64,000 nucleotides of DNA from Gimesia sp. (GTDB lineage Bacteria; Planctomycetota; Planctomycetia; Planctomycetales; Planctomycetaceae): assembly GCF_040219335.1 (NCBI RefSeq), contig NZ_JAVJSQ010000007.1, positions 248,001 to 312,000 on the forward strand, in the 5' to 3' direction. Within the stretch, counting starts at the first letter, position 1, and each line of letters opens with the position of its first letter. The position numbers were made by a program, and so were the translations under genes. Positions 1 to 64,000 of the stretch are shown here, one piece after another. The notes beneath the pieces were generated by a model. That model worked only from the letters and a program-made list of their open reading frames with translations, made no database searches and was not told the origin of the DNA.

Positions 1-88
1 GCGACATGCTCAAGGCGAACATCACCAGGATCAGCGAAACTCCAGATCGCGGCGCGCACTTTGAGCGGTCATGGCAGCGCTGATGCAC
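1..88 (-). CDS. Prepilin-like protein, 5' fragment only (runs off window)
   Basis: Only the first ~29 codons are in the window, starting from a possible GTG at 88. The reading gives a Cys- and Arg-rich leader followed by SGVSLILVMFALSMS, which resembles the N-terminal hydrophobic helix of type IV pilin or type II pseudopilin subunits, with Gly as the likely prepilin peptidase site. Its position just downstream of two other prepilin genes on the same strand supports a GspK/PilX-like minor pseudopilin. The start codon is uncertain, and the rest of the gene lies to the left of the window. Confidence 0.5.
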   Translation of the reverse strand, partial: MHQRCHDRSKCAPRSGVSLILVMFALSMS

Positions 89-122
89 CGAGCCATGTTG
101 TCGCAGGCAGGCCTTCAGGAGT

Positions 123-1037
123 TTATGGTGTGTACGCATACAACCTCGAACTGGATCCAAAAAACGGTAATGCGGTTTCCGAGTTGATGTCGGTTAACGT
201 GTTCTGTTCTGCGGTCTCAAACTGGATTTCATAATTCACGGTCACCTGACGCAGTCCGCTGGTGGCACTCACGGTGCCCTGCGGCCAGGGAAGATTCATC
301 CAGGCACTCGTACCAGGAGTCGTAGCCTGCAGACTTGCATCATCGGGGGTACGGGTAATCGTGAAAATCAGATTCGACGCCGTTGGTCCCCACGGGCTTC
401 CCGAGAGCAGGTACTGACTGTTCTTCAGCCGCTTGCTCAGAAGCGCCTTCTCCGCCTGGCTGGATTGGATCGCTGTGCGAATCGTGTTGTCGAAAGCAGA
501 ACTGTTAAAGTCGATCTCCGCCGAAGAATCGGGCAACGCGATTTCGACAAACTGATGCGCGTCTGCGGGATCCGAAGTGTAAATCAAAATTTCGTTCATC
601 CGGGGCAGCCGGTTTAAGGTTCCATTCTGGCTGATTCCCCCGTTCCGTCCACCGGACCAGACCACCAGAATGTCCGGGACATCGATGTAATTCCAGGCGC
701 GGGTCACGACTGCCAACCCCACTTCGGGAGCCTGTCCATTTACCTGGTAAATGCCTGCCTGCGAGATCATCATCCGCATCCGGTCGAAGGATGCGTTGAT
801 TTCGGCCTGCGAATCTTCTATTCCCTGCGTGTGTCTCCAGGCGGATTGCGTGGCGGTGACGATTCCCGCGAGTGCCATGACCAGAATTGCCGAGATCGAC
901 ATGGCCATCAGCAGTTCCACAAGTGTAAAACCCCGCGCGCGTAAAGCAGTGCCCGCGCAGCAGCGAACACAGTCCGAATGGCGGCCACTCGCACGGCGTG
1001 TTTTTGTCTCGCGTTGATCAGGGTGAAAGTGGTACAT
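123..1037 (-). CDS. Prepilin-type N-terminal cleavage/methylation domain protein (GspJ/PilW-like)
   Basis: About 304 aa from an ATG at 1037. After a basic, Cys-containing leader of ~35 residues comes the canonical motif RGFTLVELLMAM followed by a ~20-residue hydrophobic helix. Prepilin peptidase would cut after the Gly and the Phe would be methylated. The rest has no motif I recognise but fits a minor pseudopilin of the GspJ/PilW type. The start overlaps the end of the upstream prepilin gene by 20 bases, so the two are probably translated together. A longer reading upstream from about 1082 is possible but would overlap more. Confidence 0.8.
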   Translation of the reverse strand: MYHFHPDQRETKTRRASGRHSDCVRCCAGTALRARGFTLVELLMAMSISAILVMALAGIVTATQSAWRHTQGIEDSQAEINASFDRMRMMISQAGIYQVNGQAPEVGLAVVTRAWNYIDVPDILVVWSGGRNGGISQNGTLNRLPRMNEILIYTSDPADAHQFVEIALPDSSAEIDFNSSAFDNTIRTAIQSSQAEKALLSKRLKNSQYLLSGSPWGPTASNLIFTITRTPDDASLQATTPGTSAWMNLPWPQGTVSATSGLRQVTVNYEIQFETAEQNTLTDINSETALPFFGSSSRLYAYTP

Positions 1038-1614
1038 AGCTGAAAATACGTGTGGTTTCCTTAATGGTCTGTTTGGGAGCACCGGCCTGCATCGCCAGTT
1101 TGATGGTGACGGTCACGCGACGATAATCGGTGTCGCTGGTTGTTACTTCCCATTCCGAACTGCTGTTCAGGCGAATTTTTTCCACGGTGACTTCGCGCGT
1201 GAGTCGCTGTAAAAAATCGCTGTCGGGTTTCAGCAGTGTGGGACGGGCAATCGGGTAGGCGCTGAGAACAGTCAGTGGTTCGTTACCCAGTGCATAACCG
1301 GTCTTATTCTCTGGCGGTGTGGAAGACCATTTATGATAGTCATCCAGATCATTGAATTGACTGCGGTTTCCGGTCGCGGTGGGACGGGAATCACTGGAAG
1401 TCGGGAATCGAACGGCGGACATCTCTTCCAGCAGTTGATCTGCCAGACCTGCGCCGATGTTGGAATTCAGGGCCGAATAACTGGCTCCCAGAGAAGCACC
1501 GATGGCTGAGAACAGAGCAGTACCGGCAATCACTGTGATGGTCACAGAGACTAACGATTCTACAAGTGTGATTCCGGTGCGGCGAGATCGCTGCAACCTG
1601 TTTCTGGTTGCCAT
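1018..1614 (-). CDS. Prepilin-type protein (GspI/PilV-like)
   Basis: 198 aa. A short basic leader ends in RRTG and is followed by ITLVESLVSVTITVIAG, a type IV prepilin cleavage and helix motif with the conserved Glu at +5 of the mature protein. The position ahead of a GspJ/PilW-like gene and a further pilin-like gene matches the order of minor pseudopilins in type II secretion or type IV pilus clusters. The body of the protein has no recognised domain. A structured RNA and terminator lie 120 bases upstream, so this gene probably needs its own promoter in 1615-1730. Confidence 0.8.
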   Translation of the reverse strand: MATRNRLQRSRRTGITLVESLVSVTITVIAGTALFSAIGASLGASYSALNSNIGAGLADQLLEEMSAVRFPTSSDSRPTATGNRSQFNDLDDYHKWSSTPPENKTGYALGNEPLTVLSAYPIARPTLLKPDSDFLQRLTREVTVEKIRLNSSSEWEVTTSDTDYRRVTVTIKLAMQAGAPKQTIKETTRIFSYVPLSP

Positions 1615-1730
1615 GACCTTTTTCCATAACAGTCCGCCTGAGGGTGCCGATCGAATTTGCCGTTCGTTCTTTCACAAAGCAGCAAAAGCAACCTGGATAT
1701 CCAGCACCATCCAGACAGATGGTTTAAGAT

Positions 1731-1780
1731 AAAAAGCGCGGCAAGGTCCCCTCAAAGCTCCCAGCTTTCCTTGCCGCGCT
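1731..1780 (-). terminator. Rho-independent terminator
   Basis: Perfect 12-bp arms (1735-1746 and 1769-1780) enclose a nested hairpin. On the minus strand the stem is followed directly by TTTTT. It lies ~280 bases beyond the end of the HEAT lipoprotein gene and 120 bases ahead of the prepilin gene. Confidence 0.8.
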
Positions 1781-1857
1781 GTAGATCCTCGCTTCGATGA
1801 AGAAGCGGAGGAAAATGATGTTCGCATGTTGGCGAGAGGATTGTTGACCCCTCTCTG
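1731..1857 (-). ncRNA. Candidate small structured RNA (~125 nt)
   Basis: On the minus strand, three stem-loops follow one another: 1834-1855 (6-bp stem), 1787-1811 (9-bp stem with one bulged base) and the 12-bp terminator stem 1735-1780 with a nested hairpin (1754-1768), ending in a run of five T. A promoter-like pair (TTGACT, 16-bp spacer, TACTTT) sits at 1864-1891 and would start transcription near 1857. There is no convincing reading frame. It does not match the tmRNA, RNase P or SRP cores I know. It could instead be the long 3' end of the HEAT lipoprotein transcript. Confidence 0.45.
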
Positions 1858-1863
1858 CCAGTA

Positions 1864-1891
1864 AAAGTAGGTCAGCTTTCCCGGGAGTCAA
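1864..1891 (-). promoter_or_regulatory. Candidate promoter of the small RNA
   Basis: Minus-strand -35 TTGACT (1886-1891) and -10 TACTTT (1864-1869) are separated by 16 bp. Transcription from here would cover the three stem-loops and end at the terminator at 1731-1780. Confidence 0.4.
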
Positions 1892-2061
1892 ACAGAATTA
1901 AAAAAGATCTCTGAAAATCCTCAGCCTCGAGGCAGTTCCCGGGAAGATCCCCGCTTATTGAGGTGTTACAACTGCGGGAACCGCTACAACCGGCGCGCGA
2001 GACAGGCCGGGAGCGTTGTCGAAAGCTTAATAGTCAGTAGAAAGAGTGGCTGCCGCTGCGC

Positions 2062-2889
2062 TTATTTCTGCGCCTGTTCGATCTGATCTTTAGAAGCCAC
2101 TGCTGCTTCACGGAGATCGTCGCTGGTATTCTGATTATCGATCAGCGATTGAAGTTCGGTCAGCGAGGCTTTAGCCGGCTGCCCCATCTGACCCAGAACT
2201 TTGATGGCCGCCAGCTGGACGTCGCTGTTCTCATCATTCAAAGCCGCCTGGATGGCCTCTACCTGCGCGGTGGAATGTTCTTCCAGATTTCCCAGCGAAT
2301 AGACGGCCGTCAGTCGCGTATTGGGATCACTGTGCCGGGTCAGCTCGATCAGAACCGGAATTGCCTTGTCGCGGTGTTTGGGAAAATGCGTCAGGGTTGA
2401 AGCAGCATTGACCTGCGTGAAGGGGGATTCATCCGACAGAACTTCCACCAGAGCGGGGGCCGCTGCTTCCGCGTCAGGTCCCAGGCTTGCCAGATACATG
2501 CTGGCCAGTTCGCGTGCACCCGGATCGGTGTGGGAAAGCCCTTCGGTCAGTGTGGGAACGGCCGTCTTACCGAAGGCGGCCAGTTTTTTGTCGGCGGCCT
2601 GCCATTCATCGGGATCGGGTTCAGTACGGATCGCGAGCAACTTTTCGAAAGCCTCTTTGACTTCAGCCTGAGGATCGACGGGTTCACCGACACTGACGGT
2701 CTTCGATTCTGCTAGAGCCGGTTCTGGCGCAGCTTCAGCGGTGTTTTCTGATTCCTCGCTGACAGCTGCTTGAGCCGTCTCAGCTTTCGAGGAGGCATCA
2801 CCACTACTACAGCCCTGCAATCCAGGCAGGCACCACAGACATCCAATACTCAGTACAACGAAAAACGGTCGCATGTTCCGGGAGTCCAT
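2062..2889 (-). CDS. HEAT-repeat lipoprotein
   Basis: 275 aa. A signal peptide ends in the lipobox LQGC (Cys ~27), so the protein should be lipid-anchored. A Glu/Ala-rich linker (~30-75) is followed by about five HEAT-like helical repeats with the recurring pattern A-x-x-L...D-x-x-x-x-V-x-x-A-A. Such repeats usually mediate protein-protein contact; no catalytic motif is visible. A second ATG at 2874 would give a shorter signal peptide. The gene stands alone, divergent from the isoaspartyl methyltransferase gene. Confidence 0.8.
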   Translation of the reverse strand: MDSRNMRPFFVVLSIGCLWCLPGLQGCSSGDASSKAETAQAAVSEESENTAEAAPEPALAESKTVSVGEPVDPQAEVKEAFEKLLAIRTEPDPDEWQAADKKLAAFGKTAVPTLTEGLSHTDPGARELASMYLASLGPDAEAAAPALVEVLSDESPFTQVNAASTLTHFPKHRDKAIPVLIELTRHSDPNTRLTAVYSLGNLEEHSTAQVEAIQAALNDENSDVQLAAIKVLGQMGQPAKASLTELQSLIDNQNTSDDLREAAVASKDQIEQAQK

Positions 2890-3106
2890 TCACTTAAGAA
2901 TCCTGAAAAGTTTATCACACTGCCGGATGATAGCGGATTCTGTTGATTGTGTGGATAGAAATCAGAAAATCATAAACCAATCTGTCCAATCCTGCTTTGA
3001 AATCAAAAATCGCCATTAACGTGAAATACCCCAAACTGCTATAATTTCATCACTATCATACAAATAAACACCATTTAAACCTCTCCGCTGACCAGAGGAA
3101 GATTTC

Positions 3107-4330
3107 ATGCAGCGATTGAATAAAAATGTGCTCAGTCTGCTTTTCCTGACCGCTCTGCTGGGGCTCTGCCAGCCCGCGTTTTCGCAAAACAACGAATATT
3201 TCCGCAACCAGCGTAACGAGATGGTCACGCGTTACATTGAAGGCGAAGGCATCAAAAACCAGCGCGTGCTCTCATCCATGCGTCAAGTGCCCCGCCACGA
3301 GTTTGTCAGTTCGAACCTCAAACATCTGGCCTACCAGGATCTGGCGCTCCCCATCGGCTACAAACAGACGATTTCCCCCCCTTATATCGTCGCCTACATG
3401 ACCGAAACCATCGATCCTCAGCCGACCGACAAGGTACTCGAAATTGGTACCGGGAGCGGATTCCAGGCAGCAGTCCTCGCCGGACTGGTCAAGGATGTCT
3501 ACACGATTGAAATCGTCGAGGGTCTCGGCAAGAAGGCGGCGGTCCGACTCAAACAACTCGGTTACGACAACGTACACACTCGGATTGGCGATGGTTATCT
3601 CGGCTGGCCGGAAGAGGCACCTTTCGACAAGATCATCGTGACCTGCTCGCCGGAAAAGGTTCCCCAGCCGCTGATCGATCAGCTTAAAGAGGGGGGCACA
3701 CTGCTGATTCCCCTCGGTGAACGGTATCAGCAGGTGTTTCATCTGTTCCAGAAAGAAAAGGGACAGCTCAAACACAAACGCCTGATTCCCACCTTGTTCG
3801 TCCCTATGACGGGACGCTCGGAAGACAATCGGGAAGTCAAACCGGATCCCCTGCATCCGGAAATCGTCAACGGCACGTTTGAAGTTGATGCCAACCAGGA
3901 TCAGAAAGTCGATAACTGGCACTATCAGCGCCGCGTCTCACGCATGACGGATGAGGCACCCGAAGGCAAATCCTATCTGCAGTTTGAAAATGACGTCCGC
4001 GATCAGCTCTCTCAGATTCTGCAGGGGATGGCGATCGACGGCTCCAAAATCAAGAGTCTCGAAATCAGCATGCAGGTCGGCTATCTGAATACGGCACAGG
4101 GAACCAAGGCTTATCAGAAGCCCGGACTGATCATTCATTTTTATGATAAGATCCGTCGCAATATCGGGCAGGCCTACCTCGGACCCTGGATTGGCAGCCG
4201 CGACTGGCACCAGGTGAAAAAGACCATCAACGTGCCACCCCAGGCTCGCGAAGCCGTGATTCAATTAGGTTTGAACGGAGGCACGGGAACACTCAAGGTC
4301 GACGATCTCAAAATAGAAAAGATCGACTGA
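3107..4330 (+). CDS. pcm: Secreted protein-L-isoaspartate O-methyltransferase with C-terminal domain
   Basis: 407 aa. Residues 1-27 are a signal peptide. Residues ~30-235 are a PIMT domain: the family motif VLEIGTGSGFQAA binds S-adenosylmethionine, and the preceding block around PIGYKQTISPPYIVAYMTE is characteristic. The enzyme methylates isoaspartyl residues in aged proteins for repair. Residues ~245-407 form an extra domain opening NGTFEVDANQDQKVDNW and ending in alternating beta-strand-like segments, resembling a carbohydrate-binding jelly roll. Typical cytoplasmic PIMTs are ~210 aa, so both the export signal and the added domain are unusual. An AGAGGAAG ribosome site precedes the ATG. Confidence 0.85.
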   Translation: MQRLNKNVLSLLFLTALLGLCQPAFSQNNEYFRNQRNEMVTRYIEGEGIKNQRVLSSMRQVPRHEFVSSNLKHLAYQDLALPIGYKQTISPPYIVAYMTETIDPQPTDKVLEIGTGSGFQAAVLAGLVKDVYTIEIVEGLGKKAAVRLKQLGYDNVHTRIGDGYLGWPEEAPFDKIIVTCSPEKVPQPLIDQLKEGGTLLIPLGERYQQVFHLFQKEKGQLKHKRLIPTLFVPMTGRSEDNREVKPDPLHPEIVNGTFEVDANQDQKVDNWHYQRRVSRMTDEAPEGKSYLQFENDVRDQLSQILQGMAIDGSKIKSLEISMQVGYLNTAQGTKAYQKPGLIIHFYDKIRRNIGQAYLGPWIGSRDWHQVKKTINVPPQAREAVIQLGLNGGTGTLKVDDLKIEKID

Positions 4331-4478
4331 AGCCGTCTTCACATTTCTGATTCCACCTGTTTTTTCCGCATCCGTCAAAATCCGCGCACATCAGCCGAGC
4401 TTCGTCGATTCGCCATCGTTCCGTTTAAAAACGGGCTGCACACCTTGGAAAACAGCGTCTGAGAATTAAAATGGAAAC

Positions 4479-4506
4479 AGGCGGGCATTTATTAGAGAAC
4501 CCGCCT
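4479..4506. terminator. Stem-loop between pcm and the YgfZ-like gene
   Basis: 7-bp arms AGGCGGG/CCCGCCT flank a 14-base loop about 150 bases after pcm. There is no T run on the plus strand, so it is either a weak terminator or an RNA-stabilising hairpin. Confidence 0.35.
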
Positions 4507-4623
4507 CAACCAATCAACGACGTACAACATAGACAATCCGAGTGTCAAGCAGCGCTGGTTTCCAAATGACAGAGATCATTTGGGGTGACAGCGCGCTACT
4601 CTCCATCACGATGGGATAATCAG

Positions 4624-5694
4624 ATGCCCTTAAATCATTTTCAGCTCGTCCAGGAAGCAGCAGGTGCTCATTTTCCCGATAAGGACCATGCGTATCCTTA
4701 CCCGGCACACTACGGAGATCCCCAACAGGAGTATCAGGCCGGACATGAGTCGGCGGTGCTCTTTGATTTAAGTGATCGCGAGCAGGTCGAACTCAAGGGG
4801 ACTGACTGCCAGAAGTTTCTGCATAATTTTTGCACGAATGATATCAAGAACCTGCCCGTCGACCAGGGTTGTGAAGCCTTTGTCACCAACGTACAGAGTC
4901 GCATCCTGGGGTACATCACGGTGTTTAACCAGGGGGATTCACTCTGGCTGGATCTCGCGCCCGGTCAAAGTGCGGCTCTCACCGAGCACCTGGATCGTTA
5001 CATTATTATGGAAAACGTCGAACAGATCGTCCGTTCGCCGGAATTCGGCTGTCTCTATCTGACCGGTCCCGAGGCAGGTCACATCCTGAGTAAACTTGAT
5101 ATTGCAGCACTCGCAGTGAATCAGCAGCAGCGGGTGACCGACAGTGAAGCCGAGCTCACCGTGCGCCGCGTCGACTGGTTCGGTCAGCCCGGGTATCTCT
5201 GTTGTCTGCTCCACGAAAAAATCGTCGCGTTCTGGCAGCAGCTGATTGAAGCCGGTGCAAAGCCCGCCGGTCAGGAAGCATTCGAAGCGCTGCGAATTGA
5301 AAGTTGCTTTCCTCTCTCTGGTATCGATCTGACCGATGAAAACCTGGCACAGGAAGCAGGGCGTACCAGTCAGGCCATCTCCTTCAAGAAAGGCTGCTAC
5401 CTGGGACAGGAACCGATCGCGCGCATCGATTCGCTGGGGCACGTCAACCAGGAACTGAGAATCATTGCCCTTGAGGGCGACGGGGTACCCGCTCCCGGAA
5501 CTCCGGTTATGGCGACAGTGAAAGACAATCAGAAAGAAGTCGGCAAGATCACTTCTGCCGCAAAATCTTACGGCAAGTATCCCGTCGTGGCTCTGGCGAT
5601 TGTTCGTAAAGAAGCTTATAAGCCGGGAACCAAAGTGGAAGTCGTCGTGGCAGAAAAGGCTCTGGAAGGTACGGTGCTCTGCTCGATGGAATAG
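4624..5694 (+). CDS. ygfZ: YgfZ/GcvT-family folate-binding protein
   Basis: 356 aa from the ATG at 4624; a longer in-frame reading from 4585 adds 13 residues that look unrelated. The protein has the aminomethyltransferase fold of GcvT and YgfZ. The YgfZ signature KGCYLGQE (~residues 258-265), with its conserved Cys, distinguishes it from glycine cleavage T protein. YgfZ proteins bind tetrahydrofolate and help assemble or repair iron-sulfur enzymes in the cytoplasm. The N-terminal half holds the DLSDREQVELKGTDCQKFLHN block shared with the family. There is no partner gene nearby. Confidence 0.85.
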   Translation: MPLNHFQLVQEAAGAHFPDKDHAYPYPAHYGDPQQEYQAGHESAVLFDLSDREQVELKGTDCQKFLHNFCTNDIKNLPVDQGCEAFVTNVQSRILGYITVFNQGDSLWLDLAPGQSAALTEHLDRYIIMENVEQIVRSPEFGCLYLTGPEAGHILSKLDIAALAVNQQQRVTDSEAELTVRRVDWFGQPGYLCCLLHEKIVAFWQQLIEAGAKPAGQEAFEALRIESCFPLSGIDLTDENLAQEAGRTSQAISFKKGCYLGQEPIARIDSLGHVNQELRIIALEGDGVPAPGTPVMATVKDNQKEVGKITSAAKSYGKYPVVALAIVRKEAYKPGTKVEVVVAEKALEGTVLCSME

Positions 5695-5754
5695 CCGTTC
5701 ATTCTCTCTGATTGCCCTGTTCCCGGCGCGGTATATTCACCGACAGTCGCTATA

Positions 5755-7122
5755 ATGAGTCAAAAAACGGTGAATTCATCCATGTCTCGTGAGACGCTCC
5801 AGCTTCGATTACTCAAAACCAACCTGGCATTCTTCGCACTACTGCTGCTGGGGACGACCTGGCAGCTCTGGACACCACAGACGCGGTTTCCCCAGATTCC
5901 ACTGTTCGAATGGGTTTCCGCACTCCCCGCAGGCATCGACTGGTTGACACTGACGATCATGCTGTCCACCGCGGGGTGTCTGTTGCTGTTTTCTGTCGTG
6001 CCCCTCTGTCTGCGCAAGCCGGCTCCGGAGCCCGGCGTGAACCGGCAGCGGATTTGTGGCCTGTTGTTTCTCCTCGCGTATGCGGTTTCAGTGCTCTTCG
6101 ATCAGCATCGCCTGCAACCCTGGACCTACCAGTTTGCACTGGGCCTGTTGCTGCTGACATCGCTCACCCCGTCTCGGGCAATTCGGTTGCTGCGCCTGTT
6201 CGTGATCAGTATCTACGTCTATTCGGCACTCTCCAAATGCGACGCCAGTTTTGTACAGACGCTGGGTCGTCAGCTCGCTGAAGGGCTCTTTTCGTCTATC
6301 AGAATCTCGACGGCCTTCTGGTCTCCGGAAACGCTGGGCTGGATAGCCGCGACGTTTCCCGTGGGAGAGCTGCTGGTCGCCGCCGGTCTGTTTTTCCGGC
6401 GTACCCGAAAGCCGGCGCTCGTCGCAGCCATCGGGATGCATGTCTGTCTGATGCTGGCGATCGGTCCCTGGGGTTTGAATCATTACCAGGGTGTGTTGAT
6501 CTGGAACGTCTATTTCATCATCCAGGATCTGCTGCTGTTCACGCGGAATCCGACCCTGGATCGTCCCCGCGCCGTCAAAGACGATGCACAGCTCCAGGCA
6601 GAGCGGCTGGCCCCCGCGCGCGTGCCGGGCATCGAACGCGTTCCCCTGCTGCTGGTCTGGCTCGCCATCATGGCGCCGCTGTTAGAACCGACCGGCTACT
6701 TTGATCACTGGCCCGCCTGGGGACTGTATGCCAGTCGTCATGATCGTGTGGTCCTGTTGATTGATGAGCAGGCCCGCGCAGAACTCCCTGCTGCCCTGCA
6801 GCCTTTTGTCGATCCGCCCCAGCCTTTGAGCACCTGGTGCCGGGTTCGGGTAGAACGCTGGTCGCTGGCGGAACTTGGTGCGCCCCTCTATCCGCAGGCT
6901 CGCTTTCAGTTAGGGGTCGCCATTGGAGTGGGGCGCATGCTGGACCAGCAGGCACCCGCAGCGGAGGAAACGCCACGCATTCGGATTCTGTTCGAAGGCG
7001 CAGCAGACCGCTGGACGGGCAAACGTAAAGTCAGTGAATACACAGGCTTAAAAGAGATCGACGCCCAGAGAGATCGTTTCTGGTTGAATACCCTGCCCCG
7101 CCCGGTCGCACAGGCGGACTGA
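5755..7122 (+). CDS. Multi-spanning membrane protein of unknown function (DoxX/HTTM-like)
   Basis: 455 aa. About eight hydrophobic helices lie between residues 20 and 320. The central part, with YVYSALSKCDASF and later FPVGELLVAAGLFF, resembles the DoxX/MauE/HTTM type of membrane protein, where a Lys in a helix and a following GELL segment are common. The C-terminal ~130 residues are soluble, with no recognised motif. An alternative start is the ATG at 5782. It lies 60 bases after the YgfZ-like gene and may share its transcript. No substrate can be named. Confidence 0.6.
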   Translation: MSQKTVNSSMSRETLQLRLLKTNLAFFALLLLGTTWQLWTPQTRFPQIPLFEWVSALPAGIDWLTLTIMLSTAGCLLLFSVVPLCLRKPAPEPGVNRQRICGLLFLLAYAVSVLFDQHRLQPWTYQFALGLLLLTSLTPSRAIRLLRLFVISIYVYSALSKCDASFVQTLGRQLAEGLFSSIRISTAFWSPETLGWIAATFPVGELLVAAGLFFRRTRKPALVAAIGMHVCLMLAIGPWGLNHYQGVLIWNVYFIIQDLLLFTRNPTLDRPRAVKDDAQLQAERLAPARVPGIERVPLLLVWLAIMAPLLEPTGYFDHWPAWGLYASRHDRVVLLIDEQARAELPAALQPFVDPPQPLSTWCRVRVERWSLAELGAPLYPQARFQLGVAIGVGRMLDQQAPAAEETPRIRILFEGAADRWTGKRKVSEYTGLKEIDAQRDRFWLNTLPRPVAQAD

Positions 7123-7276
7123 GAGAACCTTTTGCAAGAAACAGGGTCTATCCTGAGTGCCTCGGTTGCAATTCGGGCAAATTCAAAATACAACGGCGTT
7201 TCCTAAATTGAAAACCAGCTTGCATCAAGCTTAACACCAGATTCACTTGGACCATTTGAACATTTGAGGCGTAAAC

Positions 7277-8509
7277 ATGGCTTTGATTAACGATCACTAC
7301 CTGAAGCTCAAGGCGGGTTATCTCTTTCCAGAAATCGGACGTCGCGTCAATAAATTCTGCGAAGAAAACCCGGATGCAGCCGTGATCAAGCTGGGCATCG
7401 GCGATGTGACCGAACCCCTGCCCGCCGCCATTCGTGAAGCCATGCACAAAGCCGTCGACGAAATGGGTGACCCCACAACATTCCATGGCTACGGTCCCGA
7501 GCAGGGTTACGGCTTCCTGCGGGAAGCGATTGCCAAAAATGATTTTCACTCTCGGGGCATCGATGTCGCTGCAGATGAGATTTTCGTCTCCGACGGTTCC
7601 AAGTGTGACACGGGGAACATCCTCGACATCTTCGGTGCCGACAATAGGGTCGCGGTGACGGATCCCGTCTATCCCGTCTATGTCGATACCAACGTGATGA
7701 CCGGCCGCACCGGAGCCGCTGATGACAGCGGACGTTATGCAGGTCTGACCTATCTGCCCGTGACGGCAGAAAACGACTTCGTGGCAGAACTGCCCGAATC
7801 TCCCGTCGATCTGATCTACCTCTGCTATCCCAACAATCCGACCGGAACCGTCGCCACCCGCGAAACACTCAAGAAGTGGGTTGATTACGCCAAAGAAAAC
7901 GGCTCGATCATTCTGTTCGATGCTGCCTATGAAGCATTCATTACCGATCCGGAAATTCCGCACTCGATTTATGAAATCGAAGGCGCCCGGGATGTCGCGA
8001 TCGAATTCCGCAGCTTCAGTAAGAACGCCGGCTTCACTGGAACCCGTTGTGCGTTCACCGTCGTCCCGAAGTCATTGAAAGGGAAAACATCGACCGGAGA
8101 AACTGCCGATATTCATCCACTCTGGAACCGCCGTCATTGCACGAAATTCAACGGCGTTTCTTACATCATCCAGCGAGGTGCGGAAGCAGCTTACTCTGAT
8201 GCTGGTAAAGAGCAGATCCAGGGACTGATTTCCTTCTATCTCGAGAATGCACGTTTGTTACGTGAAGGTCTGGAAGCGGTAGGCATCTCGGTCTATGGTG
8301 GCGTCAACGCCCCTTATGTCTGGCTCAAGACCCCCGGCGATTCAACGAGCTGGGACTTTTTCGATGAACTGCTCCAGAAAGCACACCTCGTGGGAACGCC
8401 GGGCAGCGGCTTTGGTGCCTCCGGAGAAGGTTACTTCCGGTTAAGTGCTTTCAACAGCCGGGATAATATCAACGAAGCGGTGACCCGTTTCCAGAAAGTC
8501 GTGAGCTAG
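7277..8509 (+). CDS. dapL: LL-diaminopimelate aminotransferase
   Basis: 410 aa, the normal length for DapL. It converts tetrahydrodipicolinate to LL-2,6-diaminopimelate in one step of lysine and peptidoglycan precursor synthesis. This is a class I/II PLP aminotransferase: the PLP lysine is K249 in the motif [15 protein letters not shown], and the [13 protein letters not shown] block binds the cofactor. The opening [20 protein letters not shown] is typical of the DapL family. A DapL route is common in planctomycetes and chlamydiae. The gene stands alone with ~150 bases upstream. Confidence 0.93.
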
Positions 8510-8579
8510 ACTCCTGGATTGATTTGAACGGAGAAGTACGAGAGAAACCCCTGTTTTTCAGGTCGAGGATGCTTTATTG

Positions 8580-8609
8580 TAGACACTTCCGGGGCGCCTC
8601 TCCTATAAT
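8580..8609 (+). promoter_or_regulatory. Candidate promoter for the FKBP gene
   Basis: -35 TAGACA (8580-8585), 18-bp spacer and perfect -10 TATAAT (8604-8609). It would give a leader of ~150 bases containing the small hairpin CCTCTCTGCGAGAGG just downstream. Confidence 0.5.
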
Positions 8610-8768
8610 TGAGAATCTGTTTTCGTCCAAGTTCCTCTCTGCGAGAGGACACCATGCAATACACCCCTGCTAATTCCGGGCGCATTTCGCGAGTGTCCGG
8701 AATCTCGCCGACCCGTATGGTCTCTCCTGTAAATCTTCGTTTTCACTATTCACCGAAAGGTTTTACTC

Positions 8769-9470
8769 ATGTCAAAATGGCATCTTACTGCCTGTCTCTG
8801 TATTGCGTTCTTCGGATGCGCGTCTCTGGCGCAAGCTCAAAATGAAAAATCCCAGCTGAAAGATCAGAAGCAGAAAGTCAGCTACGGTATTGGATACAAT
8901 CTCGGTCAGAATCTCATGCGGGATAACCTGGATCTGGATCCCCAGGTTCTGGCAAAAGGCATCATGGATGCCATGACCAAACAGAAACCACAGATGACCG
9001 AAGACGAAATTCGGGCCACCCTGCTCGCATTCCAGCAGCAGCTGCAGAAAGACGCTCAGACCAAAATGCAGAAAGAAGCCGAGGCAAACGTTGCCAAAGG
9101 CAAGAAATTCCTGGCAGACAACGCCAAAAAAGAGGGCGTCAAAACCACTAAGAGTGGTCTGCAGTATAAGGTCATCAAATCCGGTTCAGGGAAAACTCCT
9201 AAATTGACCGATGAAGTGACGACTCACTATCGGGGCACCCTGATCGACGGCACCGAATTCGACAGCTCCTACAAACGGAAGCAGCCAGCAACATTCCCCG
9301 TCAACCGGGTGATCGGTGGCTGGACCGAAGCACTGCAGCTGATGAAAGAAGGCGACAAATGGCAGCTCTTCATTCCCAGTGATCTGGCCTACGGCGAGCG
9401 GGGATCGGGACCTGATATCGGACCCAACGAAGTCCTCATCTTCGACATCGAACTGCTGAAAGTGAACTAA
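8769..9470 (+). CDS. fkpA: FKBP-type peptidyl-prolyl cis-trans isomerase, exported
   Basis: 233 aa. A signal peptide (~1-23, ending AQA) is followed by an FkpA/Mip N-terminal dimerisation domain (~30-115, helical and Gln/Lys-rich) opening KVSYGIGYNLGQNL. The FKBP domain (~125-233) contains VTTHYRGTLIDGTEFDSSY, the Val/Ile-Gly-Gly-Trp core VIGGWTEALQLMKEGD and the IPSDLAYGERG loop. It catalyses prolyl isomerisation in proteins of the cell envelope. An AAAGG ribosome site lies 8 bases before the ATG. A weak but complete stem-loop terminator follows. Confidence 0.9.
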   Translation: MSKWHLTACLCIAFFGCASLAQAQNEKSQLKDQKQKVSYGIGYNLGQNLMRDNLDLDPQVLAKGIMDAMTKQKPQMTEDEIRATLLAFQQQLQKDAQTKMQKEAEANVAKGKKFLADNAKKEGVKTTKSGLQYKVIKSGSGKTPKLTDEVTTHYRGTLIDGTEFDSSYKRKQPATFPVNRVIGGWTEALQLMKEGDKWQLFIPSDLAYGERGSGPDIGPNEVLIFDIELLKVN

Positions 9471-9510
9471 GCTGATTCGCCTGTTTCACTAACAGTGTGT
9501 CTGAAATATC

Positions 9511-9545
9511 AAACCGGCGTCTTTTCGAAGGCGTCGGTTTTTTTA
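9511..9545 (+). terminator. Terminator of the FKBP gene
   Basis: The imperfect stem AAACCGGCGTCTT / AAGGCGTCGGTTT with a TTCG loop and G-U pairs is followed by TTTTT. Confidence 0.7.
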
Positions 9546-9744
9546 CGTCTCATCTGATGTCTGACTGTAGCGATTTTTTGGTTCCTGTGGATTCTGGACT
9601 GCCCAATTCCGCCGAACTGATGTTTTTTATACATATCCAATTTCACAGATGTTGTTTTTTGTGAGCTAGAGTTCACGGTGACTGAAACCATTAGTCTCAA
9701 TCTACCGCCAATCTACGCCAACAGAAAACAGGGCCGAATCAGAT

Positions 9745-10824
9745 ATGAACTCGCAACAGCATCAGTTACTGGAGGAGTCACAAGCGACTCATTCTCAGCC
9801 AACCTGCTCCGAATGTGGTACGCACGAACCCTGGGGACTCTCTTCCTGGTGTCCGAAATGCGGCTATTATCCCGCGTTAGGCAAATGTGTCGGACAGCCG
9901 GATCTGCAGGCTGGTGCCGAGCAAAAACCTCAGCCGCAGACCATCTGGGAGTTGATTCCTGAATGGGCCTGGGTCCTGGGACTGGGAGTCATCGGTTCAA
10001 TCGGACTGAGTATCGCAGGGCGGTTCCTCACCCAGAATCCGGCAGAACTCTGCCTGTGGACGCTGACCCAGGCGAGCGCAGGAGCGCTGATGTTCCTGAT
10101 CGGGCAATTTATCGCCTATCTGTATGCGGTTTCCAAATCAGCGGAATTCGGGATCTTGAGTATCGTTCTGAACCCGTTCAAAATCTGGCGACCGACCATC
10201 AGCCGATTCCCCGAAGGAGCCTGGAAACTTGACATGGCGGTCTGGGGACTGACACTGACCGTCGGGGCCTTTGCGATTGTAGGTGGATTTGAATTCGATT
10301 CCCTGTTTGATGACTGGGGAGTGCGTAAGACCGCCAACGTGAACCTGGTTTCTTCCATCGTCGATCAGGCGAAAGAACATGAAGGTGACGGGGCTGAAAA
10401 CCTCGAAGATGCTCTGAATGACTTCGCTGGTGGAACCGAAGAAGCAGGCAAGGAAATGATTCCCGAAGAAGAGGGAACCACAGGACAACTGCCCGAGTTC
10501 GACTGTCTGCTGGTCGGTTACACGACCCTGTCTGACGGACGGATCGATTCCGTCCTGCTGGCGTCCTCGTTTAATAAAAAACTGACCTATGCCGGGAAGC
10601 TCAACGCAACCGACATTCCAGCAGAAGTTCTGGAAGAATGGCAGCAGCGACTGCCCAGACTGGAGCAGTTTGCACCGTTCGTCAAAGTCAAAACCAAGGG
10701 GCCGACCACCTGGATCAAACCGAAGATCACGGTCAATGTCGCCTCCAAGGGTTGGGCTGAAACCGACCAGCAGTTGATCAAACCAAAGTTTGTGTCACTG
10801 CTGCAGGAGATCAGTGTCGACTAG
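9745..10824 (+). CDS. Zinc-ribbon membrane protein of unknown function
   Basis: 359 aa. The N-terminus carries a zinc ribbon with C21-x2-C24 and C36-x2-C39. Three hydrophobic helices follow at ~75-92, 100-127 and 155-180. The C-terminal half (~185-359) is soluble, with an acidic stretch around 210-250, and ends in a domain whose function I do not recognise. The arrangement suggests a cytosolic zinc-binding head on a membrane anchor. It is a single gene with a terminator 30 bases downstream. I found no named family. Confidence 0.65.
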   Translation: MNSQQHQLLEESQATHSQPTCSECGTHEPWGLSSWCPKCGYYPALGKCVGQPDLQAGAEQKPQPQTIWELIPEWAWVLGLGVIGSIGLSIAGRFLTQNPAELCLWTLTQASAGALMFLIGQFIAYLYAVSKSAEFGILSIVLNPFKIWRPTISRFPEGAWKLDMAVWGLTLTVGAFAIVGGFEFDSLFDDWGVRKTANVNLVSSIVDQAKEHEGDGAENLEDALNDFAGGTEEAGKEMIPEEEGTTGQLPEFDCLLVGYTTLSDGRIDSVLLASSFNKKLTYAGKLNATDIPAEVLEEWQQRLPRLEQFAPFVKVKTKGPTTWIKPKITVNVASKGWAETDQQLIKPKFVSLLQEISVD

Positions 10825-10857
10825 GCACCGTGTTGAATAATTGAAGTAGGAAGAGAC

Positions 10858-10895
10858 GAACCCCGCTGCGAAGGTAGCGGGGTTCGTTGTTTTAC
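10858..10895 (+). terminator. Rho-independent terminator
   Basis: The perfect 10-bp stem GAACCCCGCT / AGCGGGGTTC with an 8-base loop is followed by GTTGTTTT. It ends the zinc-ribbon membrane protein transcript. Confidence 0.8.
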
Positions 10896-10992
10896 CACCG
10901 GAGGATTGCCGCCGCCCCTGTTTTCCCCGGCGGGGAATGCTAGAATAAGGACTCAGGAAATACTTCATTCAGCATACGGGCAGTCAGCAAGC

Positions 10993-12033
10993 ATGAAACC
11001 GGAATTGGAACGTTACAGTCGTCAGGTCCTCTTTTCTGAACTGGGCGAAGCGGGTCAGACGAACCTGATGCAGGGCCGCGTCTTACTCTGTGGATGTGGG
11101 GCGCTGGGAACCGTACTCGCGGAAACACTGGTTCGCGCAGGCGTGGGCCAGATCAAAATTGTCGACCGCGATTTCGTCGAGATCAGCAACCTGCAGCGGC
11201 AGGTTCTGTTTGATGAGTCGGACGTCGCAGCCAAACTGCCCAAAGCAATCGCAGCTGCTGAAAAACTGAAGAAGATCAACAGTACCGTCAACATCGAGCC
11301 GATTGTCGCCGACATCGATCATACCAATATCCTGTCCCTCGCCAAAGACGTCGACCTGATCCTGGACGGCACCGATAACTTCGAAGTCCGGTATCTGATC
11401 AATGATGTCTCACTGGAACTGGGCATCCCCTGGATCTACTGCGGCTGTATCGGCAGTACCGGTCAGACGATGACCATTCTACCCGGTAAGACTGCCTGCC
11501 TGCGTTGTCTGATCGATACCGCTCCCGAACCGGGCAGCACCGAAACCTGCGACACCGCGGGCATTCTGGGACCCACGGTCAATGTGATCGCTTCGCTGGA
11601 AGCCGTCGATGCGATCAAACTGCTCGCCGGGAAAGAAGATCTCATCAAACCGGTGCTCACCGTGGTCGATATCTGGGAAGGCTCGTATCGACAGATGAGC
11701 GTCGCGGACCTCAGAGAAAAATCGGGCTGCAAAGCCTGTCACCAGGGAGAACGCGTCTGGTTGAAAGGGGAACAGGGTTCACGTACCACGCGGCTCTGTG
11801 GTCGTAACGCGGTACAGGTCGCTCCCGCCGATAAAGGTAAGATTGTCTTCGAAGATCTGGCAGAAAAACTGAAGCATTCTGGTGAAGTCGACTTCAATCC
11901 TTATCTGCTGCGATTGAATCTGAAAAACCCCGACTACGAAATCAGTCTGTTCCGTGACGGACGCGCGATCATTAAAGGGACCGACGATCCCGCGATCGCC
12001 AAAACGGTCTACGCCCGTTACATCGGCAGCTGA
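10993..12033 (+). CDS. ThiF/MoeB-family adenylyltransferase (E1-like)
   Basis: 346 aa from the ATG at 10993; an upstream reading from 10906 is less likely. It opens MKPELERYSRQVLF, typical of MoeB/ThiF. The Rossmann nucleotide loop is GCGALG (34-39). Zinc ligands are C169, C172, C246 and C249 (CLRC and CKAC), and C186 in the TCDTAGILGP motif matches the Cys near the catalytic loop. Such enzymes adenylate the C-terminal Gly-Gly of ThiS or MoaD for sulfur transfer in thiamine or molybdopterin synthesis. After ~270 comes a short non-rhodanese tail. No ThiS or MoaD gene is adjacent, so the partner is unknown. Confidence 0.85.
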   Translation: MKPELERYSRQVLFSELGEAGQTNLMQGRVLLCGCGALGTVLAETLVRAGVGQIKIVDRDFVEISNLQRQVLFDESDVAAKLPKAIAAAEKLKKINSTVNIEPIVADIDHTNILSLAKDVDLILDGTDNFEVRYLINDVSLELGIPWIYCGCIGSTGQTMTILPGKTACLRCLIDTAPEPGSTETCDTAGILGPTVNVIASLEAVDAIKLLAGKEDLIKPVLTVVDIWEGSYRQMSVADLREKSGCKACHQGERVWLKGEQGSRTTRLCGRNAVQVAPADKGKIVFEDLAEKLKHSGEVDFNPYLLRLNLKNPDYEISLFRDGRAIIKGTDDPAIAKTVYARYIGS

Positions 12034-12045
12034 CCGAAGCCCGGT

Positions 12046-13590
12046 TCACCGGGACTCTGTTTTCAGCGCGGATTCGATCTCTGCCCGATGCGCGAGAAAC
12101 GCCTGCACCATCTCGCGGCGGATACGCATCACCAGTTCCCGGGTCATCAGCGTCGAGTGATCTTTACCAGGATGAATTTCTACGACCGACTGCGCGTCAA
12201 CTTGCTGGTTCAGCTTATCGAGCGAGAGTTTGAGCAGCACCGTGGCTCCCGTCAGGTAAAACGTATCTTCCTCACCCATGAAGACGTGGATTTTACCTGC
12301 CAGTTGCGGTCCCAGATTCTCCCAGTTCTCCTCCAGGATCAGGCGAATGTCATACGCTTTCCAGGTTTCGGCAACCCGGGGATCGATCTTACCTGTCTCC
12401 CGGTCATACAGTTTCAGTGGCCTGCCGTCAGCACCACGCGGGGAAAAGACGGCTTCAAAGCTTCTTAGCTGACCGCCGTAACCGAGCACCTGTTCCATTT
12501 TCGCGAATGGTTCAAACCAGAGGATCGGTTTCCCGCCACGACGCCCCAATGGCCGTGGTCGGCCATTCGCATCGCGATAGACGTTGCTGTCCGTTTCATA
12601 GATATTGATCAGCTGAAAGTCGCGAAAATCGACCGGGTCGGGAGCGGTACTCCAGGTTCCGCCAAACTGATCGGGATAAGTAATCTGCAACCACAGCGAA
12701 GACCAGCCTCCCGAGGAATGACCGGTAAGGAATCGCGCCCGTGGATGGGGGATCGCCCGGAAAGACTTTTCCAGTACCGGCAGGAACTCAGTCGTGAAGG
12801 CTTTCCCCACCGGACCATTGGTGGCGGAATCGGCAAACACGTGATGGCCCCACTGGCACTGGGGGTTCAACTGCACCCGCAGAAACTCAACCCCCTGCTC
12901 ATTCTGTTCGGCAATTGGTTCATTCCGAATTCCCCGCATGTGGTCGCCGCCAAATCCGGGAATGGAATAGATGACGGGATATTTCCGCTGCGGCTGGCTG
13001 TAATAACTTTGTGGCAGTAAGACCGAGGCTTCCAGAAATGTCTCGCGACCATGAAATTGGGAAAGCAGTTCAGAACGCACCCGGATCTGTTTACTCCAGC
13101 GGGTTTCGGGAAACGGTTTCGCGGGTACCAGTGAATCGATGGTTAACAACGGCGGCTGAGTTGAGACCACGGAGTCCACACGGAGAACCTGGCTATAGCC
13201 GTTGCCCGGGCCGGTGCCGATCTTCGGCTCTCCTGCATTGAAACGTGCGACAGCCTGCACCTGATAACCGTTCAGATTCATGTCCGCATACGAGTCTGGA
13301 TAAGAGAGCAGCCCGGGAGTCTCGGCAGAAAATTCGAGTCTCTCGCCCGGCTTCCAGTTGGTCACATCCCGCGCCACAAAGAACTCGGGATTAAACCACG
13401 AAGGACCCAGCCGGGGTTCACGACCGGAGCGGGTGAAGAACAGATAGACGCGCCCCGTAAACGGCTGTGAATGGACGGCCTTCGTAAATTGGACCTCAAA
13501 CCGCTGCTGAGCAGCTTCTGCAGGCAAGACCTGAAACAGTGTGAACAGAAGGGACAACGTCAGCAAGCGAAGTTGAAATGCGGGAATCAT
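12046..13590 (-). CDS. Secreted alpha/beta-hydrolase, esterase D-like
   Basis: 514 aa from the ATG at 13590 (a TTG at 13617 is possible). It has a signal peptide ending AEA (~26), then a ~150-residue region of beta-strand character. The esterase domain has the nucleophile motif GHSSGGWSSL (~300) and the catalytic-His-like segment HPGKDHSTL near 490. It resembles putative esterases of the enterochelin esterase/feruloyl esterase type, acting outside the cytoplasm on an unknown ester. It is convergent with the ThiF-type gene, only 12 bases apart. Confidence 0.8.
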   Translation of the reverse strand: MIPAFQLRLLTLSLLFTLFQVLPAEAAQQRFEVQFTKAVHSQPFTGRVYLFFTRSGREPRLGPSWFNPEFFVARDVTNWKPGERLEFSAETPGLLSYPDSYADMNLNGYQVQAVARFNAGEPKIGTGPGNGYSQVLRVDSVVSTQPPLLTIDSLVPAKPFPETRWSKQIRVRSELLSQFHGRETFLEASVLLPQSYYSQPQRKYPVIYSIPGFGGDHMRGIRNEPIAEQNEQGVEFLRVQLNPQCQWGHHVFADSATNGPVGKAFTTEFLPVLEKSFRAIPHPRARFLTGHSSGGWSSLWLQITYPDQFGGTWSTAPDPVDFRDFQLINIYETDSNVYRDANGRPRPLGRRGGKPILWFEPFAKMEQVLGYGGQLRSFEAVFSPRGADGRPLKLYDRETGKIDPRVAETWKAYDIRLILEENWENLGPQLAGKIHVFMGEEDTFYLTGATVLLKLSLDKLNQQVDAQSVVEIHPGKDHSTLMTRELVMRIRREMVQAFLAHRAEIESALKTESR

Positions 13591-13703
13591 GATGAATCTG
13601 ATCTGAGCCTGTTTCAAAGTGGACCGTGCGCGAATAAAATCTCCCTACATCATAACCGGCGGAACCCCGCTGAAAAGCCGCTTTCCCGAAAGATCAAAGT
13701 CCC

Positions 13704-13937
13704 ATGAGTGAATCAGCTTCTCGCCTGGAAGAAGTCTCTTCCCGCCTGAACCAGATTGAATCAGTGCTGATGCACCTGCAGCACGATGTTGAGCAATTGA
13801 ACACGGCGATCCTGCATCAGAATGATGTGCTGGATAAGCTGAGTCGATCCATGAAGTTACTGGATAACCGCATCGGGACACTCGAAGAAGAGGACGAAGG
13901 CCGGGACCCCCTCGAGGAGAAACCGCCTCATTATTGA
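13704..13937 (+). CDS. slyX: SlyX-like coiled-coil protein
   Basis: 77 aa, the normal size for SlyX. Almost the whole chain is predicted coiled coil (heptads through RLNQIESVLMHLQHDVEQLN), followed by the SlyX-typical tail with a Pro-Pro-His-Tyr ending (EKPPHY). The molecular role of SlyX is not established. It lies between two divergent hydrolase genes, 135 bases ahead of the sulfatase. Confidence 0.8.
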   Translation: MSESASRLEEVSSRLNQIESVLMHLQHDVEQLNTAILHQNDVLDKLSRSMKLLDNRIGTLEEEDEGRDPLEEKPPHY

Positions 13938-14072
13938 GACGGCGAAGGTCGACAGAGCCACTGAAATGGGTCGTCATCAGGCAGACGACTTGCAAAACAG
14001 AATCGAATGCGACATGCTGAAAGTGCTCAACCTGGCAGCGTTTTTCAGTTTTCAGCCCGGAAGGTTCTGCTC

Positions 14073-15557
14073 ATGTCACGCTTCTGTATTACTTCTGTCG
14101 TGCATTGTCTGATCGTTGTGGTCGCGCTGGTAAGTGCCGGTTTCCTGCAGGCCGCAGAACAGAAACGCCCCAACGTCGTGATCATCATGACCGACAATCA
14201 CGGGGAGTGGACGCTGGGTTGTTACGGCAACAAGGACATCAAAACGCCGCACATTGATCAGCTGGCTCAGGAAGGCACGCTGTTTACGCGGGCCTTCGCC
14301 AACAACGCGGTCTGTTCGCCTACGCGGGCAACCTTCCTTACCGGCCTGATGCCTTGTCAGCATGGCGTGCACTGTTATCTCAGGCCACGCATCCAGACCG
14401 GTCCCGATTCCTACAATACGCTGGACGAATTTCAGACCATTCCCCAGATCCTGCACGATGCCGGCTATGTCTGTGGACTCTCGGGCAAATGGCATCTGGG
14501 CGACAACCTCTATCCCCAGGAAGGTTTTTCCTACTGGATCACCAAGCCGCACGGCGCAAGTTCCGGATTCTATGATCAGGAAGTGATCGAAGACGAAAAG
14601 ATTCACAAAGAACCGACCTATCTTACCGATCTCTGGACGCAGCACGGTATCAAGTTCATCAAACAGAATCAGGATAAACCCTTCTTCCTGTTTCTGGCGT
14701 ATAACGGTCCCTATGGACTGGGTTCCGCGATGAAAGAGCCGATTAAAAACCGTTTCAAGGAAGAATACGAACAGCTGACCTTCCCCTCCTTCCCGCGAGA
14801 AAAAGCGCAGCCCTGGAACTTCAACTACGGAGACTGGATCGGAGACCTGGGCATCATTCGCAAATATGCAGCGGAAGTCTCAGGCGTGGATGATGGTGTC
14901 GGGCAAATCATGCAGACACTCAAAGAGCTGGGTCTCCGTGAAAATACGCTGGTTATTTTCACAGCCGACCAGGGGCTCTCGGGTGGACACAGTGGCTACT
15001 GGGGCATGGGTGATCATACCCGCCCCTTAACCGCCTTTGACTGGACGCTGACGATTCCGCTGATCTTCTCGCAACCAGGACAGATCGTAGAGGGAGCCCG
15101 GCAGAAGATGATGGTCGCGAATTACGATGTGTATCCCACTCTGCTCAACTACCTCGGCCTTGAGGATAAAATTCCAGCCAAACCTGCCCGACCTGGACGC
15201 AACTTTGCTCCCGTGCTCAAGGGGAAACAGATTCCCTGGAAGGAAGAGGTCTTCTACGAATTCGAAAACGTGCGGGCCGTTCGGACACCAGAGTGGAAGT
15301 TTATCGAACGCTATCATGAATCGCCCAACGAACTCTATCACCTGACCCAGGATTCAAAAGAACACAATAACCTGATCGATGATGCCCAGTACAAGCAGAA
15401 AAAAGACGCGCTGAAACAGCAGCTTGATCAGTTTTTCGCCCGCTATGCCGACCCCAAGTGGGATATCTGGAATGGTGGTCAGTCCAAAACTGTACTGATG
15501 ACTCAAAAACTCTTCCCCAAGACCTATCTCTACCTGCCAGAACAGAAAAAGAAGTGA
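14073..15557 (+). CDS. Secreted arylsulfatase, type I (Cys type)
   Basis: 494 aa from the ATG at 14073. A signal peptide (ending QAA) precedes the sulfatase core. The opening VVIIMTDNHGEWTLGCYGN supplies metal-binding Asp residues. The formylglycine signature is CSPTR with C81 as the residue to be converted by a formylglycine-generating enzyme. Further motifs are GKWHLGD and the metal-site block FTADQGLSGGHSGYWGMGDH. The protein should hydrolyse sulfate esters, possibly on algal polysaccharides; the substrate cannot be read from sequence. Planctomycetes carry many such genes. Confidence 0.92.
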   Translation: MSRFCITSVVHCLIVVVALVSAGFLQAAEQKRPNVVIIMTDNHGEWTLGCYGNKDIKTPHIDQLAQEGTLFTRAFANNAVCSPTRATFLTGLMPCQHGVHCYLRPRIQTGPDSYNTLDEFQTIPQILHDAGYVCGLSGKWHLGDNLYPQEGFSYWITKPHGASSGFYDQEVIEDEKIHKEPTYLTDLWTQHGIKFIKQNQDKPFFLFLAYNGPYGLGSAMKEPIKNRFKEEYEQLTFPSFPREKAQPWNFNYGDWIGDLGIIRKYAAEVSGVDDGVGQIMQTLKELGLRENTLVIFTADQGLSGGHSGYWGMGDHTRPLTAFDWTLTIPLIFSQPGQIVEGARQKMMVANYDVYPTLLNYLGLEDKIPAKPARPGRNFAPVLKGKQIPWKEEVFYEFENVRAVRTPEWKFIERYHESPNELYHLTQDSKEHNNLIDDAQYKQKKDALKQQLDQFFARYADPKWDIWNGGQSKTVLMTQKLFPKTYLYLPEQKKK

Positions 15558-15879
15558 ACGCCGGAATACTTTTCTGGTCCGATTCACAAATTTTTTCTGG
15601 TCAGCGCCTGGGGTAACTGATATAAATTATCCAATCGATACAATTTATCAATGTTATCCAGGTTGTGTCATTTGTCTGGTGATTCTTTTATGCAACGCGT
15701 TCTTTCGCGACATATCCTTTATGTGTCGGAAAGATAAGCAGACTGGGTAAAAACTGCTGCAGCTCCTGATTATCTGGTCCAAAAGTTGCAACTCACCTGA
15801 TGTGGCACAAGCTCAACTTTCCGATACGTATTTAAACGAACCGTTTTGAAAGTCTGAGCACAACCAGGAGGTACGTGCG
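15558..15879. other. Intergenic region upstream of the desaturase
   Basis: 320 bases with no plausible gene. It is AT-richer than its neighbours and holds two short inverted repeats close to the desaturase start: ATACGTAT (15824-15831) and AAACGAACCGTTT (15834-15846). These could be regulator sites, but I see no clear promoter. Confidence 0.4.
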
Positions 15880-16926
15880 ATGTCAGTGACCCTTTTCACT
15901 GCTAAAGAGATCGAAGATCTCGAAACAAAGTCGACAACTCCCCGTTTTTCACACTCACTGTTCGGATCCATCGCGATCATGGCGCTGGCATTCCAATGGC
16001 CCTCCTCTGCCTGGTACTTCCAGGTCGGCTGGACGATCATTGCTGCCTACAGCATGTTCTGCTGGTCGAGCTGTTTTCATGAAACATCTCACCAGGGAAT
16101 CTGTGGTAAAACCTGGGTCAGCGTCTGGCTGGGCCGCGCGATCGGCACCGGACTGTTGGTCTCTTATACCGCTTATCGCGAAGCCCATATCCGTCATCAC
16201 GCTTATCTGAATAAGCCCGGTGACTGGGAACTGTGGCCGTACTCCGATCCCACAACGTCTCTGACATTCCGACGTATCTTCTGCTGGCTGGAGTTCCCTT
16301 TCGGATTCTTCACGTCACCTTTCGTCTACAGTCGGCTCTGTTTCAGCAAAAATACCCCGGTTAAAAACCCCAAGGTCATTCGCACCATGCGTCTGGAATA
16401 CGCGGCGATGGCTGTGTTCTGGGCTGCCGTGCTGGGAACCATTGCCTGGTTCTCGCTCTGGCGTCCGTTCATCGTCGCCTGGGTCATTCCGCACTGGGTG
16501 GCCAGTGTGATTCAGACCTTCCGCAAATTCACCGAGCACCTGGGAATGAAGAGTTACGATCCGCTGCTCGGCACCCGGACCGTGATCGGCAATGGTCTGA
16601 TCACCCGGATCTGCACTTACATCAACTTTGACATCTTCGTACACGGGCCGCACCATCGGCATCCCAAGATTGCCCATAACAAGCTGATTGAGAAAATGGA
16701 CAACTATCAGCAGGACAATCCCGATACGAAGTACCCGGTATTTACGACTTACATGTCAGCCATCAAGCATACCCTCCCTGCCCTCTGGAAACCGGGCGTC
16801 GGTATGAACGTGGGTGCTCCCGCACCGAAGAAAGAAAAATGGCTGGGCGCAGACAACTTTGTCACCGATGTCGCACGCGAGATTCTCTCCGACCGCGATG
16901 TCTCCAAAGTACACCGCGCATCGTAG
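15880..16926 (+). CDS. Membrane fatty acid desaturase
   Basis: 348 aa. Three His boxes that bind the di-iron centre are visible: HETSH (67-71), HIRHH (103-107) and HGPHHRH (255-261). Hydrophobic helices lie at ~30-60, 85-97 and 165-205. The enzyme should insert a double bond into a fatty acyl chain, or hydroxylate one, in the membrane. An AGGAGG ribosome site lies 8 bases before the ATG. It is a single gene with a strong terminator. Two small palindromes directly upstream suggest regulation, perhaps by temperature or lipid state, but this is a guess. Confidence 0.88.
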   Translation: MSVTLFTAKEIEDLETKSTTPRFSHSLFGSIAIMALAFQWPSSAWYFQVGWTIIAAYSMFCWSSCFHETSHQGICGKTWVSVWLGRAIGTGLLVSYTAYREAHIRHHAYLNKPGDWELWPYSDPTTSLTFRRIFCWLEFPFGFFTSPFVYSRLCFSKNTPVKNPKVIRTMRLEYAAMAVFWAAVLGTIAWFSLWRPFIVAWVIPHWVASVIQTFRKFTEHLGMKSYDPLLGTRTVIGNGLITRICTYINFDIFVHGPHHRHPKIAHNKLIEKMDNYQQDNPDTKYPVFTTYMSAIKHTLPALWKPGVGMNVGAPAPKKEKWLGADNFVTDVAREILSDRDVSKVHRAS

Positions 16927-16940
16927 TCATCACAAAATAG

Positions 16941-16980
16941 AAAACGCCCCAGCTGTCATCAGGACACTGGGGCGTTTTTT
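16941..16980. terminator. Terminator after the desaturase (works in both directions)
   Basis: The stem AAAACGCCCCAG / CTGGGGCGTTTT has T runs on both strands. It separates two convergent genes, the desaturase and the Tat-exported isomerase-like gene. Confidence 0.85.
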
Positions 16981-17007
16981 TATGTAAACAGTCTGTCCGG
17001 ATTCCGC

Positions 17008-18030
17008 TTATCTGCGGAACAGACGCCGACCGAACAGGCGACGACGCTGCGGTGCATAGTACCCTTCCTGTCCACAGCAGGGATCTGCGGTTTCCTCGGG
17101 AGTCAGCTCTTCGCGAACTTTGAGCAGCAGCTTCTTGCTGGCCTTGATGCCCGCGTACTCATCGAGCTTCTTGCCTTCATACTCAATGCCCACGTAACCG
17201 TGATAGCCGGCGTCCAGTACGATCTGCATCATCTTCACATAGTCGGTGTTGATCTCGTTACCATCTTTATCAAAATCGTGCGTTTTGGCACTGACGGCTT
17301 TGGCATAAGGCATCAGTTCTTTGACGCCTTTGTAGCGATCGTACTGCTCGCCGGTTTTGCGATCGAGTACGAAGTTTCCGAAGTCGGGCAGCGTGCCACA
17401 TTCAGGCATGTTGACCATTTTCATCACACCGGCCAGCCAGGCACCGTTGGACGACAACCCGCCATGGTTTTCCACCAGCACGTTGATGCCGTACTTTTTG
17501 GCGAACTCAGTCAGGCGACGCAGACCATCGGCGGCCAGTTTCTGCTGTTCTTCGTAGCTGCCGTTGCTGCGGGCATTCACGCGAATGGAATGACAGCCCA
17601 GTGTCTTGGCAGCGGTAACCCACTTGTGATGATTTTTGATCGCCTGGGTCCGTTTTTTGGCATCCGGATCACCCAGAGCCCCTTCTCCGTCGATCATGAT
17701 CAGCACGTTCTTAACGCCCACGTCGGCGGCACGCTGATTCATTTCCGCCAGGTATTTCTTGTCCTCAGCTTTATCTTTGAAGAACTGATTCACGTACTCG
17801 ACCGCATTGATGCCGAACTCTTCTTTAGTGACTTTGGCAAAATCGAGGTTGTCCAGTTTGCCCCCGCGCAGTGCCCGGTGCAGCGACCATTGGGCCAGGG
17901 AGATCTTATACAGAGGCTGGTTCAATGCGGTGTTGGCCAGCAGGGAACCGGCCCAGCCGGAGACGGCCAGTCCTGTTGAAAAAGCGGCGGTCTGTTTCAG
18001 AAAGTCACGGCGCGATGAGGCTTGTGTCAT
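17008..18030 (-). CDS. Tat-exported sugar phosphate isomerase/epimerase-like protein
   Basis: 340 aa from the ATG at 18030. The Tat signal is [12 protein letters not shown], ending at a LLANTA site (~35). The rest is a xylose-isomerase-like TIM barrel: [17 protein letters not shown] and [15 protein letters not shown] are the typical metal-binding Glu/Asp blocks. Such proteins in planctomycetes probably act on carbohydrates outside the cytoplasm. The last ~25 residues ([11 protein letters not shown] then [12 protein letters not shown]) are an odd Cys/Arg-rich tail beyond the barrel. The longer reading to 18174 lacks a sensible N-terminus. Confidence 0.82.
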
Positions 18031-18200
18031 GGGAGAATCTTTCTCTGTTCGTGTAATCGAAAAAACAGCATGCAGAGCACATCCTGTCTCAGGAATGAAA
18101 GCGGAACGGTCCGGCAGTGATCCCTCAACGCCAGACCGTTCCCGGATTATAGAAACTGGTTTCTGATGTGACAATCAGACTTTGACGCGGCGCATAAAAA

Positions 18201-18235
18201 GACCTCCGAATCACTATCGCAGCGATTCGGAGGTC
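18201..18235 (-). terminator. Terminator of ahcY
   Basis: The perfect 12-bp stem GACCTCCGAATC / GATTCGGAGGTC is followed by TTTTT on the minus strand. Confidence 0.85.
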
Positions 18236-18261
18236 CTGATTCAATCAAAGCCGTGTTACTC

Positions 18262-19593
<1,332 letters not shown>

Positions 19594-19669
19594 TCTCAAT
19601 CCTTGTTGATTCAGTTGGAAAAGGGGAAATTTGATTCATCTTCAAGCGGAAACCGACTTGAATCATGTT

Positions 19670-19698
19670 ATTATAGTTGCTTTACTTAAGCAGACCAA
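19670..19698 (-). promoter_or_regulatory. Candidate ahcY promoter
   Basis: On the minus strand, -35 TTGGTC (19693-19698), a 17-bp spacer and perfect -10 TATAAT (19670-19675) lie ~80 bases before the ahcY start. Confidence 0.6.
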
Positions 19699-19706
19699 TT
19701 AATTGA

Positions 19707-19731
19707 CGATGAATCTCAGCGGGTTTCATCG
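19707..19731. promoter_or_regulatory. Inverted repeat beside the ahcY promoter
   Basis: The 7-bp arms CGATGAA / TTCATCG are separated by 11 bases, giving a spacing of about two helical turns between half-site centres. It sits 9 bases upstream of the ahcY -35 box, a usual place for an activator or repressor site. The regulator is unknown. Confidence 0.4.
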
Positions 19732-19930
19732 ATTTCGGCCAGAGACGCGACCCTGATCAGAAGCGGGCCACCTCTGGTTGAGTGCCTCTCGCTCCCATCT
19801 CAGATTGCGATCACAGTCTGCCTTTCAGGCCGCTGTTTCAGGAGTTGGCAAATAGTCAGTTAGAATGGTCTCTGCGTTGATTGCAAGATAGGTAAATCCA
19901 GCCGGACTGGCAATAGAAAATGCAGATTTG

Positions 19931-19960
19931 TTGACCGGCAAAACCCATAATTTATACACT
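19931..19960 (+). promoter_or_regulatory. Candidate metF promoter
   Basis: -35 TTGACC (19931-19936) with -10 TACACT (19955-19960, 18-bp spacer) or TATACA (19953-19958, 16-bp spacer). It lies ~75 bases before the metF start. The rest of the 437-base ahcY-metF gap shows no gene. Confidence 0.4.
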
Positions 19961-20030
19961 ACGCGAGTCGTAACTTCGTGGTATAAACTCGTACCGAGTT
20001 CGCCTCACCCCTTCGAGACAAGATAAGATA

Positions 20031-20912
20031 ATGCGAATCAGCGAAATTTATCGTTCGGGAACCTTTGGTCTCTCTGTAGAAATTTTCCCTCCCAAAAATG
20101 AAAGTGGCGATGCAGAGTTGTTTCGTACACTGGAGGAACTGGTTCGTTACAAACCTGCTTTCGTCTCCTGTACTTATGGCGCGGGCGGATCTACCAGCAA
20201 GCGAACCATCGAACTCTGCGATACCATTCAGAAAGACCTGCATTCGACTGCGACGGCCCACTTCACCTGTGTCGGTTCCACCCGCGAGCAACTGGTTGAC
20301 TGGCTGAAGGAAGCCAGCGAGGCTGGCATCGGTAACATCATGGCACTCCGCGGGGACCCACCTAAGGGGGAAGAAACTTTCATCCCCGCAGACGGTGGTC
20401 TGAGGTATGCCAGCGAACTCGTCACCCTCATTCGTGAGAATTTCCCCAAGATGGGCATCGGTGTCGCCGGCTACCCCGAAGTGCACCCCGAGGCGCTGAC
20501 TCCACAGGCTGATCTGGAAAACCTCAAACGAAAAGTCGATGCGGGCGCAGATGCGATCTACACCCAGCTCTTCTTCAACAACCAGCACTTCTATCGCTTC
20601 CAGGAACGTTGTGCCCAGGCAGGCATTGATCGTCCAATCATCCCCGGCATCATGCCGATTACCGAATACCGGCGGATCCAGCGGATCATGTCGATGTGCA
20701 GTTCCGAGTTCCCTGCCGAGCTCGTGGGCCGGCTCGAAGCCGCTCAGGATGACCTCGATGCTCAGTTTGAGATCGGCGTGGAATACGCCATCGCGCAGTG
20801 CCAGGAGCTAATCGATGCGGGTGTTCCGGGCATGCACTTCTACGTGTTGAACCGTTCGCAGGCCTGCAAGCGGATTTTTGATGCCCTGGGCTGGCACGAA
20901 TCCGTAGCCTGA
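20031..20912 (+). CDS. metF: Methylenetetrahydrofolate reductase
   Basis: 293 aa, the standard length. It reduces 5,10-methylene-THF to 5-methyl-THF, the methyl donor for methionine synthesis. The opening SVEIFPPKNESGDAELF contains the catalytic Glu region. The FAD-binding TIM barrel is shown by CTYGAGGS, HFTCVGSTREQL, MALRGDPP and IPGIMPIT. The final block GVPGMHFYVLNRS is diagnostic. It is divergent from ahcY and 52 bases ahead of the aroE-like gene, with which it may be co-transcribed. Confidence 0.95.
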   Translation: MRISEIYRSGTFGLSVEIFPPKNESGDAELFRTLEELVRYKPAFVSCTYGAGGSTSKRTIELCDTIQKDLHSTATAHFTCVGSTREQLVDWLKEASEAGIGNIMALRGDPPKGEETFIPADGGLRYASELVTLIRENFPKMGIGVAGYPEVHPEALTPQADLENLKRKVDAGADAIYTQLFFNNQHFYRFQERCAQAGIDRPIIPGIMPITEYRRIQRIMSMCSSEFPAELVGRLEAAQDDLDAQFEIGVEYAIAQCQELIDAGVPGMHFYVLNRSQACKRIFDALGWHESVA

Positions 20913-20964
20913 ACGGAGCCCCTTTTCTTCGCGACCAACAGACTCAACAGGGAGAAAGCACGAC

Positions 20965-21822
20965 ATGAATCAGCCGCTCAACTTCAAACAGGAACTGACG
21001 TGTGTGTTCGGACAACCGGTCGCAGAGAACCCCACGCAGTGCATGATGGAAGCTGCCTACAATGCCTGTGGTCTGGAATGGCGGTACCTGACAATTGAAG
21101 TGGCTCCCGAAAATCTGGCCCAGGCCGTCGGCGGTCTGCGGGCGATGGGCTTCCGCGGCGCGAATCTGACCATCCCGCATAAAGTCGAAGTCATCCAGTA
21201 CCTCGATGGTATCAGCGATGCCGCCGCGATGATGGGGGCCGTGAACTGCATCGTCCACAAAGACGACCAGCTGCTGGGTGAGAACACCGACGGCAAAGGT
21301 TTCGTGCAGTCGTTAAAAGAAGTGACTGACCCGGCCGGTAAAAAGATCGTGATGTTTGGTGCCGGCGGCGCGGCGCGCGCGATTGGCGTGGAAACCGCCC
21401 TCGCAGGTGCAACTGAAATCTCGATCGTCAACCGCAGTGCCGAGCGCGGCGAGGCGCTCGCGCAGCTGCTTCAGGAAAAGACCAGCGTTCCCACCACGTT
21501 CACGAAATGGGATGGCAACTATACCCTCGCGGACGATGTGGACGTCGTCATCAACGCCACTTCGATCGGTCTCTTTCCCGATGTGGACGCCGTCTTCCCG
21601 CTCGACTTCGCTTCTCTCAAATCGAACATGATTGTCTCGGACGTGATTCCTAATCCTCCCGAGACCCACCTGCTCCGCGAAGCCGCCAAAGCTGGCTGCA
21701 CCACCCTCGACGGTCTGGGCATGCTCGTCAACCAGGGCGTGATCGGTTTCCAGCTCTGGACCGGCGTGGACCCCGATCCCCAGGTGATGCGCGCCGCCCT
21801 CGAAGAAGTCTTCGGCGTCTGA
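20965..21822 (+). CDS. aroE: Shikimate dehydrogenase family protein with atypical substrate motif
   Basis: 285 aa. The overall plan is that of AroE: N-terminal substrate domain with NLTIPHK (catalytic Lys) and GENTDG (catalytic Asp), then a Rossmann domain with GAGGAARA and the later block VINATSIGLFPD, and the closing GLGMLVNQG. AroE reduces 3-dehydroshikimate with NADPH. The normal N-terminal shikimate-binding H-S-x-S motif is replaced by AENPTQ, so both conserved Ser are missing. It could still be the shikimate enzyme with a Thr substitution, or a quinate or other AroE paralogue. Confidence 0.85.
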   Translation: MNQPLNFKQELTCVFGQPVAENPTQCMMEAAYNACGLEWRYLTIEVAPENLAQAVGGLRAMGFRGANLTIPHKVEVIQYLDGISDAAAMMGAVNCIVHKDDQLLGENTDGKGFVQSLKEVTDPAGKKIVMFGAGGAARAIGVETALAGATEISIVNRSAERGEALAQLLQEKTSVPTTFTKWDGNYTLADDVDVVINATSIGLFPDVDAVFPLDFASLKSNMIVSDVIPNPPETHLLREAAKAGCTTLDGLGMLVNQGVIGFQLWTGVDPDPQVMRAALEEVFGV

Positions 21823-21876
21823 AGAAAACGCACGCTGGGGTTTAACGGGAACGAATCCCCCCCAAATCCCGGGTGA

Positions 21877-21895
21877 GCCCGAATGCAATTCGGGC
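21877..21895. repeat. REP-like palindrome, copy 1
   Basis: The perfect 8-bp arms GCCCGAAT / ATTCGGGC enclose a 3-base loop (GCA). Confidence 0.6.
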
Positions 21896-22020
21896 CGAGC
21901 GCAGCGAGCAGGAAACTGCCAGAGCAATAACACATTCAAGAGTAACCGTGTTACCACTCACTCCCTGGCGCAGGGTTTCGCTTCCTGATTCGTGCACGTG
22001 CCTTTCGTGGTAAATAAAAC

Positions 22021-22053
22021 CAGGTATGCCCGAATGTAATTCGGGGCTACCTG
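22021..22053. repeat. REP-like palindrome, copy 2 (extended)
   Basis: It shares the core GCCCGAATGTAATTCGGG with copy 1 and is extended by outer arms CAGGTA / TACCTG, giving a 33-base near-perfect hairpin. Two related palindromes in one intergenic gap point to a dispersed REP-type element. Confidence 0.6.
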
Positions 22054-22139
22054 TTGTTCATTTCATGGTGTAACATAACGTTGATACGTTTCGGATTGTG
22101 TGCAGGCACGTTTAAAGCTCGGGCGGGAATCAGAAAAGG

Positions 22140-22970
22140 ATGTGTCGAATGTGGGGCGCAATTGCCGGTGATGTCATCGGTTCTTACTTCGAGCATGTGC
22201 CTACGAAGTCGACACAGTTCTATCTGTTTCGCGAAGAGTCGACATTCACCGACGATACAGTGCTCACAGCGGCGGTTGCGGACTGGCTGTTACATGACTC
22301 GGATCTGGTCAGCACGCTGCAGCGATATGTCAGACGCTATCCGGATGCCGGCTACGGACACACGTTTCTGACCTGGGCTCAGTTGCGACAGCGCATGCCC
22401 TACCAGAGTTGGGGGAACGGTTCTGCCATGCGGGTCAGCCCGGTGGCTTATGCTGCAGAAACAATGGCCGACTGTCTCTACCTGGCAAAAAAGTCAGCCG
22501 AGGTGACCCACAACCATCAGCAGGGGATTTACGGTGCCCAGGCGACGGCGGCCTGTGTCTTTCTGGCACGTACGGGAAAGTCGAAAGCAGAGATTCAAGA
22601 CTTTGTCGAACATGAATTTCAGTACGATCTGCAGAGAACGCTGGAAGAGATCCGCCCCCATTATGTGTTCGATGTTTCCTGTCAGGGTTCGGTCCCGGAA
22701 TCGATCATCGCCTTTCTGGAGTCGTCCGATTTCGAGTCGGCCATCCGCAATGCGATTTCACTGGGCGGTGATGCCGATACCATGGCCTGTATCGCCGGTG
22801 CGATCGCCGAACCCTTTTATGGCGGCGTCCCTGCAGAAATTTCGCAACAGGTTTTGCCACTGCTGGACGACCGATTACGAACGACCGTGCAGACGTTTCA
22901 TGATCGCTTTGTCACCGGCGGTCTCCAAAACTCAGATAGAAATCAAAACGATGCAACTGAATCTGACTGA
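22140..22970 (+). CDS. ADP-ribosylglycohydrolase family protein
   Basis: 276 aa. The family motifs are all visible: GAIAGDVIGS (6-15), FTDDT with the Mg-binding T37-D38-D39, and GGDADT (209-214) supplying the second metal site. Members (DraG, ARH) remove ADP-ribose from proteins, for example from nitrogenase reductase or from targets of ADP-ribosylating toxins. No nitrogenase gene is nearby. A second ATG at 22149 is possible. The stop overlaps the next gene by 20 bases. It opens a same-strand cluster that also holds a Nudix and a macro-domain gene. Confidence 0.88.
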   Translation: MCRMWGAIAGDVIGSYFEHVPTKSTQFYLFREESTFTDDTVLTAAVADWLLHDSDLVSTLQRYVRRYPDAGYGHTFLTWAQLRQRMPYQSWGNGSAMRVSPVAYAAETMADCLYLAKKSAEVTHNHQQGIYGAQATAACVFLARTGKSKAEIQDFVEHEFQYDLQRTLEEIRPHYVFDVSCQGSVPESIIAFLESSDFESAIRNAISLGGDADTMACIAGAIAEPFYGGVPAEISQQVLPLLDDRLRTTVQTFHDRFVTGGLQNSDRNQNDATESD

Positions 22971-23400
22971 AGATGAGGCACTGGTACTCTTCGAACTGCT
23001 CTCCCGATTCTCGGAAGATTCGATTTTAGGAATTGCCGATCAGGCGGAGCAGCGTGTGCTCTGGAACCTTCAGGCAATATTGGAACAGGTGTTGCTTGAG
23101 CTATTCCAGGAAAACTATCAACAACAACTGGCGACTGCCCGTGATCGGCTTCGCGATGACGCCGGGCTCACAAATGCGGATCAAGAACAGCAAAAAGGGC
23201 GACTGGCACTCTGGCTGGAACCGAATCAGATCCGGTTCCTCGCGAATGAGTGGCGTAAGATCCCCCCGAATGCGCCCGAAACGGTTCGAAAAAAATGGGG
23301 CGAAGTGGCCTTTCGTTCGATGGCCGCCTTACATCAAGCCGGAATTGAGTATGAACCAGAGACCCCTCAGAGCGGGGAGGCGTATCAGGTAGATCAATGA
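22951..23400 (+). CDS. Small helical protein of unknown function
   Basis: 149 aa, from the ATG at 22951 inside the end of the glycohydrolase gene. The first ~55 residues (LTEDEALVLFELLSRF, then AEQRVLWNLQAILEQVL) are strongly helical and look like a common small bacterial family of unknown role. The second half, with FLANEWRKIPPNAPETVRKKWGEVA, is also helical. There is no signal peptide or membrane segment. Overlaps at both ends (20 bases with the gene before, ATGA with the gene after) indicate translational coupling in one operon. Confidence 0.7.
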   Translation: MQLNLTEDEALVLFELLSRFSEDSILGIADQAEQRVLWNLQAILEQVLLELFQENYQQQLATARDRLRDDAGLTNADQEQQKGRLALWLEPNQIRFLANEWRKIPPNAPETVRKKWGEVAFRSMAALHQAGIEYEPETPQSGEAYQVDQ

Positions 23401-23837
23401 AAACGCTCAGCTATAGCGGACGCAATCTGCTGCTGCCCCTCGCCGGTGATATGTTGGTCGCATTTCAGAAGACCGGACTGACGGGTCTGGTCTTTGAAGA
23501 CAATGAATCGGTGCGATCTCTGATCCAGTTTGAGGACGAACTGCAAATTACGGATCTCTACGGTTCGCACACGCTGCGCGGGACAAAGCCTGGGGACGGA
23601 TTCTGGCATGCGGAGCTGGAACGGCTCAACTATCTGATTGGCTTCCGGCTGACGTCAGCAGTTGCCCGGAATGATGGTTGTTTGACATTGGAGTTTGAAA
23701 CCGGAGCCCGTCTGGAAGTACAATCGACAACCGGTTACGAAGCCTGGCATTTTCAGTGTCCGCTGCCACAGACTCCAACGAAGCAACATCCCATTTCCGT
23801 CTACGGAGATCACGGAAAACTGATTATTTCGTCCTAA
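23397..23837 (+). CDS. DUF6188-like small protein
   Basis: 146 aa, overlapping the previous gene by ATGA. The chain is rich in beta-strand pattern and has the segment LTLEFETGARLEVQ followed by TGYEAWHF, resembling the DUF6188 group, whose members often occur as small immunity-like proteins. This assignment rests on memory of the pattern only. It is cytoplasmic, with no catalytic motif visible. The context (ADP-ribosylglycohydrolase two genes upstream, Nudix next) could fit protection against a nucleotide-modifying toxin, but no toxin gene is present. Confidence 0.55.
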   Translation: MKTLSYSGRNLLLPLAGDMLVAFQKTGLTGLVFEDNESVRSLIQFEDELQITDLYGSHTLRGTKPGDGFWHAELERLNYLIGFRLTSAVARNDGCLTLEFETGARLEVQSTTGYEAWHFQCPLPQTPTKQHPISVYGDHGKLIISS

Positions 23838-23881
23838 ACATCAACACCAACCATCATCCATAAATAAGACATACTCCAGGC

Positions 23882-24313
23882 ATGCAGATCCGTAACAAAG
23901 TCATCATCTCCGTGATCCATCAGGGGCAGGTTCTGCTGGCAGAAGGCTATGATCCGCACCGCGAGTTTCTGTTCTATATTCCCGTGGGTGGCGGTGTGGA
24001 GTTCGGCGAGACCCTGGTAGCAGCCGCGAAACGGGAACTGTTTGAAGAACTGGGCATCACAGCGCACGCGCTGCAGTTCCTCGGTTTTCATGAATCCCAC
24101 TTTGAATATCAAGGGATTCCGGAACATGAAATCATGTTCCACTATCTCTGCTCGATCGACGACTCAGTGCGCGACGCATTGCCGGAAACCGGAACGGAAT
24201 CGGATGGAGTACCCTTCAAAGTGTTGTGGTTTTCGCGGGACGAACTGGCGACGGTCAAACAGCAACTGGTGCCACCCGGGATTTATGAACCGCTCCAATC
24301 TCAGTTGCAGTAG
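23882..24313 (+). CDS. Nudix hydrolase
   Basis: 143 aa. The Nudix box is complete: G37-x5-E43-x7-R51-E52-L53-x-E55-E56-L57-G58-I59. Nudix enzymes hydrolyse nucleoside diphosphates linked to another group; the specificity cannot be read from the box alone. An ADP-ribose pyrophosphatase role would fit the neighbours, since the glycohydrolase and macro-domain proteins upstream and downstream would release or bind ADP-ribose. Other options are oxidised nucleotides or dinucleoside polyphosphates. Confidence 0.88.
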   Translation: MQIRNKVIISVIHQGQVLLAEGYDPHREFLFYIPVGGGVEFGETLVAAAKRELFEELGITAHALQFLGFHESHFEYQGIPEHEIMFHYLCSIDDSVRDALPETGTESDGVPFKVLWFSRDELATVKQQLVPPGIYEPLQSQLQ

Positions 24314-24407
24314 AGACTTACAGATTCAGACCGGGACAGCCGACTACTTCGCTCTGGATGAGTCGGAAACTGTGCGGTAACATGATTGAAAAAAGGGAAG
24401 CCCTTCG

Positions 24408-24716
24408 ATGAAACGGTTTGACCTGTATCCTACGTTAATTAACTGGATGGCGATCTGCCTTGCGCTGCTGTTCGGCTTATACATCGAGTACAAAATTTAT
24501 GGCGTTCCGTTCGGGCTGATCTGGATGCTGTTTATTCTCGGCGGTGAATGGTATCGCGTCTCCCGGATCGTAAACCAGCTGGCTCCCGAAGTGACCGTAG
24601 ACCAGATTCAAAAATACTATTCCGGCGACGATGCCCGCAGATCACTTCCCTGGCGCGACCAGGTTCGGGGAATTAATCAGGAAACAGGCACAAAAAATGA
24701 GCCTGAGTGTGTCTGA
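24408..24716 (+). CDS. Small membrane protein of unknown function
   Basis: 102 aa. Two hydrophobic helices (~13-28 and 32-48) are separated by a short turn with a Tyr/Lys pair. The C-terminal half is polar and probably cytosolic (RSLPWRDQVRG). There is a GGGAAG-type ribosome site before the ATG. The family is not recognised. It lies between the Nudix and macro-domain genes. Confidence 0.6.
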   Translation: MKRFDLYPTLINWMAICLALLFGLYIEYKIYGVPFGLIWMLFILGGEWYRVSRIVNQLAPEVTVDQIQKYYSGDDARRSLPWRDQVRGINQETGTKNEPECV

Positions 24717-24776
24717 TTGACAGGAGGGAGAGGTCGTCCCCTCTTATAACAGACACCTTTGGAGCTGGTCGAATCG

Positions 24777-25262
24777 ATGAATGTGGAAATTGTCAGCGGG
24801 AATATTCTTGAGCAACCTGTGGAAGTGATCGTCAACAGCTGGAACCGCAACGTGATTCCCTGGTGGCTGTTGTTACCTCAAGGCGTTTCGGGGGCGATCA
24901 AGAAACAGGGAGGATCGACGCCGTTTAAAGAGGTCGCGAAACAAGGCGCGATCCCCCTGGGAGAAGCCCGGCTGACGTCCGCGGGACGATTGCCTTATCG
25001 CGGTATCATCCATGTCGCCGGGATCAACCTGCTCTGGTTCGCAACCGAGTACTCGGTTACGCAGTCCGTCATCAACGCGATGAAGCTGGTCGACGAACAT
25101 GAATTCCAGAGCGTCGCCTTTCCCCTGATCGGTTCGGGGTCCGGGAATCGGGGCAAAGACTGGTCGCTCGGCGTCATGCAACGTGCCCTGGCGAAGATCG
25201 ACAGTCCCGCGCAGGTCAGGATTGTCAAATTTGAACCGCATTCGAGTCCTGCATCGACCTGA
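24777..25262 (+). CDS. Macro-domain (ADP-ribose-binding) protein
   Basis: 161 aa from the ATG at 24777. The macro-domain landmarks are SGNILEQPVEVIVN (7-20; the Asn contacts ADP-ribose), the loop QGVSGAI (35-41) and the phosphate-binding loop PLIGSGSGN. Macro domains bind ADP-ribose, and many remove it from proteins or hydrolyse O-acetyl-ADP-ribose. It is a single-domain protein of normal length. Its presence three genes after an ADP-ribosylglycohydrolase supports a shared role in ADP-ribose removal. Confidence 0.85.
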   Translation: MNVEIVSGNILEQPVEVIVNSWNRNVIPWWLLLPQGVSGAIKKQGGSTPFKEVAKQGAIPLGEARLTSAGRLPYRGIIHVAGINLLWFATEYSVTQSVINAMKLVDEHEFQSVAFPLIGSGSGNRGKDWSLGVMQRALAKIDSPAQVRIVKFEPHSSPAST

Positions 25263-25422
25263 GTACCGGGATGCGAATGCAGACTGTTCTGCCAGGGCGA
25301 ACCGAATCGGTGGAAATCCGGTCTATCATGCAGAATGGAAAATCAAAGCGGTTTCACTGCGACGCTGGTCAGTTGCTGGGACAGCGATTGGACTGACCAG
25401 TATTCAACGGAGACAATCTGCC

Positions 25423-25944
25423 ATGCCGGAACCACAGCTGAAGCTCATTCCCGCCTTTCTGGATCAGCCGACGGAGTTATTTACGTTGCTGCGTGAGCAG
25501 GTCGTCTGGGATGAGAGAATGAAAGCCCGTAAGACTGCCAGCTTTGGTGTGGCTTACAACTATTCGCGAATCACTTATCCGTGGACCGTCATGCTACCCG
25601 CGTTAGAACCGGTCTGTGAGCGCATCGCGGAGGAGATCGGTTTTCTGCCTAATAACTGCCTGCTGAATTATTACGCCGACGGAAGGTCCACGATGGGCTA
25701 TCACAGCGATTCTACCGAGGAGCTGCAGGCGGGGACCGGTGTAGTCATTGTTTCGCTGGGGGCGACCAGAGCGATTTCGTTTCGCAGCAGACAGGATCCG
25801 CAAGAAAAGTATTCCTACGAATTACAAAACGGCGATCTGTTGTATATGCGGAATGAGATCCAGGACGATTGGCAGCACGCGATTCCTCGCGACGCGGACG
25901 CCGGTCCGCGGATCAGTCTCACATTTCGCGAGATTGCCGACTGA
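25423..25944 (+). CDS. alkB: AlkB-like 2-oxoglutarate/Fe(II) dioxygenase
   Basis: 173 aa from the ATG at 25423. The Fe ligands are H94 and D96 in MGYHSD and H152 in WQHAIP; 2-oxoglutarate is held by R163 and R169 in RISLTFR. The NYYADGRSTMGYHSD block and the length match short AlkB homologues, which oxidatively demethylate alkylated bases in DNA or RNA. It is separated from the macro-domain gene by 160 bases, so it may or may not share the transcript. It is cytoplasmic. Confidence 0.88.
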   Translation: MPEPQLKLIPAFLDQPTELFTLLREQVVWDERMKARKTASFGVAYNYSRITYPWTVMLPALEPVCERIAEEIGFLPNNCLLNYYADGRSTMGYHSDSTEELQAGTGVVIVSLGATRAISFRSRQDPQEKYSYELQNGDLLYMRNEIQDDWQHAIPRDADAGPRISLTFREIAD

Positions 25945-26056
25945 CCAGATTTTCGTTCACAGAAATAACTTGATTCCAGAAACAACGGCCCGACATAATT
26001 AAACCAGCTAGAACAGTTACTTAATTTCGACTCGCTGGTAAGCCTGAGGTCCTCTG

Positions 26057-26299
26057 ATGAAATCGTTTTCCATTTCACGTAAACAATACTGGGTGTTTCT
26101 GATCGTCTTTTCCCTGTGTGCCCTGCTGGGAGTCGTCAGCCTGGTGATAGCCGAGCTCTATCTGCCAAACAATCCAGGGGGCATGGCCGGACGCGCTGCC
26201 ATGTTTCGGTCAATGGGATTGGGAACGCTCGCCTGGTTGGGGATCGCAGTCTGGTCTGGCGCGATGCTTTGGATTACGCGGCAGACACACTCGGAGTGA
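26057..26299 (+). CDS. Small membrane protein of unknown function
   Basis: 80 aa with two predicted membrane helices (~12-35 and 52-72) and a short loop containing Pro-Asn-Asn-Pro-Gly-Gly. No family is recognised. It is followed after 9 bases by another small membrane protein gene, so the two probably form a pair. A TGAGGTCC segment precedes the ATG. Confidence 0.55.
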   Translation: MKSFSISRKQYWVFLIVFSLCALLGVVSLVIAELYLPNNPGGMAGRAAMFRSMGLGTLAWLGIAVWSGAMLWITRQTHSE

Positions 26300-26308
26300 T
26301 CGCTCTCA

Positions 26309-26611
26309 ATGACATCCAGACAGATCGCAGCCGGGTTGCTGGTGATTTTGTTAGCGTCCCTGCTCGGCTGGACGCTGATCCGTGGCGGGGGTGATCTCAA
26401 ACTGCAACTGTTGCTGGTCCTGGGGATGATTCTCGGCACGCTGTACACGGTCTATGATCAGCTGCCTGACTGGCTGCTGCAGATCAGTGGAGGCAGGATC
26501 ACGGCGGACGACGATCCGGGTAATCTTTCGCCTCGAGTCTATCTCACGGTCCTGTTGGTGGTGCTTCTGCTGGCGGCGGCCATTTTTGTTAGTGCCCTGC
26601 TGCTGATGTAA
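26309..26611 (+). CDS. Small membrane protein of unknown function
   Basis: 100 aa with three predicted membrane helices (~7-25, 30-52 and 74-100) and a short polar segment between the last two. It is closely spaced behind the 80-aa membrane protein and likely co-translated. No family is recognised. Confidence 0.55.
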   Translation: MTSRQIAAGLLVILLASLLGWTLIRGGGDLKLQLLLVLGMILGTLYTVYDQLPDWLLQISGGRITADDDPGNLSPRVYLTVLLVVLLLAAAIFVSALLLM

Positions 26612-26746
26612 TGATGCGGCTGATCTCCGGTGTGCTGAATCAGCGATGATCTCCCTGTTTTCGCCGGTTACTGCTTGCGGTCTCCCCCTGTGATGTGACA
26701 TGATGTCTGTTCAATTGTGTATCAGGTCTGATTGAAGGGATGCGGA

Positions 26747-27613
26747 ATGAAATTTGTGCTGCTGAGCTTGTTTGCAGTGATGTGCTTGCTGGGAACCGTT
26801 ACTGCAGATGAGTTTGAGGTCGGGGGGAAGACTCTGGAGATACCCGCGCCAGAAGACTTCGTTCTGGTGACTCCCGCGATGGAAGAAGTTTACCATTACA
26901 GCCAGCTGGTGGACTCTGCCGACCTGTTGAATGAAAACGTGGCCTATTATATCTCCGCAGCGGAAGCGCCGGCTGCTTTGGAGGGGGAACTACCGGAACT
27001 TAAACGGACGTTCATTCTGAAGGCCAACCGAAAACTCAAAGACAAGGTAGTCGGTCTCGTCAATTTTCTGGAATTGAAAAAAGCGACCAAGCGCGAATAC
27101 CGGCAGATCATTCAGGAAATCAAAGCCAAAGATCCCAAAATTTACGAGCGGCTCAATACCGGCATTCAGGAGCAGTTCGACCTGGCGACCGCAATCGAAG
27201 TTTCTCAGCTGGTCCCGTTTGAGCCTCATTTCGAATCCTCGCACGCGCTGGCCGTCTCGATGTTTCTCACAATCTATCTGCCACCGGAAGAAGGGGCAGC
27301 AGAGGAAGCGGAACCAGTAGAGGAGATCTCAGCAGCGACCGCGACTGTGATGAACGTGGGGGGCAAGCTGCTGTTTCTGTTTTGTTACGCACCCCAGGAT
27401 GATCTGGAATGGACCCGCACCGCTTCCCGGGCCTGGACGAAAGCGATCATCGCTGCCAACGACAAGCCGCTTGTCGCGTCTTCCTATCCTTCAAACTTTG
27501 ATCTGCTGAAGCCTGATCAGGGAGACAAAATCGCCAAATGGATTCTCATCGGAGCTGCTGTGCTGGTGGCTCTGGCGATCTTCGTGAAAAAGAACCGGAT
27601 CAAGACCGACTGA
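26747..27613 (+). CDS. Secreted membrane-anchored protein, tandem family member A
   Basis: 288 aa from the ATG at 26747, with a GAAGGGA ribosome site upstream. Signal peptide ~1-20, then the family opening FEVGGKTLEIPAPEDFVLVTP. Shared landmarks are PFEPHFESSHAL (~160), the motif YAPQDDLEWTRTASRAW (~225) and a single C-terminal membrane helix (~267-283) with a basic tail. The bulk would face the outside of the cytoplasmic membrane. It is the first of three adjacent paralogues. Function unknown; there is no catalytic motif I can name. Confidence 0.7.
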   Translation: MKFVLLSLFAVMCLLGTVTADEFEVGGKTLEIPAPEDFVLVTPAMEEVYHYSQLVDSADLLNENVAYYISAAEAPAALEGELPELKRTFILKANRKLKDKVVGLVNFLELKKATKREYRQIIQEIKAKDPKIYERLNTGIQEQFDLATAIEVSQLVPFEPHFESSHALAVSMFLTIYLPPEEGAAEEAEPVEEISAATATVMNVGGKLLFLFCYAPQDDLEWTRTASRAWTKAIIAANDKPLVASSYPSNFDLLKPDQGDKIAKWILIGAAVLVALAIFVKKNRIKTD

Positions 27614-27622
27614 AGGCACTCT

Positions 27623-28492
27623 ATGAAGCACGCATCTTTCTGCTGGCTGGCTCTGATCCTGTGCTGCGGAAACTTTTTACAGGCAGAAACATTTCAGCTG
27701 AGGACAAGCCGCCTGGAGATTCCACCGCCTGCCGGTTTTGTGAATGTGACTCCGGAGATCAGGGAGCTGTTCCCCTTCGATCAGATTATGGCTGAAACGA
27801 AACGACAGGGGATGGACGTGTATTTCTATCTGACCGAAGTGCTGGCTGCTCAACTGCGCCAGGGAGAACCAGTCGAACCTGCGCGGTACCTGATTCTGCA
27901 GATCCCGGAGAAATCCAAACAACGTTCTTACAGTGCTTCCGATTTCGCGATGTTCAAGCTGACGACAAAAGAGAGGAACCAGGAATACCGGGACATGCTG
28001 GCCGAGAAGCTGAAGCAGACCCGCGACAATCTGAGTCGGGATCTCAGCCGTGAGCTGGATCTGAACGTCGCGTTTCAGATTTCAAATACGGTCGCCCTCG
28101 AACCGCATTTTGAATCGATCAATGAATTATCCAGCTCTAAGTATGTGTCCTATGGGGTGCAGGTCGAGGGCGCAGATGAGGTCCAGGATGCGAATGTCAA
28201 TACGCTCACTTTCCTGAATGTGAAGGGAAAGCTGATCGCCCTGGGGGCCATCGCGCCTTACAAGGATCTGGAATGGACGCGCACCACCTCCCGCGCCTGG
28301 GCAAAGGCGATCCTGGCACAGAATCCCGAGCCGTCTCCGTTCCCGGATCGCCTCCCGGATAACAGTCGCGAAAACCTGATTCCGATTGCAACACTGGTGA
28401 CACTGGCTGTGATGGCGGTGCTCGCCATCATCGTAAAACGAAGGCGGAAGCACGTGGCTTCCTCAGAGGATAAAAATGAAACGGTTGCGTGA
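27623..28492 (+). CDS. Secreted membrane-anchored protein, tandem family member B
   Basis: 289 aa. Signal peptide ~1-22, opening FQLRTSRLEIPPPAGFVNVTP, then ALEPHFESINEL and the motif IAPYKDLEWTRTTSRAW, and a C-terminal helix (~252-272) with a basic Arg/Lys-rich tail. It aligns along its length with the genes before and after it, differing most in the central charged helix. It follows member A by 9 bases and overlaps member C by 17, so the three are one operon. Confidence 0.7.
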   Translation: MKHASFCWLALILCCGNFLQAETFQLRTSRLEIPPPAGFVNVTPEIRELFPFDQIMAETKRQGMDVYFYLTEVLAAQLRQGEPVEPARYLILQIPEKSKQRSYSASDFAMFKLTTKERNQEYRDMLAEKLKQTRDNLSRDLSRELDLNVAFQISNTVALEPHFESINELSSSKYVSYGVQVEGADEVQDANVNTLTFLNVKGKLIALGAIAPYKDLEWTRTTSRAWAKAILAQNPEPSPFPDRLPDNSRENLIPIATLVTLAVMAVLAIIVKRRRKHVASSEDKNETVA

Positions 28493-29345
28493 AATCCTGT
28501 TGATATTAGTTTGTCTCAGTTCAAGCGTTTATGCCGAGAAGTTCAAGGTATGGGAAACTGAGATAGAAGTTCCTCCGCCCGCCGGGTTTGTACGCGTGAC
28601 TCCGGATTTGCCGCGTGTTTACCAGATGGCGGAAATGCTGGCTAAAGCAGATCCCAAATTTGAACAGCTGGGGTTTTACATTACAAAAGAAGATGCCGCT
28701 GCATCCCGGGCCGGTGAGTCGCCGGAAATACGACGTAAATTTTTTCTGCGTGTGATGAAAAACATGGCCCAACCGATTACGGGAGATGATCGATTTCAGG
28801 AAATTCAGGAGAACACGCGCGCGAATAACGATCCTGTGATAGAGGATTTCCGTTCCCGCGATCCGAAATTTTATGATCGGATTGTAGAGCAGGTCAAACA
28901 GGAGACGGGATCAGACCTGGATCTGAAGTTCTCTCAGTTTATCCCCTTCAAAGAGCACCATGCTTCGTCGAACATCTTTTCCTTCTCAATGCTCTTTGAA
29001 GGGACCATGTCTGACGGCGTTCGGAGCCGAACGGAGTTTCAGTCTTGCACGACCACGTTTCTGAATCCGGCCGGGAAGGTGATCTACCTTTACTGTTACG
29101 CGCCGCATGATGAACTGGCCTGGAACCGGGAAGCTTCACTGGAATGGGCGCAGGCGATCATGAAAGTAAATCCGGCAGCACCAGAGAAAAGTCCGGAGAA
29201 GCCGCAGATACCAGATGAGAAGCAGCTTCAATCAAATGCCGTATCGAAAATACTACTGGGTATCCTGCTTGTGGGTGTCATGCTTCTCTATCTGTTTCGA
29301 AGGAATCGTCCGCAGAAGACTGCCGCTATGAATGAGAGTCCGTAA
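28476..29345 (+). CDS. Secreted membrane-anchored protein, tandem family member C
   Basis: 289 aa. Signal peptide ~1-20, opening FKVWETEIEVPPPAGFVRVTP, then PFKEHHASSNIF and YAPHDELAWNREASLEW, and a C-terminal helix (~252-270) before a basic tail. In this copy PHFES has become EHHAS and the W-T-R-T of the other copies is W-N-R-E, so it has diverged most. It is the last gene of the run; scpB is convergent 38 bases later. Confidence 0.7.
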   Translation: MKRLREILLILVCLSSSVYAEKFKVWETEIEVPPPAGFVRVTPDLPRVYQMAEMLAKADPKFEQLGFYITKEDAAASRAGESPEIRRKFFLRVMKNMAQPITGDDRFQEIQENTRANNDPVIEDFRSRDPKFYDRIVEQVKQETGSDLDLKFSQFIPFKEHHASSNIFSFSMLFEGTMSDGVRSRTEFQSCTTTFLNPAGKVIYLYCYAPHDELAWNREASLEWAQAIMKVNPAAPEKSPEKPQIPDEKQLQSNAVSKILLGILLVGVMLLYLFRRNRPQKTAAMNESP

Positions 29346-29383
29346 TGGTTCTCTCTGTGCTCTGACAGTTTGCTGCGCCGGAA

Positions 29384-30148
29384 CTATTTGTGATTCAGCG
29401 ATTCGCTGTAAGGCAGTTCTTCGATGTTACCCAGGCCGAAGACCTGCAGGAAGCGGCTGGTTGTGATGTATTTGACTTCGGCTTTCTTGTCTTCGTTGCG
29501 CTCAATGGCAATCAGTTCGCGACGGATCAACTGACGCAGGATGCCGGCCGCCTTGTCTTTGCCGGCGGCGATGATCTCGTCCTTGGTGATCGGCTGGCGA
29601 TAAGCGACCAGCGCGAGGACTTCCAGCGCGTCCTGGGTCAGCTTGACCTCCTTAGGGCCGAAACCATACACGCGGTTGCGGATGCGTTCGAAGTCGTGAC
29701 GGAGAATCAGGCGATAGCCCCCCTCCTCCATGCGGATTTCGTACGGGCGGGCCTCGTCGTTGTACTGGCGGTTCAGATCGTCGAGCAGATCGTCGACGTA
29801 AGATGTCGAGTACTCGTCGTTCAGCAGTGAGCAGAGTTTCTTCGTGGTCAGTGGTTTGCCGCCGACAAACAGCGCGGCTTCGATGATAGCACGCGGGGGG
29901 ATCCGGGTTTCCCGTTTGGTGGCGGTCTGGGAACTGGTTTTGACGGCAGCCGCTGCGACAGGCTCGTCTGTCTCAGGTTCTTCGGGGAGCTCCAGGTCCC
30001 GTTCGACGGCTTCCAGTGCTTCGAGCGTCCTTTCGTAGTCGGCGTCGATTTCTTCATCGACCTGACCTGATGACGAAAAGGCAGCCAGAAAGTCATCTTC
30101 GCTGGAGAGCCGATCGTCGTCGGCAGGGGTTTCTTCTTCCTGGGACAT
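29384..30148 (-). CDS. scpB: Segregation and condensation protein B
   Basis: 254 aa. ScpB is the winged-helix partner of ScpA and SMC in chromosome condensation. Residues ~1-75 are an acidic, low-complexity N-terminal extension not needed for the fold. The two winged helices run from ~82 with IIEAALFVGGKPLT, through EEGGYRLILRHDF and QDALEVLALVAYRQPITKDEI, to LQVFGLGNIEELP at the end. No scpA is adjacent in the window. A membrane protein gene lies 38 bases upstream on the same strand. Confidence 0.92.
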   Translation of the reverse strand: MSQEEETPADDDRLSSEDDFLAAFSSSGQVDEEIDADYERTLEALEAVERDLELPEEPETDEPVAAAAVKTSSQTATKRETRIPPRAIIEAALFVGGKPLTTKKLCSLLNDEYSTSYVDDLLDDLNRQYNDEARPYEIRMEEGGYRLILRHDFERIRNRVYGFGPKEVKLTQDALEVLALVAYRQPITKDEIIAAGKDKAAGILRQLIRRELIAIERNEDKKAEVKYITTSRFLQVFGLGNIEELPYSESLNHK

Positions 30149-30186
30149 TCCCTCAATCCTTTCAGGGAACCGGAGAAATCAGCGGG

Positions 30187-30663
30187 TTACTGATTTAAGG
30201 TCAATACAAACGCATCCCACTCGGACTCTTCCTGTAACGGACCGATGTGGGCAGTGGCGTTATTGTGCATGTTTATGCGAAGTTGATCAACCTTTTTCTG
30301 GCAGCCGGGACAATGGGCCAGATGTTCCTTCATTTTACTGGTTGTTTCGGCGTCGAGCTTGTGAGCGACGAACGCTTCCGCATGGTTCAGCGCTTCATCA
30401 CAGTACAGTCCACCCGGGCACTTCTTACCTACCTTCTTCGCGACCTGTTCGGTTGGCGGTTCAGCAGAGCCTGAGAACGAGTTCAGACCAAAAAAGCCGA
30501 CCAGCCCGACGGCCAGACAGGCGGTGAGGATCTCGGCCCCGGTGATCATATGGCTGACTTTACGTCGCTTCTTCATCACGGTGACAAATTGTTCCAGGTC
30601 GCCCGGCGCGCAGGCCTTCCATTCAGATTCTGATTCGGTTTCGGATGTAAGTTGTATATTCAT
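30187..30663 (-). CDS. Membrane protein with C-terminal zinc-finger-like H-x3-C-x2-C motif
   Basis: 158 aa. A 38-residue N-terminal part ending in the basic patch KKRRK precedes one membrane helix (~40-62). After it come C82 and C88 and then H114-x3-C118-x2-C121, the motif of zinc-finger anti-sigma domains (zf-HC2). In anti-sigma factors that domain normally precedes the membrane helix and is cytosolic; here it follows the helix, so by the positive-inside rule it would lie outside. It has a perfect AGGAGG ribosome site partly buried in a hairpin, and a Crp-like box in its promoter. Confidence 0.7.
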   Translation of the reverse strand: MNIQLTSETESESEWKACAPGDLEQFVTVMKKRRKVSHMITGAEILTACLAVGLVGFFGLNSFSGSAEPPTEQVAKKVGKKCPGGLYCDEALNHAEAFVAHKLDAETTSKMKEHLAHCPGCQKKVDQLRINMHNNATAHIGPLQEESEWDAFVLTLNQ

Positions 30664-30673
30664 TTTTTAAACC

Positions 30674-30692
30674 TCCTACTGTCGCAGTAGGA
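30674..30692 (-). promoter_or_regulatory. Hairpin masking a ribosome binding site
   Basis: The 8-bp stem TCCTACTG / CAGTAGGA has a 3-base loop. The ribosome site AGGAGGT (30671-30677, minus strand) begins inside the 3' arm, with the ATG 7 bases further on, so folding would hide part of it. Confidence 0.5.
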
Positions 30693-30730
30693 TTTGTACC
30701 AGTTCTTGAGCGGGGGGATACCCTGTTATC

Positions 30731-30773
30731 ATTATCGTAGTCTGCTCTGGTGTGATCTGTGAGATAGCTTACA
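30731..30773 (-). promoter_or_regulatory. Crp-like box and -10 element
   Basis: On the minus strand, TGTAA-N6-TCACA (30758-30773) matches the Crp consensus at 9 of 10 defined positions. A -10 box GATAAT lies at 30731-30736. The start of transcription would be near 30724, placing the box centre about 41 bases upstream, the usual spot for a class II activator. Confidence 0.5.
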
Positions 30774-30821
30774 CTTCCTGCACATTTCTAATGAGCATAT
30801 CTGGGGATGGACAATCTAAGT

Positions 30822-31577
30822 TCAGGCTTCCGCTCCTCTTAAGACAAATTCTCCCGACTGATCCGGTTTGGACTGAAAGGCGGGGGTGAGTTTGAAATCA
30901 ATCGAATGAGCCAGATAGCGGGCCTTTCTGAGGATGATGTGTCGTTTCTGGATATCGATACTGCGTTCGTCCTGCAGTTCGCCCAGCAGGACAGTCACGG
31001 TTTCACGTGTGCTGCCGATAATACTCGCCAGTTCCTGGTGCGAGAGTTTGATATTGATCAGAACGCCTTCGGGGGTAAACCGCCCGTATTTTTCCGCCAG
31101 TTCCAGCAGCAGATGCGTCAGCCGATCGCGGTTGGAGCGAAACAGCAGGGATTTGAGCCGCTGTTCCACCCGTTGCCGTCGGAGTCCCATCAGCTTGGTC
31201 ACACCCAGAGAGACTTCAGGATGCTGGTGCATCAGATCCTGAATCACGACTCCGGGAATGCGGAGAATGGTCGATTTCAGCATGGCTTCGGCATACTCTT
31301 CACGTTCGCCGCCGCCGAGGATCGCCAGTTCCCCAAACAGCTCACCCGGCTCGATCAGTGCCAGCAGAGCCTGTTTGCCTTCCCCCGTGATGTGGTAGAG
31401 CTTGATTCTGCCGTTGAGTAGCAGGTAGACCGAGTCGCTGGTTTCGGTGGGGAGATAAACCATGTTTCCCCGCGCGAACTGTTTGACGGACGCATTCCGT
31501 TCGACCTGGGCGATTTGATCTTCGCTCAGTCGTTCGAAGAGGTCACAGTTCTTGAGAAACCAGAAGTTTTTGTCCAT
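30822..31577 (-). CDS. Crp/Fnr-family transcriptional regulator
   Basis: 251 aa from the ATG at 31577. A cyclic-nucleotide-binding beta barrel (~10-130) holds the PGELFGELAILGGG phosphate-cassette-like block. A dimer helix follows, then the Crp winged helix-turn-helix (~165-225) with recognition helix GSTRETVTVLLGEL. The Arg-Glu pair matches R180 and E181 of E. coli Crp, which read the TGTGA half site, while the next Crp Arg is replaced by Val. Only one Cys is near the N-terminus, so it is not an Fe-S Fnr. The C-terminus extends ~20 residues beyond the fold. Effector unknown. Confidence 0.88.
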   Translation of the reverse strand: MDKNFWFLKNCDLFERLSEDQIAQVERNASVKQFARGNMVYLPTETSDSVYLLLNGRIKLYHITGEGKQALLALIEPGELFGELAILGGGEREEYAEAMLKSTILRIPGVVIQDLMHQHPEVSLGVTKLMGLRRQRVEQRLKSLLFRSNRDRLTHLLLELAEKYGRFTPEGVLINIKLSHQELASIIGSTRETVTVLLGELQDERSIDIQKRHIILRKARYLAHSIDFKLTPAFQSKPDQSGEFVLRGAEA

Positions 31578-31789
31578 GGACCTAAATCTCATTCCTGCGT
31601 TTTGACGCAGGTACCGGTAGCAGTAGTCAACGGTCAGTCAAACAGGCCCACTCACTCGGGTTATCGGGCAAACTATAATATATCGGGTTTACGGCGGATT
31701 TGAGAACCCCCGTTTTTACGAATCGGCTGTTTTTTCCATTTTGACAGCTGATGACAGCTGGGAAGTGAGAGACGCTGATCCGCCAGAAA

Positions 31790-32473
31790 CTACTGTTTTT
31801 GCAGGAGTTCCGTGATGATCTGTCGCGGTGCACCGATCCCCAGCACATGTACGGTCCCCGTATATTGCTGAGACTTCGGTTCCGCGAAACCCAGCTTTTC
31901 CGCCACCATGGTCGCCGTTTGCGATGCGACAATGCATTCTCCCAGTGGCAGTCCCGTGTCACAGTCGAGGCCTGATGGAAGATCGATGGCCAGGATGTTG
32001 GCGGGGGCTGCATTCATCATCCGGATGGCGGTGGCGAAGGGTTCGCGAACCTCTCCCTGCACGCCGGTCCCCAACAGGGCGTCGACGATCCACTCGGCTG
32101 AATCGAGAAACGCACGAAAACGTTCCGGATCCTGCAGATCGGGGTCGGCTTGAATCGAGAGACCCATCCGCGAAGCGACCCGGTAATTCGTGGCGGCATC
32201 GCCGGTGAGCTGTTCGGGATCGGTGAGCAGATAGACTTCGACGGGGATGCCGGCATTGTCCAGGTGACGGGCGATGACGAAGCCATCCCCGCCGTTATTA
32301 CCTTTGCCCGCACAGATTTTGATGGGCCCCTGGGCTTTGAGCGAGACGAGTAACTCGAACACGCCGCGACCGGCATTCTCCATCAGGGCAATTCCCGGGA
32401 GCCCGAATTCTTCAATCGTACGCTGGTCGACGCTGCGAACTTCTTCCCGGCTGAGTCGTTCGATTGGTGACAT
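31790..32473 (-). CDS. nnrE: NAD(P)H-hydrate epimerase (YjeF N-terminal domain)
   Basis: 227 aa from the ATG at 32473, with a GAGGAG ribosome site. It epimerises R-NAD(P)HX to the S form for repair of damaged cofactors. Landmarks are MENAGRGV, the glycine-rich loop CAGKGNNGGDGFVIARHL, DALLGTG and the metal/substrate block AIDLPSGLDCDTG. Only the epimerase half is present; many bacteria fuse it to the ADP-dependent dehydratase, which is not seen next to it here. Confidence 0.92.
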   Translation of the reverse strand: MSPIERLSREEVRSVDQRTIEEFGLPGIALMENAGRGVFELLVSLKAQGPIKICAGKGNNGGDGFVIARHLDNAGIPVEVYLLTDPEQLTGDAATNYRVASRMGLSIQADPDLQDPERFRAFLDSAEWIVDALLGTGVQGEVREPFATAIRMMNAAPANILAIDLPSGLDCDTGLPLGECIVASQTATMVAEKLGFAEPKSQQYTGTVHVLGIGAPRQIITELLQKQ

Positions 32474-32635
32474 TTTTCTCCTCATTTGGTCAAAAAACCG
32501 CTTTGACTTCAATTTGAAACGGCGAAAAATCGATCAAAGCGGGGGTATAAACAGTGGTTACGGGGTTTTCACCAGACACAAATTCAATTACGATTCCCCC
32601 TGACGCGGGCAGCACTTCTTCCCGGCCTCTTTTCA

Positions 32636-33487
32636 ATGGAAAATCTAAGTCTCCAACAGGATACTTCTGGAGAGTCAGCTGTGATAGACGAATATTCTGA
32701 TCGATGGGCTCTGATTACGGGTGCTTCATCCGGAATCGGCCTTGAATTTGCGCACCGGCTGGCTGCACGGGGAATGCATCTGGTACTGACGGCACGTCGT
32801 CAGGAGCAGCTGGAAGAGCTGGCTGCCGACCTGCTGACCCGCCATGGTACCAAAACGGAAGTCGTCGTACTGGACCTTTCCGAACCGGAGGCACCCCGAA
32901 AACTCTACGATGAGATCAACGCACGTGGTGTGCAGATCGAACTGCTGATCAACAATGCCGGTTTCAGCGTGGTTTCGGATATTGCCTCGACCGACCGGGA
33001 ACGGGTGATGCAGATGGTGCAGCTGAATATGGGCGCATTGACCGATCTGACTTACCTCTATCTGCCCGAAATGATGGAACGGGGACACGGCGGAATTATC
33101 AACATCGCCTCGGTCGCCGCGTTTCAGCCGGTGGCTTACATGTCTGCTTATGCAGCCAGCAAAAGTTACGTACTGCACTTCACCGAGGGACTCTGGGCGG
33201 AAGCCCGCGACAAAGGGGTGACAGTGACTGCACTCTGCCCCGGAACGACGCAGACCGAGTTCTTCGATGTGGCCGGCGTAGAAGGCTGGCTGAAGAAGCA
33301 TCGCTATCAGACCGTCGATCAGGTGGTCAAGACCGGCCTCAAAGCCCTGGAAAAGAAACGCCAGTATATGGTTTCCGGCTGGGGCAATTACCTGCTCTCT
33401 CTGCTGGTCCGCATCGCGACCCGCCGCACGGTGGTGGTCGAATCGATGAAATATTTCCGCCCGCAGCCTCAGAAAGAGAAAAAATAG
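32636..33487 (+). CDS. Short-chain dehydrogenase/reductase
   Basis: 283 aa. A classical SDR: the nucleotide loop is TGASSGIG (~28-35), then the NNAG block (LINNAGF), the catalytic Ser in NIASVAAF and the YAASK pair (Tyr and Lys). The Arg after the first strand (LTARRQ) favours NADP(H). The substrate is unknown; the closing ~40 residues ([16 protein letters not shown]) are hydrophobic and basic, as in membrane-associated DltE/YqjQ-like SDRs. A single gene upstream of rpsN. Confidence 0.88.
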
Positions 33488-33582
33488 AGCGCGCATGAAC
33501 ATGTGTGTCAACCAGGGGCTGTAAAGAATTTCGGAATGATTGCTTTTTTTAGCTCATTTCAGAGCAAAAACAGTCCGGCAAG

Positions 33583-33612
33583 TTGACGATCTGGCGGGAG
33601 ACTCAGTATAAC
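33583..33612 (+). promoter_or_regulatory. Candidate rpsN-rpsR promoter
   Basis: -35 TTGACG (33583-33588), 18-bp spacer and -10 TATAAC (33607-33612), ~40 bases before rpsN. Confidence 0.55.
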
Positions 33613-33653
33613 AGTCGTTCCTATTTTTGGAATTTGTCGAAGAAGGTATATAA

Positions 33654-33923
33654 ATGGCATCCAAATCGAAGATTGAAAAACAGAAGAGAATTTACGCTCT
33701 GGTAGAAAAGCATGCTGAAAAGCGGGCTGAGCTGATTGCTAAAGGGGACTACGAAGGCCTTGCCAAACTGCCTCGTAACTCCAGCCGCACCCGTATGCGT
33801 CGTCTCTGTCAGCTGACAGGTCGTCCTCGTGGTAACTACCGTAAGTTCCAGATTTCGCGTATCGCTCTGCGGGATATGGCTTTAGATGGCCTGATCCCCG
33901 GCATGAAAAAATCCAGCTGGTAA
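33654..33923 (+). CDS. rpsN: 30S ribosomal protein S14, zinc-independent (C-) type
   Basis: 89 aa. S14 helps fold the head of the small ribosomal subunit. The block [23 protein letters not shown] is the S14 core, and the end [11 protein letters not shown] is typical. It has a single Cys and none of the C-x-x-C pairs of the short zinc-binding form, and it is of the longer class. It is placed directly before rpsR rather than in the large ribosomal protein operon. Confidence 0.95.
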
Positions 33924-34034
33924 GCGAACCGGCCGCACTGTGTGAGTCGCGGCCCCTGCCAGCACACTGAAATCAGCGTCGCCCCGGTTTCGGGTGTCCT
34001 AAGTTCTTACGACGCATGAAAAAGGAACAACACT

Positions 34035-34316
34035 ATGTCAGTCGGTTTATCCCGTAAAGAGATTGTCAAACGTCGTAAAAAACGAGCTCGTCTGAAAAAG
34101 AAGCTCAAATGCCGGTTCTGCCCGGATGGTAACATTCCACGTCCCGTCTATGTCGATTACAAGGATCTGAGAACCCTGCGTTCTCTCCTGGATCGCGAAG
34201 GACGTATCCTGCCCCGTCGTCGGACAGGGACTTCTGCTCTCTACCAGCGTGCAGTGCGGAAAGCCGTTCTGCGGGCCCGCTTCATCGGTCTGCTGCCTTA
34301 CGTTGCAGAAGACTAA
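34035..34316 (+). CDS. rpsR: 30S ribosomal protein S18
   Basis: 93 aa. The S18 core is clear: [22 protein letters not shown] then [26 protein letters not shown]. The pair C26-x2-C29 (KCRFC) is present, so this copy could bind metal. Basic N-terminus. It follows rpsN by 111 bases and ends at a strong terminator. The usual bacterial neighbours rpsF, ssb and rplI are absent here. Confidence 0.95.
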
Positions 34317-34340
34317 GCGGCTGAAGAGAAGAGACAAAAG

Positions 34341-34376
34341 AAAAAGCTCTGGACTGATCTGGTCCAGAGCTTTTTT
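34341..34376. terminator. Terminator after rpsR (works in both directions)
   Basis: The stem AAAAAGCTCTGGAC / GTCCAGAGCTTTTTT has T runs on both strands. It serves rpsR and the convergent QueD-like gene. Confidence 0.88.
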
Positions 34377-34415
34377 AATGCGCGTTGTGAAGAACAATAT
34401 CTTCAGTGAGGTTTA

Positions 34416-34916
34416 TTACCAGTGAAACCCGGTCGGGAATGAATCGGTTTCAAAAGCATCGAGCAGGCCGGCGTCCGTTTTGTCTTTCTGGTCCAGAGTA
34501 GCTTCGGCACAGGACTCTTCGGTTTCCCAGATCACGACTTTAACGGCCTGCACGCCCAGGTCGTTGAGCAGATTCGGACAGACTTCGTCCAGCAGGTAGC
34601 GGGCCATGTTTTCCGCGGTCGGATTGTAAGGCAGTACGAAGTACTTGGTCGGTTCGACCATGCGGATTGCGTTCAGGCCATTTTCGTCTTCGATGTTGAG
34701 CAGGAAGCCGTGATCCCAGTTTTCGTCGATCCAGCCTTTCAGCAGCGCCTTGAGTTGCGCAAAGTCGATGATCCGCCCCACGGCGTCCGTTTCCGGGCCG
34801 GTGACGTAAAAATCAGCGATGTAATTATGGCCGTGAAAGAACTGGCATTTTCCTTCGTGGCGAAACAGACGGTGTCCGGCGTTAAACTTGACCCGTCGCA
34901 TAATTGTCATACCCAT
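34416..34916 (-). CDS. queD: 6-pyruvoyl tetrahydropterin synthase / 6-carboxytetrahydropterin synthase (QueD-like)
   Basis: About 166 aa from the ATG at 34916; a GTG at 34925 is also possible. The zinc ligands are His in NAGHRL and the FFHGHNY pair; the catalytic Cys is in GKCQFFHGHNY. The closing VKVVIWETEES contains the pterin-binding Glu. QueD makes 6-carboxy-tetrahydropterin for queuosine-type tRNA modification; PTPS makes tetrahydrobiopterin precursors, and the sequence alone does not settle which. No queC or queE is nearby. Confidence 0.88.
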   Translation of the reverse strand: MGMTIMRRVKFNAGHRLFRHEGKCQFFHGHNYIADFYVTGPETDAVGRIIDFAQLKALLKGWIDENWDHGFLLNIEDENGLNAIRMVEPTKYFVLPYNPTAENMARYLLDEVCPNLLNDLGVQAVKVVIWETEESCAEATLDQKDKTDAGLLDAFETDSFPTGFHW

Positions 34917-34968
34917 GTGACTCACTCAACCTCTTAACTGGGGTTTGCTGAACGATTCTGAAATTCGG

Positions 34969-36372
34969 TTAACTGTTTAACAGGGACTGCATGCCCTGCG
35001 TCATGATGGCGTCGACCCCGGGATCGCAGAAAGCGACGCTGACTTCATATCCGCCGGCGGGGTACTCTTCGGCAACCGGGATGTACCATGGTCCCCCGTC
35101 CCCGTAAGCGGCTGTGGCGATGAATTCATCTGGCTGGATTTTCTGGGCGCGCAGCTGGTATTCAATGAAACTCTCGGCGGGCAGGTGCAGCGTTTTGATA
35201 TCGTTGACCTGCAGTGAACTCAGGGTGATCGGAATCTGCTTCTCGATCCGCTGCATCCAAGCCAGCATGTAGGAAGGACGATTGCGATTCACAACGCTGT
35301 TACTTTTGTTGGAAATCGTCTTCGTTAATTCTTCTACGCTGAAACTGCTCCGAACGGGAGGTAAAATGTCATGCGTTTTCCAGGTCAGTTTGCCGACCGG
35401 CTCAGGTTTGAGCCCTTTTTCGGAAGCGACGATGCCGTCGTAAATCCGTCGAGCCAGAATAGCCCGCATCGGCTTGGAGCCGTCGTTGTACTTGCCGGCG
35501 GAAATGTTTCCGGAACAGCCGGTGAAGTAAATGTGCGTGCAACCCGGTTCTTCCTGCTGACGCTGCTTACGGGCGATGCCGGTAAAGTCGCTGCTCACGC
35601 GACCGTCGCCGTAATAGCTCATCGGATGCGTGGCGTAATAGTGACAGGAGACCAGCTTTTTGTCTTTGTTATAGAAGGCGACCGTTTTCAGGAAGGGGTC
35701 AATGGTGCCTTCCGTCATGCTCCGCAGACGTTCGTCCCGGCAGCTGCTGCCCCGCATGCTGATGATCTTGCCTTCTTTGTCGCGGTTGATCCGGCGGTTG
35801 GAAGCGACCTTGTCTACTCTTCCCTGGCTGTGCGCGATATGCGTGACCGGCTCAGCCTTAGTGATCGCTGCGGAAACCGCTTTGCGTCCTTTGTCCAGGC
35901 ATTCGTTGTAGAAATCCAGCTCGACGATATGCGGCAGGTCTCCCTGTTCCAGAACAATCTGTTCGGCATTCAGACAGGCGAAAGGAGCATTGTGCTGGTG
36001 CACGCACTGCACGGCCACACGATCAATGCTCGTTCCGGCTGCTTCGGCTAAAGCCTGTCGCCAGTTGATATGAGCATCGTTGAGCAGCCCGGTCCAGTCA
36101 ACGGCACAGACCACAATCGGCTTGCCCGCACCCAGGAGGACATAGCCGATGGCTTCCAGTGAATCATCGTAGCCGACGACCGGTTTAATCCAGCCGCCAC
36201 AGAGGGAATGCCCTTTGGGAGGCGACACATCGAACCGGAAGGGGGCGATGTGCAGATTCGGATGGTTGGCTGTTTCGCTCTGGTTGGCAAAAGCCCACTC
36301 TTCGAGCGAATGAGCAGATCCTGCAGCCGCCAGCGAAGCAGCCAGGAAATCACGTCGACTGAAATGACTCAT
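34969..36372 (-). CDS. Tat-exported neutral/alkaline ceramidase-like protein
   Basis: 467 aa. The Tat signal is SRRDFLAASLAAAG. The mature part opens with HIAPFRFDVSPPKG and contains the metal-site-like blocks CVHQHNAP and CHYYATHPMSYYGDG, and FTGCSGNIS, all typical of the neutral ceramidase-like N-terminal domain common in planctomycetes. Real ceramidases are longer and carry a C-terminal immunoglobulin-like domain, so the true substrate is open. It lies 28 bases downstream of hisI on the same strand. Confidence 0.8.
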   Translation of the reverse strand: MSHFSRRDFLAASLAAAGSAHSLEEWAFANQSETANHPNLHIAPFRFDVSPPKGHSLCGGWIKPVVGYDDSLEAIGYVLLGAGKPIVVCAVDWTGLLNDAHINWRQALAEAAGTSIDRVAVQCVHQHNAPFACLNAEQIVLEQGDLPHIVELDFYNECLDKGRKAVSAAITKAEPVTHIAHSQGRVDKVASNRRINRDKEGKIISMRGSSCRDERLRSMTEGTIDPFLKTVAFYNKDKKLVSCHYYATHPMSYYGDGRVSSDFTGIARKQRQQEEPGCTHIYFTGCSGNISAGKYNDGSKPMRAILARRIYDGIVASEKGLKPEPVGKLTWKTHDILPPVRSSFSVEELTKTISNKSNSVVNRNRPSYMLAWMQRIEKQIPITLSSLQVNDIKTLHLPAESFIEYQLRAQKIQPDEFIATAAYGDGGPWYIPVAEEYPAGGYEVSVAFCDPGVDAIMTQGMQSLLNS

Positions 36373-36399
36373 AATACACCTGTCGTGACTAAAACCGAT

Positions 36400-36885
36400 T
36401 TACAGTTTGGTTGGATTGGGAGCGTCTCCATAAACCTCTTTCGGATCGAAAACCTTTTCGGTTTCCGTAAATTCGAGCGCCAGGCCTTTCTCTTTGCCTT
36501 CTTCACCAACGGGCACACGGCGATAGAAACAGGAGCGATAACCAACGTGACAGCTGGCCCCCCCTCCCATGACATCGACACGCAGCCAGACCGTATCCTG
36601 GTCATCGTCGATCAGCAGTTCTTTGACTTTCTGGACCAGCCCGCTGGTAGCACCTTTGTGCCAGAGCACCTGTCGGCTGCGGCTCCAGTAGACGGCTTCA
36701 CCCAGTTCAATGGTCTTCTTGAGTGCTTCCTCGTTCATGTAGGCATGCATCAGCAATTCACCTGAGGTGTAGTCGGTGGTGACAACCGGAATCAAACCGT
36801 CCTGGTCAAACTTGGGGGCCAGTTCGTTTCCTTCTTCTACCTGCTCGACTGAAGTCCTTCCAGCGAATTGAATTCCATCTGACAT
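36400..36885 (-). CDS. hisI: Phosphoribosyl-AMP cyclohydrolase
   Basis: 161 aa. The third step of histidine synthesis: opening of the adenine ring of phosphoribosyl-AMP. Landmarks are VLMHAYMN-like [12 protein letters not shown], the [15 protein letters not shown] block, the metal site [12 protein letters not shown] and [11 protein letters not shown]. It is monofunctional; the phosphoribosyl-ATP pyrophosphohydrolase part (hisE) is absent. The tail after ~125 is longer than usual and ends in a Pro/Lys-rich stretch. Confidence 0.94.
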
Positions 36886-37320
36886 GATTTATCTTTCCTC
36901 ACTTCAATACGATCTTGATATATGACTCTGGAGAGTTTCTCTCCACTAGAGACGATTGTTTCCGGGTGGGCAGGTCTTCCAGCGGATGCGGTTGCGCAGC
37001 GTTCCGTTCGGGAAATCAGCGCTCCTGATGATATCATACGCAATGCGATCAGTGAGACACATCGTCTCAGGCGCTGTTCAAGCGGAAAACGAGAGATTTC
37101 CTGCCTGAGGGTACGGTTTCTTAACCGAAATAGTAAACCCAATGATGGGGCAGGTCAGCAGTTTCAGCCGGGATTTTAAGAGGTTTCGCAGAATAATCGA
37201 CGCGAAGCCCACGAATAGTATACATGCGCAATCTGACACTTTGAATCAGGGGCTGAGTAATCGGGTTTGTTTTGTCTGAGGACGCTGTTTCCCGACTCGG
37301 GGTTCGCCGATTTTCGAACC
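36886..37320. other. Intergenic region between hisI and the WYL regulator
   Basis: 435 bases; only weak short frames, none convincing. It holds a 6-bp hairpin GGAGAGTTTCTCTCC (36930-36944) close to the hisI start and a palindrome ATGATATCAT (37028-37037). It probably contains the hisI promoter and the end of the WYL regulator transcript. Confidence 0.4.
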
Positions 37321-38295
37321 TTATTTACTGTAAATCTGTGCGATCGCGGAGGCCTGCTGCTGAATCAGATCGCGAAACGCCCGCGGGGTGACCACCTCCG
37401 CCTGATCGCCAAAGCTCAGGACCCAGCCGATCAGTTCCTCAAGTGTGTCGACCCGGGCCCGGAATTCAATCAGTCCCCCCTTCAGCTTCCTGATCTCCTG
37501 GGAAGGGTCCCACATGATCTGGGACACTTTCTGGGCCAGAGTACTCTGAAAGCGAATCTTCACCGACACGCGTTTTCCGTTTCCTCGAATCGGGTTCCAC
37601 GAATTGCCCAGATAACGGTCCAGTTTGAAGCGGGAGGGGCGACTGAAGGTTTCATCCAGGATTTCGGATTTCACAATGCTCAGAACGGGAAACGCTTTGA
37701 TCCCCCGATCTACGGAAGAGCGTCCCACCGTGTACCATTGACGGTTGGCGTAAAGGATATGATAGGGGCTGAGCATCGTGGACTGTGGTTTATTCTCCCC
37801 GGGAACAGCGTATTGAATGCGGATATTCTTTCGCGAGATGGCAGCCTGAAACAGGTTCTTGTGGTGACTGGCACTGAATTCACTCGGATTCACCGGGGTG
37901 CCCCAGACGGAAATGGTCTGAGCTGCATCAATGACGTTTTCGCGGAGTGCGTCGGGCAGACTGTTCAGGACCTTGGCGGATGCGGAGCGGGCAAACTGGT
38001 CAAAGGGGAGGCCGACGGTGGTCTGGTCGAGATCCTGGCAAAGCACAAAGAGGGCCAGTGCCTCTTCAAAGGTGAGGTCCTTGAAGGGGACGATGGTTCT
38101 CGAGGGAAGTGAATACCCCTGCTTTTCCTCGTCGAAGAGTACATAGATACCCGATTCCTGCAGCGTTCTCAGATCGCGGAATACCGTCCTGCGGCTGACT
38201 TCGCATGCGCTGGCAAGTTGTGCGGAATTAAAAACTCGTCCCGATTGTAACAGCGCAATCAGCTTCAGGAGACGATGGATTCGTCCTGCCACCAT
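37321..38295 (-). CDS. WYL-domain transcriptional regulator (YafY-like)
   Basis: 324 aa. N-terminal winged helix-turn-helix (~1-60; RIHRLLKLIALLQSG, SRRTVFRDLRTLQ). The WYL domain (~130-210) is in altered form (YANRQWYTVGRSS), followed by the C-terminal WCX-type region ending AIAQIYSK. WYL domains sense nucleic acid or nucleotide ligands and occur in defence and DNA-damage regulators, but no defence genes lie beside this one. A TolC-like gene is upstream on the same strand with a terminator between. Confidence 0.85.
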   Translation of the reverse strand: MVAGRIHRLLKLIALLQSGRVFNSAQLASACEVSRRTVFRDLRTLQESGIYVLFDEEKQGYSLPSRTIVPFKDLTFEEALALFVLCQDLDQTTVGLPFDQFARSASAKVLNSLPDALRENVIDAAQTISVWGTPVNPSEFSASHHKNLFQAAISRKNIRIQYAVPGENKPQSTMLSPYHILYANRQWYTVGRSSVDRGIKAFPVLSIVKSEILDETFSRPSRFKLDRYLGNSWNPIRGNGKRVSVKIRFQSTLAQKVSQIMWDPSQEIRKLKGGLIEFRARVDTLEELIGWVLSFGDQAEVVTPRAFRDLIQQQASAIAQIYSK

Positions 38296-38646
38296 TGACT
38301 ATCTTTTCAATGCTTTTCCACAGGCCTGGTCAGTGGCGGGTTTTCAAACCCGAAACTTGAGTTGCAGCTCCAGCACGTCTCTGCGGTAAGAGCCAGAAAC
38401 GGTAGAAACCTCAACTATGGAAAACAACAATCGATGGAGATGGGCATCGACACAACGATTCACAAATGAAAGATAAGCGGCTGCAGGTATTTCACTCACT
38501 TGTGACGCTAAAACCTAACATCCGCTGATCGCAATGGATACAGAAAATCAAACACCACTATAAAAAACAGGGACGCCCTTCCTGTTTGTCGGTGAAAGCG
38601 GTATGACCTGAATAATGCGACCCGTCAATCATTTAGAGTTTCAGTA
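38296..38646. other. Intergenic region downstream of the TolC-like gene
   Basis: 350 bases without a gene. Apart from the terminator at 38562-38587 I see nothing identifiable; it should include the WYL regulator's promoter. Confidence 0.4.
38562..38587 (-). terminator. Terminator of the TolC-like gene
   Basis: On the minus strand, AAACAGG and CCTGTTT arms enclose a 9-base loop and are followed by a T run. Confidence 0.6.
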
Positions 38647-40983
38647 CTAAAAACTGTCGGTAGACCGAAATTCCAGATCGAAGTTGTCTTCCGGATTGGC
38701 AATCGGTAGTTCTGCCTGTGAACTCGGGATTTCTTCCTGAGGAACAGGCAGCTGATCCAGGGTTCCACCAATGGGCGTCACATACAGATCGCTCTGCGGT
38801 TGATCCGATTCCAGCGCCACTTTCACCGCCCGATCGACCGAGGTCGGGGCGAGCGGGTTGGTGCCGCCCTGCCCGTTGAGCTGGATGCGTGCCTCGGGCT
38901 GCGGAGGTGGTGTGACCGGCGGTGCATATTCAGGAGACATACCCGGTTCCGGAACAGGCTGGAATTCAGGTGTCATACCTTCCTGCTCGGAAGAGTAGGT
39001 TCCTTCCTGAGCCGGTGCAGGCATCACGCCCACTTCGCCCACATAGCCATCGGCTACGAAGGGAGACGGCTTATGCTGCAGTTTGTGAGCTTCGATACCG
39101 TGGGTACGAGCCCAGGCTTTCCGCAGTGCCTGCTGATAGGCGATCGGATTCCATTCGCCTTCCATCAGGTGAATGTTGTTGTGTTTGAGTAAGGTTCCCT
39201 TCCACTTGTGGAGGTTCTTGATCGCGATGTTGTAAGCCACCAGCGAACGGTAGTATTCGGTTTCTGCCTGTGCCAGACTGGACTGAGCACGCAGCAGGGT
39301 ATCCAGAGTGGTGGTACCCGCCTGGACTTCCGCGTCGAACAGTTCCACACGTCTGCGGGCAGCACGCCAGCGGTTGAAGTTGGACTGTGCGGTCGCATAG
39401 TTTTTGGTCAGGTCCTGGAAGGTGATCGCGAGCTCCTGGCTCACATCCATTTCCTGTGCCTGCAGAATCGCCCTGGCTTTCGACAGACGGAATTCGAGAT
39501 TCTCGACCTGAGCATGTGCCGAACGGAAACCGAGGGGCATGCTGAATTCCCAGCCGAGGGTCCAGCTGTCCTGGTCATTATCCATCATGGTTCCATAGGC
39601 ACTGTGCAGGCCCTGGCCTGTGATACCATCAGTATTCTTCTGACTCAGCAGACGATCGCCGAAGCCGTTAACCTGGTAACTGGAAACGAAGTCGAACCGG
39701 GGTTTGGTCAGGCTGGTTGCCGCCAGAGCCTGCAGTTCGAGACTCTTGATATTCCATTTCTGTTTGCGAAGTTCAACACGGTGAACGAGAGCTTCGGTAA
39801 GACACATGCTCCAGTCAGGAGAGAATTCTGCGGCGATGGGATCATCGATTGGTCGGATGATTTTACCATCATTAACGGGCAGACCAACCAGTCGGCGGAA
39901 TCGGCTTTCCGCACTGTAGATATCACTGCGGGTTGCCTGGACGAGTGCCTGGGTTTCAAACAGACGGTCTTTGGCCTGGGCTTCATCAGCCGGCTTGAAG
40001 TTACGTGTACCACCGGCTTCCAGCTTGGCATGTGCTTCACGCCAGCTGCGTAAGGCGGAGTTTCGGGCGACGACCTGCGTATCGTACAGACGATAAGCCA
40101 GATACAGCTGCCAGTAGCTTTCTTCGATATCGGAGATCAGGTTGCGCACGTTGCGTTCAAAGTCTGCAAGTGCCTGGTCATTGTTGATCCGGGCAATCAC
40201 GACCCCCTGGCTCACCCCGGTAATCCCGGAGAAGCTGGTTCCGATCGGACCGGCGATACGGGTGTATTCGACCCCGGCTCCCGCCAGCATAGGTTGACGA
40301 TATGACAGCCCGAGGTTCCCGGCATAGTTCGAGGGGAACAACTGGCTGGAGGCATTACTGCCGGTGTAATTCCAGTTATGATTGATGGCAAACTGACCAC
40401 CGTTGGCGAAGTTCTTGGAGAGCCCGGACTGAAACTGACCGGTTTCCTGAACCAAGGTTCCTCCGGGGACGCCACCAAAGAAGGGACTGTTCTGAACCTG
40501 TTCGGAACGACCCCACAACATATTTGCGGTGAATGTGGTATCGAAGGCGGATAACGCTGCTTCCACACCACGGGCACCACCCAGCAGCACGTTGGTCTCC
40601 TGGATTGCCGGGTCGAAAATCGAAGGTGTTCCGTCCGGATTATTCAGCAAGGAGTTGCCGTTCGTTCCCAATGCGCCGGAAACACGAATCACCTCACTGT
40701 TCGCGAGACCCAGGTGGACGGCGTCCATCAGAGGCAAGTCCCAGATCTGATCCTGGGAGCGATCGACCAGCGTCCGCGGCTTGCCCGAGAAGGTAATTTC
40801 CTCGGGTGTTTCTTCGTAAACTGCGGGATATTCTATCTTTGTGGCGACATCTTCATAATATTGAAGCTCTTTGTCACCCAGATAGTGCAGATCGGTATCG
40901 GTTCCCAGACCATGACAACCCATTATTTGAGTGGTCATCATGCATCCACAGAGAATCAGGCGTAAATTCCGGCGTAGGTTCAT
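38647..40983 (-). CDS. TolC-family outer membrane lipoprotein
   Basis: 778 aa. The signal peptide ends at a lipobox MGC (Cys ~23). The outer membrane efflux domain runs ~270-620, with the repeated helical pattern of TolC (FERNVRNLISDIEESYWQLYLAYR, then later AEVQAGTTTLDTLLRAQSSLAQAETEYYRSLVAYNIAI). It would form the outer-membrane channel of a tripartite efflux or type I export system. The C-terminal ~170 residues are a Pro/Glu-rich tail not found in ordinary TolC (~450-500 aa). No periplasmic adaptor or pump gene is adjacent. Confidence 0.85.
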   Translation of the reverse strand: MNLRRNLRLILCGCMMTTQIMGCHGLGTDTDLHYLGDKELQYYEDVATKIEYPAVYEETPEEITFSGKPRTLVDRSQDQIWDLPLMDAVHLGLANSEVIRVSGALGTNGNSLLNNPDGTPSIFDPAIQETNVLLGGARGVEAALSAFDTTFTANMLWGRSEQVQNSPFFGGVPGGTLVQETGQFQSGLSKNFANGGQFAINHNWNYTGSNASSQLFPSNYAGNLGLSYRQPMLAGAGVEYTRIAGPIGTSFSGITGVSQGVVIARINNDQALADFERNVRNLISDIEESYWQLYLAYRLYDTQVVARNSALRSWREAHAKLEAGGTRNFKPADEAQAKDRLFETQALVQATRSDIYSAESRFRRLVGLPVNDGKIIRPIDDPIAAEFSPDWSMCLTEALVHRVELRKQKWNIKSLELQALAATSLTKPRFDFVSSYQVNGFGDRLLSQKNTDGITGQGLHSAYGTMMDNDQDSWTLGWEFSMPLGFRSAHAQVENLEFRLSKARAILQAQEMDVSQELAITFQDLTKNYATAQSNFNRWRAARRRVELFDAEVQAGTTTLDTLLRAQSSLAQAETEYYRSLVAYNIAIKNLHKWKGTLLKHNNIHLMEGEWNPIAYQQALRKAWARTHGIEAHKLQHKPSPFVADGYVGEVGVMPAPAQEGTYSSEQEGMTPEFQPVPEPGMSPEYAPPVTPPPQPEARIQLNGQGGTNPLAPTSVDRAVKVALESDQPQSDLYVTPIGGTLDQLPVPQEEIPSSQAELPIANPEDNFDLEFRSTDSF

Positions 40984-41176
40984 GTATCCATCCTTAAAGA
41001 CATGAACGTCAATTATGGTCGTAAAGTGTTTTATTTAAACAGCTTATATTTCATAATCGAAGTAGCGTTCAGGGAGAATCTACCGCCTGACACAGTCTGC
41101 CCCACAGGTTACAAACACACGGGAGCGCAAGACAGTCAGTGCAAGCGATAAAATCACTACATTCGGTATCGGCGCT

Positions 41177-41494
41177 TCAATCGTTACAACTTGACTTTTT
41201 TGACGGTTGGTCAAAATTCTGTTGAGATTGGGTCTGTGGACCGAACTCCCTGTAGGGGATTCCCAGTAATTTCTTGATCAGAATGAGTTCGCCGGCGTCA
41301 TTCTGCTCAATGGCATGCCCCAGAAACTGCAGCACATACCCCGCGACGAACGCGGACCAGGCATAAAACCACTCTCCCGCGATGCCAAATCCGATGAGTC
41401 CCCCGAATGTGAGAGGCACCCCGATCAGGTGCAGGATCTGATTGGCGCGGTTCTGGTGTCGAAGCAGGTAATTATGAAGAAAACGCTGGATCAT
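41177..41494 (-). CDS. Mpo1-like (DUF962) membrane protein
   Basis: 105 aa from the ATG at 41494; a longer reading reaches 41575. DUF962 features are the opening FLHNYLLRHQNRANQILHLIGVP with conserved His residues, two membrane helices (~27-60) and GHAIEQNDAGE. Yeast Mpo1 in this family is an iron-dependent dioxygenase that shortens 2-hydroxy fatty acids. The planctomycete role is not known. Single gene. Confidence 0.75.
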   Translation of the reverse strand: MIQRFLHNYLLRHQNRANQILHLIGVPLTFGGLIGFGIAGEWFYAWSAFVAGYVLQFLGHAIEQNDAGELILIKKLLGIPYREFGPQTQSQQNFDQPSKKSSCND

Positions 41495-41713
41495 CGGGGT
41501 GCTCGGATTGAGTTGAAAACCGGGGGACGGCTCTCTCGTATAGTTGAAAAGCGATATCTGATTTGCTACGGTCACTGCTTATCTGTGAATGATTTCATCA
41601 GTATCAACCAGTCAGGCCTCTTGTTTCAAGAGTCATGAGGCCCTTCGCCTTGTTATTGGTGCAATTGAGATCCCGGTCACATTCCCTTTTTGTCAGAAGT
41701 ATTAGAGGAAACG

Positions 41714-42886
41714 ATGTATAAAGTCACATTAATCCCGGGCGATGGTGTTGGTCCCGAAATCGCCGAGGCTACCAGAAAATGTGTTGATGCGACAGGAGTC
41801 AAAATCGACTGGGATGTTCAGGAATGTGGAATCGAAGTCATTGAAGCCGAGGGCAGTGTTCCCGATCGGGTCATGGAATCGGTTCGGGCGAACAAAATTG
41901 CCCTCAAGGCACCAATCACCACTCCGATTGGAAAAGGCTTCCGCAGCGTCAACGTGTTCCTGCGTCAGGAACTCGGACTGTATGCCTGCATCCGTCCCTG
42001 TAAAACCTACAAAGGGGTTCGGACTTACTTCGCTGATTCCAACGTCGACCTGGTCGTCGTTCGCGAAAACACCGAAGACCTCTACGCTGGCGTTGAATTC
42101 CAGGCGGGCGAAGAAAAGACCGCTGAGCTGATCAAGACGATCAACGAGTTCGCGACCGGTAAGAAGATCAACACACCTCTGGATGAGACCGGCGTCAGCA
42201 TCAAGCCGATGTCTTACCAGGGAACCCGTGATATCTGTAACTACGCGTTCAAATACGCCGTCGACAACAAACGCAAAGCAGTCACCTCGATCTGCAAAGC
42301 CAACATCATGAAGTTCACCGACGGTCTGTGGTACGATGAAACCCGGGCTGTCGCGAAAGCCTATGGTGCGAAGTTCGAATGGGAAGACCTGGCAGAAGGT
42401 GTCGAACCAGATGCCAAACTGGCTGGTAACGTTCCCGATTGTGGCGGCAGCATTGAATACAATGAGCGTCTGATCGACAACATGTGCATGCAGCTGGTTC
42501 AGAAGCCCGAACTGTACGACGTGCTCGTTACTTCCAACCTGTACGGCGACATTCTGAGTGACCTCTGTGCCGGTCTGGTCGGTGGTCTGGGCGTCGCTCC
42601 CGGTTCCAACATCGGTACCGAAGCTGCCATCTTCGAAGCAACCCACGGTTCTGCTCCGAAGTACAAAGGCCAGAACAAGGTTAACCCGGTCGCCCTGATC
42701 CTTTCCGGTAAAATGATGCTGGACTACCTGGGCGAGCACGAAGCAGCCGCCAAACTGGATCAGGCTGTTGCCGATGTCATCGAAGAAGGTAAAGACGTCA
42801 CCTACGACCTCAAGCCTGACCGCAACGATCCGACCGCCGTCGGTACTCAGGAAATGGCAGAAGCCATCTGCCGTAAGATGCAGTAA
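41714..42886 (+). CDS. icd: Isocitrate dehydrogenase, NAD/IPMDH family
   Basis: 390 aa from the ATG at 41714, with an AGAGGAAA ribosome site; an upstream TTG at 41690 is less likely. It oxidatively decarboxylates isocitrate to 2-oxoglutarate in the citric acid cycle. The metal and substrate motifs are [22 protein letters not shown] and [17 protein letters not shown]. The segment [18 protein letters not shown] has the Ser/Asn/Arg pattern of isocitrate rather than isopropylmalate dehydrogenases. A strong terminator follows, so it is a single gene. Confidence 0.9.
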
Positions 42887-42914
42887 TCACTGAGAACGAT
42901 TCGACGAAAAAATC

Positions 42915-42954
42915 AACGATGCAGAGCAGCCAGTTTGCTCTGCATCGTTTTTTT
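42915..42954 (+). terminator. Terminator of the isocitrate dehydrogenase gene
   Basis: The 14-bp stem AACGATGCAGAGCA / TGCTCTGCATCGTT is followed by TTTTTT. Confidence 0.88.
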
Positions 42955-42989
42955 ATTTGTGGTGTGCGACATTGTCGCCGCTTCAACAA

Positions 42990-43304
42990 TTAATCCTGGG
43001 GAAAGATCTGAACCAGGTGATAGTCGTCTCCCTCGCGGAGTTCGAGGGTCAGGTTGCCAGCCCTGTCAAATCGTCGGCGGAAGACGCACATGCCATGCTG
43101 GAATTCATCTTCCTGAATCAGATTCCCATCGCGATCGTGCCGGGTACAGTAACCATGCTGTCTCCCCTGAGCATCAAAGCGACCTCGCCAGACTTCGCCG
43201 GTCGTCTGATCCACTTTCATGACCGGCGCATCCCCTTTTAAACCAGGTACTACTGCCACAGATAAGACGGTCAGCAATAGTACAAACAGGACTTTGAAGT
43301 TCAC
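42990..43304 (-). CDS. Small exported protein with MORN-like repeats
   Basis: About 105 aa from a likely GTG at 43304 (an ATG at 43358 adds a polar leader). The signal-like hydrophobic segment (VLFVLLLTVLSVAVV) is followed by about three repeats of the type G-x-x-x-G-x-F-D-x-x-G-x-x-H-G (GEVWRGRFDAQGRQHGY; HDRDGNLIQEDEFQHG), typical of MORN-like antitoxin/toxin-type beta repeats. Function unknown. Confidence 0.55.
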   Translation of the reverse strand: MNFKVLFVLLLTVLSVAVVPGLKGDAPVMKVDQTTGEVWRGRFDAQGRQHGYCTRHDRDGNLIQEDEFQHGMCVFRRRFDRAGNLTLELREGDDYHLVQIFPQD

Positions 43305-43687
43305 GGAATGGCTCCTCTGGGCGCTCCTGTATCCTGGCGTGACCATCAATGGGCGCACTGTCAGGCTGGATCGGGAGAGATCTACAGGTAAGGCAGGAAA
43401 TCAGTTGACGCTGGTTTCAAATGAACCAGCTGGAGCGCGGGGTGACTTTGGTGGGTGCTGCTTTTTTCATAAAGCAGTGCTGATGATCGCAGAAAACCCA
43501 GAGACGTCAATCGTCTCTCCCGCGATTGGCAGGCTTTTTTGTAAAAATGTTAAGAAATTCCAGATTTCTGTCTACAATTCCCTGAGACGGAGAGTGGCCT
43601 GGCTGTTTCCGGTCTCGAGAATCACCGATTCGATCGGTATTTCTTTGTGTAGTGTTGGTAAATCCCTTTAGATGACCTTGGCCTCGT

Positions 43688-43717
43688 TTGAGCCATTGCT
43701 ACCGGCCTGCACATAAT
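43688..43717 (+). promoter_or_regulatory. Candidate promoter for the PQQ-like gene
   Basis: -35 TTGAGC (43688-43693), 18-bp spacer and -10 CATAAT (43712-43717). Confidence 0.45.
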
Positions 43718-43746
43718 GGCTGATAACTTGCAGACCACATCAGTTT

Positions 43747-43762
43747 GACAAACATGTTTGTC
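43747..43762. promoter_or_regulatory. Perfect 16-bp palindromic operator candidate
   Basis: GACAAACATGTTTGTC is a perfect palindrome, 25 bases before the likely ATG (43787) and roughly 25-40 bases after the predicted start of transcription. Confidence 0.6.
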
Positions 43763-43786
43763 TGCCTTGAGACGAGACCCGCTATC

Positions 43787-45139
43787 ATGAAATTCAGGAC
43801 GACGACTATGAGACCACTGCTGTTTGTTTTGTTTGTATTGTCATTGCCCCTCACCCTCTCCGCGCAGGAACAGTGGCCCGGTTTTCTGGGAGCGGGTGCT
43901 TCTCCCCTTAAGGCGGAGACCATTCCCACGCAGTGGTCGGCGGAAAAGAATGTCGCCTGGAAAGCAGGGATCCCCGGCTATGGACAGTCGAGCCCGGTGA
44001 TCTGGGGCGACCAGGTGTATGTCACTTCGGTCGCAGGGCCAAACAAGGAGCAGCTGCACGTCGTCTGTTTTTCGCTTAAGTCCGGCAAACAGCTCTGGGA
44101 TCACATTCAGCCTTCAACGTATCCCGAGAAGAACAGTGTCTACATCAGCCGGGCGGCACCGACGCCTGTACTTGATGAGAACGGCATCTACGCTTACTTC
44201 GAAAGTGGCGACATCGTGGCCCTCTCGCATGCCGGCGAATTGAAGTGGGCTGCCTCGCTGACGAAACGTTACGGGGCACCGAAAAACAAGTTCGGTCTGT
44301 CAGCGTCTCCCGTGCAGTGGCAGGATCGCGTGATTGTACTCATCGATGACGAAGGTCCGTCTTACATCACCGCGGTCAGCAAAGCGGATGGCAGTGAGCT
44401 CTGGAAGACCGATCGTAAAAGTCGCGTCAGCTGGAGCTCGCCGATGGTCGTCCCTGTAGGCGAGGCACAGCAGGTGGTCTGCAGTTCTGCCGGTTCCATC
44501 GACGGCTACGATCCAAAGACGGGTAAACAACTTTGGACCTACGACGAAGTGGGCGGTAATAACAAGACCAGTCCGATTCCCGCAGGCAACGGTGAATTCC
44601 TGATCGGCGCTTCACCCGGTCGGGAAGGCGATAACAACGAGCTGGCGAAAAAATCGAACGGTCTGTTTGTGATCAAACAGCAGGGCGCTGCATGGAAGCC
44701 CCAGTTCGCCTGGACCAATGCCAGCCCGACGCCCTCCTGGGGAACGCCCATTGTCTATCAGGGGAATGCCTACTGGGTGAACCGGGTTGGCGTGGTTTAC
44801 TGTCTGAATGCCAAAGACGGAGAGTCAGTCTATACCAGCCGGATTAAAGAGTCCTGCTGGGCGACGCCAGTCGGCATCGGCGATCGTGTCTACTTCTTCG
44901 GCAAGAACGGCGTGACGACCGTTTTGAAAGCGGGAAATGAATTTGAAGTCCTTGCCGAGAATGAACTCTGGACCGAAGACAATCCACCGGTCAACAACGT
45001 TCCCACCGCCGAGGAAACCTCAGCTGAACGCCGCCAGGGCGTTGCCATGTTCTCGCGACCGACTCTGTACGGTGCAGCGATTGTGAACGGCTACCTGGTT
45101 CTCAGAACCGGTAGTCAGCTGTATTGCCTGCAGCCTTAA
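43787..45139 (+). CDS. Secreted PQQ-like beta-propeller protein
   Basis: 450 aa from the ATG at 43787 (43745 or 43808 are alternatives). The signal peptide ends LSA. The rest is a beta-propeller of PQQ-like repeats: each blade has a G-x-x-Y-V/F pattern with an A-D/K-x-G-x-x-x-W-x turn (for example SKADGSELWKTDRKSRVSW; YDPKTGKQLWTYDEVGGN). No PQQ-binding dehydrogenase catalytic residues are evident. Such proteins are abundant in planctomycetes; the role is probably binding or scaffolding outside the cytoplasm. Confidence 0.82.
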   Translation: MKFRTTTMRPLLFVLFVLSLPLTLSAQEQWPGFLGAGASPLKAETIPTQWSAEKNVAWKAGIPGYGQSSPVIWGDQVYVTSVAGPNKEQLHVVCFSLKSGKQLWDHIQPSTYPEKNSVYISRAAPTPVLDENGIYAYFESGDIVALSHAGELKWAASLTKRYGAPKNKFGLSASPVQWQDRVIVLIDDEGPSYITAVSKADGSELWKTDRKSRVSWSSPMVVPVGEAQQVVCSSAGSIDGYDPKTGKQLWTYDEVGGNNKTSPIPAGNGEFLIGASPGREGDNNELAKKSNGLFVIKQQGAAWKPQFAWTNASPTPSWGTPIVYQGNAYWVNRVGVVYCLNAKDGESVYTSRIKESCWATPVGIGDRVYFFGKNGVTTVLKAGNEFEVLAENELWTEDNPPVNNVPTAEETSAERRQGVAMFSRPTLYGAAIVNGYLVLRTGSQLYCLQP

Positions 45140-45168
45140 GTAGTGAAGCTGTTTCAGGAAAACAAAAC

Positions 45169-45203
45169 AGGGGCAGGAACCGGTAACATCGGTCCCTGCC
45201 CCT
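45169..45203. terminator. Terminator between the PQQ-like gene and the rhodanese gene
   Basis: The stem AGGGGCAGGAACC / GGTCCCTGCCCCT has TGTTTTGTTTT after it on the minus strand and CATTCATTTTAT on the plus strand. It separates convergent genes and may serve both. Confidence 0.75.
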
Positions 45204-45234
45204 CATTCATTTTATCAATTGATCATACGGTTGC

Positions 45235-45633
45235 CTATTTGGCTTTCTTAAAGCCGGCGTCAATCAGGTCATCATATCCGGGCTCGAGTGGCCGCACGTC
45301 GTACCCGTGCTTCAAGAGAACATCAGCCGCCTTACAGGAACGGAAACCGGCTGCGCAATGCGTGTAGATGATGTGTTTCGTGGAAAGCTTCATATTCAAT
45401 GCTTTGGGGGTGATTCCATTGCTCAGCGTACTGAGGGGTAGAAAAGTCGCACCGGAAATGTGACCATTATCCCACTCAGACTTTTCGCGAACATCGACCA
45501 GGACGGCTTGCTTGTTATTCAGATTCTTTTTGACCGTCTCCAGAGAATCTTCAGTGGGATCTGCCCCATTTCCAACACTCACCAGCAATAAAGTGCAGGC
45601 CAGCGACAGTAAACACGACTTACAGAGATTCAT
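45235..45633 (-). CDS. Exported rhodanese-domain protein
   Basis: 132 aa. Signal peptide ~1-23. The rhodanese fold has VLVDVREKSEWDNGHISGA and the active-site loop C93-AAGFRS, with Cys as sulfur carrier. It should transfer sulfane sulfur or detoxify in the periplasm. The ArsR-type gene 107 bases upstream on the same strand suggests control by it. The final TM-free tail GYDDLIDAGFKKAK is typical of small single-domain rhodaneses. Confidence 0.88.
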   Translation of the reverse strand: MNLCKSCLLSLACTLLLVSVGNGADPTEDSLETVKKNLNNKQAVLVDVREKSEWDNGHISGATFLPLSTLSNGITPKALNMKLSTKHIIYTHCAAGFRSCKAADVLLKHGYDVRPLEPGYDDLIDAGFKKAK

Positions 45634-45740
45634 CTTAAATAAACTCCTTTGAAGTTGATGATTAACAAAAGGGATTTTTCAGCCTCTAGTCTGGTTCCGC
45701 TGATTCAAGCAACGAGTTCGAACAGCGGGACGGCCAGGTA

Positions 45741-46136
45741 TTATGTTGTCCTGCTGCTGCAGGGGGAACGTTGTGTCTGAGAATTCGAATTTTCCTGTCT
45801 CTGCCGGGCTCGTTCCCGACGTTGTTTATCCGCCTTCAACTGGGCAGGCGAGCGTTTGATAACGGGTTCTTCACGACCGAGTAATTTCAGCATGTCCCCT
45901 ACCAGCCTGGGGCGCGAAAGGTAGTAGCACCGCAGAGCACCTTCCTGGGCGAAGTCCACAAGCTTCGCATTACGCAATACGCACAGATGCTGTGAAAGGT
46001 TCGCCTGTCGCACAGGTAATAACTCTTCCATGTCGGTGACGCACTTAGGACCGGCCAGCAGTTCCTGCAGAATCGAGAGCCGGGTGGTATGCGAAAACGC
46101 CTTCAGTGTCTCCGCCGCAGTTTCCGTTTCCATCAT
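45741..46136 (-). CDS. ArsR-family transcriptional repressor
   Basis: 131 aa. Winged helix-turn-helix (~8-95): FSHTTRLSILQELL, then ANLSQHLCVLRNAKLVDF, the recognition helix, and the wing EGALRCYYLS. Cys residues are C32, C52 and C70. C32 sits at the place of the ELCVCDL metal site of ArsR, but the usual Cys pair is not complete; BigR-like persulfide sensors use other Cys. The C-terminus is a Lys/Arg/Gln-rich tail. The next gene on this strand is a rhodanese, so a sulfide- or persulfide-sensing role is possible. Confidence 0.85.
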   Translation of the reverse strand: MMETETAAETLKAFSHTTRLSILQELLAGPKCVTDMEELLPVRQANLSQHLCVLRNAKLVDFAQEGALRCYYLSRPRLVGDMLKLLGREEPVIKRSPAQLKADKQRRERARQRQENSNSQTQRSPCSSRTT

Positions 46137-46163
46137 GAGCGATTCAGTTCAAATTGGTTATGG

Positions 46164-46202
46164 ATATTCGAATATTGTAATGTCGGGTCTTAGACTGAAC
46201 AA
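46164..46202 (-). promoter_or_regulatory. ArsR-type promoter with overlapping operator
   Basis: Minus-strand -35 TTGTTC (46197-46202), 17-bp spacer and -10 TACAAT (46174-46179). The perfect palindrome ATATTCGAATAT (46164-46175) overlaps the downstream edge of the -10 box. ArsR-family operators are often such AT-rich inverted repeats. Confidence 0.6.
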
Positions 46203-46406
46203 CGCCTGTTTCCTTTTCGTGTCATTCATGAATTTCGTGGTTCACTCATCGTTTGACGGTTGGCAAGTCTGAGATACTTTAAATCAGTTTTAGCAGATCG
46301 CTTATACAGACTATGACAATAACTGGTATGCTGTGTGTATGAGATATTATGAATCGGGTCTAACGAACGTAGCTCTTTTTGAATACACAAATCAATCAGG
46401 GGAGTC

Positions 46407-47144
46407 ATGATGTCGAAGCATATTTCATTTCTGAGATTCGGAAACAGCTTTTTGTTTTTAATGCTGGTCTTCGTTTTACTGTTGAATATGGATGAAATCA
46501 AATCAAGTATGCTTGATTCCCCTGACTATCCACCTGAGGAAATGCAGGGCTCGAGCTTTCTGCCTGAGGATGATTCCGAAAGGATTGCCAGCCTGCCCAA
46601 AGATGAAAGAATCACATATACAGAGAAACCATATTTCTTGCCTATGGGGCTCAGTGACTGGGAGCGATTTAGACAATTAGAGGAACACAAGATCGAGTCA
46701 ATCCGCATCTTCATATCTGGTGGCAGGATACCTGGCAAGATTATTGATGGTGATGATTATGCTGATGTGACAATCAAAGATCCTCAATTCTGTAGAGTGT
46801 TTTCTATTGCACTCCAGCCCAGATATATTTTACGAACCCCCTGTTCAGATTTTGGTAGGAGTTTTGGTGGGTATGGTTCAGGAGCCGCCTTAGGTGTGAT
46901 GAAAGTGCATTATAAAAATGTTAAGAAACCGCTTATTATTGGTATCGCAAAAATCGGGTTTTATCTGGATGTCTGGTATGGGAGTGAAAGGCAGACTTTT
47001 TATTCGAAGGCTCTCGCCGTGGCTGTTGATCAGGCATTGAGAAAGTACTCAAATTTACGAATGCCTCAGGAATATCTCGCCAGACAATCCGGGAGTGCTT
47101 TTTTAACTCTCCCGGATGAGTTGAACGATCTGGACAAAAAGTGA
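46407..47144 (+). CDS. AT-rich orphan gene, exported or membrane-anchored protein of unknown function
   Basis: 245 aa. A hydrophobic N-terminal segment (~9-28) is followed by a polar body. Codon use is clearly more AT-rich than in the neighbours (many AAA, ATT, TTT). The sequence has no motif I can name; a central part rich in Gly/Ser (GRSFGGYGSGAALG) and the segment KKPLIIGIAKIGFYLD suggest a compact beta-fold. It starts ~270 bases from the ArsR gene, pointing away from it. The composition hints at recent acquisition. Confidence 0.6.
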   Translation: MMSKHISFLRFGNSFLFLMLVFVLLLNMDEIKSSMLDSPDYPPEEMQGSSFLPEDDSERIASLPKDERITYTEKPYFLPMGLSDWERFRQLEEHKIESIRIFISGGRIPGKIIDGDDYADVTIKDPQFCRVFSIALQPRYILRTPCSDFGRSFGGYGSGAALGVMKVHYKNVKKPLIIGIAKIGFYLDVWYGSERQTFYSKALAVAVDQALRKYSNLRMPQEYLARQSGSAFLTLPDELNDLDKK

Positions 47145-47202
47145 GACCTGAGGGGAGTCTAGTTAGAGGCAGATTCTCAAAACGCTAGAGTCATTCATGG
47201 TT

Positions 47203-48360
47203 TCACTCACCTGCAGCGTCTCGTTCGCGTGCCTGGGCTGCTGACCGGATGGCGGCGCGGTTGGCATAGGTCATGCGGACTTCTTTCAGGGTCTGTTTCT
47301 CAGACGAAGTTAACGACTGCACTTCCAGCGTCACGGTCTTTTCTGGTGGATGTCCCATGCGGGCCATTAGCTCCACGAGGTCTTCCTCAAAGCGTTTCTG
47401 CCATTTCTCGCCGTAAGTCTCTTTGCTGAAGTCAACGATCTCTTTTGCAGGAATGCCGTTGAGTGCAATCAGCCTATACCATTGGTCGTTTGCTTTCACC
47501 TCCGGCTGTGAGTCCTCCCAGCGAACGGCTTGGAAAGGAGCACGTTTCGGATAGTGCTGGCCGATACCAGGCTCAGAGTCCCAGTTCTTCGCCTGGTAGA
47601 TAATGAAGAACACAACCAGCATGAGGGCGATGAACAGCACCAGGCCAACAATCAACTGAACCGGCGAGGCGCACGGAGCCGGCGGAATCTTGCCCGGAAA
47701 GGGAAGGTTCGGCAGTGCGATCTGACCGTTGATACCCTCGTCCGTGGTTTCCTGCTCAAGGCTGGCGCGCAGTTTCTGTAATTCTTCCCGCCGCGGGATG
47801 AGCTGTTCACGCACGACGCGTTTATTCAAAACATAAATCCCGCCATACAGGGCCAGGACAAAGCCTTCCAGCAGTACAAAGAAAATGAGGGCGTACAGCC
47901 AGCCAGAGTCCCGCGACTGCCAGGAGACCTGTGCGAAGAAAGCCGTAATGGAAAGCGTGGGCGGCAGCAGGTACCACCAGAGGATATTCTTGAGCAGCCA
48001 GATCTGTTGTTCCACTTCAGCCAGGGAACGCTCCACATATTGTTGCAGCAGTGGTCCTTCTGATTCATCGGACTCGGGCTGATGACGTTTGCGGTAGAGC
48101 AGCATGAACCCGGCGATCCACAGGAATACCGGCACACTCAGATACCATGTCCAGGGGAGATCCAGCATAAAGCCCATCACGAACCAGACAGGAATCATGA
48201 TGACCGCGACCCCGACTTCACCGAAATCGCGATAGGAAATCATCGTGTTGAATTGGCGCTGATCTCGCTGCACTTCTTCACGGAGCAGGTCCGCATCAAT
48301 GATCACCCGCGTCTGCGCGGAGTGCGCCTGCCAGGCTTGCTGGAATTCATCAGGAGCCAT
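47203..48360 (-). CDS. Membrane protein paired with an ECF sigma factor (possible anti-sigma factor)
   Basis: 385 aa. The cytosolic N-terminus (~1-42) opens DEFQQAWQAHSAQ; five hydrophobic helices follow at ~45-65, 70-90, 134-152, 159-180 and 240-262, then a soluble C-terminal domain. The start overlaps the sigma factor gene by 11 bases, the usual arrangement for a sigma/anti-sigma pair. No zinc H-x3-C-x2-C motif is present, so it is not a standard zinc anti-sigma factor. The C-terminal part includes LIALNGIPAKEIVDF. Confidence 0.7.
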   Translation of the reverse strand: MAPDEFQQAWQAHSAQTRVIIDADLLREEVQRDQRQFNTMISYRDFGEVGVAVIMIPVWFVMGFMLDLPWTWYLSVPVFLWIAGFMLLYRKRHQPESDESEGPLLQQYVERSLAEVEQQIWLLKNILWWYLLPPTLSITAFFAQVSWQSRDSGWLYALIFFVLLEGFVLALYGGIYVLNKRVVREQLIPRREELQKLRASLEQETTDEGINGQIALPNLPFPGKIPPAPCASPVQLIVGLVLFIALMLVVFFIIYQAKNWDSEPGIGQHYPKRAPFQAVRWEDSQPEVKANDQWYRLIALNGIPAKEIVDFSKETYGEKWQKRFEEDLVELMARMGHPPEKTVTLEVQSLTSSEKQTLKEVRMTYANRAAIRSAAQARERDAAGE

Positions 48361-48874
48361 CGCTTTCCCCTTTCATCAGTTCGTTCAATGCCTGCCTGGC
48401 CCGATTCAGTTTCACGCCAACGTAGTTTTCAGAAATTCCCAAGACGTCGGCCATCTCTCGATAACTCAACTCTTCCAGGTAAAGCAGCACCAGCGCCGCA
48501 TCGGTTTTCGGCAACTGGTGAATCGCCTTGTAAAGCTGTTCGACCAGATCGCGCTGCTGTGCGGTGGCGGCGCTGTCGGCCTCTGCGGCTGTCAGCATCT
48601 GCACTTCCAGCAACGGTTTCTGTCGGACCCGCCACGGTGCTTCCTTTCTGCGCCAGTTCATCGCCGTGTGTAATGCCACGCGATAGAACCAGGTGGCCGG
48701 GCTCGACTTCTGTTCGAACTGCGGCAGTGACTTCCAGGCCTGCAACAGAATCTCCTGCGCCAGATCCTGGGTCTCTTCCGCGGTCAGGGTGTAGGCGCGT
48801 GCCACTTTCCAGACCGAAGCACCATGGGCGTCGAGCCAGTCCGTAAACAGCGATTCCTGTGATTGGTCATGCAC
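48350..48874 (-). CDS. ECF RNA polymerase sigma factor
   Basis: 174 aa from a GTG at 48874, where AAAGGGG lies 7 bases upstream and decides the start over the GTG at 48892. Sigma region 2: TAEETQDLAQEILLQAWKSL, then ATWFYRVALHTAMNWRR. Region 4: LPKTDAALVLLYLEELSYREMADVLGIS with helix ENYVGVKLNRARQAL. It directs RNA polymerase to a specific regulon, and its activity is probably controlled by the overlapping membrane protein. It is divergent from the second PQQ-like gene, which it may regulate. Confidence 0.9.
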   Translation of the reverse strand: MHDQSQESLFTDWLDAHGASVWKVARAYTLTAEETQDLAQEILLQAWKSLPQFEQKSSPATWFYRVALHTAMNWRRKEAPWRVRQKPLLEVQMLTAAEADSAATAQQRDLVEQLYKAIHQLPKTDAALVLLYLEELSYREMADVLGISENYVGVKLNRARQALNELMKGESDGS

Positions 48875-49149
48875 GAGAACACCCCTTTCCACAGGTATTA
48901 GTACCCGCTGCGGGGGGCGACTTACAGAAAAAAGGTGTCGTATGCGGATTTCTCAGAAAATAATCGACCGTTCAGCTCGGTAACAATCGATCTGGTTTCT
49001 ATTCGCACCCATACACCATAAAACGTTACAGAAAAATTCATGAATCAGGGCCTGTAAACCCTGCTGCCGTCTACATAGAATTGACGCTAAGCGTTCCTCT
49101 TGAGAAGCGACTCAATACCACCAGCGAAAGACCAGGAAACGAATAGATC

Positions 49150-50481
49150 ATGCTACGTTTGAAACGTCCTTTGTGGACAACTACGTTATTGACGACCACC
49201 TTGTTACTCATCTCCGCCTCCACGCACGCCGCCGACTGGCCGCAGTGGCAGGGACCGAACCGCGACTCCATTTCCGCCGAGACCGGACTCCGCTCTACCT
49301 TCCCCGAAGACTTCAAAACCGTGTGGTCCTTCAAGGACTGCGGCATTGGTTATTCCGCTCCTGCTGTGGTCGATAACATTGCCTACCTGCTGGGTGCCGA
49401 CAAACAGGAGAACGGCGACTACACTGAATTTGTGCTGGCACTGGATCCCAGCGGCAAGCAGCTCTGGAAGCAGGAAGTCGCCCACTACAAGGAAGGCATC
49501 ATGCTGACCAAATGGGGCCACGGTCCGCGGAGTACGCCCTCTATCGCCGACGGCCGCCTGTTTGGACTCGGCGCCAACGGCGACCTGTTCGCCCTGGATC
49601 AGAAAACCGGCAAACTGCTCTGGAAAGCGAATCTCCGTGAAACCTACGGCAGCATGCTCAGTGGTGCGCGGGGCAAACCGGAGAATACCTGGGGCTATTG
49701 TGAGTCACCCCTGGTGGACGGCAACCATGTCATCTGCACACCCGGCGGCGAGCAGGGCGCGGTCGTTGCCCTCGAAGCGGCGACCGGCAAGCTGGTCTGG
49801 CAATCCAAAGAACTGACCGACCCCTGCAGTTATTCCTCGACCGTGATCGCGGACTTTGGCGGGGTGAAACAATACGTCGTGCTGACCGCGAAACAGCTGG
49901 CGAGTGTTCGCGCTTCCGATGGCAAACTGCTCTGGACGGCCGAAGTTCCCGTGAATGAAGTCGCCGTGATTCCCACGCCCATCGTGACCGGGAACCGGGT
50001 CTACACGACCTGCGATTACGACGCCGGCTGCGGCCTGGTCGAAGTCAACAAAGACGGCGATCAGTTTACGGCCAAAGTGCTCTACAAAAACAAGACTATG
50101 AGCAATCACCACGGCGGTGTCGTCCTGATCGACGGCAAGATTTACGGCTGGACCGGCAAAACCACCTCACGCGGTCGCTGGGTCTGTCAGGATCTGGAAA
50201 CGGGAGAAAGCGTCTGGATGGAAGGCCGCGCCGCACCTGCGGGTGCCGTGATGGCCGCGGCTGGGCACCTCTATTGTTTTACGCAGGACGACGGCGTACT
50301 GGTCTGCATTGAAGCCACCCCGAAAGGATTCAAAGAAACGGGCCGCTTCACGATTCCGGAACGCACAGAAAAACAGAGCATCCTCGGGAAAGTCTGGGCC
50401 CGACCCGTCATCTCTAACGGCCGACTCTACCTCCGCGATCAGGATCTGCTGTTCTGCTATGACATTAAACAGGATACATGA
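49150..50481 (+). CDS. Secreted PQQ-like beta-propeller protein
   Basis: 443 aa. Signal peptide ~1-27 ending THA, then DWPQWQGPNRDSIS, a planctomycete opening for this family. Repeats of the type ALDQKTGKLLWKANL recur along the chain, and the closing YLRDQDLLFCYDI is typical. It is not a close match to the PQQ-like protein at 43.8 kb and lacks visible dehydrogenase residues. It is divergent from the ECF sigma gene with a 270-base gap. Confidence 0.85.
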   Translation: MLRLKRPLWTTTLLTTTLLLISASTHAADWPQWQGPNRDSISAETGLRSTFPEDFKTVWSFKDCGIGYSAPAVVDNIAYLLGADKQENGDYTEFVLALDPSGKQLWKQEVAHYKEGIMLTKWGHGPRSTPSIADGRLFGLGANGDLFALDQKTGKLLWKANLRETYGSMLSGARGKPENTWGYCESPLVDGNHVICTPGGEQGAVVALEAATGKLVWQSKELTDPCSYSSTVIADFGGVKQYVVLTAKQLASVRASDGKLLWTAEVPVNEVAVIPTPIVTGNRVYTTCDYDAGCGLVEVNKDGDQFTAKVLYKNKTMSNHHGGVVLIDGKIYGWTGKTTSRGRWVCQDLETGESVWMEGRAAPAGAVMAAAGHLYCFTQDDGVLVCIEATPKGFKETGRFTIPERTEKQSILGKVWARPVISNGRLYLRDQDLLFCYDIKQDT

Positions 50482-50510
50482 TCTCCAGTGAGGCAGGGAC
50501 GATGGAATTA

Positions 50511-50550
50511 AAAAGTGGTCAGCGTTTCATAAACAGACGCTGACCACTTT
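50511..50550 (+). terminator. Terminator of the second PQQ-like gene
   Basis: The stem AAAGTGGTCAGCGT / ACGCTGACCACTTT encloses an 11-base loop and is followed by CGTTTG; only a short T run, so of moderate strength. Confidence 0.7.
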
Positions 50551-50683
50551 CGTTTGAAAGGCGACGCAAAAAAGTACTGGCCGACCTGCCTCGTTCGGTT
50601 TAAATTAAGGGATAGCATCATTTTTAAGACAAATTGATGGCGGGCAGTGACTCATAACAAGATGAGGTCAAGAGAAAAGATCT

Positions 50684-51370
50684 ATGAATCACCCACGTTG
50701 GTTGAAGCACTTAAGAATTTTGGCTCTGCTGATTATGCTTTCGCTTCCGGTACTGTTTCTGTCCCTGCGGATCGTGAAAGCAAGACAGAGTCCTTGCGCA
50801 TTATATGAATCCATCAGGTTCGATGACGTTTCGAATGCAGAGAGACTGATCAATCAAGGTCTGGTAGATCAGCCCTGTCGTGGAATCTATCCCATACATG
50901 CAGCAGCGATGCAATCTAATCAGCGCCTGTTGCAATTCATCCTGAATAAAGGTGTTGACCCGAATCGCCCCGATGATGAAACCGGAAAAACGCCGCTGAT
51001 GTGGGTTGTTGGCAACTCCGGTCTTGCACAGACCAGAGATGTCGAGTGCTTTGACTGTTTACTTGCATCAGGAGCCGATATTAACACAAAGTCAAAGTAT
51101 TACGAAAATTCTGTTTTGAATCATTTTGCATCTAATGGAAACGCTCGATTAATCAACGAACTGATTGAGCATGGGGCAAATATAGATACTCAAAATAAAA
51201 GAGGCCAAACTCCTCTGCACACGGCTGTTGAAGCCGAGAATATCAACGCGGTAGAAGTTCTTCTTAAACACCGTTCAGATACATCTGTTGTCGATAATAA
51301 CAATGAAACGCCCCTCGAGATCGCGAAACGTTTGGATTTACCAGAAATTCAAAAGCTGTTGACTGAGTAA
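50684..51370 (+). CDS. Membrane-anchored ankyrin-repeat protein
   Basis: 228 aa. An N-terminal helix (~11-32) anchors the protein; then about five ankyrin repeats follow, marked by GIYPIHAAAMQSN, GKTPLMWVV, SVLNHFASNG, GQTPLHTAVEAENINAVEVLLKH and ETPLEIAKRLDL. Ankyrin repeats bind other proteins. The body probably faces outwards. It is somewhat AT-rich. It stands alone after a terminator; the next gene starts 70 bases later. Confidence 0.85.
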   Translation: MNHPRWLKHLRILALLIMLSLPVLFLSLRIVKARQSPCALYESIRFDDVSNAERLINQGLVDQPCRGIYPIHAAAMQSNQRLLQFILNKGVDPNRPDDETGKTPLMWVVGNSGLAQTRDVECFDCLLASGADINTKSKYYENSVLNHFASNGNARLINELIEHGANIDTQNKRGQTPLHTAVEAENINAVEVLLKHRSDTSVVDNNNETPLEIAKRLDLPEIQKLLTE

Positions 51371-51440
51371 TCTGGCAAGTGTTTCTATTTGAACTGATGA
51401 GTTCATATTGAGTTGACGGGTTACTGCTAAAAGGTCTGTC

Positions 51441-51929
51441 ATGAGCAGTCGGAAGGCGTCAATGAAAACGTTCGCTCTCCCGTCGAAACGCAGACGCGTC
51501 CTGCTGGTTTGTCTGGCAGGCCTCCTGCTGGGGGTGTGCGCGTATTGTTTTACCGGTGAGGAACCGCGTCCCCTGACGCCGGAGGAGCAACGGCTGGTGG
51601 GGGAATGGAGTGATGGCAATTCTGGGATCACGCGCGGTTTCCATGCAGATCGGACCATCTCCACGTCGAATAGTCAGTACGCCGGACGCTGGCACATTGA
51701 GGACGGGAAGTTAAAAGTCGTTGCCTGGGAACTGTTTGAACTGCCGCGTTCGCTCAGTCTTTCCAGCATCCGGTTGTCGTGGAACAGTCTGCAGCGTCAT
51801 TTTGAGGAGGAGAAATACTCCTGGCAGATTGATTTCCTGAAGGACGGCCGAACGATGACGCTGAATCATCCCGTCGACGAGCAACATCCGGACGGGAAAT
51901 GGCTGTGGACGAAGCAGATGGACCGTTGA
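51441..51929 (+). CDS. Membrane-anchored small protein of unknown function
   Basis: 162 aa. N-terminal helix (~20-38) after a basic start; then a domain of beta-strand pattern beginning EEQRLVGEWSDGNSGITRGF, which looks lipocalin-like in its G-x-W opening and in the pattern of strands that follows. No catalytic motif is visible. The start could also be the ATG at 51462, where the signal begins after a run of basic residues. Confidence 0.55.
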   Translation: MSSRKASMKTFALPSKRRRVLLVCLAGLLLGVCAYCFTGEEPRPLTPEEQRLVGEWSDGNSGITRGFHADRTISTSNSQYAGRWHIEDGKLKVVAWELFELPRSLSLSSIRLSWNSLQRHFEEEKYSWQIDFLKDGRTMTLNHPVDEQHPDGKWLWTKQMDR

Positions 51930-52019
51930 ATTTCTGATCCACTCTTCCAGAACCCGAGGCAGGTCCGTATAGTCGTGCTGCGTTTGGAAACTTTCCGGGG
52001 TTTATTTCAGGAGCCGTTC

Positions 52020-53048
52020 GTGGATCCCAATCATTTGCTGGTAGACGATTCGCTGCCTTATTATAACGCGCTGACTCAGTGTATTGATCACTGGGGACTG
52101 GTGCCTGAGAAGACAGAATTAGTCCGCGATGGGGTGAACCACGTCTTTACCACCGAATTCGTTAACGGTGCACCGGTCATAATCCGGATCAGTGATGGCA
52201 ATCTCCGGGAACGGGGCGAAGTGCTGGGCGAACTGCTCTGGCTGGAGCATCTGATCTCTCATGGATGTACGGTTACGACGCCGATCCCTTCGCGTGGCGG
52301 CGAACTGCTGGAATCGATTGAAGTCGACGCAGGTACGATGCATGTCTGCTGCTTTGAGCGTTTCGGGGGTCGACAACTCGACCCCGCGACCGACGCCCAG
52401 TGGAATGAGGAACTCTTCCTCAAGCTGGGACGGGAGATCGGTCGCATCCATCGGGCTTCGGAGGAATTACAACTCCCGACCGACCACGATCGTCTCTCGT
52501 GGCATGAAATCAGGCTCGGACAGTTTCCGGATCCGCTGCCTGATTATTTTCACGCCGAGGTCGTCGAAGCGATGCGCGGGTATTACGATGACTGGCGGAG
52601 CCGTTCTACCCCTGCAGGACACTATGGACTGGTGCACCGGGATCTGCATGCGGGAAATTTTCTGGTCGAGAACGGGGATGTGCAGATCATCGATTTCGAT
52701 CTCGGTTGTTACGGCTGGCGGACGATGGATTTAGCCGTTCTGCTGTTCATTTACTATTATTATCCCAGCCTCCGCGTGCCTGGCGCGACGCCTGAACTGG
52801 CCGGCCATGTGCTGGCCAAACTGGTAGAGGGCTATCGCGAGGAATTTACGCTCGACCAGAATCAGTTGGCAACGGTCGCCGACATGATGATGTTGAATAC
52901 GATCAACAACTACTTTCTCATGCTACCCGACCCGGAACACTGGCAGGCCGCGATGGGCAACCCGCGCATCACAGTCGCGGAGAGCCTGACCTGGATCGAG
53001 CAGCTCTGGCTGGACAATCGGAAACTTCAGATCAGCCTCGAGTTGTGA
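52020..53048 (+). CDS. APH-type phosphotransferase (Ser/Thr kinase-like)
   Basis: 342 aa from a GTG at 52020, chosen because AGGAG lies 6 bases upstream; a GTG at 51975 is the alternative. The aminoglycoside phosphotransferase-like kinase fold is shown by the catalytic loop GLVHRDLHAGNFLVENG and the metal-binding DFDLG segment (IIDFDLGCYG). RdoA/SrkA-like stress kinases and homoserine or choline kinases share this plan; the substrate here is unknown. It is convergent with the TRIC channel gene, directly adjacent. Confidence 0.85.
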   Translation: MDPNHLLVDDSLPYYNALTQCIDHWGLVPEKTELVRDGVNHVFTTEFVNGAPVIIRISDGNLRERGEVLGELLWLEHLISHGCTVTTPIPSRGGELLESIEVDAGTMHVCCFERFGGRQLDPATDAQWNEELFLKLGREIGRIHRASEELQLPTDHDRLSWHEIRLGQFPDPLPDYFHAEVVEAMRGYYDDWRSRSTPAGHYGLVHRDLHAGNFLVENGDVQIIDFDLGCYGWRTMDLAVLLFIYYYYPSLRVPGATPELAGHVLAKLVEGYREEFTLDQNQLATVADMMMLNTINNYFLMLPDPEHWQAAMGNPRITVAESLTWIEQLWLDNRKLQISLEL

Positions 53049-53732
53049 TTAATTGGAAGGGGGGCTGTCTGAGTCCTGCTTCGAATGCATGGCATTCTCT
53101 TTCGATTGAATGGTCAGCCAGAGTGGGACGTGCAGGTCCCAGTGGATCACGGCGCTCCGCAGACTCATGATCAAAGCAGAGCAGCCGACGCCAATCAGGA
53201 CAGCATGTTGGGGCAGCCAGGTGACCAGCGCAACAAACAGGATACAACCGAGGGTGACGGGAATCGCGTAGATCTCCCGCCGCATTAACAGTGTGGGCTG
53301 TCCCGCGAGGACGTCACGGAGCAGGCCACCACCGATCGCAGTCAACACGCCCAGCAGGACCGGCGCGACCGGCATACCGAAGTCGATCCAGATGACTTTC
53401 TGCGCTGCCTGGATCGCAAACATCGAGACCCCCAGTGCGTCGAGATAAAGCATGGTTTTGAAGATCTCTTTGCGCGTCATATGCCGGTTCATAAGAAACG
53501 CCAGAAAGCTGGCGCCCAGCGCAACCCAGATGTAATTCAGATCCGCGGCCCAGAAGACCGGTACACCCAGGATCACATCACGAATGGTGCCGCCGCCGAT
53601 CGCGGTGATCAGCCCCAGCACACAAGCGCCAAAGAAATCGACACCGCGCGGCGAGACTGCCAGCACGCCCGTCACCGCAAAGGCAACTGTGCCAATCATT
53701 CCGAGGAGGTATTGTAAGTCTGCAACGCTCAT
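53049..53732 (-). CDS. TRIC-type cation channel (UPF0126, YadS/YicG)
   Basis: 227 aa. Seven hydrophobic helices in a twofold internal repeat; each half has the same Gly-rich motif, GGGTIRDV in the first and GGGLLRDV in the second. This is the hallmark of UPF0126 proteins, structurally related to trimeric intracellular cation channels and thought to carry glycine or monovalent cations. The charged tail ends DSDSPPSN. Confidence 0.9.
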   Translation of the reverse strand: MSVADLQYLLGMIGTVAFAVTGVLAVSPRGVDFFGACVLGLITAIGGGTIRDVILGVPVFWAADLNYIWVALGASFLAFLMNRHMTRKEIFKTMLYLDALGVSMFAIQAAQKVIWIDFGMPVAPVLLGVLTAIGGGLLRDVLAGQPTLLMRREIYAIPVTLGCILFVALVTWLPQHAVLIGVGCSALIMSLRSAVIHWDLHVPLWLTIQSKENAMHSKQDSDSPPSN

Positions 53733-53752
53733 GGTGAACCTGCTGACGCGCG

Positions 53753-54094
53753 TCAGGCTTTCTTCACGAATTCGGATTTCAGTCCCATTGAACCAATCCC
53801 GGGAATTTTGCAGTCGATGTCATGATCCCCTTCGACCAGGCGGATGTTCTTGACCTTCGTTCCCACCTTGACGACCGACGAAGAGCCCTTCACTTTAAGG
53901 TCTTTGATGACGGTGACGGAATCCCCATTCTGCAGGATGTTGCCGTTCGCGTCTCGCACGACGGGGCCAGTCGTTTCCTCCGCAGCCGCACTCTCCGGAT
54001 TCCACTCGTGGCCGCATGACGGACAAACCAGCAGGCCTCTGTCTTCGTAGGTATATTCCCCAGCACATTCCGGGCAATTCGGTAACTCGCTCAT
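53753..54094 (-). CDS. yjdM: PhnA/YjdM-domain protein
   Basis: 113 aa. N-terminal zinc ribbon C7-x2-C10...C24-x2-C27 (NCPECAG then [10 protein letters not shown]), followed by the PhnA domain with [25 protein letters not shown] and GTKVKNIRL, ending [11 protein letters not shown]. Despite the old name, the protein is not an enzyme of phosphonate use; its role is uncertain. It is 20 bases upstream of the TRIC channel gene and on the same strand. Confidence 0.9.
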
Positions 54095-54393
54095 GTTCGT
54101 ATCCTGCAGCTTGTCTGATCAGTCTTGCAGCACCGCAACTCCACCCGGCGCCTGATGATATAAGAATAACGAGAGACTGATTTAGAGAACAGGAAGAGGC
54201 GCGGAAAGCCAACTGGAAAAGCAGCTCTTAACAACGTTTAATATCCATCACTAGTTCTTTTCCAGTGCCATTCGCATCATTTGCGTTGCAATCAGCGTCG
54301 GCTCTGACAGATAATTGAAGACTTCCATTCCTATACCATAAGACCGGTCGTGTCGGGAATTCGAACACGACAATATTGCTAAGGACGCTCACC

Positions 54394-55809
54394 ATGCTGG
54401 CTCGTATTTCCGTTTTTCTGTTACTCTGTTTTGTGATGATCCCCGGTCGGGTGCAGGCTGAAACTAAGCAACCGAACATTTTGTTTATCCTGACCGACCA
54501 GTGGCGGGCACAGTCCCTGGGCTATGCGGGCAACGAGCAGGTGAAGACGCCGAATATTGATGCGTTGGCCCGACAGAGTGTCAATTTTCAGAACGCGGTT
54601 TCCGGCTGTCCGGTCTGCTGTCCCTTCCGGGGCTCGCTGATGACCGGCCAGCGTCCGTTGACGCACGGCGTGTTTCTGAACGATGTGCAACTGCCCGCGA
54701 AGGCGGTGACGATTGCTGAAGTGCTGGATAACGCCGGTTATGAGACCGGTTTCATCGGGAAATGGCATCTGGATGGTCGGGGGCGCTCAGCGTTTACGCC
54801 GCCGGAACGTCGACAGGGCTTTGAGTTCTGGCGGGCCCTGGAATGCACGCACAACTATAACCGTTCGTTTTACTACGGCGACTCGCCCCAGCGGCAGACC
54901 TGGGAAGGTTATGACGCCTTTGCCCAGACTCGCGTGGCCCGGCAGTTCATCCGCGACCAGTCGCAAAAGGAGCAACCGTTTCTGCTGGTGATGTCGTATG
55001 GCTCGCCGCACAATCCGTATCACACCGCGCCGCCGGAATACCAGAGGATGTATCACCCGGAGAGAATCAAAGTGCGTCCCAATGTGCCCCAGGATCAGCG
55101 GGCAGCCGCGCAAAAAGAACTCGCCGGCTACTTCGCTCATTGTTCGGCGCTGGATGACTGTGTCAGCGATTTATTAGCGACGCTCAAAGAGACCGGCATT
55201 GATGAAAACACGATCGTTGTCTTCACCTCTGACCACGGCGACATGCTGCGTTCGCACGGGCAGATCCGCAAGCAGAAACCGTGGGACGAATCGCTACGGG
55301 TACCCATGCTGTTCCGGTTGAATGGGGCGGAGCACGCGCAAGGTCGTACCGTCGATTCCCCCATCAATTCCGAAGACCTGATGCCCACGCTGCTGAGTCT
55401 CTGTCAAGTCTCGATTCCCGATACCGTGGAAGGACTGGATTATAGCGGCTACCTGCGTGGTGGGAAAAATCCTTCAGATGGGGCGACGGTCATCACCTGC
55501 CCTTCTCCCTTTGGTGAATGGCAGCGGAGCCGGGGCGGAAAGGAATACCGCGGCTTGAGAACGACCCGCTACACGTACGTCCGCGATCTCAGCGGACCCT
55601 GGTTATTGTACGACAACGAAGCAGACCCGTATCAGCTGAAGAATCTCTGCAACGATCCGGAAGCAGCCCCGATCCAGGCAAAGCTCGATGCGCTGCTCAA
55701 CAAAAAACTGGCCGCCCAGAAGGACGAGTTTTTGCAGGGGAGTCAGTACATTGAAAAATTCGGTTACCAGGTGGACCCGAAAACCGGGACGGTGCCTTAT
55801 ACGAATTGA
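54394..55809 (+). CDS. Secreted sulfatase, type I (Cys type)
   Basis: 471 aa from the ATG at 54394. Signal peptide ending VQA. Opening NILFILTDQWRAQSLGYAGN and the C-x-P-x-R motif C75-C76-P-F-R give the metal site and the formylglycine precursor (C75). Later motifs are IGKWHLDG and FTSDHGDMLRSHGQ. The C76 next to the active Cys is unusual. It differs clearly from the sulfatase at 14 kb. The substrate, probably a sulfated sugar, is not determinable. Confidence 0.92.
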   Translation: MLARISVFLLLCFVMIPGRVQAETKQPNILFILTDQWRAQSLGYAGNEQVKTPNIDALARQSVNFQNAVSGCPVCCPFRGSLMTGQRPLTHGVFLNDVQLPAKAVTIAEVLDNAGYETGFIGKWHLDGRGRSAFTPPERRQGFEFWRALECTHNYNRSFYYGDSPQRQTWEGYDAFAQTRVARQFIRDQSQKEQPFLLVMSYGSPHNPYHTAPPEYQRMYHPERIKVRPNVPQDQRAAAQKELAGYFAHCSALDDCVSDLLATLKETGIDENTIVVFTSDHGDMLRSHGQIRKQKPWDESLRVPMLFRLNGAEHAQGRTVDSPINSEDLMPTLLSLCQVSIPDTVEGLDYSGYLRGGKNPSDGATVITCPSPFGEWQRSRGGKEYRGLRTTRYTYVRDLSGPWLLYDNEADPYQLKNLCNDPEAAPIQAKLDALLNKKLAAQKDEFLQGSQYIEKFGYQVDPKTGTVPYTN

Positions 55810-55819
55810 ACCACGAAAC

Positions 55820-57499
55820 TCACTCAATCTCTTTCCACACCAGCTGCACAGCCAGACCTTGACTGCTGGCTGGTAGTGGAGGTGATAGTTTCATTTCGAA
55901 GTGATTATTCGTGTTCTGCATATGTGCCAGTGCGCGGGGGGCGAACTGAAACAGGAATTCGGAATTCAGCTGCGCGACTGACGCCGCCGGGTCGTCGCCG
56001 TTCGTGTTTTCGCAGCGGAGATAGAACCCATAGACGGCGGTCGGCTGTTGCTTGATCCAGGCATCGAGGGAAGCCGTGAGTTTCTCCGCATTGAGGGTCG
56101 TCTCCAGAGGTGTCCAGGAAGTCCCGTTCGAGGAGACGGAGATTGTGGGAGCTGACTGACCTGGTGCGAGTTTCAGTTCCAGTGCACCTTTCAGCAGCAC
56201 ATAGGGCCAGGTGAAGTGCCAGTCCCGCTGGTGGGGATGCGGTTGTTTCAACGACTCCAGCTTTGCGATGCTGCGTTTCAGAGTGCCGTTCCCGGCGACG
56301 GGGGGGAGACCTTCGTCTGGCATGTTGCGTCGATGAATATATTCCGCAGCAATGTAGTCAAACTCGAGGCGGTCACCGGGTTCCAGAGTGGGAGCCAGAT
56401 TCGAATCCCGAATCGCCGGTTTGCGCTCGGAGGGCCGATTGTCGGCGGTCGTTGTGTAGAGGCGGGCGATTGCCTGCGAGGGACTGCCGATCGGATCAAG
56501 GGGCGTTTTTGTAATCAGTTCGGGGTGCTGTGCCAGTTCTTCGACACTCGCGATGACTCCCTGGTCATTGCGATAAAAGACTTCATGATCGGGATCGAAC
56601 ATGTGCCACTTGCCATCATAGAAGGCTTCCGCAACAACGTGTCCTGAGAGTCCCCATATTCGACTTCGCACACCTGCTTTGCGGGCCAGGACCGCGAAGT
56701 TCGAGGCACAGTCATCACAGAATCCGTAGCCGTAAACGTTGAGAAACTTCACGGGGTCGTGCACTTCATCTCCCGGTTCTGCCGGATAGAAGTGATACCG
56801 CCAGTCGACCAGGAACTTCCAGATCGCCAGCGATTTCTCTTCGTCCGTCATCCCCGGTTTGAGAATACTGGCGAGCATTGCCTGCTGGCTGGAGAGATCG
56901 GGGGCCCCCTGGCGTTTCCAGTTTAGCTGGATGCTTTGCTGTGAATCTCGGTTTTCCCAGACCAGCTTGACGGGTTGCACACGTTTGCCGGGGATATCGG
57001 GAAATGAGATCAGCGAGTCGGCGTCGGTCAGTACGAATTGCGCTGACTGTTCGGTATAGGTTTCCGGGCAGACTAGTTCATATTTACGTCCATTGGTGCG
57101 GGGATCGGAAGAATCGCTGGCGGAAAAATAGAGCGTCGTTGGCGTCCAGTGACTATAGTGCCCTTTCCCTGTTTCGCGGATCAGCTTATGCAGCGCGTGA
57201 GGATGCGGCAGGGGTTGGCCATCTTCCAGCAGGATGCAGGTGGACCGTGATTTACTGTCAGCTTCATGCGGAATTTTGAGGCGGGCCACGTACCCGACGC
57301 CGATCTCATGTGTCATCGCGGCGGGTGTAATCAGTTCGCGAACCTGCTCGGTTTTCGTTTGCGAGCGGATTTCGGGACGAACTGTTTTCACGGACGGACG
57401 CGCCGCCTGGGTGTCCGAATCGCCCCACACAGGAGAGAACGGAATGCTGCATGTGAGCAACAGGCTTGCCAGGTAGAAGTATGCTAATTGTGGTTTCAT
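55820..57499 (-). CDS. Secreted transglutaminase-like protein
   Basis: 559 aa from the ATG at 57499 (57523 is possible). Signal peptide ~1-26. The transglutaminase-like core (~270-330) has the three catalytic positions: Cys in GYGFCDDCASNFAVLARKAG, His in GLSGHVVAEAFYDG and Asp in WHMFDPDHEVFY. These cysteine hydrolases cut or crosslink peptides. A long N-terminal part (~30-230) and a beta-rich C-terminal part (~430-559) have no name. It is convergent with the sulfatase gene, 10 bases apart. Confidence 0.82.
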   Translation of the reverse strand: MKPQLAYFYLASLLLTCSIPFSPVWGDSDTQAARPSVKTVRPEIRSQTKTEQVRELITPAAMTHEIGVGYVARLKIPHEADSKSRSTCILLEDGQPLPHPHALHKLIRETGKGHYSHWTPTTLYFSASDSSDPRTNGRKYELVCPETYTEQSAQFVLTDADSLISFPDIPGKRVQPVKLVWENRDSQQSIQLNWKRQGAPDLSSQQAMLASILKPGMTDEEKSLAIWKFLVDWRYHFYPAEPGDEVHDPVKFLNVYGYGFCDDCASNFAVLARKAGVRSRIWGLSGHVVAEAFYDGKWHMFDPDHEVFYRNDQGVIASVEELAQHPELITKTPLDPIGSPSQAIARLYTTTADNRPSERKPAIRDSNLAPTLEPGDRLEFDYIAAEYIHRRNMPDEGLPPVAGNGTLKRSIAKLESLKQPHPHQRDWHFTWPYVLLKGALELKLAPGQSAPTISVSSNGTSWTPLETTLNAEKLTASLDAWIKQQPTAVYGFYLRCENTNGDDPAASVAQLNSEFLFQFAPRALAHMQNTNNHFEMKLSPPLPASSQGLAVQLVWKEIE

Positions 57500-57687
57500 A
57501 TTGAGCTCTGCAAGAGAAAACAAGTTACAACGAGTGCGGGCAACACGCAGATATTATACCCCTACCTGTTGCTGACGCTTGCCATTTCCCGCGAAAAAAC
57601 TGAAAGTGGACAATAGATCGAGTAGGCTAATATCTAAGTCATCGCATTCACTTTAAACTATTCCCCCTGTAATCCTTGGAATCAATA

Positions 57688-58755
57688 ATGCTCAATCAAG
57701 CCCGGTTGTTCACGCGTCTCATCTGTTTTGCTTTCGCCTTTGCTGTCAGCGGACTGACGACTTCATTCTTGGCTGCAGTTGAAAAATATACCGAACAGCC
57801 GGGTACGAAAGGGAACGGCAGCTATGTTGTCGGGCCCAACTACAAGATCGATCCGAGACTCACTGATCGGGGCAATCCCAAGGGGAAGCGCTTCGAGTTC
57901 GAGATGCCCCTGGCGGAGAGTAAGATCTTTCCCGGTACCGACACAACCCTCGACCCCAAAAAAGAGGTGCGGAAAACCCGCAAGATCTTCGTCTATGTTC
58001 CCGCCGCTTATAAAGATGGAACGCAGGCACCGATTCTGGTGATGCAGGACGGACCCAGTCGGATGGACCTGGTCTGCAATGCCCTGGACAATCTGACGAT
58101 CTCGAAAGATCCGGCACAGCGGCTGCCGGCGTTTATTGTGATTGCAGTCCAGAACGGTGGTAACGACGGCAAAGGGAGCGAACGCGGCCTGGAGTACGAT
58201 ACGATGTCAGATCGTTACGCCCGGTTTATCAATGACGAAGTCCTGCCGGCCGTGCTGAAAAACAAACAGATTCGCGCCGCGTATCCACACATCGCGTTTA
58301 CAGAGAATCCCTGGGGGAAGGCCACCATGGGCTGCAGTTCCGGCGGTGCGGCGGCGTTGACGATGGGCTGGTTCCGCCCCGATCTGTTCCGTCGACTGAT
58401 TACTTATTCCGGTACTTTCGTCGATCAGCAGGACGACGACGCACCCCAGGAAACAGAGTATCCCCTGGGGGCGTGGGAATATCATTCGAGCATGAAGCTG
58501 ATTGAAAACAGCGACAAAAAGCCGCTACGGATCTTCACGCACGTGGCGGAAAACGATCTTCGGGCCGATGATCCGGAAGAGACGTACCACAACTGGGTGA
58601 TGGCCAACGAACGGACGGCCGAGGCCCTCAAGGCCAAGGGTTACGATTATCGCTACGTCTTCAGCAAGGGGACCCGGCACTGCGACCGCAAGGTCTTCGA
58701 ACAGACCCTGGCCGATACCCTGCTCTGGATGTGGCAAGGATATCACGGCGAGTGA
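57688..58755 (+). CDS. Secreted alpha/beta-hydrolase, esterase-like
   Basis: 355 aa from the ATG at 57688. Signal peptide ~1-32. The esterase domain (~95-350) has the nucleophile motif GCSSGGAAAL (~220), an Asp block ENDLRADDPEE and the catalytic-type His in KGTRHCDRKVF. It resembles enterochelin esterase-like hydrolases. Such proteins in planctomycetes may cut esters on polysaccharides. The gene is divergent from the transglutaminase-like gene. Confidence 0.8.
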   Translation: MLNQARLFTRLICFAFAFAVSGLTTSFLAAVEKYTEQPGTKGNGSYVVGPNYKIDPRLTDRGNPKGKRFEFEMPLAESKIFPGTDTTLDPKKEVRKTRKIFVYVPAAYKDGTQAPILVMQDGPSRMDLVCNALDNLTISKDPAQRLPAFIVIAVQNGGNDGKGSERGLEYDTMSDRYARFINDEVLPAVLKNKQIRAAYPHIAFTENPWGKATMGCSSGGAAALTMGWFRPDLFRRLITYSGTFVDQQDDDAPQETEYPLGAWEYHSSMKLIENSDKKPLRIFTHVAENDLRADDPEETYHNWVMANERTAEALKAKGYDYRYVFSKGTRHCDRKVFEQTLADTLLWMWQGYHGE

Positions 58756-58824
58756 TTCGGTTACTATTGTTGCTGTTAACCTGTCTGAGAAAAACAACGA
58801 TTCCGTATTGAAAGGAGCGCTGTC

Positions 58825-59169
58825 ATGAATAAAAAACTGGAATATCTATCCGTTCTGGCTGGCTTGATGATTTTGCTGGTCGGCGCAGGAGCTGCATACT
58901 ATTCTGATCGAGCGTCGTCAGAGCATACGGTCATTTATCGGGGTGGCGTCAGCTCGATTCAGTGGCAGAAAGGCCTGGATAATGTCACAGGGTTTTCCAG
59001 TGCCAGTAAACGGGATCTATCAAAACCGCTTAAACCGATCGGACGGGTGGTCGTGTTCGAGGACTGGGTGGAATTCAAACGAATTGACAGCCTGGATGCA
59101 CCGCTGCTGATTCCTCGCGAACGGATTATCAACCTGGAACTGGTGCCGGACAACGCTCCGCCGCAATAA
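58825..59169 (+). CDS. Small membrane-anchored protein of unknown function
   Basis: 114 aa with one N-terminal helix (~9-28) and a polar C-terminal part ending PRERIINLELVPDNAPP. It has a GAAAGGAGC ribosome site. No family is recognised. The next gene starts 5 bases later and the one after overlaps it, so three genes form one operon. Confidence 0.6.
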   Translation: MNKKLEYLSVLAGLMILLVGAGAAYYSDRASSEHTVIYRGGVSSIQWQKGLDNVTGFSSASKRDLSKPLKPIGRVVVFEDWVEFKRIDSLDAPLLIPRERIINLELVPDNAPPQ

Positions 59170-59174
59170 TCAGA

Positions 59175-59924
59175 ATGGTAGCGCTCAAAGAAACCAAAGG
59201 GGCAGGCAACCTCATGCGACAGCTCACACTGGGTCTCAATGTCTTTGTGGCGGTGTTCTTTGTGGGGTTCCTGATCTACACTTTTGTGGGGCAGCAGCAC
59301 CTGGAAGGACTGGCGCGTCAGTTCGTGACGGAAAAGACGATTGCCTACTCCCTGCCCCTGGTTGATGCGGTGGAAGAGGGCATGCGTTCGCCGCTGATCA
59401 AAAAACTGTTGAACGACGATCAGGAAGCCGCCATCAATCAGCAGATCCAGGAATACCGCAACGATCCTGCTGCTTATATTGCCGACCTGACGCGTCAGAA
59501 AAAACTGTCGCCGGCTCCGCAGCGATTGAACCCCCTGTTACGGAAAGTCAGCGAGACCAAGGAGAAGATCCGGACGTATTACGATCAGACGCTGGCGGCA
59601 CTGATTGCCGACCTGCGGATCTTTGCGTTTTCGAATCTGTGTGCCGCCCTGATTGCTTTGGGGTTGATCTGCTGGTCTCCCGGTAAAATCAGGCAGTCCG
59701 TGGTCTGGTTTTCCTTTCTGATCTTCGCTGCGGTATTATATTGTTCGTATCTGTATGTCGATGGACTTTCCTTCTTTCGGATCCTGCTTGGTGTGCACCT
59801 GGGCTGGACCTATCCGTTACTTCTATGCCTGGCTGTAGTCGGTCTGTTTCTGGAATACCCGCTTCGTCGACGGACAGGTGAAATTCAGAACACAGACGCG
59901 GTGAGCAACGGCGGGACTTCATGA
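59175..59924 (+). CDS. Membrane protein of unknown function
   Basis: 249 aa (an ATG at 59214 is an alternative and has the better signal-like start). One N-terminal helix, a soluble loop of ~110 residues with a coiled helical pattern, then three helices (~150-172, 178-198 and 205-225). No motif is recognised. It overlaps the following FGE-like gene by 4 bases (ATGA). Confidence 0.6.
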   Translation: MVALKETKGAGNLMRQLTLGLNVFVAVFFVGFLIYTFVGQQHLEGLARQFVTEKTIAYSLPLVDAVEEGMRSPLIKKLLNDDQEAAINQQIQEYRNDPAAYIADLTRQKKLSPAPQRLNPLLRKVSETKEKIRTYYDQTLAALIADLRIFAFSNLCAALIALGLICWSPGKIRQSVVWFSFLIFAAVLYCSYLYVDGLSFFRILLGVHLGWTYPLLLCLAVVGLFLEYPLRRRTGEIQNTDAVSNGGTS

Positions 59925-60745
59925 CCATTCATCGCGAAACATGGAACAGACTCACCAACTCAGAGCGGGTAGATCTGGCTCTTGAGGTGCGCAGATCACT
60001 GCCTGTTCCCTTTGCTTTTTCGGGCATCAGAACCTTTCAATACGGCGAACAGGAAAATTCGCTGGCGGTTTTCAATTATGACAACTCCGAATTCGTACTC
60101 ATTCCGGGAGACACGGTTCGGCTTGGCTATGAGTGGGAACGCCCCTTTCCGCTCACTTCGGAACAGGCAGAACTGTGGGAAATAGCACTGGAAGAATTCG
60201 AGACACCGATGTCCTTCGATGACTATCTCGAAGAAATCATGACGCCGCCTCGCGACGTTTCCCTGGATGCGTTTCTGCTGGAAACAAAAATAAAACGACT
60301 GGTAGATCAGAAGCTCAAAGGTGTTGCTATTGATGAGTCTGCACCCTTTCCACATCATGCCAGAGCGCGCGCCCAACTGGCATCCCAGGGCCTCAGATTG
60401 CCGACCTCGGATGAATGGGAATATGCCTGCGGCGCGGGTGTGAGAACCCTCTATCGCTGGGGAGAGGATGCCCCGATGGACTGGAGCCCTTCAGAAGACC
60501 GGGACTGGCTGCAAAGCGAACCCAATGCCTTTGGTCTCACCATCGCGAATAATCCCTGGCAGTGGGAAGCGATTCACGAGCCTGGCTTCCGCAGAGGTGG
60601 CGACGGCGGTGGGATGAGCTGTGGAGGCGGAATGCCTTATATGCTTGAGTGGCTGCTGCTGGCGACAGCATACATCGACAAGGAGGACTTTGACCGTCCG
60701 GTTCTGGGTGATGACGTACGTCGGGCGCTGACGGTAGAACTGTAG
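59921..60745 (+). CDS. Degenerate FGE-sulfatase-like (SUMF1) domain protein
   Basis: 274 aa. Two SUMF1-type landmarks are seen: FVLIPGDTVRLGYE (58-71), like the family's F-V-x-I-P-G-G-x-F-x-M-G, and LRLPTSDEWEYACGAG (158-173), like R-L-P-T-E-A-E-W-E-Y-A-A-R-G-G. NAFGLTIANNPWQWE then replaces the usual N-x-x-G-L-x-D-M-x-G-N-V-W-E-W. The catalytic Cys pair of true formylglycine-generating enzymes is not clearly present, so it is more likely a binding or regulatory homologue. No signal peptide. Coupled to the membrane protein gene before it. Confidence 0.7.
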   Translation: MTIHRETWNRLTNSERVDLALEVRRSLPVPFAFSGIRTFQYGEQENSLAVFNYDNSEFVLIPGDTVRLGYEWERPFPLTSEQAELWEIALEEFETPMSFDDYLEEIMTPPRDVSLDAFLLETKIKRLVDQKLKGVAIDESAPFPHHARARAQLASQGLRLPTSDEWEYACGAGVRTLYRWGEDAPMDWSPSEDRDWLQSEPNAFGLTIANNPWQWEAIHEPGFRRGGDGGGMSCGGGMPYMLEWLLLATAYIDKEDFDRPVLGDDVRRALTVEL

Positions 60746-60754
60746 AATCATCTG

Positions 60755-61240
60755 TCAGATCACGATGGGGTTAAACATGATCTCTACCAGGACCTGTCCG
60801 CTGGCGAACAGGATTACCAGGTTCGCCAGCAGTGTGGTACCCTGGAAGCGGCGGTCCCGGATGTCTGCGCTCAATAGGAATGTCGCGATGAGAAAGACCA
60901 CGAAGGAACAGCCGATAAATAACATCAATAGTAGAACGGTGACATAATTATTCCCGTACTGTCCCTGTAAGAGCATCAGCAGCCAGACTCCTGCGTAAGC
61001 GCCCCAGAGCATGACCGCCGGTTCGGCGTGACGGACAATAACCCATTTGTAGAACAGAACCGGTACTCCCAGCGGAAGTGCTGAAAAGACAACCCGTAAC
61101 AGATAATCATTGGGGGTGTAAGGCGTCACCATGATATAACCCATCACCCAGTATGAGAGGGCAAACAGAATCCCCAGGCTCACCACGCCTGAGAGCTGGC
61201 GAAGACGACTGGGTTTGACGGGGGGAGTCTCTGTTGACAT
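60755..61240 (-). CDS. Small multi-spanning membrane protein of unknown function
   Basis: 161 aa from the ATG at 61240. About four to five hydrophobic helices run from residue ~18 to the end; the N-terminus is Pro/Thr-rich. No family is recognised. It is convergent with the FGE-like gene, 9 bases apart, with no visible terminator between. Confidence 0.6.
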   Translation of the reverse strand: MSTETPPVKPSRLRQLSGVVSLGILFALSYWVMGYIMVTPYTPNDYLLRVVFSALPLGVPVLFYKWVIVRHAEPAVMLWGAYAGVWLLMLLQGQYGNNYVTVLLLMLFIGCSFVVFLIATFLLSADIRDRRFQGTTLLANLVILFASGQVLVEIMFNPIVI

Positions 61241-61597
61241 CTCAGTGTTCCTGTCTGCAGACCTTGAGTACTTCATTGTAACGTATCAGGGGGCTTGTAA
61301 CCTCAAGGTGAGCATTGCCTTCAATCACTTTGCCGCGAACCTCAGCGATATTCGCTGGTCGTATTGCGAAAGTCATCGTTCAAAAGCAGGGATCTGTGCT
61401 TCCGTAGTCGGTGGATTCACTGTGCGAAATATAATGTCACCCAAAGAAATATCCATGCCGATAATTTCGATCCTGCTGGAGTGAATGTTAGAATAGGCGG
61501 AGCAGCCAATTGTTTATACCCGTTCCCTCATGCGCATGCCACTGGTTTTCTTTATCAGAGACATGCGAAATCGCATTACGTTCTTCGAGCTCACCGT

Positions 61598-62197
61598 ATG
61601 ACCGAAACCGAAATCCAGGAACTGGAAACCGCGACCGGCTGTATTATGTCGGCCGCTTATCGGGAGTTGTTGCTAAATTATCCGCAACGGTTAAAGGACC
61701 TGGCGGCCACACTCGGCGTCGAAGAACTGGAGCTGCTCACTCATAATCCACAATCACTGATCCGGATGAATGTGGACCAGGCAGAGTCCGTGCGCATGTT
61801 TTTTCCGCCCCACTACTTCGTCATCGGCGAAAATGGGAATGGAGACTTGTACGCGATCGATACCCAGTCCCCTGCTGTTCCCGTCTATATGGGTGGACCA
61901 CATCTCGGTGAGTACCCGGAGGATGCAGCAGGGAATCCCCTGCCCGATACTGACAGCCTGCAGGAGTACGTTGAGTACGTCGTCTTTCTCTACGAGGACG
62001 CCATTCAGTACGAGAGTGAGCTGGATGACACAAGGGTCTATCAACCACCGGGAAAGCTGATGGAGACACTTAGTGTCTGCCTGAGTCTTTTGCTCGCGCC
62101 GGTCATGCTGCTGTTACTGTTGTTCTCCATGATCATCGCAGTCCCGTACTTTCTACTGCTGGAATTATGGGACAAATTGAGACCTGTGAAGGATTGA
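61598..62197 (+). CDS. SMI1/KNR4-family protein with C-terminal membrane helix
   Basis: 199 aa from the ATG at 61598. The SMI1/KNR4 fold (~1-135) is shown by the opening ETEIQELETATGCIMSAAYRELLLNYP and the later block FFPPHYFVIGENGNGDLYAIDT with the G-x-x-Y strand pattern. Members often act as immunity proteins to secreted toxins. Residues ~160-190 form one or two hydrophobic helices, which is unusual for this family. No toxin gene is in the window. Confidence 0.7.
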   Translation: MTETEIQELETATGCIMSAAYRELLLNYPQRLKDLAATLGVEELELLTHNPQSLIRMNVDQAESVRMFFPPHYFVIGENGNGDLYAIDTQSPAVPVYMGGPHLGEYPEDAAGNPLPDTDSLQEYVEYVVFLYEDAIQYESELDDTRVYQPPGKLMETLSVCLSLLLAPVMLLLLLFSMIIAVPYFLLLELWDKLRPVKD

Positions 62198-62235
62198 GAT
62201 ACCATTTTTACCAACCTGACCTGTCTCTCCCTGTT

Positions 62236-63582
62236 TCAATACAGGGTCCGACCCAGCCAGCGATCAAACCAGGCGAAAGTCATCCGGCGGGCAACACCGG
62301 GAAAGCTGTGACCACCCGGAAATGAAAACCAGCTGAAGCAGTCCCCTGCTCCGAATTCTCCCAGCTGCCGCTCAATTTTTTCCGGCTTAATCAGGTGTTG
62401 CGTTCCATAATATTCGAGCGTCTCCGCATAGCCCCGTCGCTCCTGTCTGGCTTTGAGGACGCTGGGCAGGCCGTCTGCATCTTTCCAGTTGGCGTAGATT
62501 TCCAGCGTCTGTTGTGCTTTGGGGAAGAATCGATGTCGATAGAATTCGTGTTCCGTCGAGATGATCAGCAGGGGACGCGGCGCGACCAGGGCCATCAGGC
62601 TGTCAAAGTCGATCGGAATCTGCCTGGAAGGATCGTCAATGTACGGGCGAAAGCTTTTGATGTAGACATAAGGGCCACTATTGGTTTTGAAACCAAATCG
62701 GCGTTCCAGTTTTTTACTGCTCGTGGGCTCATCAATGCCCTTGCGCCAGGGAGTCCAACTGGATGGTTCACGGGACCACGCCGCCGTCTGTCGCCACCAG
62801 TCCAGAACACCGCCGTTACTGACGGTGGCTGTGATCCGCTCATCAAAGGCCGCCGCGAAGAGGGCCGTGTGTCCTCCCAGCGACCAGCCCGTACAACCGA
62901 TCTGGCCGTGGTCGACAAAATCCAGCGTTTGCAGAAAATCGACGCTGCGCATAATATCCCAGGTATTTTTGCCGACGATCGACCATTCCGGGTGCTTTTG
63001 GTAAAACGGCCGGGTATCCATCACTCGATGCCGGGGATCGATACGTTCGCCATCGGTCAACAGGTCGATGCTCAGTGTGACAAAGCCATGCTGGGCCAGA
63101 GTCAGTCCATAGGCGGCTCCCACCTGTGGATCGCGTGGCGGATCGACGGGACGGCGCCCCGAAAGGCCAATGGTGGCATCTTTTCCTGAGCCCCAGGTTG
63201 TGCTGTGAATACAGATGATCGCGGGAGTCGGTTTTTTCTTTGCCACATCCGGAACCAGTAGCCAGCCGGTGACCCGGTCATCTGCTTCGGTCTGAAAGCT
63301 GACATGATAACGAGTCAGACCATCTTTCTGTTCTACCTGTGTCAGCTTGCTTTCAAGCGGGAGTACTTTAACAGGAAAAGGTCCCAGCAGTTCCAGCCAG
63401 CGTCGCTGGATCTCTTTACGTCGTTCGGGCCATGGCTTATCAGGCAGGATTTCGGACAGTCGCGTAATGTTGGCACTCTGGTCGGCTGCCTGGACCGTTT
63501 GTTCGCAGTAGAGGAGGAACAGGCAGCAGATGAAGAAACAGATGGTAGCGAAATACCGGGAGACTTTCAGGTTCATGAGCAT
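62236..63582 (-). CDS. Secreted alpha/beta-hydrolase (acetylxylan esterase-like)
   Basis: 448 aa from the ATG at 63582, with a GGGGAT ribosome site; later and earlier starts (63576, 63630) are possible. Signal peptide ~1-32. The nucleophile motif is GWSLGGHTALFAAAFDERI; the acidic and His residues are in the block after ~340 (ALVAPRPLLIISTEHEFY and GGHSFP). It belongs with planctomycete hydrolases of the dienelactone hydrolase or acetylxylan esterase type. The substrate is unknown. Confidence 0.8.
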   Translation of the reverse strand: MLMNLKVSRYFATICFFICCLFLLYCEQTVQAADQSANITRLSEILPDKPWPERRKEIQRRWLELLGPFPVKVLPLESKLTQVEQKDGLTRYHVSFQTEADDRVTGWLLVPDVAKKKPTPAIICIHSTTWGSGKDATIGLSGRRPVDPPRDPQVGAAYGLTLAQHGFVTLSIDLLTDGERIDPRHRVMDTRPFYQKHPEWSIVGKNTWDIMRSVDFLQTLDFVDHGQIGCTGWSLGGHTALFAAAFDERITATVSNGGVLDWWRQTAAWSREPSSWTPWRKGIDEPTSSKKLERRFGFKTNSGPYVYIKSFRPYIDDPSRQIPIDFDSLMALVAPRPLLIISTEHEFYRHRFFPKAQQTLEIYANWKDADGLPSVLKARQERRGYAETLEYYGTQHLIKPEKIERQLGEFGAGDCFSWFSFPGGHSFPGVARRMTFAWFDRWLGRTLY

Positions 63583-63842
63583 GCGAGATCCCCTGTTGCA
63601 GTCAAATGATGAATGGTTGTCTGAATTCAAGTTTTATTCAGTGTACTGGTTTTAATCGCTGGAAAGAAACCCCTAGGGGAATCGGAGTCCGTACCGAAGA
63701 ATCCGATATGCTGTCTAAATCACTAAAGGGCTGTTTGAGCATCCGGGTGACTTGATTTGATAAAAGTGCTTGTGGCGTGTGGAGTCATTCCGGACAATCG
63801 AAGAGTTGAACACTCTCTGATTTGTAACGGGAAACCAAACTC

Positions 63843-64000
63843 ATGAGAATCTCCTGCTTTTATTATCTGTCTCAACTGGTGATCTTGTTTTATCTGCCAC
63901 TGTTTCTCTCTGGTTGCGGGCAGAAGCCCGTTGCTTCAGAGGCAGACGCGGCGGCAGAGCTCACTCTGACGCAGGCGTATGAGGTGCTGCAGGGGAAGAG
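63843..64000 (+). CDS. Lipoprotein, 5' part only (runs off window)
   Basis: 52 codons to the end of the window. A signal peptide with the lipobox LSGC (Cys ~25) leads into an Ala/Glu-rich stretch ending TQAYEVLQGK. Lipid attachment outside the cytoplasm is expected; nothing more can be said. A palindrome CCCCTAGGGG lies at 63670-63679 in the 260-base gap upstream. Confidence 0.65.
   Translation, partial: MRISCFYYLSQLVILFYLPLFLSGCGQKPVASEADAAAELTLTQAYEVLQGK

Follow-up and report, generated by a model that had tools for sequence, protein, structure and literature searches.

In class II promoters activated by NtcA, the regulator site lies near −41.5, and 22 nt separate an activating site from the −10 element (PMC3898017). 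The promoter described here shares with class II Crp and NtcA promoters a dyad centred at −41.5 that overlaps the −35 region and a regulator with a Crp-type helix-turn-helix (HTH), and with NtcA promoters the 22-nt distance from the NtcA-type core to the −10 element (PMC3898017); it differs in its half-sites, TGTR and TCACAGA, and in its regulator, which is neither NtcA nor cAMP-CRP. The protein encoded downstream of the promoter contains the C-H-x3-C-x2-C domain of the ZAS proteins (RslA, RsiW and RsrA), but here the domain follows a transmembrane (TM) segment and is predicted to lie outside, and the partner gene codes for a regulator of the Crp type instead of a sigma factor. Its mRNA leader has a stem that pairs part of the Shine-Dalgarno (SD) sequence, as in SD-sequestering hairpins and RNA thermometers, but unlike the known ones the leader had no Rfam match at E values up to 1. 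No described regulon for a Planctomycetes Crp-type regulator was found in the open-licence literature.

Gene organization and the Crp-type regulator

The window is the whole stretch of 64,000 nucleotides of a Gimesia sp. genome that was analyzed, and all coordinates without a locus label refer to it. On the minus strand, the genes follow in the order NAD(P)H-hydrate epimerase, crp-type gene, zinc-finger gene and scpB.

30822–31592, minus strand: Crp/Fnr-family regulator, 256 aa (PF00027, 65.3 bits; PF13545, 54.1 bits; both over cut-off)
30187–30663, minus strand: membrane protein, 158 aa (zf-HC2, PF13490, 30.3 bits, over cut-off)
29384–30148, minus strand: scpB (PF04079), 38 bp downstream of the zinc-finger gene

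The scpB gene adjoins the zinc-finger gene in 16/16 Gimesia loci, and the two are possibly co-transcribed in this genus. Beyond scpB, the plus strand (26732–29345) has three ORFs in tandem, each about 290 aa long and all similar in their layout of signal, domain and C-terminal TM segment, apparently a tandem gene family.

The window regulator combines the cNMP-binding-type beta domain and the Crp-type HTH that define the Crp/Fnr superfamily, and it was the only protein in the genome with HTH_Crp_2 over cut-off; no HTH was seen, by sequence and length, in the two other cNMP-domain ORFs of the genome. One full-length Crp-type HTH match per genome was found in all 16 Gimesia genomes with the locus, and two of them (G002 and G003) had an additional partial match of 27 bits in a 386-aa frame. 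The recognition helix, STRETVTVLL, contains TRETV, and its TRE, including the Arg-Glu pair, was kept in all aligned orthologs. Together with the two domain matches, this bears out the earlier reading, made from the sequence only, of the upstream gene as a Crp-type regulator that keeps Arg-Glu.

The regulator resembles E. coli CRP in the Arg-Glu pair of the recognition helix and in the TGTGA half-site, but the two proteins are only 24% identical. Its score against the NCBIfam cAMP-CRP model was 75.7 bits versus a cut-off of 266; Arg82 is kept, the Ser83 position is acidic (Glu/Asp) in nearly all orthologs, and the C-helix Thr127/Ser128 pair is absent, which makes cAMP an unlikely ligand as judged from these residues. 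Identity with NtcA was rejected as well (TIGR03697, 98.2 bits versus a cut-off of 244.95), and so was identity with an Fe-S FNR, since the N-terminal Cys cluster is absent, C16 being the only Cys in that region of the window sequence.

No box of the type described below was seen in the crp upstream region that would indicate autoregulation. The crp promoter region (31650–31710, minus strand) carries a conserved GGGGGTTCTCAAA followed by TATATTAT and no Crp box in most Gimesia genomes; this pair is possibly the site of another regulator.

Predicted operator and promoter of the zinc-finger gene

The following elements were identified between crp and the zinc-finger gene.

30756–30773, minus strand: Crp-type operator TGTAAGCTATCTCACAGA, kept in 16/16 Gimesia loci and also present in other genera
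30731–30737, minus strand: −10 element CGATAAT (GATAAT at 30736–30731), 20 nt past the box
30724, minus strand: predicted transcription start (A), placed from the −10 position

The core box TGTAAGCTATCTCACA (30773–30758, minus strand) is of the TGTAA-N6-TCACA type, and its centre lies exactly 32 bp from that of the −10 element. With GATAAT at 30736–30731 and a start at 30724, the box is centred at −41.5, in agreement with the earlier reading of such a box about 41 bases before the predicted start. A scan of the region for sigma-70 −35/−10 pairs found no −35 hexamer for CGATAAT. The locus therefore has the operator at −41.5 overlapping −35, plus the −10 element, that characterize a class II promoter, the start itself being predicted.

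Geometry alone does not fix the sign of regulation, and Crp/Fnr proteins can repress too. In principle, the site could thus be an operator for repression, for example until a ligand releases the regulator; we consider this improbable, as the exact 32 bp to the −10 element and the missing −35 hexamer match class II activation, and the layout is common to NtcA-activated promoters (PMC3898017). Activation, as read from this geometry, is the preferred interpretation.

Conservation of the box and its spacing

With up to one mismatch, the box sequence alone had 37 matches in the window versus 48 expected and is not rarer than chance; its significance thus comes from position and conservation. A pattern scan of the 7.93-Mb genome found the box-N20-CGATAAT arrangement exactly once, at the zinc-finger promoter. 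All 16 Gimesia loci have TGTA(A/T)GCTA(T/C)(C/T)TCACAGA followed by CGATAAT 20 nt after TCACA, and the centre-to-centre distance is 32.0 bp in every one, within a spacer of which much is otherwise variable. A 17th Gimesia genome (G015), whose assembly is incomplete (74%) and lacks the locus, was left out of the 16.

Beyond the genus, 59 orthologous crp loci were sampled, 37 of which have an adjacent TM zinc-finger gene (36 found by script and one, G019, by reading). The box occurs downstream of crp in 21/59 loci, where first-order Markov shuffling of these regions predicts 0.23, and in 13/59 loci it is followed by a correctly spaced CGAT, versus 0 expected from the shuffles. Conservation of the box, one of the checks proposed with the earlier reading, holds within Gimesia and in part of the loci beyond it. 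All 21 boxes belong to loci with an adjacent zinc-finger gene (21/37 versus 0/22 others; Fisher P = 2.5 × 10−6). Two loci counted among the 22 (G077 and G108) have a box within the crp 3′ end with the zinc-finger gene after it, and reassigning them strengthened the association (P = 4 × 10−7); both P values overstate independence because the genomes are related.

Sites of the same type before thiol-redox genes

In the 17 Gimesia genomes summed, TGTR-N7-TCACAGA occurs 180 times versus 52 for the reversed control. Across 170 genomes of the order, a search for the composite site, in which the box is followed after 18 nt by CGATA, gave 64 matches, and its reversed control gave none. Among the 51 distinct composite sites, 46 precede four gene families: the first recognized gene is a zinc-finger gene at 20, DsbD at 13, DUF547 at 11 and a thioredoxin-like gene alone at 2. 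The DUF547 targets often have a thioredoxin-like gene next, which is absent in some. The remaining five sites precede other or unassigned genes, one of them, by reading, an apparent pyridine-nucleotide oxidoreductase. The names DsbD, DUF547, thioredoxin-like and MNIO (below) are backed by Pfam. As the pattern was derived from zinc-finger sites, the zinc-finger share of this count is partly circular, and it is the predicted DsbD, DUF547 and thioredoxin-like sites that provide independent support for a regulon. In four genomes (G033, G163, G183 and G184), a zinc-finger gene with the site lies away from any crp gene found.

Could the box and the hairpin described below be chance matches? The window has no excess of TGT-N8-TCACA taken by itself, as chance would have it; the invariance in Gimesia, the 64:0 ratio of composite matches and the recurrent target families already refute this explanation, which we regard as scarcely credible.

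The regulator and the zinc-finger family also occur together: among the 170 genomes, 67 have both, 5 the regulator only, 6 the zinc-finger family only and 92 neither (P = 9 × 10−34, uncorrected for relatedness). With the invariant geometry, the box found only with its target and a sole regulator per genome, the co-occurrence and the shared regulon strongly support the prediction that the zinc-finger gene is activated by the Crp-type regulator encoded next to it. The sequence-only reading had called this activation local, a term too narrow for a type of site that also stands before dsbD, DUF547 and thioredoxin-like genes.

A box was also found before a further operon.

L150:3044–3061 (G000:C22): palindromic Crp-type box
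L150:3094–5605 (G000:C22): genes for a Cys-rich precursor, MNIO (PF05114) and DUF2063

The near-perfect palindrome TGTGAGATAACTCACAGA recurs unchanged in nearly all of the Gimesia genomes listed, and the box of the MNIO operon lacks a clear CGATAAT. By analogy, the arrangement of Cys-rich precursor, MNIO and DUF2063 resembles bufferin clusters, which help growth under copper stress (PMC12452194). YHS-domain and thioredoxin-like genes lie near this operon.

Three other sites were noted. In some Gimesia genomes only, the gene for an ECF sigma factor is preceded by a Crp-type box (L153:2031–2696, G003); a DUF547 gene and a small ORF resembling a zinc finger lie nearby. Across a Crp-type site from dsbD, a divergent gene encodes a protein of 443 aa that contains a haem-type motif, CLACHAG, and matches no Pfam family (L151:1565–2896, G000:C31). 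A TCACAGA-N18-CGATAAT sequence conserved in several Gimesia (L101:1490–1532; also L090, L093, L095 and L098) was set aside, as it has no TGT half-site.

A leader hairpin over the Shine-Dalgarno sequence

The leader of the zinc-finger mRNA contains the following elements.

30712–30723, minus strand: 5′-terminal leader stem-loop (GGG...CCC), shape conserved in Gimesia by a fold of 15 leaders
30674–30692, minus strand: hairpin TCCTACTG-CGA-CAGTAGGA, 8 pairs, −9.6 kcal/mol
30672–30677, minus strand: SD sequence AGGAGG, 8 nt before the ATG at 30663

The 3′ arm of the hairpin pairs AGGA of AGGAGG, as expected from the earlier description of an 8-bp stem over part of the SD. The 19-mer, which had been chosen for its pairing, was more stable than any of its 200 shuffles, and the whole leader folds no better than its shuffles (z = −0.32). 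Across 15 distinct Gimesia leaders, 97.8% of the hairpin pair cells are kept versus 39–62% with the arms slid, and CCU/AGG is kept in 15/15. One stem pair covaries: in one clade of four genomes A-U is replaced by G-C, and another genome has G-U there. In the computed folds, pairing of the first SD bases is almost complete, the last GG is partly free and the AUG is largely unpaired. An alternative pairing of the left arm with an upstream AAGG was rejected, as by eye it is not conserved. The 5′ stem-loop starts near the predicted transcription start in most leaders, a position that fits this start; it could protect the mRNA.

By eye, no SD hairpin was seen in leaders outside Gimesia, so the hairpin is a genus-level addition. 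The translational part of the earlier reading, a putative switch, is only half borne out: in Gimesia the hairpin is conserved, has one covarying pair and keeps the SD core paired in silico, which supports the structure but not switching. Whether the hairpin switches at all is evenly balanced against its merely setting a constant low translation rate or protecting the mRNA. The latter fits the absence of an Rfam family and of any conserved alternative fold seen, the unpaired AUG and partly free GG, and the restriction to one genus; on the other side, the left arm CCT-C is invariant within an otherwise variable leader, and the stem persists in two genomes (G004 and G010) that have lost AGGAGG. 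These last two observations argue for a function, but not for switching. Most likely, as predicted from the pairing, the hairpin lowers translation.

The membrane zinc-finger protein

The 158-aa protein has an N-terminal WxxCxxG motif, one TM segment and a C-terminal C-H-C-C zinc-finger domain, and the PF13490 match confirms the earlier call of a membrane zinc-finger-like gene. In 14 aligned members, W15, C18 and G21 (W-x2-C-x2-G) and the zinc ligands C88, H114, C118 and C121 are invariant. Arg/Lys are commoner before the TM segment than after it in every protein compared, by a simple count and not a trained predictor; the N terminus is therefore predicted inside and the zinc-finger domain outside the membrane. 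The AlphaFold model has high confidence for residues 81–130 and poor confidence for the remainder. RslA was the best Foldseek match, weak by E value (0.25) at a match probability of 0.97 to 0.99, and a profile match to RsiW was found (E = 0.003).

The PF13490 match and the invariant ligands give the protein the H-x3-C-x2-C zinc domain of ZAS proteins. The protein nevertheless departs from a ZAS anti-sigma factor, as the zinc domain is predicted outside and the window neighbours are crp and scpB, with no adjacent sigma factor gene.

Discussion

Taken together, the intergenic region is probably a class II promoter that depends on an activator. The Crp-type regulator encoded next to it would bind TGTAAGCTATCTCACA centred at −41.5, substitute for the missing −35 contact and recruit RNA polymerase to CGATAAT, thereby activating the zinc-finger gene and, in Gimesia, probably also scpB behind it. 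Through sites of identical geometry, the same regulator would activate dsbD and the DUF547/thioredoxin-like operon, and a box of the same type precedes the bufferin-like MNIO operon; given these sites, the regulon would serve extracytoplasmic thiol, perhaps metal, homeostasis. In Gimesia, the hairpin that pairs AGGA should lower translation of the zinc-finger mRNA, so the membrane protein would stay scarce. Regulator binding, the direction of its effect, the translational effect and the signal are what we infer here from comparative sequence data.

More tentatively, the membrane protein could be both sensor and feedback partner of the regulator. Its outside zinc-thiol domain might read oxidation or metal stress, while the cytosolic WxxCxxG tail might bind and restrain the regulator, which would make more of the protein together with DsbD, DUF547 and thioredoxin-like proteins. 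If true, this would be an anti-sigma-like loop built on an activator.

The conserved site at the class II position and the identical sites before thiol-redox genes in many related genomes point to an undescribed gene-control circuit. A predicted Crp-type regulon of Planctomycetes now has an operator consensus and an exact promoter geometry; its targets fall into four recurrent families, and its regulator co-occurs with a membrane zinc-finger partner. These features suggest a way in which envelope thiol chemistry may be coupled to transcription in these bacteria with no sigma factor dedicated to the task.
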